Assembly (NCBI GenBank): GCA_030536755.1
Contig: JAUNPJ010000030.1
Location: 1 to 40,518 of the forward strand
DNA length: 40,518 nt
Origin: Eubacteriales bacterium
GTDB taxonomy: Bacteria > Bacillota > Clostridia > Lachnospirales > Lachnospiraceae
Direction of reading: 5' to 3'
This document shows, piece by piece, positions 1-40,518 of the stretch; the stretch's first letter is position 1, and the number at the start of each line of letters is the position of its first letter. The translations under genes and the position numbers were made by a program. The notes under the pieces were generated by a model. That model did no database searches and was not told the DNA's origin. It saw nothing but the letters and a program-made list of their open reading frames with translations.

Positions 1-46
1 AAGATTTTTCGGGCGAATAGAAATAAGGAATGAGTGTTTACACCTA

Positions 47-100
47 ACCGTTAAGATGGAAATGTATGCATATATATTTATATACATTTTAAGTAACGGT
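47..100. repeat. Imperfect inverted repeat (possible hairpin or small mobile remnant)
   Basis: Outer arms ACCGTTA (47-53) and TAACGGT (94-100) are exact reverse complements. Inner arms AAATGTAT (60-67) and ATACATTT (82-89) flank a very AT-rich 14-base loop. The whole is a 54-base imperfect palindrome about 65 bases before the first gene. It could be a hairpin at the end of an upstream transcript, an operator, or the remnant of a small element. It lacks the T-run of a standard terminator on the plus strand. Confidence 0.45.
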
Positions 101-166
101 ATCATATGGCAAAACGGGCAGTAAAGTGAGCGTAATTCATATTTGAAGTTTACGGAGAGAATGCAT

Positions 167-625
167 ATGAGTGAAAGACCAGATTTGATTAAGGAATTAG
201 ATGGAGAAACTTTTCGAAGCTTTTATTATTTGAAGGAAGAATTGGTTGATTTTTGCGGGGAAAACAATCTGCCTGTTTCGGGTGGAAAGATTGAGATTAC
301 AGATAGGATTGCCTGTTTTCTTGATACGGGAAAGGTATTAGAAACTTCTGCAAAAAGAAAAGCAACAATAGATGTTGGATTACTTACAGAGAATACACTA
401 ATTGAATCAAATATAGTATGTTCCGAAAAGCATAGAGCTTTTTTTAAAGAAAAAATAGGTAAAAGTTTTTCTTTTAACGTTTTGTTCCAGAAATGGTTAA
501 AGAGCAATGCTGGAAAGACTTATGGTGATGCAATTAGTGCATATTATCAGATTTTAGAAGAAAAGAAAAAGAGTTTGCAAGGACACAATCGTTATCAAAA
601 GTCTGACCTCCTTGCGTTAGACTGA
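167..625 (+). CDS. SAP-domain / DUF6434-like protein
   Basis: A 152-residue soluble protein. Residues about 1-55 contain a SAP-like helix-extended loop-helix (DLIKELDGETFRSFYYLKEEL, then LPVSGGKIEITDRIACFLDTG), a fold usually linked to nucleic acid binding. The remainder (SFSFNVLFQKWLKSNAGKTYGDAISAYYQ) resembles the DUF6434-type region found in small Firmicutes proteins of unknown role. I chose ATG at 167 because GGAGAG at 154-159 lies 7 bases upstream; an in-frame ATG at 161 and a TTG at 143 are less well placed. No signal peptide or membrane segment is visible. The family call is from memory of the sequence pattern. The biological role is unknown and the neighbours do not clarify it. Confidence 0.6.
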   Translation: MSERPDLIKELDGETFRSFYYLKEELVDFCGENNLPVSGGKIEITDRIACFLDTGKVLETSAKRKATIDVGLLTENTLIESNIVCSEKHRAFFKEKIGKSFSFNVLFQKWLKSNAGKTYGDAISAYYQILEEKKKSLQGHNRYQKSDLLALD

Positions 626-689
626 TAACTTTCAAACTTCTGGTGAGTCTGAAAGCTCGCTTGAATTTGAATTTAGAGGAGAATGTATC

Positions 690-917
690 ATGGACAAGAA
701 AATGGTTTGCGGCATACTGCTGACAATAATTGGCCTTGTTTTTTCTGCTTTTTGCTTTTTCAATGCTGTACTAAATCCATGGAACTATAATGGCATTGAC
801 GGATTATTAGGCTCTTTACTGGGAACAAATACACTTATTCCTTTTATTATTTCCTTTGGTGTCATGATTCTGGGATTGGTAATATGTTTTTGGAGAGCGT
901 TTAAAGGACATAAATAA
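690..917 (+). CDS. Small two-helix membrane protein, function unknown
   Basis: A 75-residue protein with two hydrophobic segments, about residues 7-28 (ILLTIIGLVFSAFCFFNAVL) and 47-69 (TLIPFIISFGVMILGLVICF), joined by a short Asn/Gly-rich loop (NPWNYNGIDGLLGSLLG). It begins with MDKK and ends in a positive tail (RAFKGHK). A strong ribosome binding site, AGAGGAG at 675-681, lies 8 bases before the ATG, which supports a real gene. I do not recognise the family. It follows the DUF6434-like gene by 64 bases and could be cotranscribed with it. No function can be assigned. Confidence 0.6.
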   Translation: MDKKMVCGILLTIIGLVFSAFCFFNAVLNPWNYNGIDGLLGSLLGTNTLIPFIISFGVMILGLVICFWRAFKGHK

Positions 918-1174
918 ATCTCAGTTTGTAGTGGCGGGAGAAAAAGTCCTATTTTACGTTGGATGTGACATTGCTATTATAGATATTAAAATGATGATAG
1001 CTTCTGGAGGCGGAAATTTCTTACGAATGTAGTGGTTGTGTAGACATGAACGATATGATCCGGATGCCACTTTTTTTAACAAGAACCATGCAGAATTGTT
1101 TGTTTTCGTTGGTAGAATTACTGCCCCGTTCATGCTACTATGATGTTAAAAATAATAGCAAAGGTGGTACAAGT

Positions 1175-2242
1175 ATGAGAAAAACTTACATTGACAACAT
1201 CAGATGGATGACAGTAGTAATCGTCGTGATCTACCATGTATTTTATATGTTCAATGGCGAGGTAACCAGTGGTGTGATCGGTCCTTTCACACCGGTTCAG
1301 TATCAGGACGTTGTTCAGTACTTTGTGTACCCTTGGTTCATGCTGCTTTTATTTGTAATCTCCGGTATGAGTGCAAGGTTTTATCTGAATGGGCATTCAG
1401 ATAAGGAATTTCTAAAAAGCAGGACGACAAAACTGCTGGTTCCATCTACCATAGGCCTGTTTGTCTTCTGGTGGATTCTGGGCTATTACAACATGATGAT
1501 TGGCGGCGCATTTGAAAATATGTCTGCAGTACCAAAACCGCTCCTGTATGTCATAATGGCGGTCAGTGGCATTGGTGCTCTATGGTACATCCAACTGCTC
1601 TGGGTAGTTTCCCTGTTCCTGCTTTTCATACGCAAAATTGAGAAAGACAGGTTCTATGGAGTGTGTGAAAAGGTGAACCTTCCTGTTTTGCTTTGCATGA
1701 CCCCTGTGATCTGGGGGGCCGCCCAGGTTTTAAACACGCCGGTGATTGTGGTGTATCGTTTCGGTATCTACGGTGTGGGATTCTTACTGGGGTATTTTAT
1801 CTTCTCCCACGATGCTGTTATGGAAAGACTGGAAAAATGGTGGTTTCCCCTTACTCTGGCGGCATTGGGGCTGGGTATTGGATTTGTGTTCACCTTTTGG
1901 GGCGAACCATATGCACAGCATCAGGTGTTGGACACTTTCATGTGCAACGTCTACGCCTGGATTGCCGCTTTGGCGGTTCTCTCAGTGATGAAAAAGTGGG
2001 GGAATTTTGAAAATGCGTTCTCCCGTTTTATGAGCCGGAAAGCCTGGGGACTCTATTTGTTCCACTATCTACCCCTTGCTGCCTGCGCATGGTATTTACA
2101 TCTCTACACCGAGGTGCCTCCCGTGTTTATGTACCTGTTGGTGGGTGCAGCCGCCTTTGCCGGAGCAATGATCCTTTATGAAATTATTCGTCGCATCCCG
2201 GTTTTGAGATGGTGCGTCTGCGGAATTGGAGGTGGAAAATAA
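1175..2242 (+). CDS. Acyltransferase-3 family integral membrane protein
   Basis: A 355-residue polytopic membrane protein of the acyltransferase-3 family (Pfam Acyl_transf_3; relatives include OafA and OpgC), which moves acyl groups onto sugars, glycans or lipids at the membrane. The N-terminal signature RKTYIDNIRWMTVVIVVIYH carries the conserved Arg and the His in the first membrane helix. About ten hydrophobic segments follow, and the C-terminus is basic (IIRRIPVLRW). The frame is open from 1046, but ATG 1175 is chosen because AAAGGTGG lies 7 bases upstream and the family signature starts directly after it. The stop overlaps the next ATG by one base (TAATG), so translation of the XRE gene is probably coupled. 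The acceptor substrate cannot be read from the sequence. Confidence 0.82.
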   Translation: MRKTYIDNIRWMTVVIVVIYHVFYMFNGEVTSGVIGPFTPVQYQDVVQYFVYPWFMLLLFVISGMSARFYLNGHSDKEFLKSRTTKLLVPSTIGLFVFWWILGYYNMMIGGAFENMSAVPKPLLYVIMAVSGIGALWYIQLLWVVSLFLLFIRKIEKDRFYGVCEKVNLPVLLCMTPVIWGAAQVLNTPVIVVYRFGIYGVGFLLGYFIFSHDAVMERLEKWWFPLTLAALGLGIGFVFTFWGEPYAQHQVLDTFMCNVYAWIAALAVLSVMKKWGNFENAFSRFMSRKAWGLYLFHYLPLAACAWYLHLYTEVPPVFMYLLVGAAAFAGAMILYEIIRRIPVLRWCVCGIGGGK

Positions 2243-2505
2243 TGTTTGCGGATAATCTGATGGAGCTGAGAAAATATCATGCCCTGTCTCAGGAGGAACT
2301 GGCCGAGAAAATCGGTGTTTCCAGACAGACCCTCTCCAAATACGAGACAGGTGAATCCTTGCCGGATATTGAAAAATGCAAGGCATTGGCAGATGTGTTC
2401 GGCATTACGGTAGATGATCTGATCTGTTATGAAAAATCGACTGGAATGGGACTTATGATACCGCCCAAGGGTAAACACATCTTTGGAATGGTTAAGGTGG
2501 GTTAA
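2242..2505 (+). CDS. XRE-family regulator, probably truncated (lost AbrB-like C-terminus)
   Basis: An 87-residue protein with a lambda-repressor-type helix-turn-helix at residues about 5-60 (SQEELAEKIGVSRQTLSKYE). It starts one base inside the acyltransferase stop and has GGAGGTGG at 2228-2235. The tail MGLMIPPKGKHIFGMVKVG is the linker that, in relatives I know, leads straight into a SpoVT/AbrB swapped-hairpin domain; here a stop follows immediately. An inverted-repeat element begins 30 bases downstream, so the missing domain was probably lost by insertion or deletion. DNA binding may remain, but oligomerisation or a second DNA contact would be gone. That the ancestor had the AbrB domain is inference from family memory. 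Confidence 0.75.
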   Translation: MFADNLMELRKYHALSQEELAEKIGVSRQTLSKYETGESLPDIEKCKALADVFGITVDDLICYEKSTGMGLMIPPKGKHIFGMVKVG

Positions 2506-2535
2506 TTAACTGTTTCAACAAATAGAAATAATTAT

Positions 2536-2692
2536 ATGATTAAGGTGTCAAAAGGTCGTTTTCAAAATATTTATTGTGAAATTGCACAATAAATAGGCAT
2601 AAACAACTGTTTGAAACCCTTTATTATAAAGAATTTTTTGTAGAATTTGCACAAGTGTTTTTTTAAGAAAACCCTTTTGACACCCTAATCAT
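2536..2692. mobile_element. MITE-like 157-bp inverted-repeat element
   Basis: Terminal arms at 2536-2555 and 2673-2692 are inverted copies of ATGATTARGGTGTCAAAAGG that differ at one of 20 positions, and similarity continues inward through a GTTTTC block. There is no coding capacity. Inside, ATTTATTGTG (2569-2578) and CACAATAAAT (2585-2594) form a perfect 10-bp hairpin with a 6-base loop. It lies directly after the truncated XRE gene and before the TetR promoter. The size, AT richness and matched ends fit a miniature inverted-repeat transposable element. No parent transposase is present in the window and the family cannot be named. Whether ATGATTA belongs to the element or is palindromic target sequence is unclear. 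Confidence 0.6.
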
Positions 2693-2728
2693 GCTATTAA
2701 AAACTTAGATTAGTATAGGTTATTATGC

Positions 2729-2776
2729 TTGACAAATAAACGGTCGTTTACTAAAATGAATGTAAACGACCGTTTA
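2729..2776 (+). promoter_or_regulatory. tetR promoter with two TetR-type operators
   Basis: A near-consensus promoter has -35 TTGACA (2729-2734), a 17-base spacer and -10 TAAAAT (2752-2757). Operator 1, TAAACG-GT-CGTTTA (2737-2750), fills the spacer. Operator 2, TAAACG-AC-CGTTTA (2763-2776), covers the expected transcription start. The operators are reverse complements of each other, with centres 26 bp apart. This is a typical autorepression layout for the TetR gene that follows. Confidence 0.85.
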
Positions 2777-2824
2777 CTATAAGGAATAAGGAAATTCAAT
2801 TACTATATTGTGGAGGGATATAAT

Positions 2825-3457
2825 ATGGCTGATACAAGGGCAAAGATATTAATGACAGCATTGCGGTTATTTGCAAAAGATGGTTATGAGGCCGTTTCTG
2901 TAAGAACCATTGCAGAGGAACTTGGCATGACGAAAGGTGCTTTGTACAGGCATTATAAAAACAAGCGTGATATTTTTGACAGTATCGTGGAAAGAATGAT
3001 ACAGATTGATGCCCAAAGAGCAAGGGAATACCATATGCCGGATGAGGGATATGATACGAAGCCGGATGCTTATGAAAATACTTCTTTGCAGAGTATTCAA
3101 AAGTATACCATTGAACAATTTCTGTTCTGGACGGAAGATGAGTTTGCATCCCGCTTTCGTAAAATGTTAACTTTGGAACAATACCGGAATGAAGAAATGG
3201 CAGAGCTTTACAGTCAGTGTATTGTTGCAGGACCGGTTGCTTATATGGAAGACTTGTTCCGTGAACTGATTCAGAAAGGAACATTGAAAGATGAAAATCC
3301 CAGACAGCTTGCTGTAGAATATTATGCTCCGCTTTTTCTTTTTATCAATATGTTTGACAAAAGCGGAAAAGATGAGGATTATGTAGAAATTCTCCGTAAT
3401 CATACGGAATACTTTATGCAGAGTCACGTTAAGGATTCAGGAGAGGAAGAAGAGTAA
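2825..3457 (+). CDS. TetR/AcrR-family transcriptional regulator
   Basis: A 210-residue TetR-type repressor. Residues about 4-50 form the DNA-binding domain (ILMTALRLFAKDGYEAVSVRTI, then the recognition helix region MTKGALYRHYKNK). The C-terminal helical part (about 60-205) is the variable ligand and dimer domain; its ligand is unknown. ATG 2825 is chosen because GGAGGG at 2812-2817 is 7 bases upstream; a GTG at 2810 in the same frame overlaps that site. The promoter region carries two perfect palindromes that this protein probably binds. The usual exporter partner is absent; only a gene remnant and a GNAT gene follow, so the regulated function may have been lost or lie elsewhere. Confidence 0.88.
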   Translation: MADTRAKILMTALRLFAKDGYEAVSVRTIAEELGMTKGALYRHYKNKRDIFDSIVERMIQIDAQRAREYHMPDEGYDTKPDAYENTSLQSIQKYTIEQFLFWTEDEFASRFRKMLTLEQYRNEEMAELYSQCIVAGPVAYMEDLFRELIQKGTLKDENPRQLAVEYYAPLFLFINMFDKSGKDEDYVEILRNHTEYFMQSHVKDSGEEEE

Positions 3458-3458
3458 T

Positions 3459-3635
3459 ATGGGAAATGAGATTAATATGAAACAGTATGGTCTGTCTGAG
3501 GCATTTGTAAAATCAGTTTATGATGAATGAGAATCGGTATGCGGAAGATACACAAGGTTATTTGGTTGAGAAAAGGCAAAATTTAAGAACATTGAAAAAA
3601 TCAATAAAAGGAATCGGAAAGGATAAGGAAAAATG
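3459..3635 (+). pseudogene. rsgA: Probable internally deleted rsgA (ribosome-assembly GTPase) remnant
   Basis: One base after the tetR stop, an ATG opens a 23-codon reading frame (MKQYGLSEAFVKSVYDE, from its internal Met) that looks like the start of an RsgA-type GTPase. It ends in TGA at 3528-3530. From about 3530 a second frame reads ENRYAEDTQGYLVEKRQ...KDKEK and stops at an overlap with the next gene's ATG; this resembles the C-terminal tail of RsgA proteins (KLKRENRYxEDKxGYL). The roughly 250-residue middle with the OB fold, permuted GTPase and zinc motif is missing. The simplest reading is a large internal deletion. The match is from family memory and was not searched. Confidence 0.42.
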
Positions 3636-4262
3636 ATAAATACAAACAGTATTATGATACGTTTAGAGAAAAAAGAAGAATATCGACAAGTGGAAAAAAT
3701 GGTAAGAGAAAGCTTTTGGAATGTATATCGTCCTGGATGTTTTGAGCATTATGTTCTGAATCAGCTGCGGGATGATCCGGCATTTGTTCCGGAACTTGAT
3801 TTTGTTATGGAACAGGACGGCCAACTGATTGGTCAGAACATGTTTATGAGAGCAAGTATCAAAGCGGATGATGGCAGGACTATCTCCATCATGACTATGG
3901 GGCCAATCTGCATTACACCTGAACTTAAAAGAAAAGGATATGGAAAAATTTTATTAGACTACTCCTTAGAAAAAGCAAAGGAACTTGGCTGTGGTGCGGT
4001 TTGCTTTGAAGGAAACATTGATTTTTATGGAAGGAGTGGATTTGCTCCGGCAAGTACTTTCGGAATTCGCTATCATGGTTTGCCGGAAGGCGAAGATGCA
4101 TCCTTCTTTTTATGCAAAGAATTGATTCCGGGATATTTAGATGGGATCACAGGTGAGTATGCAACACCACAGGGGTATTTTGTGGATGAATCAGAGGTGG
4201 AAACATTCGATAAAGAGTTTCCGGTTAAAGAAAAGTTGAAACTTCCGGGTCAATTATTCTAG
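3633..4262 (+). CDS. GNAT-family N-acetyltransferase (YhbS-like)
   Basis: A 209-residue GNAT protein. The N-terminal strand-helix (MIRLEKKEEYRQVEKMVRESF) leads into the core. The acetyl-CoA binding loop is visible as PELKRKGYGKILLDYSLEKA (the R/Q-x-x-G-x-G/A motif as RKGYGK), followed by the strand ELGCGAVCFEGNIDFYGRSGFAP, typical of the COG3153/YhbS branch. It should transfer an acetyl group from acetyl-CoA to an amine; the acceptor is unknown. The ATG overlaps the stop of the preceding rsgA-like remnant (ATGA), and a purine-rich GGATAAGG sequence lies upstream. It may have been the last gene of an autoregulated tetR transcript. Confidence 0.85.
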   Translation: MINTNSIMIRLEKKEEYRQVEKMVRESFWNVYRPGCFEHYVLNQLRDDPAFVPELDFVMEQDGQLIGQNMFMRASIKADDGRTISIMTMGPICITPELKRKGYGKILLDYSLEKAKELGCGAVCFEGNIDFYGRSGFAPASTFGIRYHGLPEGEDASFFLCKELIPGYLDGITGEYATPQGYFVDESEVETFDKEFPVKEKLKLPGQLF

Positions 4263-4425
4263 ATCTGAGCCGGATAACAATGGAGCGTATGCTTGTAAAG
4301 CTCAGGTATTGTTTATAAAACGATATGGAAAAGAAAAGTATGTTAATGTACATGACAAGTTACATGAAGTCTATGATTTCAAAAAAACTCGGAAATACTT
4401 GGAAGAAGTGTGGAGGAAGGATTAA
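4261..4425 (+). pseudogene. Coding remnant, family not recognised
   Basis: From the end of the GNAT gene an open stretch without its own start reads SEPDNNGAYACKAQ...KRYGKEKYVNVHDKLHEV...TRKYLEEVWRKD and stops at 4423-4425. Its composition is protein-like, with charged amphipathic segments, and it ends as if at a natural C-terminus. There is no in-frame ATG with a ribosome binding site. I read it as the 3' end of a gene whose front was lost, in keeping with the decayed neighbourhood. It could also be chance. Confidence 0.25.
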
Positions 4426-4521
4426 AAATATTAGAAGAAAATATGCGGTGCAGAACAGATCAGGCAGGGAAAATATCCTCAAGAAGGTATGACACAGCTT
4501 TAACAGTTATAGTGGGCAACA

Positions 4522-4548
4522 GCCGTAGGGAATCCTGCGGCTTTTTTT
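4522..4548 (+). terminator. Rho-independent terminator
   Basis: Stem GCCGTAGG (4522-4529) pairs with CCTGCGGC (4534-4541), allowing one G-U, across a GAAT loop, and seven T follow (4542-4548). It ends the tetR/GNAT transcript before the surface-protein cassette. Confidence 0.85.
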
Positions 4549-4782
4549 GTTCGCAGGTGTTTATATGGACTTGTATAAAATGTATGCTTGAATTTTTGAA
4601 ATGAGTATGATAAGCTATAAGTGTCTTTTATGGGATTCTCCCATAAGAAATGGATGATTCCATCCATGAATTTTCCAATATTTTATAAAACAGAAAAGAT
4701 AGAAGGTGATGCCTATGATTGTGTGATTCTGTGTTTATGGAACTATGCAGATATACACAGAGAAGGAGAAACGAAATAGGCT
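4549..4782 (+). other. Leader region of the surface-protein gene with two tandem hairpins
   Basis: No gene is evident. Two perfect hairpins stand side by side: TTATGGGA/TCCCATAA (4628-4635, 4639-4646; 3-base loop) and ATGGATG/CATCCAT (4650-4656, 4661-4667; 4-base loop). Neither is followed by a T-run, so they are more likely regulatory or mRNA-stabilising structures than terminators. A ribosome-site-like AGAAGGAG at 4761-4768 stands 14 bases before the ATG at 4783, a rather long spacing. An in-frame TAG lies six bases before that ATG, which fixes the start. Confidence 0.5.
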
Positions 4783-7700
4783 ATGAGAAAAAAACGAAAG
4801 AAGAGAAAAGTGCTGGCGTTTGTTCTTGCGGTACTTGCGGCATTTGCAGCCTTTTTGGGGTTTGTGCCCGGAAATATCTGGGCGGCACCCAATATTGTGG
4901 GCGGTACAGTGACACAGAAGCTGGATGCGAGGTATGCGGAAACGTTTAAATTGCCTGCGGATGTGAATGCTGTGCTGTATGATAAGGATGGCGGAAAAAC
5001 GCTGAAAGAAAGTACGGATCTGAAAAATGATATTCTTTTAAATCCTGAGTGGAGAGATTATTATTATGTAGTCGACCTGACATCGGCAGGAAAAGGATTC
5101 TATGTAGTGTACGAGAACGTCGGGTACATTGGAGGCAAATATGCAGACTTAAAACTTACCTTTACAGACTGGAGTCTGCGCTCCGGAAAATGGAAGCTTC
5201 ATAACAATGCGACTGGTGATGAGAAGGAGTGTAATCCGCTTGTCTGTTTTCGAAAGAGAAACGGAGGCGTATCAATTTCAATTGCCGGAGCAGCTTCGAT
5301 TGAGACAAAGTTTGATTTTCTGGAGCATGGAACAGACAAAGGCATCAGCACCATGAAGGGCGGACATTTTACCGTGATGGATATTGACGATGGACAGGCG
5401 ATTCGGTTTCCTGAGGATTCTCATGCAGATACGGCATATTATTTGAAAAGCGAGAATTTCCTGGAGCTGGTCAATGCAGATACGCTGCGCTCACCGGAAA
5501 GACAATATACATCCAACAGTGACAAAAAAGCATGGATTTCCGTGTTGTTTAGCGGAACTTCCGTAAAAACAGTGTTTATGGCGAAGGAACAGGCAAGTAA
5601 TATTCACTACTATACGCCGGACAGCGGATCGAATATGCTGGAAATTCCGCATTTCGGATTTAAAGCGGAGGCACTGGGATATTTTGAACCGCAGGATCCG
5701 GAAAAGAGAATCAGTGATACACAGATTGCATACGATGAGGCAAAAACTGCCCAGCAGGCAGCAAAGAGCAAGCCATATGAAATCGGAGGGGAAGAAGGCA
5801 GCGATGCGTTTACCTACCATGTGGCGGCGAAGCTTCTTCCAAACGCATATGAGGAGTTTGTAATTTCTGATGCAGTGGACGAGTGTCTGAATGTGGAGGA
5901 AGTCAGAGTGGTAGATATGGACAGCCGGGAGCCTGTGACGGACCGGTTTGAAATTTCGACGACAAATAATCTGGTGACAGCATCGGCAAAGACATCTGCC
6001 CTGGCGAATGATACGTTTTGTAACAATAAGACGTATGTTCTGGAGATTCTGGTGAGACGTGACACAGCAAAGCAGATGCCGGTAAAATCCGGTTCATGGC
6101 ACCTTGTGCCTAATCAGGGAAATGTCAGATATCATATTTCTGGTGTAAAGGTTATGGAAAAAGAGACGGAGACTGTATGGGCAGGTTTTCATTATGAAGA
6201 AATGGATGAGCCGCAGGCAGAGAAACGAACAGGTGCGAAAGGAGTCACCTGGGATCAGGCGAAGACGTGTGGGGATAAAGAGTCTGCCTATCGTATTCAG
6301 GAATACAATGCATTTGATTTTCTGGTACGGGCAGAGGTAAATGCCAAAGGAAATCAGATGAAGCAGTTTTGTCTGACCGATACTCTGGAAGAGTGTCTTG
6401 ACATTGATGATGTGACGAAGGTTACGATCACGGACAAAAACAATCAAGTGGTCAATGACAAGTTTGCAATTCAGATTACGGAGGACAAAAACGGTAAGAA
6501 AACCATCACAGCAAGGGCAAAGGATGATGCTTTGCAGGATGGAAAGCTGTGGAAGGAGCAAGCCTATGTGATGCATATGACTGTGCACAGAAAGCGAACT
6601 CAAAACAGTAAAGATGCCATGAAAGAATGGCTGGATAAGGATGGGTTTACTTTTTTTATTCCAAATACCGCAGTGATACAGATGCAGGCGATTGGAGAAG
6701 AAAGAGAAGAGAAACTGGAAACGAATACATGCTATATATGGGATCAAATTCGCAGCGAACTGAAAATTGAAAAGACCTGCATTCCTTATGACAGCTGGGA
6801 GGTTGGAAGCCAGGTTGAATATGCGGTAAAGGTGTCACAGATTCAGCAGGATGGCTATGCCGTAAATGTAGAAGCCTGGGATGAGGATCTTCCAGAAGGG
6901 ATGAAGCTGGTTGCTGGCAGTGTGAAAGTGATGGAGAGTCACTTGAGTGATGGTTCGATTGCCAATGTGCAGCCGGAAGGCGCAAACGGATGGAAGGCCA
7001 CCTGTCCGCGGATGCAGTATGGAGATTCTTTTGTTGTCAGTTTCCGTGCAAAAGCAGATGAGACGGTAAACGGCAAGGATACGATCAATACGGCGTACGC
7101 TACGGCAGAAAATTTTACAGATGGAGATACGAAACGGATTGTATCGGATCAGGCGGAAGCCTGGGTGAACACGCCAGAGCTGACGATTGACAAATATGTG
7201 GACTGCTATGAACATCAGGTTGGAGATTCGGTTTCCTATACAGTTGTGATCAACAATGTGAAAGATTATACAGTGGCGAAAAATGTTGTGGTCAGCGATC
7301 TGAGTCTGCCGAAGGGTCTGAAATTAAAAGAGGAAGAAAACAATGTAAAAGTTGTATTTTCTCCGGAAGAAGCACAAAATACTGTCGGATGGCCAGTGGC
7401 AGATGGAACATTGTCAATTCGAAAACAGGAATTAGAAAATAAAGCAGAAGTCATTCAAAATCATAAAAACACATGGACGGTTAAGTCACGGTATCTGTCG
7501 AGTGATGCCAGTATGATGATTACATTTGATTGTGAGGCAACAGAAGAGATCAATGGTCTGGAGACAGTCAATCAGGCAAGTGTAACAGCAGAGAACCTTG
7601 CAAAGGATAAAAATAACACCCCGATCGTTGTCTGGGACGATGCCAAAATCTATGTCAATACCGTAGATTTGACGATTGATAAGACAGCATCTGCTTATGA

Positions 7701-10700
7701 GTGGCAGGTGGGGGATACAGTCACGTATTGCATTCAGGTCAGCAGCCAGGATTGCGTGCCGGGAACGATTGCGAGAAATGTAGTAATCCGTGATATTGCC
7801 ATTCCAAACGGGCTTTTGCTTGAGGAATTCTCGCAAGTGACGGTGAATGGTGTCCCTGTTTCTGTAGAAAGTCCATGGGCAGGTCGTGCTGACACACCAA
7901 ACCAGTTGGATGAAGAGGATTACGGCTCTGTGCAGAAGCTGGATAATCAGCCTTTGCTTGAACCGCAGGAGCGCGGATTTTCTGTGACAATCCCTCATCT
8001 CCCGCAGGGAGAGACTGCAGAGATTGTCTTTTTGTGCAAAGCAGTTTCTGTGGCCGAAGGACAGGATGGATGGGAATGGATCAATCAGGCATCTGTGCAG
8101 GCGGATAATCAAAGGGGAAATGAGATTGCAGAAGATGATGCGGAAATTTATATCAATACAGCAAATCTGACTTTGGATAAAACAGTAATCAACCATTATT
8201 ACCAGCCTGAATCGGAAGAATATGATCATCGTGAGCCTTACGAATTCCGGGTAGGAGAGGAAGTGTATTACCAGCTGACAGTTCAGAACATCCAGAAAAA
8301 TTCTGTGGCGAGAAAGGTTGTGATTGAAGATGTCTCGCTGCCAGATGGGTTTGTACTGTCAGGTGAAAATCCCGTAACCGTGGAAGGATTTCAGCCGGTG
8401 TGGAATGAGCCGGTGGCCGGAACAGAAGATACAGCGAATCAGTTGGATGAAAATCATTACCGGGAAGTGGAACAGAGAGAGTTCACTTACAGCCTGGAAC
8501 TTCGTGAAGGGGAAAATGGAGTAACAGGATTTGCAATCATGATGGATGATCTGCCCTGTACTACGGGAGATACTCTCAATCCGGAGTGGAATACGCCGCT
8601 TGTCATTACGTACTGCTGTACTGCGGCAGAGCAGGTGAATGGCTGTGAGATCGTCAATCAGGCCAGAATCTATGCAGATAATGCAGGAGAAAAAACAGAT
8701 GCAGAGAGAATTTGGATCAACAGCCCCCGTTTGCAGGTAACAAAAAAGGCAGACAGAAAAGAATACAAGCTTGGTGATCTAATTACCTATGAGGTCGCGG
8801 CTGTACAGTGTCAGGAAGGTTGTAAGGCGAGAAATGTCGTATTTGCCGATGTGATTCTGACAGAGGGTGTGAAGATGCAAAAGGATAGTATTGTGTTGTT
8901 GGATGAGTCAGGAAGAGTTCTGAACAGAGAGGACTATGAAACGGAAATTTTCAGAGATCATTTTACTGTTTTTACTAAGAGAAATCTGATCTTTGGGCAG
9001 GCACTGACCATAGAATACCAGGCAGTTACCGTGGATGAACGCCTGGCTGGGAAGACGGCGGATAATCGAATTACGCTTAGTTCTGATGAACAGCTTCCGA
9101 CAGAAGATATCTGCCGTGTACCCGTGCACGCTCCCGCACTGAATATTGAAAAATTCTCTGATAAAAAGATTTATCAGGTGGGTGAGACTGGTATGTATCA
9201 TTTGGTCATTACACAGCTTCGGGAGGATGTCACGGCAGAAAATGTAGCGATTGCGGATGCCATGGAGGAAGATGGTGTGACGCTTGTGGCGGATTCGATT
9301 CAGTGCAGATACAATGGACAGGAATTTACTCCTCTTTTGAAGACAACAGAAAAAGGTTTTTCGATGGAGACGGGAAAGAATCTGACAGATGAAGATAAAA
9401 TCGAAATTTTTTATGAAGTGAAATTTTCTTCTCCGTTTTTGAATGGAAAGCAGGTGAAGAACAAAGTAACTGCCAAGGGAGATAATACACCGGAGGAAAG
9501 TCAGGAGCATACGGTAAAAGTTGTGGATGGATGCCCAATTCTGCGTATCCGTAAAACAGCAGATCAGAAAGAATACCAGCAGGGAGAGATTGGCCATTAT
9601 ACAGTGATGGTGCAGCAGACGGCGAAGGGCGCGACAGCCAGAAATGTAGTAATCAAAGATGTCATGCTGCAGGATGGGGCAAAAATAGTAACGGACAGCA
9701 TTCGTATCCAAAATAGCGTCGGAACGGTTCTGGACCGGCCGGAAATTGATGCAAATGCTTATGGATATACCATACATACGGGCATGGACCTGGAATACGA
9801 AGAATGCTTTACGGTTACCTATGATGTCATGTTTGAGAAAGTTGCTCATTTGTCAGAGGTGGTGAATGTGGCACGCGCTTCTTCGGATAATGCGCTGGCA
9901 GAGACAGAACCGACAGAAAGCTTGCCTGCAGTGGTGGGAGATGGACTGGAAGCGTATAAGACCAGTAACCCTCCAGGCGGTCAGATTGTTTCCAACGGTA
10001 TGGAGATTGTTTATACTATTACAGTAAGAAACAAAAGTGATCAGGAAAAGACAAACGTTATGGTAAAAGACAGAATTCCGGAAAAAACAGAATTTGTCAG
10101 ATTTGTGGAAGAAGATGGAGTTCAAACGCAGAAGATGACGCTGGATGGAAACGAATATGCTGCTTTTATCATCTCCAAAATTCCCGCTGGTGCCAGCCAG
10201 AGCGTTTCATTTACTGTGAAAGTGGCAGATGCGAAGGAAGATGATCTGCTGGTCAACGTGGCACAGGTGCGTCAGACAGTTGCCCATCCTGAGGATTTGA
10301 CAGAAGATTCCTGGAAGTCCGAACGGTTTTGGAATACCAATGAGACGGTGCATCCGCTCGATACCACATGGGCGCATGCGATTCATAAAGTAAAAGTGAA
10401 GCAGCCGGAAGAAACACCTGATCCAGAAGAAACGCCTGATCCGGAAGAAACACCGAAGCCGGATGAGACTCAGAAGCCAGAGGAAACACAAAAGCCAGAG
10501 GAGACACCGAAAGTACAAATTCCAGAAACGGAAACTCCATCTGCGTCAGAAAAGCCTGTTTCCGTGACAGTGCAGTCAAGCCAGACGCCTGCCTCCGCAT
10601 CTTCGGGAAAGACTGTCTCAGCAGGAAAGACAGGGGATGAAAGACCTCTGATGTGGGCTGGTGTCATAGCAGCTCTTTCTGCGGCGGGTATGTATACGGG

Positions 10701-10749
10701 ACTGTATCTGAACAGAAAGAGGACAGGAAGGAGACGAAAAAAACGATGA
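4783..10749 (+). CDS. Giant sortase-anchored surface protein with DUF11-type repeats
   Basis: A 1988-residue secreted wall protein. A very basic N-terminus (MRKKRKKRK) and a hydrophobic stretch form a signal peptide ending near residue 34 (NIWAA). Residues 35-310 are an unrecognised head. Two related modules follow (about 320-480 and 490-650; SDAVDECLNVEEVRVVD and TDTLEECLDIDDVTKVT) that resemble isopeptide-forming fimbrial D2-type domains. At least eight DUF11/B_ant-type repeats start near residues 660, 800, 963, 1129, 1317, 1453, 1587 and 1722, each opening with an L-x-I-x-K motif, then a (Y/W)xVG block, then ARNVVxxD. Six 6-residue PEETPx repeats (1875-1910) form a wall stalk. The end is KTGDE (1949-1953), a membrane helix and RKRTGRRRKKR. 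There is no LPxTG; the signal is the clostridial xxTGD type. It probably forms a long adhesive rod. The sortase gene overlaps its stop. Confidence 0.85.
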   Translation: MRKKRKKRKVLAFVLAVLAAFAAFLGFVPGNIWAAPNIVGGTVTQKLDARYAETFKLPADVNAVLYDKDGGKTLKESTDLKNDILLNPEWRDYYYVVDLTSAGKGFYVVYENVGYIGGKYADLKLTFTDWSLRSGKWKLHNNATGDEKECNPLVCFRKRNGGVSISIAGAASIETKFDFLEHGTDKGISTMKGGHFTVMDIDDGQAIRFPEDSHADTAYYLKSENFLELVNADTLRSPERQYTSNSDKKAWISVLFSGTSVKTVFMAKEQASNIHYYTPDSGSNMLEIPHFGFKAEALGYFEPQDPEKRISDTQIAYDEAKTAQQAAKSKPYEIGGEEGSDAFTYHVAAKLLPNAYEEFVISDAVDECLNVEEVRVVDMDSREPVTDRFEISTTNNLVTASAKTSALANDTFCNNKTYVLEILVRRDTAKQMPVKSGSWHLVPNQGNVRYHISGVKVMEKETETVWAGFHYEEMDEPQAEKRTGAKGVTWDQAKTCGDKESAYRIQEYNAFDFLVRAEVNAKGNQMKQFCLTDTLEECLDIDDVTKVTITDKNNQVVNDKFAIQITEDKNGKKTITARAKDDALQDGKLWKEQAYVMHMTVHRKRTQNSKDAMKEWLDKDGFTFFIPNTAVIQMQAIGEEREEKLETNTCYIWDQIRSELKIEKTCIPYDSWEVGSQVEYAVKVSQIQQDGYAVNVEAWDEDLPEGMKLVAGSVKVMESHLSDGSIANVQPEGANGWKATCPRMQYGDSFVVSFRAKADETVNGKDTINTAYATAENFTDGDTKRIVSDQAEAWVNTPELTIDKYVDCYEHQVGDSVSYTVVINNVKDYTVAKNVVVSDLSLPKGLKLKEEENNVKVVFSPEEAQNTVGWPVADGTLSIRKQELENKAEVIQNHKNTWTVKSRYLSSDASMMITFDCEATEEINGLETVNQASVTAENLAKDKNNTPIVVWDDAKIYVNTVDLTIDKTASAYEWQVGDTVTYCIQVSSQDCVPGTIARNVVIRDIAIPNGLLLEEFSQVTVNGVPVSVESPWAGRADTPNQLDEEDYGSVQKLDNQPLLEPQERGFSVTIPHLPQGETAEIVFLCKAVSVAEGQDGWEWINQASVQADNQRGNEIAEDDAEIYINTANLTLDKTVINHYYQPESEEYDHREPYEFRVGEEVYYQLTVQNIQKNSVARKVVIEDVSLPDGFVLSGENPVTVEGFQPVWNEPVAGTEDTANQLDENHYREVEQREFTYSLELREGENGVTGFAIMMDDLPCTTGDTLNPEWNTPLVITYCCTAAEQVNGCEIVNQARIYADNAGEKTDAERIWINSPRLQVTKKADRKEYKLGDLITYEVAAVQCQEGCKARNVVFADVILTEGVKMQKDSIVLLDESGRVLNREDYETEIFRDHFTVFTKRNLIFGQALTIEYQAVTVDERLAGKTADNRITLSSDEQLPTEDICRVPVHAPALNIEKFSDKKIYQVGETGMYHLVITQLREDVTAENVAIADAMEEDGVTLVADSIQCRYNGQEFTPLLKTTEKGFSMETGKNLTDEDKIEIFYEVKFSSPFLNGKQVKNKVTAKGDNTPEESQEHTVKVVDGCPILRIRKTADQKEYQQGEIGHYTVMVQQTAKGATARNVVIKDVMLQDGAKIVTDSIRIQNSVGTVLDRPEIDANAYGYTIHTGMDLEYEECFTVTYDVMFEKVAHLSEVVNVARASSDNALAETEPTESLPAVVGDGLEAYKTSNPPGGQIVSNGMEIVYTITVRNKSDQEKTNVMVKDRIPEKTEFVRFVEEDGVQTQKMTLDGNEYAAFIISKIPAGASQSVSFTVKVADAKEDDLLVNVAQVRQTVAHPEDLTEDSWKSERFWNTNETVHPLDTTWAHAIHKVKVKQPEETPDPEETPDPEETPKPDETQKPEETQKPEETPKVQIPETETPSASEKPVSVTVQSSQTPASASSGKTVSAGKTGDERPLMWAGVIAALSAAGMYTGLYLNRKRTGRRRKKR
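10405..10512 (+). repeat. Six tandem 18-bp repeats encoding a PEETPx stalk
   Basis: Six consecutive 18-base units at 10405, 10423, 10441, 10459, 10477 and 10495 encode PEETPD, PEETPD, PEETPK, PDETQK, PEETQK and PEETPK. They differ mostly by synonymous or conservative changes. This is the wall-spanning proline-rich stalk and is likely to vary in copy number between strains through slippage. Confidence 0.85.
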
Positions 10750-11573
10750 GAAAAGGGTTTTCGATGGTTCTGATGTTTGTATCCGCAATTGTGTTGGCTG
10801 TGAGCATTCATTATTTACATCAGTGCGGCGAAGAGAAGCAGCAGATGCTTGGTGAGGTAGAAAAACTAAAAACGGCGGGACAATCTGGTCAGCCAAAAAT
10901 TTATAAAAAAGTAAAACACGAGAACACGAAAAGAGAAGATTCGGCGAAACAGAAAAAGAGCGATATGCACCAGCAATATCATCCCGTGTCGGTGAATCTG
11001 GAACAGATTGAAAAACAGAATTCCCGCGTAATAGCCTGGATTGAGATTCCGGATACGCCCATTTCTTATCCGGTTGTCCAGGGGATAGACAATGAATATT
11101 ATTTGATGCATACATTTCTTGGTGAAGAAAGTCTGTATGGTTCGATTTTTCTCGATTGTGAAAACAGCAGCAGCTTTGCAGACTCGCACAGCGTGATCTA
11201 TGGGCATAATATGCAGGATGGTGTCATGTTTGCTTTTTTGAATCAGTACGAAAATCCTGAAGTGATGCAGCTGCATCCTTACATTTATATTTATACCAGT
11301 GACCGGGCATTTGTGTATCGCATTTTTTCTGTTTATCAGGCAGCCATTGGCGATGTTTCTTATGAAATCGGTCTTCCTCTGGGAAGTCCTGAATATCAAA
11401 GACAGTTGGAACAGCTTGTGCATTTATCGGAATATGATACGGGAACATCGGTTGATGCAAAGCATCCGTTTCTGACGTTGTTTACCTGTAATGGGCAGCT
11501 GGCTGATTCGGAGAGAACGGCTGTTCATGCGATTTTGGAGGAAGAATTTGAAAAAATCACAAAATTGTCATAA
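10746..11573 (+). CDS. srtB: Class B sortase
   Basis: A 275-residue membrane-anchored transpeptidase that should cleave the sorting signal of the preceding surface protein and link it to peptidoglycan. One N-terminal membrane helix (MVLMFVSAIVLAVSIHYL) is followed by a charged linker and the catalytic domain from about residue 85. The catalytic residues are visible: His154 in VIYGHNM, Cys248 in the TLFTC motif and Arg257 in SERTA. Features such as NSRVIAWIEIPDTPISYPVVQ and DNEYYLMHTF are typical of class B. The ATG overlaps the surface-protein stop (ATGA), with GGAAGGAG 12 bases upstream, so translation is probably coupled. The gene pair implies a dedicated enzyme and substrate. No terminator is seen before the trp promoter. 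Confidence 0.9.
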   Translation: MRKGFSMVLMFVSAIVLAVSIHYLHQCGEEKQQMLGEVEKLKTAGQSGQPKIYKKVKHENTKREDSAKQKKSDMHQQYHPVSVNLEQIEKQNSRVIAWIEIPDTPISYPVVQGIDNEYYLMHTFLGEESLYGSIFLDCENSSSFADSHSVIYGHNMQDGVMFAFLNQYENPEVMQLHPYIYIYTSDRAFVYRIFSVYQAAIGDVSYEIGLPLGSPEYQRQLEQLVHLSEYDTGTSVDAKHPFLTLFTCNGQLADSERTAVHAILEEEFEKITKLS

Positions 11574-11591
11574 AAAAATTGAAAAAATAAT

Positions 11592-11620
11592 TTGACAAAT
11601 TAAAGTGACAGCGTTATACT
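11592..11620 (+). promoter_or_regulatory. trp operon promoter
   Basis: TTGACA (11592-11597), a 17-base spacer and TATACT (11615-11620) form a near-consensus sigma-A promoter immediately upstream of the T-box leader. Transcription should start near 11627. Confidence 0.85.
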
Positions 11621-11626
11621 AAGACG

Positions 11627-11925
11627 CAGATAAAGCGAAATTACAGAGAAAACCTGTGAACAAGAGAAGTAGATAGTCGGAATATTTACAGAGAGCTGTC
11701 GGCTGGTGAAAGACAGTGATAGGATTACTATTGAATGGACTTGTGAGGGCGGCTTGAAACCAGGAGGGAGTAGATGTCGACGGGAGACCGGATCCGTTAT
11801 CAAGAAGGCATGTATGTTAGTACGTGAATGAGTGGGTATGTTATACCAAATTGGGTGGTACCGCAGAAGTTTACAGAGCTTTTGTCCCTTTGTTTTTCAG
11901 GGATGAAGGCTCTTTTTATTTGCAG
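11627..11925 (+). promoter_or_regulatory. Tryptophan-specific T-box riboswitch
   Basis: This leader reads the charging state of tRNA-Trp. Stem I includes AGAGAGCTGTCGGCTGGTGA (from 11689) and the specifier loop GAA-TGG-AC, with the Trp codon TGG at 11736-11738. The T-box core TGGGTGGTACCGC occupies 11852-11864; its TGG bulge would pair with the CCA end of uncharged tRNA. It is followed by the competing terminator. Uncharged tRNA-Trp should stabilise the antiterminator and switch on trpEGDCFBA. Only one T-box is present. The base after the core departs slightly from the usual CGCGG (here CGCAG). Confidence 0.93.
11875..11917 (+). terminator. T-box regulated terminator
   Basis: AGAGCTTTTGTCCCT (11875-11889) pairs with AGGGATGAAGGCTCT (11899-11913), with minor mismatches, and T residues follow to 11917. 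It overlaps the antiterminator side of the T-box and attenuates trp transcription when tRNA-Trp is charged. Confidence 0.88.
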
Positions 11926-11955
11926 ATATACGACAAAAGGGAGGAGAGATGAGAC

Positions 11956-13416
11956 ATGATGATACCTGACTGTGAAATAATTATGAAATTGGCAAAAGAA
12001 TATGATGTTGTACCGGTATGCAGGGAGATTTATGCAGACATTATTACACCGATCGGGCTTCTTCGGAAGCTGGCAGCCTTGAGTGATCGCTATTATCTTC
12101 TGGAAAGCGTAGAGGGTGGCGAAAAATGGGGACGTTATTCCTTTATGGGATACGATCCGATCATGAGAGTGACATGTAAGGACGGAGTGGTGACGGTGGA
12201 AGAGCAGGGAGAGACAAAAGAAATACAGACCAGAGATCCGCTGCAGGTGATCCGTGATATCATGAAACGTTATCGTTCTCCGCGGCTGGAAGGCTTTCCG
12301 CCTTTTACCGGTGGCTTCGTCGGCCATTTTTCCTATTCGATGATCGGCTATGCGGAACCGAAGCTTAAGATTAAAAAGGGAGAATTTAACGATTACGACT
12401 TGATGTTGTTTGATAAAGTGATTGCATATGATCATTTAAAACAGAAAATCTGTATTGTCGTGAATATGAAGACAGATCACGTGATGGAAAATTATGGAGA
12501 GGCCACGGCGCAGATTGCCTCTATTGCCAGTATGATTCGTCAGCCAATGCCGTTGGAAGAGCATGCACAGCAGGAAAACGTGCATTTTACCTGTAATGTG
12601 AGCAAAGAAGAATATTGCCGCATTGTGGAGAAAACAAAGGAATATATCCGGGCAGGTGATATTTTTCAGGCCGTGATTTCCAGACAGTTTTCCAGTCCGT
12701 TCAAGGGGAATCTCAGAAATGCATATCGTGTGCTGCGGACCACGAATCCTTCACCGTACATGGTATATATGAATATTGACGGAAAAGAAATCATGAGCAC
12801 GTCTCCGGAAACACTGGTGCGGCTTGACCGCGGAAGGCTGACGACATTTCCGGTGGCCGGTTCCAGACCGAGAGGAAAGACCAGAGAAGAAGATCTTGCA
12901 CTGGAGCGTGAACTTCTGGAAGATGAAAAAGAATTATCCGAGCACAATATGCTGGTAGATCTGGGAAGAAATGATCTGGGAAGAATCTCTGATTTCAACA
13001 GTGTGGAAGTGACGGAGTACATGATGATCCATCGCTATTCCAAGATTATGCACATCTGTTCTCAGGTAGAGAGCGATATCCGGTCTGATTGTGACGGACT
13101 GGATGCGATTGCATCGGTACTTCCCGCCGGAACGTTGTCCGGAGCACCGAAAATCCGGGCGTGTGAGATCATCGAAGAACTGGAAAGTGAGCCAAGAGGC
13201 ATTTACGGCGGGGCACTTGGATATCTTGATTTTGCGGGAAACCTGGATACCTGTATCGCGATTCGTATGGCAGTCAAGAAAAACGACCGTGTCTATGTAC
13301 AGGCCGGCGGCGGAATCGTGGCGGACAGTATTCCGGAAAAAGAGTATGAAGAATCAGCGAATAAAGCGATGGCAGTGATGCGGGCGATTGAGAACGCGCA
13401 GGAGGTGGAACGATAA
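11956..13416 (+). CDS. trpE: Anthranilate synthase component I
   Basis: A 486-residue enzyme converting chorismate and ammonia (from TrpG) to anthranilate, the first committed step to tryptophan. The N-terminal domain has the feedback-inhibition motif LLESVEGGEKWGRYS (near residue 48), so the enzyme should be inhibited by tryptophan. The chorismate-binding domain shows FQAVISRQF, the segments DLGRNDLGRIS and PAGTLSGAPKIRA, and AGGGIVADS near the end. Length is normal for TrpE. GGGAGGAGAG lies before the ATG at 11956. It is the first gene after the T-box, and its stop overlaps the trpG start by one base. The component I-specific feedback motif favours TrpE over PabB. Confidence 0.96.
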   Translation: MMIPDCEIIMKLAKEYDVVPVCREIYADIITPIGLLRKLAALSDRYYLLESVEGGEKWGRYSFMGYDPIMRVTCKDGVVTVEEQGETKEIQTRDPLQVIRDIMKRYRSPRLEGFPPFTGGFVGHFSYSMIGYAEPKLKIKKGEFNDYDLMLFDKVIAYDHLKQKICIVVNMKTDHVMENYGEATAQIASIASMIRQPMPLEEHAQQENVHFTCNVSKEEYCRIVEKTKEYIRAGDIFQAVISRQFSSPFKGNLRNAYRVLRTTNPSPYMVYMNIDGKEIMSTSPETLVRLDRGRLTTFPVAGSRPRGKTREEDLALERELLEDEKELSEHNMLVDLGRNDLGRISDFNSVEVTEYMMIHRYSKIMHICSQVESDIRSDCDGLDAIASVLPAGTLSGAPKIRACEIIEELESEPRGIYGGALGYLDFAGNLDTCIAIRMAVKKNDRVYVQAGGGIVADSIPEKEYEESANKAMAVMRAIENAQEVER

Positions 13417-13982
13417 TGATTTTACTGATTGATAATTATGACAGCTTTTCTTATAACCTGGTGCAGATGGCGGGAGGAATCAATCCGGATATCCGGGTGA
13501 TTCGAAACGATGCAATGAGCGTGGAAGAAGTCGAAGAACTGGCTCCCAGTCACATCATCCTTTCACCGGGACCGGGATATCCCAAAGATGCAGGTATCTG
13601 CGAGGATGTCGTAAGAAAGCTGCAGGGGAAGATTCCGATTTTGGGTGTGTGTCTTGGTCATCAGGGAATCTGTGAAGTGTACGGTGCGGTGATTGCTCCG
13701 GCAAAGCATCTGATGCACGGCAAAAAGAGCAGGATCACACTGGATACGACAAGCCCGATTTTTCGGGGAATGGGTACTGAGACAGACGCGGCGCGTTATC
13801 ATTCGCTGGTGGCGCTGCGAGAAACGATTCCTGACTGCCTGAAAGTGATTGCTTCCGGTCCGGGAGGTGAGGTCATGGCAGTGCAGCACAAAGAATATCC
13901 CGTATATGGACTTCAGTTTCATCCGGAATCGATTCTGACGCCTCAAGGAAAACAGATTATGAAGAATTTTTTGAATATGTAA
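13416..13982 (+). CDS. trpG: Anthranilate synthase component II (glutamine amidotransferase)
   Basis: A 188-residue class I glutamine amidotransferase that releases ammonia from glutamine for TrpE. The nucleophile elbow GVCLGHQGI holds the catalytic Cys, and the C-terminal FHPESILTPQG carries the His-Glu pair. The N-terminus DNYDSFSYNLVQ and the segment SPGPGYPKDAG are typical. It overlaps trpE by one base (TAATG), with GGAGGTGG upstream, so the subunits are translationally coupled. In many Firmicutes this subunit also serves para-aminobenzoate synthesis; no pabB is visible here, so a dual role cannot be judged. Confidence 0.95.
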   Translation: MILLIDNYDSFSYNLVQMAGGINPDIRVIRNDAMSVEEVEELAPSHIILSPGPGYPKDAGICEDVVRKLQGKIPILGVCLGHQGICEVYGAVIAPAKHLMHGKKSRITLDTTSPIFRGMGTETDAARYHSLVALRETIPDCLKVIASGPGGEVMAVQHKEYPVYGLQFHPESILTPQGKQIMKNFLNM

Positions 13983-13997
13983 AAGGAGAAACAGATT

Positions 13998-15011
13998 ATG
14001 ATAAAAGAAGCAATTTACCAGTTGATCAACGGAAACGATTTGACATATGAACAGGCAAGAGAAGTTATGGAAGAGATGATGACAGGAACAGCTACACAGG
14101 CGCAGATGGGAGGTTTTCTGACGGCGCTTCGCATGCAGGGGGAGACAATTGACGAGATTACGGCCTTTGCAACTGTCATGAGAGAAAAAGGCATCAAAAT
14201 TGAGCCGGAACGAGAAGTAATTGATATCGTGGGAACCGGAGGAGATGAAGTGGGAACCTTTAATATTTCTACGACTTCTGCGTTTGTAGTGGCAGCCGGA
14301 GGTGTTCCGGTCGCAAAACACGGAAATCGAAGTGTATCCAGTAAAAGCGGTGCAGCCGATGTTCTGGAGAGACTTGGTGCGAATCTGAACCTGACAGCGG
14401 AACAGAATGAAAGAGTACTGAATGCATGTGATGTATGCTTTTTGTTTGCCCAGAAGTATCATTCTTCTATGAAATATGCGGCACCAGTCAGAAAAGAGCT
14501 TGGTGTTCGAACCGTATTTAACATTCTCGGACCTTTGTCGAATCCGGCAGCGGCTACCATGCAGCTTCTTGGTGTGTATGATAAAAAGCTGGCAAAGCCT
14601 CTGGCACAGGTCTTATCCAATCTCGGTGTGACAAGAGGCGTAGCTGTCTGCGGGGAAGATGGACTGGACGAGATCACACTGACTGGCGAGACGGATGTGC
14701 ATGAAATTCGTTTTGGTGAGATTACTTCTTATAGTATTACACCGGAACAGTTTGGACTGCGAAGATGTGCGCTTGAGGAATTGGTCGGTGGAACGCCGGA
14801 GGAAAATGCGCAGATTGCCAGAGATATTCTGACTGGCAAAGAAAGAGGTCCAAAGAGAGAGATTGTAGTCATGAATGCGGGAATGAGCCTGTATCTCGGA
14901 AAAGATGGTATTTCTCTGGAAGAAGGTATCCAGATGGCGCAGGATATTCTGGACAGCGGCAAGGCATATGAAAAATTACAGGAATTTGTAAAATTGACAA
15001 ATGAGGTATAA
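13998..15011 (+). CDS. trpD: Anthranilate phosphoribosyltransferase
   Basis: A 337-residue enzyme that joins anthranilate to PRPP to form phosphoribosylanthranilate, the second step of the pathway. The N-terminal helical domain (LINGNDLTYEQAREVMEEMM) precedes the PRPP/anthranilate site: GTGGDEVGTFNISTTSAFV, then KHGNRSVSSKSGAADVLERLG, and VRKELGVRTVFNILGPLSNP. Length is standard. It starts 15 bases after trpG with AAAGGAGAAA upstream. It is a stand-alone TrpD, not fused to TrpG as in enterobacteria. Confidence 0.96.
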   Translation: MIKEAIYQLINGNDLTYEQAREVMEEMMTGTATQAQMGGFLTALRMQGETIDEITAFATVMREKGIKIEPEREVIDIVGTGGDEVGTFNISTTSAFVVAAGGVPVAKHGNRSVSSKSGAADVLERLGANLNLTAEQNERVLNACDVCFLFAQKYHSSMKYAAPVRKELGVRTVFNILGPLSNPAAATMQLLGVYDKKLAKPLAQVLSNLGVTRGVAVCGEDGLDEITLTGETDVHEIRFGEITSYSITPEQFGLRRCALEELVGGTPEENAQIARDILTGKERGPKREIVVMNAGMSLYLGKDGISLEEGIQMAQDILDSGKAYEKLQEFVKLTNEV

Positions 15012-15014
15012 AAA

Positions 15015-15794
15015 ATGATTTTAGATGATTTGGCAAATGCAGCGAGAAAACGGGTGATCGCGGCAAGAGAAAGCATTCCTTTTGAAAAAATCAAAGAGAA
15101 GGCACTGGGGCTGGAATGTGACACGGGATTTCCGTTTGAGAAGGCACTTTGCGGGAAAGACATTTCCTTTATCTGTGAAGTAAAAAAAGCATCTCCGTCC
15201 AAAGGCGTGATCGCAGAAGAATTTCCTTATCTGACAATCGCACAGGAATATGAGAAAGCAGGAGCAGCAGCAATTTCGGTATTGACAGAGACGGATTATT
15301 TTCTTGGAAGTCCGCAGTATCTCAAGGAAATCGCGGCTGAAGTGAAAATCCCGGTTCTTCGAAAGGATTTTACAGTGGATGAGTATCAGATTTATGAAGC
15401 CAAAATCCTGGGGGCAAAGGCGGTTCTTCTGATTGTGGCACTGTTGGAGCTTCCTGTTTTAAAAAAATATATCGAGATTTGTGACAGGCTTGGACTTTCA
15501 GCACTCGTAGAGGTCCACGATGAAGAAGAAATGAAGATTGCTGTGGATGCAGGCGCCCGATTGATTGGTGTTAACAACCGAAATCTCAAAGATTTTACGG
15601 TCGACATCCACAACAGTATGCGGCTTCGGAAGCTTGCACCTCAAAATGCCATTTTTGTGGCAGAAAGCGGTATTCGCACCACAGAAGATATCCAGGAATT
15701 GCGCGACGGCGGAGTGAATGCAGTTCTCATTGGAGAGACTTTGATGAGAAGTCCTGACAAGAAAAAGATGCTGGATGAATTGAGAGGAAACTGA
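15015..15794 (+). CDS. trpC: Indole-3-glycerol phosphate synthase
   Basis: A 259-residue TIM-barrel enzyme that closes the indole ring, converting carboxyphenylamino-deoxyribulose phosphate to indole-3-glycerol phosphate with loss of CO2 and water. Signature segments are FICEVKKASPSKGVI (catalytic Lys region), VLTETDYFLGS, VLRKDFTVDEYQIYEA, NNRNLKDFTVD and FVAESGI, with IGETLMRSPD binding phosphate at the end. Length is normal. It lies 3 bases after trpD and directly before trpF, as separate genes and not a TrpC-TrpF fusion. Confidence 0.96.
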   Translation: MILDDLANAARKRVIAARESIPFEKIKEKALGLECDTGFPFEKALCGKDISFICEVKKASPSKGVIAEEFPYLTIAQEYEKAGAAAISVLTETDYFLGSPQYLKEIAAEVKIPVLRKDFTVDEYQIYEAKILGAKAVLLIVALLELPVLKKYIEICDRLGLSALVEVHDEEEMKIAVDAGARLIGVNNRNLKDFTVDIHNSMRLRKLAPQNAIFVAESGIRTTEDIQELRDGGVNAVLIGETLMRSPDKKKMLDELRGN

Positions 15795-15795
15795 T

Positions 15796-16413
15796 ATGAC
15801 AAAGATAAAAATCTGCGGATTGATGCGTCTGGAAGATATTTCGTATGTCAATGGATATCGTCCGGATTATGCCGGATTTGTGTTTGCACCAGGACGGCAT
15901 CAGGTAGAGGAAGAATGGGTCAGAGGGCTGAAGCTTTTTCTGGATCCGGAAATTTCCACGGTCGGCGTATTTGTCAACCAGCCGCTTGACCTTGTGGCCG
16001 GAATGTGTCAGCGGGGGACAATCGATGTGGTGCAGCTTCACGGAGAGGAAGATGAAGAATATATAGAAAAATTGCGGGAGAAGATAGGAAAGCCGATTGT
16101 GAAGGCTGTGCGCGTGAAAACAACGCAGGATATTCTTGATGCTGACTGTCTGCCCTGTGATTATCTGCTGCTGGATACCTATATCAAGGATGTATATGGC
16201 GGCAGCGGTCAGTCCTTTGACCTGAATTTGATACCGAAACTGCAGAAACCGTATTTTCTGGCGGGAGGTCTGACGCCGGAAAATGTACAGGAAAAGATAC
16301 GGCTCAGCCGTCCGTTTGGTGTGGATACCAGCAGTGGTGTGGAAGGTGAAGACGGGTGGAAGGATCTCGATAAAGTTCGATTATTTATTTCAAAAGCACG
16401 GGAGGAACAATAA
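15796..16413 (+). CDS. trpF: Phosphoribosylanthranilate isomerase
   Basis: A 205-residue TIM-barrel enzyme for the Amadori rearrangement of phosphoribosylanthranilate. The start MTKIKICGLMR holds the catalytic Cys of the KICGL motif. The segments DYAGFVFAPGRHQV, VQLHGEED and LLLDTY (general-acid Asp) are in place, and LAGGLTPENV followed by GVDTSSGVE forms the phosphate site. The ATG is one base after the trpC stop with GAGAGGAAA upstream. The last codon abuts the trpB start. Confidence 0.95.
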   Translation: MTKIKICGLMRLEDISYVNGYRPDYAGFVFAPGRHQVEEEWVRGLKLFLDPEISTVGVFVNQPLDLVAGMCQRGTIDVVQLHGEEDEEYIEKLREKIGKPIVKAVRVKTTQDILDADCLPCDYLLLDTYIKDVYGGSGQSFDLNLIPKLQKPYFLAGGLTPENVQEKIRLSRPFGVDTSSGVEGEDGWKDLDKVRLFISKAREEQ

Positions 16414-17610
16414 ATGGGTAAGGAAACATGCAATGGGAAATTTGGTCCCTTTGGAGGACAGTATGTGCCGGAAACACTGATGAATGCAGTGCATGAAGTA
16501 GAGGCGGCATATGAAAAATACAGCAAAGATCCACAGTTTCAGGAAGAACTGACAGATCTTTTAAATAATTATGCAGGAAGACCTTCGCTGCTCTATTACG
16601 CGGAGAAAATGACAAAAGATCTGGGCGGAGCGAAGATTTATCTGAAACGTGAGGATCTGAATCATACAGGATCGCACAAGATTAATAACGTGCTGGGACA
16701 GATTCTTCTGGCAAAAAAAATGGGCAAGACAAGAGTCATTGCTGAGACTGGTGCAGGGCAGCATGGCGTTGCGACCGCAACGGGTGCGGCACTGATGGGA
16801 ATGGAATGTGAAATCTTTATGGGAAAAGAAGACACAGACAGACAGGCTCTGAATGTATTTCGTATGGAACTGCTCGGCGCAAAAGTACATCCGGTTACAA
16901 GTGGCACGATGACTTTGAAGGATGCGGTAAATGAGACGATGCGCGAGTGGACAAGAAGAGTAGATGATACGCTTTATATCATCGGTTCTGTTATGGGTCC
17001 GCATCCTTATCCGATGATGGTGCGTGATTTCCAGAAAATCATTAGCAAGGAGATTAAAGAGCAGCTGATGGAAAAGGAAGGAAAGCTTCCGGATGCAGTG
17101 ATTGCCTGTGTGGGAGGCGGAAGTAATGCGATGGGTGCTTTTTATGAGTTTATTCCGGATGAAGGTGTGCAGCTGATTGGATGTGAAGCTGCAGGTCTTG
17201 GTGTAGAGACCGGAAAACATGCGGCGACGATTGCGGATGGAAGCGTTGGTGTGTTCCATGGAATGAAATCATTGTTCTGCCAGGACAGCGATGGACAGAT
17301 TGCCCCGGTATATTCGATTTCTGCAGGACTGGATTATCCTGGAATTGGGCCGGAACATGCATATCTGGCTGAGACAGGAAGAGCTCAGTATGTGCCGATC
17401 ACAGATGCAGAAGCAGTCGATGCCTTTGAATATCTTTCCAGAACTGAGGGGATTATTCCTGCTGTGGAAAGTGCCCACGCAGTGGCTTATGCAAAAAAAC
17501 TGGCACCGACGATGGACAAAGATCAGATTATTGTTGTTAATATTTCCGGACGGGGAGATAAAGATGTGGCAGCGATTGCCAGATATAAGGGGGTAGAGAT
17601 TTATGAGTAG
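16414..17610 (+). CDS. trpB: Tryptophan synthase beta subunit
   Basis: A 398-residue PLP enzyme that condenses indole with serine to give tryptophan. The start [15 protein letters not shown] matches TrpB1-type proteins that work with TrpA. The PLP lysine is in [15 protein letters not shown], and the substrate site in [14 protein letters not shown]. The phosphate-binding GGGSNAMG and the C-terminal [14 protein letters not shown] are intact. The start directly follows the trpF stop with GGAGGAAC upstream. The trpA ATG lies inside its last codons (8-base overlap), so beta and alpha synthesis should be coupled. Confidence 0.96.
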
Positions 17611-18403
17611 AATTGCACAGGCGTTTCAGAATGGGAAAGCATTTATTCCCTTTGTAACCGGAGGAGACCCGGATCTGGAAACCACAGAAAAGCTTCTTAT
17701 TGCTATGCAGGATGCAGGGGCAGATTTGATTGAAATCGGTCTTCCGTTCTCCGATCCGATTGCGGAGGGAATCGTGATACAGGAGGCAAATGAAAGGGCA
17801 TTGGCGGCGGGATGTACCACAGATAAGCTGTTTGATATGGTAAAAAGAGCAAGGCAGACGGTAACGGTCCCGATGGTGTTTTTGACTTACATCAATCCAA
17901 TTTTTACATATGGAAAAGAAAAGTTTATGAAACGCTGTGTGGAATGCGGCATCGATGGACTGATTGTTCCAGATCTTCCGTATGAAGAAAAAGGAGAGAT
18001 CAAAGACGTATGTGAGGCGTATGGTGTGGATTTGATTTCTATGATTGCACCGACTTCAAAAGAAAGAATCAAAATGATTGCAAGAGAGGCAAAAGGCTTT
18101 GTCTATGTGGTATCTTCCCTTGGTGTGACTGGCGTGCGCTCCGAGATCAGCACCAATGTAGAAGAGATGACATCGATGATTCGCGAAGCGACGGAAGTTC
18201 CCTGTGCAGTAGGATTTGGAATCTCTAAGCCGGAGCAGGCGGCAAAAATGGCGGCTATATCTGACGGTGCGATCGTAGGCTCTGCGATTGTTCGTATGGT
18301 GGCTGCGAATGGAAGAGACTGCGTGCCTGTCGTTGCGGAATATGTAAAAAACATGAAAGAAGCCGTAATTTCTGCTTGCAATGACGAAAGAAGTATTGTA
18401 TAA
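17603..18403 (+). CDS. trpA: Tryptophan synthase alpha subunit
   Basis: A 266-residue TIM-barrel protein that splits indole-3-glycerol phosphate into indole, channelled to TrpB, and glyceraldehyde-3-phosphate. The signature [11 protein letters not shown] contains catalytic Glu44 (Glu49 in the enteric enzyme). The second catalytic acid, Asp60 in Salmonella, is Glu55 here (PIAEG for PLADG), a conservative change I recall from other Firmicutes. [22 protein letters not shown] and [10 protein letters not shown] are conserved. AAGGGGGTAGAG precedes the ATG. It is the last trp gene; a promoter for rplS is embedded in its final codons. Confidence 0.95.
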
Positions 18404-18404
18404 T
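18376..18404 (+). promoter_or_regulatory. rplS promoter overlapping the trpA stop
   Basis: TTGCAA (18376-18381), a 17-base spacer and TATAAT (18399-18404) lie across the trpA stop codon (18401-18403). This would start rplS near 18411 independently of tryptophan control. The 75-base leader that follows could hold an L19-type autoregulatory structure, but I could not confirm a fold. Confidence 0.7.
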
Positions 18405-18486
18405 AACCTACGTTGTGAAAAAAGATGGTCCTCTGTTACGAAGAAATGTATTAAGAACATCCACTTTAATTTAAGGAGAGAGAAAA

Positions 18487-18834
18487 ATGAACGAAATCAT
18501 CAAAAACATTGAAGCTGCTCAGTTAAAAGAGCAGGTACCTGAGTTCCGCGTAGGTGATACTGTAAGAGTACATGCAAAAATCAAAGAGGGTAATCGTGAA
18601 AGAATCCAGATTTTTGAAGGAACTGTACTGAAAAAACAGGGCGGAAGCACAAGAGCTACGTTCACTGTAAGAAAAACATCTAACGGTGTTGGCGTTGAGA
18701 AAACATGGCCATTACATTCCCCACATGTGGAGAAAGTAGAAGTGGTTAGACGCGGTAAAGTAAGACGTGCAAAACTGAACTACTTAAGAGACCGTGTAGG
18801 TAAACGTGCAAAGGTAAAAGAATTGGTAAAATAA
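18487..18834 (+). CDS. rplS: 50S ribosomal protein L19
   Basis: A 115-residue ribosomal protein at the 30S-50S interface. It shows the bacterial L19 pattern [26 protein letters not shown], then [19 protein letters not shown] and [15 protein letters not shown]. Length matches the family. AAGGAGAG precedes the ATG. It has its own likely promoter at the end of trpA and a hairpin terminator directly after it, so it is probably expressed as a strong single-gene unit with partial read-through into lepB. Confidence 0.97.
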
Positions 18835-18845
18835 TTTTGATGTGT

Positions 18846-18883
18846 AACAGGGACAAATACTTCATGTATATTGTCCCTGTTTT
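18846..18883 (+). terminator. Hairpin terminator after rplS
   Basis: AACAGGGACAA (18846-18856) and TTGTCCCTGTT (18871-18881) form a perfect 11-bp stem, followed by a short TTTT run. The weak T tract suggests partial termination before lepB. Confidence 0.75.
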
Positions 18884-18903
18884 GCTAATCCAGGAGATAA
18901 TAA

Positions 18904-19476
18904 ATGATACAGAAAGTAAAAGACTGGTTTGGTGCGCTGGGACAGAATCAAAAGCTGCACCAGAGCTTTCGATGGGGATTTCAGATACTGGTGGCCATCG
19001 TTTTCGGCATCATGACATCCATGTGTCTGTTTTCTACCGTTACGATGCAGGAAGGTTCCATGGAGCCTACATTCTCAACGGGCAATAAATTTTTTGTAAA
19101 TAAGGTGGTTTATAAATTTTCAGAACCGAAACGCGGCGATATCATTGTGTTTAAAACGAGTCCGGATGATGATGCAAGTCTCCATATCAAACGTGTGATC
19201 GGGCTTCCGGGTGAAAAAATTCAGATTCGGGACGGGCAGATTCTGATTAACGGAGAAACTTACAGGGAAGGACGGGATTTGCCTAAAATCAGCAACCCGG
19301 GGCTGGCGACCAATGAAGTTTATCTGGAATCGGATGAATATTTTGTTCTAGGGGACAACAGAAACAACAGCGAGGACAGCCGCTACGCGGATGTAGGAAA
19401 TGTAAAAAAGAAGTATATTACAGGGAAAATCTGGTTTCGAGTGACTCCGGTTAAGAAAGCAGGATTCCTGAAATAA
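18904..19476 (+). CDS. lepB: Type I signal peptidase
   Basis: A 190-residue membrane serine protease that removes signal peptides from exported proteins, among them presumably the large surface protein in this window. One membrane helix (residues about 24-44) is followed by the catalytic Ser52 in QEGSMEPTF, the Lys96 dyad partner in HIKRVIGLPGE and the box GDNRNNSEDSRY. The short form with a single helix is typical of Gram-positive SipS-like enzymes. AGGAGATAATAA precedes the ATG. The position after rplS and before rbgA matches common Firmicutes order. Confidence 0.95.
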   Translation: MIQKVKDWFGALGQNQKLHQSFRWGFQILVAIVFGIMTSMCLFSTVTMQEGSMEPTFSTGNKFFVNKVVYKFSEPKRGDIIVFKTSPDDDASLHIKRVIGLPGEKIQIRDGQILINGETYREGRDLPKISNPGLATNEVYLESDEYFVLGDNRNNSEDSRYADVGNVKKKYITGKIWFRVTPVKKAGFLK

Positions 19477-19498
19477 TAGAGAAATGCAGAGGTGAGAC

Positions 19499-20350
19499 AT
19501 GAACGTACAATGGTATCCTGGTCATATGACAAAAGCAAAGCGTATGATGCAGGAAGATATAAAACTGATTGATCTGATTATTGAACTGGTGGATGCAAGA
19601 GTGCCTTTGAGCAGCAGAAATCCGGATATTGATGAACTGGGCAAAAATAAGGCACGCCTGATTCTTCTGAATAAATCTGATCTTGCAGATGAGAGACAGA
19701 ATGCTGCATGGGAGGCATATTTTCAGGAAAAAGGATTTTTTGTGGTAAAAGTAAATTCCAGAAGCGGTGCCGGAGTAAAAGCCGTGCATGGAGCGATTCA
19801 GGAAGCGTGCAAAGAGAAAATTGAGCGCGACAGACGAAGAGGAATCAAGAATCGTCCTGTCCGCTGTATGGTGGTAGGAATCCCGAATGTTGGAAAATCC
19901 ACATTTATCAATACATTTGCCGGAAAAGCATGTGCGAAGACGGGAAATAAACCCGGCGTGACAAAGGGAAAACAGTGGATTCGCCTGAAAAAGGGAGTGG
20001 AGCTTCTGGACACTCCGGGAATTTTGTGGCCGAAATTTGAAGACCAGAATGTCGGAATCCGTCTGGCTCTGATCGGTTCCATCAAGGATGAAATTCTGAA
20101 TATTGATGAGCTTTCACTGGTTTTGATTGAGTATCTGGTAAGTCATTATGCCGGTATTCTGACACAGCGTTATGAGATCACAGAAGAAGGAAAACCGGTG
20201 GAGATGCTGGAGGCGATTGCAAAAAACAGAAACTGCCTGTTAAGGGGCGGAGAACTGGATTACAGCAAGGCGGCAGCTCTTTTGATTGAAGATTTCCGAA
20301 GTGGAAAGCTGGGAAGAATCACTTTGGAAATTCCGGAGGAATTAGAATGA
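19499..20350 (+). CDS. rbgA: Ribosome biogenesis GTPase RbgA (YlqF)
   Basis: A 283-residue circularly permuted GTPase needed for late 50S assembly. The G motifs appear in permuted order: G4 LLNKSDL (about residue 58), then G1 GIPNVGKSTFIN (about 127) and G3 DTPG (about 173). The start MNVQWYPGHMTKAKR holds the catalytic His region of the family, and the C-terminal helical ANTAR-like part binds rRNA. Its stop overlaps the rnhB start (ATGA). Neighbours lepB and rnhB match the usual synteny. Confidence 0.95.
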   Translation: MNVQWYPGHMTKAKRMMQEDIKLIDLIIELVDARVPLSSRNPDIDELGKNKARLILLNKSDLADERQNAAWEAYFQEKGFFVVKVNSRSGAGVKAVHGAIQEACKEKIERDRRRGIKNRPVRCMVVGIPNVGKSTFINTFAGKACAKTGNKPGVTKGKQWIRLKKGVELLDTPGILWPKFEDQNVGIRLALIGSIKDEILNIDELSLVLIEYLVSHYAGILTQRYEITEEGKPVEMLEAIAKNRNCLLRGGELDYSKAAALLIEDFRSGKLGRITLEIPEELE

Positions 20351-21102
20351 AAAAAATAGCCGAGATCAAGGAAGAATTTCAAAATGCAGCTTCGGGTGGG
20401 CTTTCAGCTTTATATGAAGAGTACAAAGAGGACACCAGAGCAGGTGTCCTTGCTCTTATCGAGAAATATAAAAAACAGGAAGAAAAGCTGCTCACAGAAA
20501 AAAAACGTATTGAGCAGATGAAATTTTATGAAAAAAAATATGATCATATAGGATACATTTGCGGCATTGATGAGGTGGGGCGCGGTCCTCTTGCCGGTCC
20601 TGTTGTGGCCGGTGCGGTGATTCTGCCGGAGGATTGTCAGATCTTGTATCTGAATGATTCGAAAAAATTGTCGGAAAAGAAGAGAGAAGAACTGTATGAG
20701 ATTATTATGGAGCAGGCAATTGCTGTTGGAATCGGATATGCCAGCCATACAAGAATTGACGAGATTAATATTTTGCAGGCTACGTATGAGGCGATGCGGG
20801 AGGCGATTTCGAAACTTTCTGTGAAACCACAGATTCTTCTCAATGATGCGGTGACCATTCCGATGGTGGAGATCCCACAGGTGCCCATTATCAAGGGAGA
20901 TGCCAAGAGCGTGTCGATTGCAGCTGCGAGCATTGTGGCGAAGGTAACCAGGGATCGGCTGATGGTAAAATACAGTGAGCTGATGCCGGAATATGGATTT
21001 GCGTCTAACAAAGGATACGGTTCGCAGGAGCATATTGAGGCACTGAAAAAATACGGGCCGTCTCCAATTCATCGAAAGACCTTTATCAAAAATTTTGTAT
21101 AA
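20347..21102 (+). CDS. rnhB: Ribonuclease HII
   Basis: A 251-residue endonuclease that cuts RNA in RNA-DNA hybrids and begins removal of misincorporated ribonucleotides. The catalytic motif ICGIDEVGRGPLAGPVVAG carries the Asp-Glu pair and the GRG substrate motif. SIAAASIVAKVTRD and EYGFASNKGYGSQEH are conserved. An N-terminal helical extension of about 70 residues precedes the catalytic core, as in other Firmicutes RNase HII. GGAGGAA precedes the ATG, which lies inside the rbgA stop. Confidence 0.95.
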   Translation: MKKIAEIKEEFQNAASGGLSALYEEYKEDTRAGVLALIEKYKKQEEKLLTEKKRIEQMKFYEKKYDHIGYICGIDEVGRGPLAGPVVAGAVILPEDCQILYLNDSKKLSEKKREELYEIIMEQAIAVGIGYASHTRIDEINILQATYEAMREAISKLSVKPQILLNDAVTIPMVEIPQVPIIKGDAKSVSIAAASIVAKVTRDRLMVKYSELMPEYGFASNKGYGSQEHIEALKKYGPSPIHRKTFIKNFV

Positions 21103-21117
21103 GGAAGGCGGTGTGCC

Positions 21118-21471
21118 ATGAACAAACGAGAGATTGGTGATCACTACGAATGTGTAGCTGTTGATTATTTAAAGCAGCAGGGATATCATCTGCTCAGAAA
21201 GAATTATCGATGCCGCCAGGGGGAAGTTGATCTTATCTGTCGTGACGGGAAATATCTGGTCTTTGTTGAGGTAAAATACAGGACAAACTTGCGCCAGGGG
21301 AGTGGATTTGCTGCTGTGGATGCAAAAAAACAGCGCCGCATCAGTCGCGTGGCGGCGTATTATCTGCTGGAAAATCAGATGGGAGACGAAACGCCCTGCA
21401 GGTTCGATGTGGTGTCTATTAATGGACAACAGATATCCCTTATAAAAAATGCATTTGATTATTGCGGATAA
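21118..21471 (+). CDS. yraN: UPF0102 family endonuclease-like protein YraN
   Basis: A 117-residue protein of the UPF0102/YraN family, a small restriction-endonuclease-like fold of uncertain role, perhaps in DNA recombination or repair. The core is visible as GEVDLICRDGKYLVFVEVKYR, matching the E-x-D-x-I...F-V-E-V-K active-site pattern, followed by AVDAKKQRRISRVAAYYL. It follows rnhB by 15 bases with AAGGAAGGCGG upstream. The rnhB-yraN pairing is common in bacteria. Confidence 0.92.
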   Translation: MNKREIGDHYECVAVDYLKQQGYHLLRKNYRCRQGEVDLICRDGKYLVFVEVKYRTNLRQGSGFAAVDAKKQRRISRVAAYYLLENQMGDETPCRFDVVSINGQQISLIKNAFDYCG

Positions 21472-21485
21472 AAAGGAGAGGTACT

Positions 21486-22337
21486 ATGGAGATAAAATGG
21501 AATGACCGTTCCTGTGAAAAGATGAATATAAGAAAGAATGGAGACGTAGTCTATCTGACATTTCCTTCTCTGGAAATGGAAACTGCCATTTATCATGGCT
21601 TCAGTACCCGTGTGGGAGGCGTCAGTGAGGGAATCTACCGTTCTATGAATCTGAGCTTTACGAGAGGAGACCTTGAAGAGGCGGTAAGAGAAAATTACAG
21701 TCGGATTTCTTCTGCGATCGGCTTTTCTGCGGAAAGTATTGTAACCTCTGATCAGACACACACGACGAATGTGCGTGTGGTAACGGAGGAAGACAGAGGA
21801 TGCGGAATCACAAAACCGCGTTCCTATACGGACGTGGATGGTATGGTCACAAATGTGCCCGGGTTAACGCTTGCGACGTTTTACGCCGACTGTGTGCCGC
21901 TTTATTTTTATGATCCTGTGCATCGGGCGATTGGTCTGTCTCATTCCGGCTGGAGGGGCACAGTGGGAAAAATCGGAAAAGTTACCGTGGAGACGATGAC
22001 TCGTGAGTATGGTACGAAACCGGAAGATGTGATTGCGGCAATCGGCCCGTCTATTTGCCAGGAGTGTTATGAAGTTAGCGAGGATGTAATCATGCAATTT
22101 CGTGATGCCTTTGAAAAGAAAAACTGGAGTTCGCTGTTTTATGCAAAAGCAGACGGAAAATATCAGCTGAATCTCTGGAAAGCGAATGAACGAATTTTTG
22201 AGGAGGCTGGAATTTTGCCGCAGCATATTGCTCTTCCAAATCTGTGTACCTGCTGTAATCCGGAATTTTTGTTTTCTCATCGGGCTTCTCAGGGAAAACG
22301 GGGAAATCTTGCAGCGTTTCTTGGGATTCGGGAATAA
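21486..22337 (+). CDS. pgeF: Laccase-domain protein PgeF (YfiH), peptidoglycan editing / purine nucleoside phosphorylase
   Basis: A 283-residue protein of the YfiH/DUF152 family. Members have been described as multicopper-like oxidases, purine nucleoside phosphorylases and peptidoglycan-editing factors. The metal-site pattern is present: SDQTHTTNVRV (His), TFYADCVPLYFYD (Cys) and IGLSHSGWRGTVGKI (His). The C-terminus has LCTCCNPEFLFSHRAS. ATG 21486 is preferred because AAGGAGAGG lies just upstream; the frame is open from 21462. It is the last gene of the plus-strand run and shares a bidirectional terminator with prs. Confidence 0.9.
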   Translation: MEIKWNDRSCEKMNIRKNGDVVYLTFPSLEMETAIYHGFSTRVGGVSEGIYRSMNLSFTRGDLEEAVRENYSRISSAIGFSAESIVTSDQTHTTNVRVVTEEDRGCGITKPRSYTDVDGMVTNVPGLTLATFYADCVPLYFYDPVHRAIGLSHSGWRGTVGKIGKVTVETMTREYGTKPEDVIAAIGPSICQECYEVSEDVIMQFRDAFEKKNWSSLFYAKADGKYQLNLWKANERIFEEAGILPQHIALPNLCTCCNPEFLFSHRASQGKRGNLAAFLGIRE

Positions 22338-22340
22338 TAA

Positions 22341-22381
22341 ATGCCCTCTGTTCATGTGTGCTGTACATGGACAGGGGGCAT
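22341..22381. terminator. Bidirectional terminator between pgeF and prs
   Basis: ATGCCCTCTGTTCATGT (22341-22357) pairs with ACATGGACAGGGGGCAT (22365-22381), 17 bp with G-U pairs and a 7-base loop. T-runs follow on the plus strand, and the convergent prs gene ends just beyond it. Confidence 0.82.
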
Positions 22382-22385
22382 TGCT

Positions 22386-23558
22386 TTAGCGTTTTTTCAT
22401 TTTTTCCATCAGTTTGATGATCTTGTCGTTGTGGGAACGAACTTTTTCTACGGACACATCATGATTGATGATGTCAATGATGCTGGCAAGATATTTGCTC
22501 ATATTTGCCTCGATGTAATATTCTCTTTTGAGAAGCTCCGGATCACGGTAATTCAAGTTGGTTGTAATCACACGATACAGATAACCTTTTTCGTAGTATT
22601 CATCAAATTTTTCCAGACCGTCGGTGAAGAGACCATAAGTGGTACAGACAAATACACGGCCTGCATTTCTTTCTTTCAGCTGTTTGGCAACGTCGAGCAT
22701 GCTTCCGCCGGAAGAAATCATATCGTCAATGATCACGACATCTTTTCCATCCACAGAATCTCCAAGAAATTCGTGAGCGACAATCGGATTTTTGCCGTTT
22801 ACGATGGTAGAATAATCACGGCGTTTGTAAAACATACCCATATCAACACCGAGAATACTTGAAAAATATACGGCTCTTGACATTGCTCCTTCGTCCGGGC
22901 TGATGACCATCAGATGTTCTTTGTCTGCCTTGAAATCCGGAACATTTTTTACCAGTGCTTTTAAAAACTGATAGGTCGGGAAGAAGTTGTCAAATCCCTT
23001 CAGAGGAATGGAATTCTGTACCCGTGGATCGTGTGCATCAAAAGTAATGATGTTGCTGACGCCCATATCGCTGAGTTCTTTCAGTGCCAGTGCGCAGTCC
23101 AGAGACTCTCGTTTTGTTCTTCGGTGCTGGCGTCCCTCGTATAAGAATGGCATGATAACATTGATACGATGTGCCTTTCCGTTTGCAGCAGCGATGATAC
23201 GCTTCAAATCCTGGAAATGGTTGTCCGGAGACATGTGATTTTCGTGTCCGCAGACTGTATAAGTAAGACTGAAATTGGTGATATCTACCATAATATAAAG
23301 GTCGACACCACGAACAGATTCTTTGATATAGCCTTTTCCTTCACCGGTACCGAAACGAGGACATTCACAGTCGATCAAAAAAGAATCCTCGCTGTATCCC
23401 TGCGGATTGATGCCGGACTGGTTCCTTTCTACAAGCTCCTTACGGAAACGTACAAGCTTCTGATCTACTTCGCGTGCTAAATCTTCGCATCCTGCCAGTG
23501 CTGCAATTTTAATTGGTGCAACAGGAATTGATTTTTCCAACAATTCAATATTGGGCAT
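22386..23558 (-). CDS. prs: Ribose-phosphate pyrophosphokinase, long form
   Basis: A 390-residue PRPP synthase, which makes phosphoribosyl pyrophosphate from ribose-5-phosphate and ATP; PRPP is also the TrpD substrate. The PRPP-binding loop VVIIDDMISSGGSMLDVA is clear, as are VISPDEGAM and the flexible segment PFLYEGRQHRRTKRES (equivalent to YARQDR). It is roughly 70 residues longer than the usual form of about 315, with an extension near residues 40-75 (GYSEDSFLIDCECPRFGTG). The start is MPNIELLEKS at 23558, with GGAGGTT upstream on the minus strand. Lachnospiraceae often carry this variant beside a standard copy; whether that holds here cannot be seen. Confidence 0.9.
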   Translation of the reverse strand: MPNIELLEKSIPVAPIKIAALAGCEDLAREVDQKLVRFRKELVERNQSGINPQGYSEDSFLIDCECPRFGTGEGKGYIKESVRGVDLYIMVDITNFSLTYTVCGHENHMSPDNHFQDLKRIIAAANGKAHRINVIMPFLYEGRQHRRTKRESLDCALALKELSDMGVSNIITFDAHDPRVQNSIPLKGFDNFFPTYQFLKALVKNVPDFKADKEHLMVISPDEGAMSRAVYFSSILGVDMGMFYKRRDYSTIVNGKNPIVAHEFLGDSVDGKDVVIIDDMISSGGSMLDVAKQLKERNAGRVFVCTTYGLFTDGLEKFDEYYEKGYLYRVITTNLNYRDPELLKREYYIEANMSKYLASIIDIINHDVSVEKVRSHNDKIIKLMEKMKKR

Positions 23559-23637
23559 GATGAACCTCCAATTCTTCTCTTTATCAATTTGTAAAAAGGT
23601 GTAAATTACCTTCTGCAATAAAAATAAGTCTATTTAA

Positions 23638-23666
23638 TTTATATCATTTGCATATAATCCAGTCAA
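23638..23666 (-). promoter_or_regulatory. prs promoter (minus strand)
   Basis: Read on the minus strand: TTGACT (23661-23666), a 17-base spacer and TATAAA (23638-23643). This is a good sigma-A promoter about 80 bases before the prs start. Confidence 0.75.
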
Positions 23667-23707
23667 GGAATTTATTGATTTTTACTCAATTTCTTATCTG
23701 ATTTGAC

Positions 23708-23736
23708 TTGTATTTATATGTCGGAAATGCTATGAT
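23708..23736 (+). promoter_or_regulatory. Promoter of the signalling cassette
   Basis: TTGTAT (23708-23713), a 17-base spacer and an extended -10, TGC-TATGAT (23731-23736). It sits 56 bases before the HTH-receiver gene and is divergent from the prs promoter. Confidence 0.68.
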
Positions 23737-23792
23737 GACAAAAATGGAATGTATCGTTCGGCATATATAAATGAAGATAGGATGAAAAGTAT

Positions 23793-24674
23793 ATGAAAAC
23801 AGCAGAAACAATAAATACCGTTTGTTCTGATCTTGGAATCACAAAAGCTGATCTTGCAAAGAAAATGGGAATGCTGCCGTCTTCTCTGTATAGAAAGATT
23901 GCCAGAGAAAGTATGACTTTTGAAGAACTTCAGAAATGTCTCGATGTGTTAGGCGTTGTGATTGAGTTCAATCTTCAATATCCAGACGGCAATGTCCGAA
24001 GCTCACAGTTTAATTATGAGATGCTTCTTGAAAGAATGGATCTTCTTGAGACAGAGCTGGAGGTAACCAGAAAGGCAGTGGAATTCCAAAAAAAGTCTTT
24101 AAGGGATTTGCGGACAGAACTGAATAGTGCAATTGGATATGCGGAGCTTGGCGGGAGACATGAATCCAAAGCAGAGCAATATCTGAAGAAGATTTCGTCG
24201 GTTCTCACTAATATGGAAGTAACCATAGCTTATGCTCTGGGTGAAGAGCTGGATGATGAGACGATCGCAGATGAACCTGGGAATATCGAAATATTGGCAG
24301 GAAAAAGAGTACTTCTTGTCGATGATAACGAATTGAATCGTGAAATTCTGAAGGAAATTCTCGTAGATTGTGGTCTTACAGTTGAAGAAGCCAGTAATGG
24401 AAGTGAGGCTGTTGCAGATGTACAGGATAAAGAACCCAGTTATTATCATTTTATATTAATGGATATTGAAATGCCGGTGATGGATGGATATGAGGCTGCC
24501 ATGAAAATCCGAAAGCTTCCGAATCGAATCCGGGCGAACATCCCGATTATTGCACTTACAGCAAATGCGATTCCTGAAAACAGGGAGAGGGCGGCAGTCG
24601 TGGGAATGGATGATTTTCTTGTAAAACCGGTAAATTCAACCCGTTTGCTGAGAAGTATGGCAAAATTCAAGTGA
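23793..24674 (+). CDS. HTH-coiled coil-receiver domain protein
   Basis: A 293-residue signalling protein with unusual domain order. Residues 1-60 look like a lambda-repressor-type helix-turn-helix (GITKADLAKKMGMLPSSLYRKIA). Residues about 75-150 are a long predicted coiled coil. Residues 170-293 form a CheY-like receiver: acidic pair VDDN (Asp177-178), phosphoacceptor Asp224 in LMDIEMPVMDGYEA, Thr in ALTANA and Lys in VKPV. Phosphorylation, probably by the hybrid kinase downstream, would change coil-mediated dimerisation and thus DNA binding. No terminator separates it from the lipoprotein gene 106 bases later. The family is common in Lachnospiraceae to my memory but lacks a named target; the output here is unknown. 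Confidence 0.85.
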   Translation: MKTAETINTVCSDLGITKADLAKKMGMLPSSLYRKIARESMTFEELQKCLDVLGVVIEFNLQYPDGNVRSSQFNYEMLLERMDLLETELEVTRKAVEFQKKSLRDLRTELNSAIGYAELGGRHESKAEQYLKKISSVLTNMEVTIAYALGEELDDETIADEPGNIEILAGKRVLLVDDNELNREILKEILVDCGLTVEEASNGSEAVADVQDKEPSYYHFILMDIEMPVMDGYEAAMKIRKLPNRIRANIPIIALTANAIPENRERAAVVGMDDFLVKPVNSTRLLRSMAKFK

Positions 24675-24780
24675 AAATTCAGACAACTACAATCTTGATA
24701 TAGAATTTGGAGTTGGCAGTAAGCTGATTTGCGGCTGTTTAAACTCTGGATATAAAAATATGATTCAAAGGAGGAAAGAA

Positions 24781-26682
24781 ATGAAAAAGAGAAGACAGAT
24801 CAGTATGCTGCTCGCTGTTGTACTGATTGCAGCGATGCTTGCAGGCTGCGCAGGCCAGAAAGAAAACACTGAAAATGCGGAAAAAGATGAGAGAATTTCT
24901 ATCAGTATGTATATGTGGGATCGCTCTATGTTCAAAGAGTTGTCTGTCTGGCTGGAGCAAAAGTTCCCTGATATTGAATTTACTTTTGTACAGAGCTACA
25001 ACACTATGGAGTATTATAAGGATTTGATTGCACGGGGGGAGGAGATACCAGATATCATCACCTGCCGTCGCTTCTCTCTGAACGATGCTGCTTTTTTATC
25101 TGATTATCTGATAGATTTGAGTACATCAGAGGCAGCGGGGACTTTCTACAGCAGTTACCTTGATGTTAACCGTGAAAACAGCGGTGCTATCCGCTGGATG
25201 CCTATGTGCGCCGAAGTAGACTGCATCATGGCCAATAAGGATTTGTTTGATCAGCATAACATTTCCCTGCCCACCAATTATTCTGAGTTTGTGGCAGCCA
25301 TTGATGCTTTTGAGGAACTGGGAATCAAGGGCTTTCAGACAGACTGGTTTTATGACTATACCTGTCTGGAGACTATGCAGGGCTGTGCGATTCCGGAACT
25401 GATGAGTTTGGAAGGAACTACATGGCGTATGGATTATGAAAGTGAAACGAAGGATCAGCAGGTTGGATTGGACGATACTGTATGGCCCAGAGTTTTTGAA
25501 AAGTATGAGAAATTCTTAAAAGATGTTCGTTTCCAGACTGGAGATGAGGAACTGCAATTTACCGAAACGACAGAGCCATATTTTGAGGGGAAAACGGCGA
25601 TGATTCGCTCTACTGCTGCTATGGCAGATCAGATAAGGGAGGATAGAGGCATCAACAGTGTCATTCTTCCTTATTTTGGAGAAACCTCTCAGGATAACTG
25701 GGTGCTCACCTATCCTATGTGCCAGCTGGCAGTATCCAGAACCGTGGAAGAGGATGAGGCTAAGAAGGCGGCTGTGATGGATGTTCTGATGGCTATTTTA
25801 AGCGAAGAAGGTCAGAAGCATGTGGCTGCCGGTACCTCTGTGCTGTCCTATAATAAGGAAGTGAAAATAGATCCTACCGATGCTCTCCAGTATGTACAGG
25901 ATTGCATTGACAGCAACCATCTGTATATGCGCCTGGCTTCCACAGAAGTCTTTGCCATTTCTCAGGATGTGGCACACAAGATGATGCGGGGAGAGTATGA
26001 TGCCCAGGGAGCATATGAGGATTTCAATAATCAGATTGTGAATTATCAGAATCCGGAAGCAGAAGAGGTGCTGTTTACGCAGAAAACTGCTTATTCTAAT
26101 GACTTTGGCGTTCACGGCAGTCCGGCCGCCTCTTCTCTGATGAACACTCTTCGGGTGGTAAATGAAGACCAGATCGCCATCGGCTATGCAAGTGTGGCAA
26201 GTTCTCCTATTTTTGTCGGGGATTACACCATGGAGCAGGTGAAATGGATTATGACCTTCCGAAATGCACTTTATCGCGGTGAGTACACCGGTGAAGAAGT
26301 CCGACGCATCATGGAGTGGCTGGTAGATGTAAAGGAGGATGGCTCCAATCCTATCAGGCACCGGAACCAGATGCCTGTCACCAGCGGTATGGAGTATACG
26401 GTCACGGAGACGGAGCCTGGAAAGTTTACTCTGGAAGATATTGCAGTAAATGGGAAGCCTTTGGATGACAATGCTGTATACACGGTGCTGCTGGTTGGGG
26501 CGGATACTTATCTGGAACATGAAGAATTTTGCAACTGTCCAATGCCGGAAGACCTGAAAACCAAGCGAGAAGACTATTATGTGAATGATTTCACGAGTCA
26601 GGAGTATATTCAGGAAGCTCTGATTAAAACACAGCAGTTTCTGGAACCTACAGAGTATGTGACCATCCTTCAGAGTGAATAA
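24781..26682 (+). CDS. Lipoprotein: solute-binding protein fused to a 5'-nucleotidase C-terminal-like domain
   Basis: A 633-residue lipoprotein. The signal peptide ends in the lipobox MLAGC, giving lipid-modified Cys23. Residues about 38-400 are a family 1 extracellular solute-binding fold (ISISMYMWDRSMF start, IPDIITCRRFSL, ANKDLFDQHNISLPTNYSEF, PYFEGKTAMIRSTAA). Residues 446-600 (GSPAASSLMNTLRVVNEDQI, GDYTMEQVKWIM, then MPVTSGMEYTV and VNGKPLDDNAVYTVLL) match the pattern of the 5'-nucleotidase C-terminal, substrate-binding domain. The metallophosphatase half is absent, so this should bind and not cleave. No permease or ATPase genes follow; a hybrid histidine kinase does. I infer a sensory receptor lipoprotein. 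The ATG has AAAGGAGG upstream. Confidence 0.85.
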   Translation: MKKRRQISMLLAVVLIAAMLAGCAGQKENTENAEKDERISISMYMWDRSMFKELSVWLEQKFPDIEFTFVQSYNTMEYYKDLIARGEEIPDIITCRRFSLNDAAFLSDYLIDLSTSEAAGTFYSSYLDVNRENSGAIRWMPMCAEVDCIMANKDLFDQHNISLPTNYSEFVAAIDAFEELGIKGFQTDWFYDYTCLETMQGCAIPELMSLEGTTWRMDYESETKDQQVGLDDTVWPRVFEKYEKFLKDVRFQTGDEELQFTETTEPYFEGKTAMIRSTAAMADQIREDRGINSVILPYFGETSQDNWVLTYPMCQLAVSRTVEEDEAKKAAVMDVLMAILSEEGQKHVAAGTSVLSYNKEVKIDPTDALQYVQDCIDSNHLYMRLASTEVFAISQDVAHKMMRGEYDAQGAYEDFNNQIVNYQNPEAEEVLFTQKTAYSNDFGVHGSPAASSLMNTLRVVNEDQIAIGYASVASSPIFVGDYTMEQVKWIMTFRNALYRGEYTGEEVRRIMEWLVDVKEDGSNPIRHRNQMPVTSGMEYTVTETEPGKFTLEDIAVNGKPLDDNAVYTVLLVGADTYLEHEEFCNCPMPEDLKTKREDYYVNDFTSQEYIQEALIKTQQFLEPTEYVTILQSE

Positions 26683-26712
26683 GGAGTAAAAAGAAAGTCG
26701 AAAGGAGGGAGG

Positions 26713-26745
26713 GTGTCACGAGAAAACGATGGATTGCTTTATTGA
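26713..26745 (+). other. Short leader ORF overlapping the kinase start
   Basis: GTG at 26713 lies within a strong AAAGGAGGGAGG context and opens a 10-codon frame (MSRENDGLLY) ending in TGA at 26743-26745. That stop overlaps the TTG (26742-26744) that starts the kinase reading frame, giving TTGA. It may be a translational coupler, or an artefact of a mutated kinase start codon in another frame. Confidence 0.35.
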
Positions 26746-29219
26746 TTACACTTGCATTGGTTGCAGGTGTAGTTCGTGCCGGTTCAACCTTTTTCGGCTT
26801 TGTCTCACAGACGATTTATGATGAAAGCACCGCCCACCTTGTTGAAATTTTTCATCAGGCGAATCAGGCTTTGTATAATCTGGTTTCTGTCAATTGGAGC
26901 CGTATGCGAATGTGGGCACCTTATCTGGAGACTGCGAAAAGCGAGGAGGATATTGCTGCCTATGTGAATCAGGCAAGAAAAGAGAATAATTTCACGGAGT
27001 TCTATTTTATTTCACGAAATGGAGAATATCTCTCGCTGGAGGGGCAGAATGGATACCTGGATTTACGCAGAAAGCTTTCGGATTTGATTTTGGAAAAACA
27101 GCCGGTGGTAACCAATTCGGTTGTTCCAGACAAGCCGGAGATTATGGTATTTGCCGTTCCTACTGAGACGGGATCTTACCAAAACTTTGAATATGAAGCG
27201 ATTGCTATCACTTTTAATAACTCTGATATGGTCAAGGCTTTGAAGATTTCTGCTTTTGACGGACAGGCCAGCACCTTTGCGGTTCTGCCGGATGGTCGTG
27301 TTGTTGTGGATAATGGAAGTGAGGACATGAAGAATGTCCGTAATATCTTAGCCTTCCTGAAAAAATCAGCGCATTTCGCTGATGAGGAGATTGACGCTCT
27401 CGAGACGGAGTTTTCTGAGGGTAATTCCGGCGATATGGTGTTTGAGGTAAAAGGCAGAAGCTATTATCTGGTTTATGAGCCCGCGAATTTTCAGGATTGG
27501 ATGGTTTTGGGAATTGTACCCACTGATGTGGTGAATGCCAGCATGAATAAACTTCAATCCACTACTATGCTGGTAGTGGCTGGAAGTGCCAGCGTTCTGG
27601 CGCTAACGATTCTGATGTTTGTGATCCAACAGAACCGGCAGAAACTGAAACGTAAGGACAATGAACTTCTTGCCCGTGATGAGTTGTTCGCCAAATTGTC
27701 TATCAATGTAGATGATGTTTTCTTGATGGTGGATGCAAAAAAATTATGTGTGGAGTATGTCAGTCCCAATATTGAGAAGCTAATTGGCATTTCGGAGCAA
27801 AAGGTTCTTCATAATATTTATGAACTTGAGCACCTGATCAGGAAAGAAGATTCGGTTCATATACTGGAGCAGATGTCAACGATTCAGCCCGGAGAGCAGT
27901 GCGAGTGGGATCGGGAATATATCCATCAAAAGACAGGTGAGGTTCGGTGGTTTCGCGTGGTTGTATTTTGCACAGACATTCAGGGTGAGAAAAAATACGT
28001 GATGGATTTGTCTGACCGTACGGAGGACAAGGTAATCAATCAGAAACTTGAGGACGCAGTTCATACCGCGGAAAATGCCAGTCATGCAAAGACTGCTTTC
28101 CTGAACAATATGTCTCACGATATTCGTACACCTATGAATGCTATCATCGGTTTTACCAACATCGCTATGAAGCAAGATCCAAAACCGGAAGTAAAAGGCT
28201 GTCTGGAAAAGATTGGAGAAAGCTCGGAGCATTTGTTGACACTCATCAATGATGTACTGGACATCAGCCGCATTGAGAGCGGTAAAATCAAATTCGTGCC
28301 CATTCCCGTTGATATCAGGACAGTTGCGGATACAGTGCTCAGTATCATGTATGGATTTCTGTCAAATCGTAACCTTACATTCCGTACAAGTCTGGCAGCG
28401 ACAGAAACACCCTATGTGCTGGCTGATGCCGTGCGTATCAGAGAAGTCCTGGTGAATATCCTGGGCAATGCGGTGAAATTCACGGAGGACGGCGGCAGCA
28501 TTACATTTGAAGCTGCTTATCATCCCGGCCAGGATGATCGGCATATCATGGTACACTATCAGGTGGCAGATACCGGTGTAGGTATGAGTGAAGAATTTCT
28601 AAAGCACATCTTTGATGAGTTTTCTCAGGAAGAAAATGGTGCCCGTACGCAGTACAAGGGGACTGGTCTTGGTATGGCCATCACAAAACGATATGTAGAT
28701 TTGATGGGCGGTGAAATATTTGTAGAAAGCAAAAAGGGGGCAGGTTCCGTCTTTACTGTGGAGCTTCCTCTGGAACTGACCGATGAAAGTAAGGTTCAGA
28801 AGCAAGATTATCCTGACACCAATGCAGATTTGAGAGGTGTGAAAATACTGATGGCAGAGGACAATGACCTGAATGCGGAGATTGCAATGGTTCAGATGCA
28901 AGAGCTGGGAATCCAGGTTACCAGAGTCTCTGACGGCAATGAGGCAGTGAGAACCTTCAAAGAAAATCCGCCGGATACCTTCGATCTGATCTTTATGGAT
29001 ATTATGATGCCGGAAATGGACGGTTATGAAGCTACAGAGGCCATCCGCGCTATTTTGGATCGTCCGGATGCCCGCCGGATTCCTGTCATTGCCATGACAG
29101 CCAATGCTTTTGCTGAGGATGTTCAGGCATCTTTAAATGCAGGTATGAATGGTCATTTGTCAAAACCGATTGTTATGGAAGAGGTTGTAAAGGCCATTGC
29201 ACGAAATCTAAATAAGTAA
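26742..29219 (+). CDS. Hybrid sensor histidine kinase/response regulator
   Basis: An 825-residue membrane kinase. An N-terminal membrane helix is followed by an extracytoplasmic sensor (about 25-270, Cache-like: FTEFYFISRNGEYLSL) and a second helix (about 277-297, VVAGSASVLALTILMFVI). A PAS region spans about 310-440. The phosphorylatable His459 is in FLNNMSHDIRTPMNAIIGF. The ATPase domain has NILGNAVKFT, DTGVGMS and KGTGLGMAI. A receiver (about 705-825) has AEDND and Asp753 in FMDIMMPEMDGYEA. The start is uncertain. The frame continues upstream as VTRKRWIALL with GTC at 26715, at the ideal distance from AAAGGAGGGAGG, but GTC is not a standard start. TTG 26742 is the first usual start. The substrate-binding lipoprotein before it is the likely ligand receptor. 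Confidence 0.9.
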   Translation: MITLALVAGVVRAGSTFFGFVSQTIYDESTAHLVEIFHQANQALYNLVSVNWSRMRMWAPYLETAKSEEDIAAYVNQARKENNFTEFYFISRNGEYLSLEGQNGYLDLRRKLSDLILEKQPVVTNSVVPDKPEIMVFAVPTETGSYQNFEYEAIAITFNNSDMVKALKISAFDGQASTFAVLPDGRVVVDNGSEDMKNVRNILAFLKKSAHFADEEIDALETEFSEGNSGDMVFEVKGRSYYLVYEPANFQDWMVLGIVPTDVVNASMNKLQSTTMLVVAGSASVLALTILMFVIQQNRQKLKRKDNELLARDELFAKLSINVDDVFLMVDAKKLCVEYVSPNIEKLIGISEQKVLHNIYELEHLIRKEDSVHILEQMSTIQPGEQCEWDREYIHQKTGEVRWFRVVVFCTDIQGEKKYVMDLSDRTEDKVINQKLEDAVHTAENASHAKTAFLNNMSHDIRTPMNAIIGFTNIAMKQDPKPEVKGCLEKIGESSEHLLTLINDVLDISRIESGKIKFVPIPVDIRTVADTVLSIMYGFLSNRNLTFRTSLAATETPYVLADAVRIREVLVNILGNAVKFTEDGGSITFEAAYHPGQDDRHIMVHYQVADTGVGMSEEFLKHIFDEFSQEENGARTQYKGTGLGMAITKRYVDLMGGEIFVESKKGAGSVFTVELPLELTDESKVQKQDYPDTNADLRGVKILMAEDNDLNAEIAMVQMQELGIQVTRVSDGNEAVRTFKENPPDTFDLIFMDIMMPEMDGYEATEAIRAILDRPDARRIPVIAMTANAFAEDVQASLNAGMNGHLSKPIVMEEVVKAIARNLNK

Positions 29220-29243
29220 GTTGAACAATACATATTAATTGAG

Positions 29244-29283
29244 AAAGAGACATTGACCTTTTTGGGTGTTGATGTCTCTTTTT
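29244..29283 (+). terminator. Terminator of the signalling cassette
   Basis: AAAGAGACAT (29244-29253) pairs with ATGTCTCTTT (29272-29281), with additional pairing towards the loop, and a T-run follows. It lies 25 bases after the kinase stop. Confidence 0.8.
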
Positions 29284-29315
29284 ACTGTTCGGGAAAATTC
29301 AACTAAAAAATCCGG

Positions 29316-29344
29316 TTGTCAAATACTTAATTAATTGGTATCAT
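29316..29344 (+). promoter_or_regulatory. Promoter of the DUF512-der-plsY-gpsA unit
   Basis: TTGTCA (29316-29321), a 17-base spacer and TATCAT (29339-29344), about 80 bases before the DUF512 gene. It is the only good promoter between the cassette terminator and gpsA. Confidence 0.65.
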
Positions 29345-29424
29345 ATAAAAGAATGCTAACTGTTTGTATGTTCCTGCGAGGATTAAAAACAGCTACAGAA
29401 ACATTGGATTAGAGGAGCGTCAAA

Positions 29425-30804
29425 ATGAAACAAGCTCATTGTATAAATAAAGTAGAACAAAACAGCATTGCTGAGGAAATGGGAATTGAAGCGGGAGATG
29501 TTCTGCTGGAAATAAATGGAAATCCCATTGAAGATGTGTTTGATTATCATTATCTTTTGAATGATACGTATGTGGAGGTACTGATTCGAAAACAGGATGG
29601 AGAGGAATGGCTTCTGGAAATTGATAAAGATTATGAAGAAGATCTGGGAATTGGATTTGAGAATGGACTGATGGATCAGTACCGTTCCTGCACCAATCAC
29701 TGTATTTTCTGTTTTATTGATCAGATGCCGCCCGGTATGAGAGAGACTTTATATTTTAAAGATGATGATTCTCGCCTGTCATTTCTTCAGGGGAATTACG
29801 TTACATTGACGAATATGAAAGATACAGATCTCGATCGTGTGATTCATTACCATTTGTCGCCGATCAATGTGTCTGTTCATACGACAAATCCGGAATTGAG
29901 ATGCAGCATGCTGCACAATCGTTTTGCGGGAGACATCCTGGAGAAGATCAAGCGTTTGTATGATGCGGGGATTGAAATGAACGGGCAGATTGTTTTGTGC
30001 AAGGGAATCAATGATGGGGAAGAACTGGAACGTACGATTCGTGATCTGAGCGGATTTTTGCCATATCTGAGGAGTTTGTCCGTGGTTCCTGTCGGGCTGA
30101 GCAAATACCGTGAGGGATTGTATCCGCTGGAATTGTTTGGCCGTGAGGACGCTGCAGAGGTGCTGGACAGGATTGAGAGATGGCAGGAAAAATTATATCG
30201 TGAGAAGGGAACACATTTTGTGCATGCTTCCGATGAATGGTATCTTCTGGCACAAAGACCGCTTCCGCAGGAGGATAATTACGATGGATATCCTCAGCTG
30301 GAAAATGGTGTAGGAATGCTTCGCCTGCTCGACACAGAAGTGCGGGAGTGCCTGGAGAAAATGGAGGGGGATGACAGAAGTATCCGCTGTACGGCTGCCA
30401 CGGGAATGCTTGCTGGTGATAGTATTCGTGCATGTTGTGAGGCTGTGAGAGAACGATATCCCAATGTTGTAGTGCAGGTAAAAAGTATTCGTAATGATTT
30501 TTTTGGCAATCAGATCACAGTCGCAGGCCTGGTAACGGGGACAGATCTGCTGGCACAGCTTCGTGGGCAGGATTTGGGCGAAAAACTGTTGATTCCATGC
30601 CATATGCTCAGAAGCGGTGAGAGCGTTTTCTTGGATGATGTGACAGTAGAAGAGATAGAAAAACAGTTAAATATACCTGTTGTAGTGGTGGATGAAAAAG
30701 GGGAGGATCTTGTGCATTGCATCCTGAATCCGCCCTCGGCAGGAAAACATAGAAGGAGACAGATTTATGAGCAAACCGATTGTAGCAATTGTGGGCAGGC
30801 CTAA
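29425..30804 (+). CDS. PDZ / DUF512 iron-sulfur protein
   Basis: A 459-residue protein of the DUF512 family found in Firmicutes and cyanobacteria, usually beside der. Residues about 5-65 form a PDZ-like domain ([22 protein letters not shown]). A Cys cluster [12 protein letters not shown] near residue 90 follows the C-x3-C-x2-C spacing of radical-SAM-type iron-sulfur proteins. The middle resembles a radical SAM barrel ([31 protein letters not shown]). The C-terminal DUF512 part is from about 275 ([20 protein letters not shown]). The precise reaction is not established. The gene ends 38 bases inside der, so its last residues ([10 protein letters not shown]) are encoded in an overlapped frame. 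Confidence 0.88.
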
Positions 30805-32092
30805 TGTAGGTAAGTCCACGTTATTTAACGCACTTGCCGGTGGAAACATTTCAATTGTAAAAGATACACCGGGTGTTACCAGAGACCGTATTTATGCGGA
30901 TGTGGAATGGCTGAATTATTCCTTTACGCTGATTGATACGGGAGGAATCGAACCAGATACCAGCGATGTGATTCTGGCACAGATGCGTGACCAGGCGCAG
31001 ATTGCTATTGATACAGCAGATGTGATTGTTTTTATTACAGATGTGAAGCAGGGACTCGTGGATTCCGATGCAAAGGTGGCGGATATGCTCCGCCGAAGCA
31101 AAAAGCCGGTCGTGCTGGTAGTCAATAAAGTGGATCATTTTGCGAGCCAGATGATGGATGTGTATGAATTTTATAATCTGGGTATTGGAGAACCGCATGC
31201 GATTTCTGCCAGTTCCAAACTGGGCCTTGGAGATATGCTTGATGAGGTAGTCAAAGAATTTCCAGTGCAGGATGAGGAAGAGGAGGAGAATGAGATTCCT
31301 CATATTGCCATTGTCGGAAAACCGAATGTTGGAAAATCTTCACTGGTCAACAAACTTCTCGGCGAAAATCGAGTGATTGTTTCGGACATCGCGGGAACAA
31401 CAAGAGATGCAATTGATACCAAAATCACATGGCAGGACCGCGATTATGTTTTTATTGATACAGCCGGGCTAAGAAGAAAAAGCAAAGTAAAAGAAGAACT
31501 GGAACGATACAGTGTGATCCGTACTGTAACGGCTGTGGAACGTGCGGATGTTGTGCTTGTTCTGATCGATGCACAGGAAGGAATTACAGAGCAGGATGCC
31601 AAAATTGCAGGAATTGCCCATGAACGCGGTAAGGGTGTGATCGTGGCAGTCAACAAATGGGATGCGGTGGAGAAAGATGACAAAACCATCTATAAATATA
31701 CAAACAAAATCCGCGAAGTGCTGTCGTTTATGCCGTATGCAGAAATTCTGTTTATTTCTGCCAAAACAGGACTCAGAATTTCCCGTATGTTTGAGGCGAT
31801 TGACATGGTGATCGAGAATCAGACGCTGCGTGTTCAGACGGGGGTTCTGAATGAGATACTGACAGAGGCCGTTGCCATGCAGCAGCCGCCTTCTGATAAA
31901 GGAAAACGACTGAAGATTTTCTATATGACCCAGGTTGCGGTCAAACCGCCTACATTTGTGATTTTTGTAAACAGTAAGGAACTGATGCATTTTTCGTACA
32001 CTCGTTATCTGGAAAATAAGATAAGGGATGCTTTTGGGTTCAGAGGTACATCTTTGAAATTTATTATAAGAGAACGCAAGGAGAAAGAATAA
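30767..32092 (+). CDS. der: Ribosome biogenesis GTPase Der (EngA)
   Basis: A 441-residue double GTPase essential for 50S assembly. The first G domain has [14 protein letters not shown] (residues 9-22), DTGGIE and NKVDH. The second has [14 protein letters not shown] (about 183), [11 protein letters not shown] and [10 protein letters not shown]. The C-terminal KH-like domain (from about 355) ends [12 protein letters not shown]. Length is standard. AGAAGGAGAC precedes the ATG, which lies inside the end of the DUF512 gene. plsY follows after 2 bases. Confidence 0.97.
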
Positions 32093-32094
32093 TC

Positions 32095-32733
32095 ATGGAG
32101 AGAGTGGTATGTCTTCTTATCGGATATGTCTGTGGACTGTTTCAGACATCTTACCTGATCGGCAAAAAAAATCATATTGATATACGGGATTATGGAAGCG
32201 GAAATGCAGGAACAACGAACGCCATGCGTGTCATGGGAAAAAAAGCAGGGGTGCTGACACTTCTTGGTGACTGCCTGAAATGTGTCATTGCCATGGTTGT
32301 TGTAAGCATACTGTTTGGAAAAAATCATGCAGATATGCAGCTACTGCTGCGCATGTATGCAGGCGCGGGCTGTATTTTGGGACACAATTTTCCTTTTTAT
32401 CTGCATTTTAAAGGAGGAAAGGGAATTGCAGCATCGATTGGGCTTTTGATTGGCCTGGACTGGAAACTTCTGTTGTGTGCTGCAGTTGTGTTTATTACTA
32501 TATTTACATTGACGCACTATGTATCTCTTTGCTCGATCAGTGCTTATGTAATTGCTTGGATCGCTATGGTAATCTTCGGAAAAATGGGGTATTATTCCTT
32601 GGCGGAAAGCCATCTGACAGAAATGTATATACTGATGGCTGTGTTGATGTTGCTGGCAGTCTGGCGCCACAAGGATAATATTGTGCGTCTTCTTCACGGA
32701 GAAGAGAACAGATTATATCTCACGAAGAAATAG
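32095..32733 (+). CDS. plsY: Glycerol-3-phosphate acyltransferase PlsY
   Basis: A 212-residue polytopic membrane enzyme that moves an acyl group from acyl-phosphate to glycerol-3-phosphate, the first step of phospholipid synthesis. Motif 1 is DYGSGNAGTTNAMRVMGKKAG (usual form GSGNPGATN), motif 2 is HNFPFYLHFKGGKGIAASIG, and about six hydrophobic segments are visible. It is directly followed by gpsA, which makes its substrate, so the two consecutive steps are cotranscribed. The C-terminus is charged (RLLHGEENRLYLTKK). Confidence 0.93.
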   Translation: MERVVCLLIGYVCGLFQTSYLIGKKNHIDIRDYGSGNAGTTNAMRVMGKKAGVLTLLGDCLKCVIAMVVVSILFGKNHADMQLLLRMYAGAGCILGHNFPFYLHFKGGKGIAASIGLLIGLDWKLLLCAAVVFITIFTLTHYVSLCSISAYVIAWIAMVIFGKMGYYSLAESHLTEMYILMAVLMLLAVWRHKDNIVRLLHGEENRLYLTKK

Positions 32734-32749
32734 AGAAAGGAATGAGAAA

Positions 32750-33760
32750 ATGGCAAAAATAGGTGTGGTTGGTGCAGGAAGCTGGGGAACAGCGCTGGCG
32801 ATTCTTCTTCATAATAATGGACATGAGGTGACAACCTGGTCGCGAAAGGAAGAGGATGTAAAGCTGTTTACAGAAAAGAGAGAGAATCCTTCCAAACTTC
32901 CCGGAGTGAAAATTCCGGAAAAGATTGCATTTACTTCAATATTGGAGCAGGCTGTATGCGGAATGGATGTGATCGTGTCCGCGGTTCCTTCTGTGGGTGT
33001 TAGAAGTACGGCTTCGAGGATGGCGGCCATGGTTGAAAATGGACAGATTATTGTAAATGTAGCCAAAGGTGTGGAAGAAAGTACACTGATGACGATGAGC
33101 GAAGTGATTCAGCAGGAAATCCCGCAGGCAAATGTGTGCGTGCTGTCTGGACCGAGTCATGCCGAGGAGGTTAGTCGAGGGCTTCCGACTACGTGTGTGA
33201 TCAGCTCGAAATGCCGTAAAACGGCAGAGTATCTGCAGAATATTTTTATGAGTCCTGCGTTCCGCGTTTATACAACACCGGATATCCTTGGTGTGGAACT
33301 TGGAGCAGCTTTGAAAAATGTCATTGCACTTGCGGCAGGCGCGGCGGACGGACTTGGCTATGGAGATAATACCAAGGCGGCTCTGATCACAAGAGGAATT
33401 GGAGAAATTGCCCGGCTTGGCACTGCTATGGGAGCTAGAATTGAAAGCTTTTATGGCTTATCGGGAATGGGAGATCTGATCGTAACTTGTGCCAGTCAGC
33501 ACAGCAGAAACCGCAGAGCCGGTTATCTGATCGGTCAGGGATATTCTATGGACCAGGCCATGAAAGAGGTGAAGATGGTGGTGGAAGGTGTGTATTCTGC
33601 CAAAGCGGCTTTGCGTCTCTCTGAGAAATATCAGGTGGAAATGCCGATTGTTCAGGAAATCTGCAAAGTTCTTTTTGAGGACAAGCCGGCCAAAGAGGCA
33701 GTGTATGACTTGATGGTCCGTGATAAAAAAATTGAAAATCCGTTGCTTCCCTGGGAGTAA
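32750..33760 (+). CDS. gpsA: NAD(P)-dependent glycerol-3-phosphate dehydrogenase
   Basis: A 336-residue enzyme reducing dihydroxyacetone phosphate to glycerol-3-phosphate for lipid synthesis. The Rossmann motif GVVGAGSWGTALA opens the protein. The segments NVAKGVEESTL, LSGPSHAEEV, GAALKNVIALAAGAADGLGYGDNTKAALITRG and GLSGMGDLIVTC are all characteristic and carry the catalytic Lys. ATG 32750 is chosen over the upstream open frame (from 32681) because the motif starts there and AAAGGAA is well spaced. It is the last gene of the unit; a terminator follows. Confidence 0.96.
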   Translation: MAKIGVVGAGSWGTALAILLHNNGHEVTTWSRKEEDVKLFTEKRENPSKLPGVKIPEKIAFTSILEQAVCGMDVIVSAVPSVGVRSTASRMAAMVENGQIIVNVAKGVEESTLMTMSEVIQQEIPQANVCVLSGPSHAEEVSRGLPTTCVISSKCRKTAEYLQNIFMSPAFRVYTTPDILGVELGAALKNVIALAAGAADGLGYGDNTKAALITRGIGEIARLGTAMGARIESFYGLSGMGDLIVTCASQHSRNRRAGYLIGQGYSMDQAMKEVKMVVEGVYSAKAALRLSEKYQVEMPIVQEICKVLFEDKPAKEAVYDLMVRDKKIENPLLPWE

Positions 33761-33770
33761 ACGTTATAAA

Positions 33771-33806
33771 AAGGCTGCGGCAGAAAGGAGTGCCGCAGCC
33801 TTTTGT
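33771..33806. terminator. Bidirectional terminator between gpsA and the aldo/keto reductase
   Basis: A perfect 12-bp stem AAGGCTGCGGCA/TGCCGCAGCCTT (33771-33782, 33791-33802) has an 8-base loop, T residues on one side and A residues on the other, so it serves both converging genes. Confidence 0.9.
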
Positions 33807-33824
33807 TTATGTACATTAGAAATA

Positions 33825-34655
33825 TCAAAAAGGTACATCTCTTAAATCTTCCGGAATGCCGGAGAATTTCTGATTTTTGTTCAATGTATCAATGATTGCC
33901 ATATCTTCTTCTTCGATTGTAAAGTCAAACAATTGTGCGTTATTTATGATTCGCTCCTCCTGCGTTGATTTTGGAATAATCGCCACTCCTTTCTGCAGAA
34001 TCCAGCGAAGACCGATCTGAGCCGGAGTTTTGCAGTATTTTGTTGCAAGTACACACATGACGTCATCGTCCAGATAAGCTCCACGGGCAAGTGGTGCATA
34101 GGCCTGTACGGCAATGCCGCGGCTCTGGCAGTATTCCACAAGCTCTTTCTGATATAAATATGGATGGAATTCAATCTGATTTACAGCAGGAACAATGTCT
34201 GATACTGTTTCGAGCTCTTTCAGATGTCGGATCTCAAAATTGCTCACGCCGATGGATCTGGCACGACCCTCGTAATAAAAATCGGATAATTTGTCCCATG
34301 TCTGAAGGTAACATCCAGGAACAGGCCAGTGAATCAGATACAGATCAACGTAGTCGGTCATGAGACGCTCCAGGCTGCGGTTAAAAGCTCCGTTAATATC
34401 GCCTAAGCGCTGTGCGTTGTTCCAGATTTTGGTGGTGACAAAAAGTTCATCGCGTGAAACGCAGCATTGTTTGATGCCTCGTCCAACACCGTCTTCGTTT
34501 CCATAAGCAGATGCAGTATCAATCAGACGGTAACCTGCTTTTGCGGCATAACAGATGGCGCGTTCTACTTCATTTTCTCCGGTTGCTTTATATACACCCA
34601 GTCCAATCAAGGGCATTTCTCTGTTCGTATTTAATAAAATGGTTTTGTTTTCCAA
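33825..34655 (-). CDS. Aldo/keto reductase
   Basis: A 276-residue NAD(P)H-dependent carbonyl reductase of the AKR superfamily, closest in look to the diketogluconate reductase / AKR5 group. The catalytic tetrad is visible: Asp46 and Tyr51 in LIDTASAYGNE, Lys76 in TTKIWN and His109 in LIHWPVP. GVSNFEIRHL, NQIEFHPYLYQKEL and the cofactor motif IPKSTQEERI are present. The start codon is TTG, supported by AAGGAGGT (34663-34670) seven bases upstream and by the family's N-terminal pattern. The physiological substrate is unknown. It stands alone between two terminators. Confidence 0.93.
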   Translation of the reverse strand: MENKTILLNTNREMPLIGLGVYKATGENEVERAICYAAKAGYRLIDTASAYGNEDGVGRGIKQCCVSRDELFVTTKIWNNAQRLGDINGAFNRSLERLMTDYVDLYLIHWPVPGCYLQTWDKLSDFYYEGRARSIGVSNFEIRHLKELETVSDIVPAVNQIEFHPYLYQKELVEYCQSRGIAVQAYAPLARGAYLDDDVMCVLATKYCKTPAQIGLRWILQKGVAIIPKSTQEERIINNAQLFDFTIEEEDMAIIDTLNKNQKFSGIPEDLRDVPF

Positions 34656-34680
34656 AGCTGATACCTCCTTTACACCATAT

Positions 34681-34708
34681 ATTATAGCACATTAGCATAA
34701 AAATGTAA
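34681..34708 (-). promoter_or_regulatory. Promoter of the aldo/keto reductase gene
   Basis: Read on the minus strand: TTACAT (34703-34708), a 16-base spacer and a perfect TATAAT (34681-34686), 26 bases before the TTG start. Confidence 0.65.
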
Positions 34709-34739
34709 CTAAAGTAAGAGCATTTTATTACAATTCTGA

Positions 34740-34790
34740 TAAAAAAAGAAAATCCGGAAGAGCAGCTTTATGCAATCTTCGGGATTTTCT
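34740..34790 (-). terminator. Terminator of the dnaJ-like gene
   Basis: AGAAAATCC-GAAGA (34747-34761) pairs with TCTTCGGGATTTTCT (34776-34790), with a mismatch. On the minus strand it is followed by a run of T (34740-34746 complement), 17 bases after the dnaJ-like stop. Confidence 0.78.
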
Positions 34791-34806
34791 GGAAAAATCA
34801 AAGAAT

Positions 34807-35781
34807 TTATGTGGCGGTAGGTTCTTCAAATGCTTTGCGGACCATCTGAAAAGCGAATTCCTGTTCGGGTGTAAGTTGTTTTGGAATCCGGAGATGGAGG
34901 TTTAAGTACAAATCCCCTCTCTTTCCGATCTTGGGAGGATAGTTCATTCCCTCTCCGGGGAAACGAAGCCGTTGTTCCGGTGACGTGCCGGGAGGAACAG
35001 AAAAAAGAAGCTCTCCGTTCAGCCCCGGAACCTTGATGGTTCCTCCCAATACAAGAGTGTGAAAATCTATCGTGTAATCCATGTACAAATGATAATTCTT
35101 GCGCGTATATCCCGGCCTGTCGTTCAGGAGAATGATAACATAATAAAGATTGTTCGGATAGTGCGCGTGAAGATGATGAATCAGCTCTTCGCTGCCGCAG
35201 ATGACATCTTCTAATGGAATCAGCTGATTTTCATATGTGTTGGCAGGGATGTTGACTTTGAATTTCCATTCTTTTTCGGAGGTCTGTCTGGAAGCGCTGA
35301 ATACAGGACCGGAAGGGTACTCGATTAAAACCGCTTCTTTTGTGACGGCATGGAAAGTTTCTTCCATTTCCAGGTGGATTGCGATGCGAACCACATGTTT
35401 AAAAAATTCGGGTTCCGGATGAACGTGGTGAACATGGCGGCCGTGTTCGCCATGACCGCCGCATCCTCCACAGTCCCCGCCGCTGCAGTCTCCACTGTCA
35501 CAGGAGCCGCAGTGTTCATGATTCTGACCGGCGGTGTGTGTGAAATCATAGCTGTGAAAAGTGTCCCGATAAGCGCTGTGACCGTAATAATGGTACTTCT
35601 GTCTCTTGTCTGGATTAGATAAAACTGCATAGGCTTCCTGGATTTCCTGAAAACGCTCCTTGCTGTCTTTGTCGCTCGAAGAGTCGGGATGGTATTTTTT
35701 TGCCAGTTTTCGATAGGCGTTTTTGATTTCTTCCTGTGTGGCATCACGGCTGATGCCAAGAATATCATAATAATTTCGCAT
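34807..35781 (-). CDS. DnaJ-class co-chaperone with a Cys/His-rich linker
   Basis: A 324-residue DnaJ/CbpA-type protein. Residues 1-66 are a complete J domain with the HPD triad (31-33), so it should stimulate a DnaK ATPase. Residues about 85-125 form a Gly/Cys/His tract (CGSCDSGDCSGGDCGGCGG, then HGEHGRHVHHVHPE) with five Cys and about eight His. It is not the standard DnaJ zinc finger of four CxxCxGxG repeats. The C-terminal substrate-binding part (about 135-320) has FHTLVLGGTIKVPGLNGELL and VPPGTSPEQRLRFPGEGM. I chose MRNYYDIL at 35781; AAAGGATG lies upstream on the minus strand. The tract suggests metal binding. The gene is divergent from the nickel-enzyme operon, which may be meaningful. 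Confidence 0.88.
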   Translation of the reverse strand: MRNYYDILGISRDATQEEIKNAYRKLAKKYHPDSSSDKDSKERFQEIQEAYAVLSNPDKRQKYHYYGHSAYRDTFHSYDFTHTAGQNHEHCGSCDSGDCSGGDCGGCGGHGEHGRHVHHVHPEPEFFKHVVRIAIHLEMEETFHAVTKEAVLIEYPSGPVFSASRQTSEKEWKFKVNIPANTYENQLIPLEDVICGSEELIHHLHAHYPNNLYYVIILLNDRPGYTRKNYHLYMDYTIDFHTLVLGGTIKVPGLNGELLFSVPPGTSPEQRLRFPGEGMNYPPKIGKRGDLYLNLHLRIPKQLTPEQEFAFQMVRKAFEEPTAT

Positions 35782-35967
35782 ATAAATCATCCTTTGTAAG
35801 TACAACATCGGGTTTCTGTTTATATTATAAAAAAATTCCATGGATTTTTCAATATGATTTGGATAAAAAACGGATAAAAATAATCAATTTAAAAGATGCG
35901 TTAAATATTAGTCAAGCAAGTTAAATTCGTGACAATTTGATGATTTGACAGTTCTCATCTGTTTTGA

Positions 35968-36008
35968 TTCGTACATTAATATGGTAAAATGCATACAAAA
36001 TGTACGAA
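35968..36008. repeat. Spaced inverted repeat, candidate operator
   Basis: The 10-base arms TTCGTACATT and AATGTACGAA are perfect reverse complements separated by 21 bases, putting the arm centres about three helical turns apart. This fits two sites for a dimeric regulator or looping between half-sites. No known regulator motif is recognised. Confidence 0.5.
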
Positions 36009-36045
36009 ACAAAAAAAACTTTTATGAAAATTTAATAAGATTTCC

Positions 36046-36074
36046 TTGCTAAAAAAGCGGAAACGATGTATAAT
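36046..36074 (+). promoter_or_regulatory. Promoter of the nickel/CODH operon
   Basis: TTGCTA (36046-36051), a 17-base spacer and a perfect TATAAT (36069-36074). Transcription should start near 36081, giving a leader of about 130 bases before the His-rich gene. Confidence 0.75.
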
Positions 36075-36083
36075 GAAGAAAAT

Positions 36084-36099
36084 TGACAAATTATTGTCA
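36084..36099 (+). promoter_or_regulatory. Operator-like palindrome at the transcription start
   Basis: TGACAA-ATTA-TTGTCA (36084-36099) is a perfect 6-bp inverted repeat with a 4-base centre, lying at about +4 to +19. A bound dimer would block transcription. It does not match the Rex, FNR or CooA consensus as I know them; the regulator is unidentified. Confidence 0.55.
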
Positions 36100-36212
36100 T
36101 TACAGTAAATAATTACGTTGATTTCCATTCAAAACTGTGTGAACAGTTGCGATGATAAGAAAAGAAAGCAGATGAAAAATCTGTTTAGACTGTTCAGAAG
36201 GAGGTGCAAAAA

Positions 36213-36563
36213 ATGCATTTGATAAAAGATGAAAATGGAAATGTTGTTGCCCATGGACATGAGGCACATGATCATCACCATGACCACAGTCACGAAGAAT
36301 GTAGTCATGGTCATTCGCATGAACATTGCGGAAACTGTAGTGAAGGGAACTGCAAAGATGAAACAGTTGCTTTGCTTACCTATATGGTACAGCATAACGA
36401 GCATCATGCAATGGAGCTTGACCAGATGGCAGACAATCTGATTAAACTTGGAATGGATGACGCTGCGAGAACCATTAAAGAAGGCGTTGCTGATTTCCAG
36501 AAGGCAAATATGAGATTTTCGCTTGCTTTGACACAGGTAAAGACGCATGTAAAGGAGGCATAA
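36213..36563 (+). CDS. His/Cys-rich protein, candidate nickel store for CODH (CooJ-like role)
   Basis: A 116-residue protein. Residues 14-47 hold 12 His and 4 Cys (for example HDHHHDHSHEECSHGHSHEHC), a clear metal-binding tract. Residues 48-116 are predicted helical, with HNEHHAMELDQMADNLIKLG and a C-terminal VKTHVKEA. It heads the operon with CooT, CooC and CooS. In Rhodospirillum rubrum the His-rich CooJ stores nickel for CODH, but there the His cluster is C-terminal; here it is N-terminal, so this looks like an analogue and not a clear homologue. AAGGAGGTG stands before ATG 36213; a GTG at 36204 inside that site is unlikely. Nickel binding is inferred from composition and context. Confidence 0.8.
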   Translation: MHLIKDENGNVVAHGHEAHDHHHDHSHEECSHGHSHEHCGNCSEGNCKDETVALLTYMVQHNEHHAMELDQMADNLIKLGMDDAARTIKEGVADFQKANMRFSLALTQVKTHVKEA

Positions 36564-36566
36564 TAA

Positions 36567-36749
36567 ATGTGTTTGGCAACTGTAATTAAAAAATCAGATG
36601 GCACAGCAATTTTTAAAAATGTCAGCCGCATTGATGTGGAGGGAGACAAACTGATCATTCGAGATATTCTGGGAGATGAAAAACTTGTCGAAGGCAAAAT
36701 CCTGATGGTTGACCTTGCAAACAGTATGGTTGAGGTTGACTGCAAATAA
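36567..36749 (+). CDS. cooT: CooT-family nickel-binding protein
   Basis: A 60-residue CooT-family protein. CooT of R. rubrum is a small dimeric nickel-binding protein involved in CODH maturation. The start MCLATVIKK places Cys2 at the position used for nickel in characterised CooT. The rest (FKNVSRIDVEGDKLIIRDILGDEKLVEGKILMVDLANSMVEVD) matches the family's beta-barrel pattern. It starts 3 bases after the His-rich gene, with AAAGGAGGC overlapping that gene's end, and lies 42 bases before cooC. Confidence 0.88.
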   Translation: MCLATVIKKSDGTAIFKNVSRIDVEGDKLIIRDILGDEKLVEGKILMVDLANSMVEVDCK

Positions 36750-36791
36750 AGAAATAAATCGGATAAAGAAAAATAGATAGGAGGTGCCAGT

Positions 36792-37562
36792 ATGGCACAT
36801 GTAATTGCCGTTGCCGGTAAAGGCGGCGTTGGTAAGACTACTTTGTGTGGTATGCTGATTCAGTATCTGGGCGAAATTGGCAAGGGACCGATTCTTGCAG
36901 TCGATGCAGATGCCAATTCCAATCTGAATGAAGTGCTTGGCGTAGATGTGGATTATACGCTCGGAGATATCCGCGAGGAGATTGCCCAGTCAGAGATGGC
37001 GAAAGACAGCCCGATTCCGGCTGGTATGTCCAAGGCAGACTATGCAGAGATTAAATTTAATTCTGCATTGGTGGAAGATGATGAGTTCGATCTTCTTGTT
37101 ATGGGACGTACGCAGGGGAAAGGATGCTACTGTTTTGTTAATGGACTTCTTCAAGCGCAGCTTCAGAAACTGCAGAACAATTATCCTTATTTTGTAGTAG
37201 ATAATGAAGCAGGAATGGAGCATATTAGCAGAGGAATCCTCCCGAGTATGGAGACTGCGATTCTCGTAAGTGACTGCTCCAGAAGAGGAATTCAGGCGGT
37301 TGGCCGCATTGCAGAGCTGATCAAAGAATGCGATATGCATCCGAAGACGGTTGGTCTGATTGTCAATCGTGCTCCAAACGGAGAACTGAATGAAGGAACA
37401 AAAGAAGAAATCGAAAAGCAGGGCTTGTATCTGCTTGGTGTAGTTCCGCAGGATGAACAGGTTTATGAATTTGACTGCGAAGGAAGACCGACAACAGAAC
37501 TTCCAGAGGATTCTCCGGTGAAAAAGGCACTTCGTGAGATTGTCAAGAAGCTGGATCTGTAA
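36792..37562 (+). CDS. cooC: CooC-type nickel-insertion ATPase (first copy)
   Basis: A 256-residue MinD/ParA-type P-loop ATPase. The deviant Walker A is AVAGKGGVGKTT at the N-terminus. The metal-binding CxC of CooC is Cys112-Tyr-Cys114 in GKGCYCFVNG. VVDNEAGMEHISRG corresponds to the Walker B/switch region, and VDADANSNLNEVLG follows the P-loop. CooC dimers use ATP to load nickel into the C-cluster of CODH. Its position directly before cooS suggests this copy serves CooS. AGGAGGTGCC precedes the ATG. Confidence 0.92.
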   Translation: MAHVIAVAGKGGVGKTTLCGMLIQYLGEIGKGPILAVDADANSNLNEVLGVDVDYTLGDIREEIAQSEMAKDSPIPAGMSKADYAEIKFNSALVEDDEFDLLVMGRTQGKGCYCFVNGLLQAQLQKLQNNYPYFVVDNEAGMEHISRGILPSMETAILVSDCSRRGIQAVGRIAELIKECDMHPKTVGLIVNRAPNGELNEGTKEEIEKQGLYLLGVVPQDEQVYEFDCEGRPTTELPEDSPVKKALREIVKKLDL

Positions 37563-37689
37563 AAAAAGAAAAGTGTGTGCTTTTCTTTTTTCAAACATGT
37601 AAATAACCCATGGGGGAGGATGGGATTTTCCTCCGGGGCTTATATAAAGCAACAAAATAAAAAAGACAAAAAATTAAAGGAGGTCAATA
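37563..37689 (+). other. cooC-cooS intergenic region with stem-loops
   Basis: Just past the cooC stop, AAAAAGAAAAG and CTTTTCTTTTT (37563-37590) form an 11-bp AT-rich stem with a TGTGTG loop and end in T residues, resembling a weak terminator. About 40 bases on, GGAGGA/TCCTCC can form a second small hairpin (near 37615-37635). Partial termination plus a stabilising 5' structure would let cooS be expressed at a level different from the maturation genes. AAAGGAGGTC is the cooS ribosome site. Confidence 0.5.
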
Positions 37690-39582
37690 ATGAGTGAATT
37701 CAAATTAACGACACTTGAGGAGATGGAAGCGGCAACCGCGCGACTTTTAGAGACAGGTGCACAGGTAGGCGCTGATTCCTGGCAGATGCGTGTCAAAAAT
37801 CAGACACCACATTGTAAATTTGGTGAGGAAGGTGTTTGCTGTAGAATCTGTAGTATGGGACCTTGCCGTATTACAAAGAAAGCACCAAGAGGTATCTGCG
37901 GATGTGACGTACATGGTATCGTAGGAAGAAACTTCCTTCGTTTTACAGCAGGTGGTTCTGCAACTCACTCTGATCACGGACGTGAAATCTGCCATACACT
38001 GCATGAGGCAGCTGCAGACGGAAACTACAAAGTAAAAGACGAAGCAAAACTGCTGAGACTGGCAGCTGAGTTCGGCGTTGAGACAGAAGGCAGAGATATT
38101 TATGATGTTGCTCATGAAGTAGCAGAAGTTGGTCTGTTAGAGTATGGTAAACCATTCGGAACACAGGTATTCCTGAAGAGAGCTCCTCAGCATACACAGG
38201 ATATCTGGAAGAGAGAAGAAATTGAGCCGCGTGCAATCGACCGTGAAGTATCCTGTTCTTTACATATGACACATATGGGATGTTCTTCCAAACCGGAAGC
38301 ACTGATTCGTCAGTCTCTCCGTTCTGGCCTTTCTGATGGATGGGGCGGTTCTATGATGGGAACAGAGTTCTCTGATGTATTATTTGGAACACCGCACGAA
38401 ATTGAGACAGAGGCTAACCTTGGTGTTATGAACGCAGATAACGTAAATATCGTTGTTCATGGACATGATCCGTCACTTTCTGAGATGATTTGTGAATATG
38501 CAGATGATCCGGAAATGATCGCATACGCAAAAGAAATGGGAGCAAAAGGAATCACTGTATCTGGTGTATGCTGTACTTCCAACGAAGTTGCAATGCGCCG
38601 CGGAATTCCGATGGCTGGTAACTTCCTGCAGCAGGAAAACGTGGTACTGACAGGTGCCTGCGAAGCAATCGTTGTTGACGTTCAGTGTATCTTCCCGGCA
38701 TTAGGACCTCTGAGCAAATGCTTCCATACAAAATTCGTTACAACTTCTCCAATCGCACAGATGCCGGAGTCTGATTTTATCAGATTCAATGCACATACAG
38801 CTGGAGAAAATGCAAAAGCAATTGTTAAAATGGCAATTGAAAACTTCAAGAATAGAAAACCAGAACTCGTTCATATCCCGGATATGAAACAGAAAGCTGT
38901 TGTTGGATTCTCAGTAGAAGAAATCGTACACAAACTGGACGGTGTAACAAATACTCAGGTAGATAAGACAGGAACAACTCTTCCTCTGATCGAGTGTATT
39001 ACATCTGGTGTTCTTCGCGGTGCTGTTGCTATGGTTGGATGTAACAACCCGAAAGTCCGTTCCGATGCTGCTCATATCGGTCTGATGAAAAAACTGATCG
39101 CAAACGATATCGTTCTGGTTGTATCCGGATGTTCCGCACAGGCTGCTGCAAAAGCTGGTCTGATGGATAAGAGAGCAAAAGATCTCTGCGGCGCTGGTCT
39201 GAAACGTGTATGTGAGCTGGCTGACATTCCTCCAGTTCTTCATATGGGATCTTGTGTAGATATCAGCCGTATGATGGTTCTTGCTGCAACACTTGCAAAA
39301 GATTCTGGATTAAATATCTCCCAGCTTCCATTAGTAGGATGTGCTCCTGAGTGGATGTCTGAGAAGGCTGTTTCCATCGGTAACTACGTTGTTGCTACCG
39401 GTATCGATACATACCTTGGCGTTGAGCCTTACGTTTCCGGTTCTGATCAGATTGCAGGCCTGTTAACAGAAGGTGTTCGTGATTGGGTAGAGGCTGCTTA
39501 TACAGTTGAAAAAGATATCGAGAAATTAGGCGACATGATGATTGAGCGTATCGAAGAGAAACGTGCAGCATTAGGAATCTAA
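37690..39582 (+). CDS. cooS: Anaerobic carbon monoxide dehydrogenase, catalytic subunit
   Basis: A 630-residue Ni-Fe-S enzyme interconverting CO and CO2; with acetyl-CoA synthase it supplies the carbonyl of acetyl-CoA in the Wood-Ljungdahl pathway. The D- and B-cluster cysteines are intact: Cys42 and Cys50, then Cys51, Cys54, Cys59 and Cys70 (CKFGEEGVCCRICSMGPC...GICGCD). An extra Cys72 follows. C-cluster segments include the GSATHSDHGREI region, VSGVCCTSNE, VGCNNPK, VVSGCSAQAAAK and HMGSCVD. Length fits the family. Two CooC-type ATPases flank it and acsB follows, so it is the AcsA partner of acetyl-CoA synthase, not a free-standing CO oxidiser. Confidence 0.97.
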   Translation: MSEFKLTTLEEMEAATARLLETGAQVGADSWQMRVKNQTPHCKFGEEGVCCRICSMGPCRITKKAPRGICGCDVHGIVGRNFLRFTAGGSATHSDHGREICHTLHEAAADGNYKVKDEAKLLRLAAEFGVETEGRDIYDVAHEVAEVGLLEYGKPFGTQVFLKRAPQHTQDIWKREEIEPRAIDREVSCSLHMTHMGCSSKPEALIRQSLRSGLSDGWGGSMMGTEFSDVLFGTPHEIETEANLGVMNADNVNIVVHGHDPSLSEMICEYADDPEMIAYAKEMGAKGITVSGVCCTSNEVAMRRGIPMAGNFLQQENVVLTGACEAIVVDVQCIFPALGPLSKCFHTKFVTTSPIAQMPESDFIRFNAHTAGENAKAIVKMAIENFKNRKPELVHIPDMKQKAVVGFSVEEIVHKLDGVTNTQVDKTGTTLPLIECITSGVLRGAVAMVGCNNPKVRSDAAHIGLMKKLIANDIVLVVSGCSAQAAAKAGLMDKRAKDLCGAGLKRVCELADIPPVLHMGSCVDISRMMVLAATLAKDSGLNISQLPLVGCAPEWMSEKAVSIGNYVVATGIDTYLGVEPYVSGSDQIAGLLTEGVRDWVEAAYTVEKDIEKLGDMMIERIEEKRAALGI

Positions 39583-39623
39583 TGATTAAAAATACGTGAA
39601 TAGAAGGAAAGTGAGTAGGAATT

Positions 39624-40388
39624 ATGAAGATTGCAGTGACTGGAAAGGGCGGAGTAGGTAAGACAACATTTGCTGCAACGTTGGCAAGACTTTATGCGGC
39701 CGAAGGCCGCAAGGTCCTTGCTGCCGATGTTGACCCGGATGCGAATCTGGGACTTGCACTTGGATTTGATGAGGAAACGCTGGATTCTATTATCCCGATC
39801 TCCAGAATGAGAAAACTGGTGGAGGAGAGAACGGGAGCAAACAGCGAAAATCAGTTTTACCGTTTAAATCCCAAAGTGGATGATATTCCAGATAGATATG
39901 GAAAGGTCTGCAATGGAGTAAAACTTCTTGTTCTTGGAACCGTTGAAACTGGCGGAGGCGGTTGTGTGTGTCCGGAGCATGTCATGTTGAAGCGTATTAT
40001 CAATAACATGGTGCTTCATCGGGACGATGTTGTAATCATGGATATGGAAGCCGGACTTGAGCATCTTGGACGCGGAACGACAGAAAGCGTAGACCAGTTT
40101 ATCGTAGTGATTGAGCCGGGGGCACGGAGTGTCCAGACATATAAGAACGTAAAACGTCTGGCTAGTGACCTTGGTGTGAAACAGGTTCGAGTTGTTGCGA
40201 ATAAAGTACGAAACGAGGAAGATGAAGCCTTTGTAAAGTCAAAAATTCCGGAAGAAGACTTGCTTGGATTTATTCACTATAATACAGAGGTTATAGATGC
40301 AGATCGTCAGGGAAAATCTCCTTACGATTTCAGCAAAACTGTAACGGACGAAATTATAAAAATTAAAAAGAAGATAGAAGAAAACTGA
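39624..40388 (+). CDS. cooC: CooC/AcsF-type nickel-insertion ATPase (second copy)
   Basis: A 254-residue P-loop ATPase of the same family, clearly divergent from the copy before cooS. Walker A is VTGKGGVGKTTFAATLA, then AADVDPDANLGLALG. The CxC motif is Cys114-Val-Cys116 in GGGGCVCPEHVML, and DMEAGLEHLGRGT is the switch/Walker B region. In acetogens a paralogue in this position, AcsF, is thought to act on acetyl-CoA synthase; location directly before acsB supports that. It could equally be a second CODH maturation factor, since the two types are hard to separate by sequence. It starts 41 bases after cooS. Confidence 0.9.
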   Translation: MKIAVTGKGGVGKTTFAATLARLYAAEGRKVLAADVDPDANLGLALGFDEETLDSIIPISRMRKLVEERTGANSENQFYRLNPKVDDIPDRYGKVCNGVKLLVLGTVETGGGGCVCPEHVMLKRIINNMVLHRDDVVIMDMEAGLEHLGRGTTESVDQFIVVIEPGARSVQTYKNVKRLASDLGVKQVRVVANKVRNEEDEAFVKSKIPEEDLLGFIHYNTEVIDADRQGKSPYDFSKTVTDEIIKIKKKIEEN

Positions 40389-40421
40389 TTCTACAATAGA
40401 TTTCTTTAGGAGGAAAAAACT

Positions 40422-40518
40422 GTGACATTATTTGAAAGAGTATTTAATGGAAATGATGCTGTATATGGTCTGACGGAGCAGGCAATCGATGCAGCTATCG
40501 CCCAGCACGGTGAAGAGA
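40422..40518 (+). CDS. acsB: Acetyl-CoA synthase subunit, 5' end only
   Basis: The window ends inside this gene, leaving 32 codons. The start GTG 40422 has a strong AGGAGGAAAA upstream. The peptide begins MTLFERVFNGNDAVYGLTEQ and continues AIDAAIAQHGEE, which matches the N-terminus of the acetyl-CoA synthase/CODH complex alpha subunit in Clostridia as I remember it. With cooS and two CooC paralogues upstream this identification is likely. The enzyme would build acetyl-CoA from CO, a methyl group on the corrinoid protein and CoA. Confidence 0.75.
   Translation, partial: MTLFERVFNGNDAVYGLTEQAIDAAIAQHGEE

Follow-up and report, generated by a model that had tools for sequence, protein, structure and literature searches.

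A histidine-rich, CooJ-like protein encoded beside CooT in the CO dehydrogenase operon of Lachnospiraceae

Introduction

The histidine tract of CooJ is C-terminal and variable. In R. rubrum, CooJ is reported to contain 16 histidines in its C-terminal domain and to bind four nickel ions with a Kd of 4.3 uM. CooT of the same species binds one nickel per dimer through Cys2, at 9 nM, and mutants of cooC, cooT or cooJ require added nickel (PMC6006190).

In C. autoethanogenum, hp (LABRINI_07945, CAETHG_1604) encodes a histidine-rich protein beside cooT and the C1-fixing cluster, and it was deleted in 2023 (PMC10230548). Deletion of hp or cooT is described there as causing growth defects in rich-medium batch culture and changes in chemostat culture, while minimal-medium autotrophic batch growth was unaffected. 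Nickel addition had no effect in the cooT deletion, and the abstract states that deletion of hp or cooT altered the levels of C1-cluster proteins. According to the authors, homologues are present in other acetogens.

Bohm and Land (2026) used PSI-BLAST on operons that contain both cooS and cooT, in CODH clades E and F, and reported 68 potential CooJ (PMC13056359); the main text of that paper mentions neither Blautia, Lachnospiraceae nor histidine. Relatives of the protein described here may be among the 68. A survey of gut CODH reported the arrangement cooS-cooC-acsB in Lachnospirales, and neither CooJ nor CooT appears in its main text (PMC11338639). Among the papers listed by a literature search, which covered few subscription papers, none concerned a protein of the present type in gut bacteria.

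The CODH Operon and Its First Gene

The window, that is, the whole 40,518-nt stretch of contig JAUNPJ010000030.1 that was analysed, contains an operon with the order histidine-rich protein, CooT, CooC, CooS and second CooC. All five genes are on one strand, with gaps of 3, 42, 127 and 41 bases. The interval given in a sequence-only reading (36213..37562) spans the first three of them. The features are as follows.

36198..36204, +, ribosome-binding site AAGGAGG of the histidine-rich gene, 8 bases 5' of the ATG
36213..36563, +, gene for the histidine-rich CooJ-like protein, 116 aa (ORF call and survey of relatives)
36213..36254, +, residues 1-14, beginning MHLIKDENGN, modelled as a beta hairpin (AlphaFold2)
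36252..36326, +, residues 14-38, variable histidine tract, low model confidence (AlphaFold2 model, tail comparison)
36327..36353, +, residues 39-47, Cys motif CGNC....C (tail comparison, 81 sequences)
36354..36560, +, residues 48-116, predicted helical hairpin core (AlphaFold2 model, profile comparison)
36381..36419, +, residues 57-69 YMVQHNEHHAMEL, aligning in register with HW..HN..H, the CooJ motif seen in other members (alignment, profile comparison)
36567..36749, +, CooT, 60 aa, Cys2 kept (PF10133, 55.7 bits, cut-off 27)
36792..37562, +, CooC1, ATPase of the MinD/ParA type containing GCYC (domain scans; named CooC for its motif and gene context)
37690..39582, +, CooS, Ni-CO dehydrogenase (TIGR01702, 611 bits, cut-off 478)
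39624..40388, +, CooC2, second CooC-type ATPase, GCVC (Pfam scan; between cooS and acsB in relatives)

The alternative start GTG at 36204 in the ORF listing overlaps the ribosome-binding site of the first gene. The histidines of its product are at residues 2, 14, 16, 19, 21, 22, 23, 25, 27, 32, 34, 36, 38, 61, 64, 65 and 112, and the cysteines are at residues 30, 39, 42 and 47. This count agrees exactly with the sequence-only reading, which had placed 12 histidines and 4 cysteines within residues 14-47, followed by a helical part; the helices are predicted. Among six-frame ORFs of at least 60 aa, 12 histidines per 34 residues is the maximum in the window and the next stretch has 8, so that this density is not due to chance.

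The single-sequence AlphaFold2 model predicts a short beta hairpin (residues 2-5 and 11-14), then a low-confidence tract, and finally two helices (44-78 and 82-115) forming a hairpin, with pLDDT block means of 91-98 over residues 51-110. Fold comparison of the model returned generic helical hairpins only; CooJ is absent among the 50 listed matches, which excludes nothing. Scans with Pfam, NCBIfam and PADLOC gave no family match for the protein, and its helical part is thus not a match to an unrelated family. DUF1411 (E 0.073) was below the family cut-off and was rejected, as were scattered single-member Pfam matches.

Cys2 is invariant in all 18 aligned CooT, and translations of both CooC proteins keep CxC. 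The best PDB matches of the window CooS are CODH/ACS chains of C. autoethanogenum. The contig ends 130 bases past the second CooC gene, and searches, one of them run without a positive control, found no acsB in the genome of the window. Because acsB occupies the corresponding place in the near relative L105, its absence is likely to be an assembly gap.

Just upstream of the histidine-rich gene, 34807-35841 (-) encodes a divergent DnaJ-domain protein whose insert is rich in Cys, His and Gly. Such a protein also adjoins the gene pair in L014; none was found in L015. Rfam detected a T-box leader at 11647-11892 (+; 118.9 bits) and gave no match near the CODH operon.

Tail and Cysteine Motif

Of 344 relatives obtained by scanning named genomes, the best 80 were kept for neighbourhood analysis, and together with the window protein they constitute the tail comparison (n = 81). 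The search pattern for the 80 loci required Y[MT][VLK]xHNxHHA, and the constancy of those residues in this set is no evidence. The tail is elastic, with 5-24 histidines in 35-123 residues. An MH start is available in all 81 sequences. HypA begins with Met-His, a nickel site, and the start of the window protein recalls it. All 81 tails contain at least two cysteines, 78 contain at least four, and CxxC is present in 69. The typical arrangement is CGSC....C, directly before the first helix. At most one histidine is seen beyond the core motif (Y57 to H65 in the window protein) in each of the 81; in the window protein, His 112 stands alone after residue 65.

Judged from these sequences, the Cys motif varies less than the histidine tract and is the more constant ligand candidate, in line with the thiol ligation considered in the sequence-only reading. 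The same constancy would suit a regulator that controls the CODH/ACS operon in response to nickel or redox state, with the Cys motif as its sensor, and the shift in C1-cluster protein levels reported after deletion of hp or cooT in C. autoethanogenum (PMC10230548) points in that direction as well. A regulator is nevertheless very unlikely, as no DNA-binding family was matched and the proteome shifts are possibly indirect.

Distribution and Gene Neighbourhood

The best 80 of 344 relatives are mostly from Blautia or other Lachnospiraceae. They include B. wexlerae, B. luti, B. hansenii, B. schinkii, Fusicatenibacter saccharivorans, Lactonifactor longoviformis and Oliverpabstia intestinalis, and some are labelled merely Eubacteriales, Clostridia, Eubacterium or Ruminococcus sp. 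CooT lies immediately 3' of the histidine-rich gene in all 80 (79 by a distance rule; L155, with a 34-base overlap between predicted ends, was counted too). CooS follows CooT in 74 of the 80, and the remaining six contigs end 1.1-2.4 kb past the histidine-rich gene. AcsB is present in 63 of these loci. The order histidine-rich protein, CooT, CooC, CooS, first noticed in the window alone, is therefore a conserved unit, and the homologues of the window subfamily do not lie mainly away from cooS/acsB.

Surveys with the core found carriers among 12 of 145 relatives, 17 of 398 phylum genomes (16 without G312) and 11 of 260 class genomes, which correspond to 36 distinct genomes. G312 was dropped as a chance match (4.3e-4 in the phylum survey; part of a 261-aa ORF; no CooT found). 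CooT adjoins a family member in 35 of the 36 genomes, and the 36th, G592, is cut by the contig end. CooT precedes the core protein gene in G734, and a second copy of the core adjoins CooT in G729 and G709. CooS is present in all 16 carriers of the phylum survey versus 163 of the 398 genomes overall, and in 10 of the 12 carriers among the relatives versus 23 of the 145 overall. CooT without this partner is common: the phylum survey contains 119 CooT genomes, and 16 of them have the core protein. In the other 103, a broader core profile gave only four partial matches, beginning at profile position 19 or later and ending at 62, and these were left out of the counts. No core was found near CooT in 30 CooT loci examined from the phylum survey. 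L043 (G389) has two tandem helical cores 5' of CooT at 7968-8960, the first of which is without the HNxxH motif.

Histidine tracts bind several metals, and the adjoining corrinoid-dependent acs genes would need cobalt too. The protein might thus store or sequester another ion (Zn, Co), or serve in detoxification, located in the operon yet donating no nickel. That it is consistently paired with CooT, which belongs to a nickel-binding family, makes such a role quite unlikely.

Two of the 12 carriers among the nearest relatives are without CooS, which counts against a strict CODH role. In these genomes, G083 and G011 (95 and 96% complete), no match for CooS was obtained. Their loci of the histidine-rich protein and CooT are as follows.

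L023 9585-15721, CooS-less locus of histidine-rich protein and CooT
L024 6951-12703, CooS-less locus of histidine-rich protein and CooT

In both genomes, the pair is near a CooC-like ATPase (GCYC), a BadF/BadG ATPase and two HGD-D proteins, which are of the 2-hydroxyacyl-CoA dehydratase type. Each genome also encodes a short CdhC-domain protein of 242 or 265 residues (24.0 and 29.5 bits, cut-off 24) in which the ACS C-terminal domain was not matched. The two short proteins are 36% identical to each other, and BLAST comparison with an AcsB gave nothing of note. In G747, the pair is followed by HGD-D proteins and a CooC-like ATPase 4-8 kb on. A search run without a positive control detected AcsB in none of G083, G011 and G747. 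It is rather unlikely that the histidine-rich protein and CooT constitute a portable nickel module serving more than CODH. If they do, these loci would represent an undescribed nickel-dependent enzyme system combining an ATP-driven low-potential electron donor with an ACS-like part. The CODH-less carriers suggest uses beyond the scope of CooJ work so far.

Relationship of the Helical Core to CooJ

The motif H(W/F)X2HX3H is said to have been described by Alfano in 2019 as conserved in CooJ. Ten genomes of the phylum survey encode a CooT-adjacent protein reading LLAHWIEHNxSHEE, which is exactly this motif. This group aligns without gaps with LLTYMVQHNEHHAMEL of the window protein, and the second and third histidines of the motif correspond to H61 and H65. 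The window protein reads Y57 M58 V Q H61 N E H64 H65 at this site, with Tyr57 in place of the first histidine and Met58 in place of the aromatic residue. Forms between HW and the YM of the window protein are observed: HL (G211, G240, G426, G597, G689, G750), HM (G747) and YL (G592).

Profile comparison of the core with the CooJ-motif group gave a probability of 94.2% and an E of 1.1e-7, and larger sets gave 96.5% and a score of 48.0. Of 60 controls, 59 were shuffled and one was reversed; their maximum was 19.8% with a score of 20.7. N-terminal histidine tracts are also present on CooJ-motif members, in Acetoanaerobium noterae, G709 and G622; in the latter two, the tails exceed 100 residues and the genes are near acsB. 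Since the protein of A. noterae has such a tail, it is not limited to gut Lachnospiraceae. The kinship with CooJ-motif proteins and the N-terminal tracts found there indicate that gut Firmicutes invented neither the core nor the position of the tail. The proposal that these bacteria solved nickel storage for CODH with a different protein is not supported, as the core is related to CooJ-motif proteins that are likewise beside CooT. On this evidence, the window protein seems to be a diverged relative of CooJ and not an independent protein, and we infer that the kinship of the core extends to R. rubrum CooJ itself.

The resemblance to CooJ could instead be convergent, if an unrelated helical protein gained a histidine tail and took the CooJ role in gut acetogens. 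The lack of a family match and the replacement of the motif's histidine and aromatic residue by Y57 and M58 fit such an origin. PDB searches also listed no chain named CooJ, in a database copy that may not contain one. The profile kinship, the intermediate forms and the partner CooT common to both groups make convergence unlikely.

R. rubrum CooT was used as a route to CooJ. In genome contigs it gave 590 pattern-matching stretches, none of them a relative, and against plasmids it gave weak matches only, in Marinobacter. A hunt for a CooJ query close to R. rubrum CooS led to loci with other CODH types. We call the window protein CooJ-like because two CooJ features, the C-terminal tract and the full motif, are missing from it and because the comparison contained no R. 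rubrum CooJ sequence.

In L050 and L055, the CooJ-motif protein is encoded with CooT and a DUF3842 protein in an acs cluster (acs names were read from translations in L050 and L055, and assigned by BLAST matches in L205, L208 and L209). In L053, the CooJ-motif gene is 3' of a gene for CbiM-type nickel/cobalt uptake. A DUF3842 protein is found repeatedly next to CooT and the CooJ-motif protein (L050 7603-8022, L055 7470-7880, L092 5405-5821, L053 8482-8904). PF12953 was confirmed in L050 and L092, and the assignment in L055 and L053 is by resemblance. It is a candidate for a further maturation factor.

A single frame of 973 aa in L203 (5697-8618; G729) contains a very histidine-rich CooJ-motif protein and the acetyl-CoA synthase AcsB. 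That the two are fused is doubtful here: AAGGAGG and ATG are kept at the AcsB start, and the frame represents either fusion or read-through. Two AcsB genes per cluster are seen in L208 7883-16050 (G709) and L203 5697-11454 (G729).

Proposed Function

The window protein is probably CooJ-like in function, buffering nickel and relaying it for the maturation of CODH/ACS. The disordered N-terminal histidine tract and the adjoining Cys motif would hold several Ni(II) loosely, and the helical hairpin, which is probably dimeric if R. rubrum CooJ is a guide, would bear a more specific site at HNxHH. From the histidine-rich protein, nickel would move to CooT, whose tight site is at Cys2, and from there to the CooC ATPases. 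CooC1 would load CooS, and CooC2 would probably load acetyl-CoA synthase. This chain of loose buffer, tight carrier and loading ATPase is modelled on the affinities reported for R. rubrum, 4.3 uM for CooJ versus 9 nM for CooT (PMC6006190).

The constant pairing with CooT, the presence of CooS in most carriers, the kinship of the core, the CbiM neighbour in L053 and the invariance of CooT Cys2 argue for a CooJ-like buffer, as do the nickel affinities and nickel-needing mutants reported for R. rubrum (PMC6006190). Against it count the missing full CooJ motif and C-terminal histidine tract, the two CooS-less carriers among the 12, the PDB searches, which listed no CooJ chain, and the hp deletion in C. 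autoethanogenum, which was reported to have no effect in minimal-medium autotrophic batch culture (PMC10230548).

This protein is a concrete candidate for the nickel end of the CODH/ACS pathway of gut bacteria, among them Blautia wexlerae, B. luti and Fusicatenibacter saccharivorans. It is tied to CooJ via intermediate forms, and the role of the tail, the Cys motif or the core becomes testable.

Comparison with Known Systems

Like R. rubrum CooJ, the window protein is histidine-rich, is encoded with CooT and CooC in an operon that contains cooS, and has a helical core, here a predicted one. CooJ is a coiled-coil homodimer, and the window protein was modelled as a monomer, with a helical hairpin as the result. 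Its gene is located with cooT and cooS, as expected of cooJ. The motif H(W/F)X2HX3H, reportedly a CooJ feature, is carried exactly by the related HW group, whereas the window protein has Y-M-x2-H-x3-H and, in addition, CGxC...C. The histidine tract is N-terminal in the window protein and C-terminal in CooJ (its location is also given in PMC6006190). The window gene is the first of its operon, while cooJ is the last.

A histidine tract as nickel buffer is common to HypB, HypA, Hpn-like and other histidine-rich nickel proteins, but none of these was matched by the window protein in Pfam or NCBIfam scans. The hp gene of C. autoethanogenum has the same setting, histidine-rich and beside cooT, and this likeness is one of context (PMC10230548). 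The window protein is most readily understood as a nickel buffer of CooJ-like type that has its tail at the N-terminus and an additional Cys motif. Its gene belongs to a pair already noticed in acetogens.
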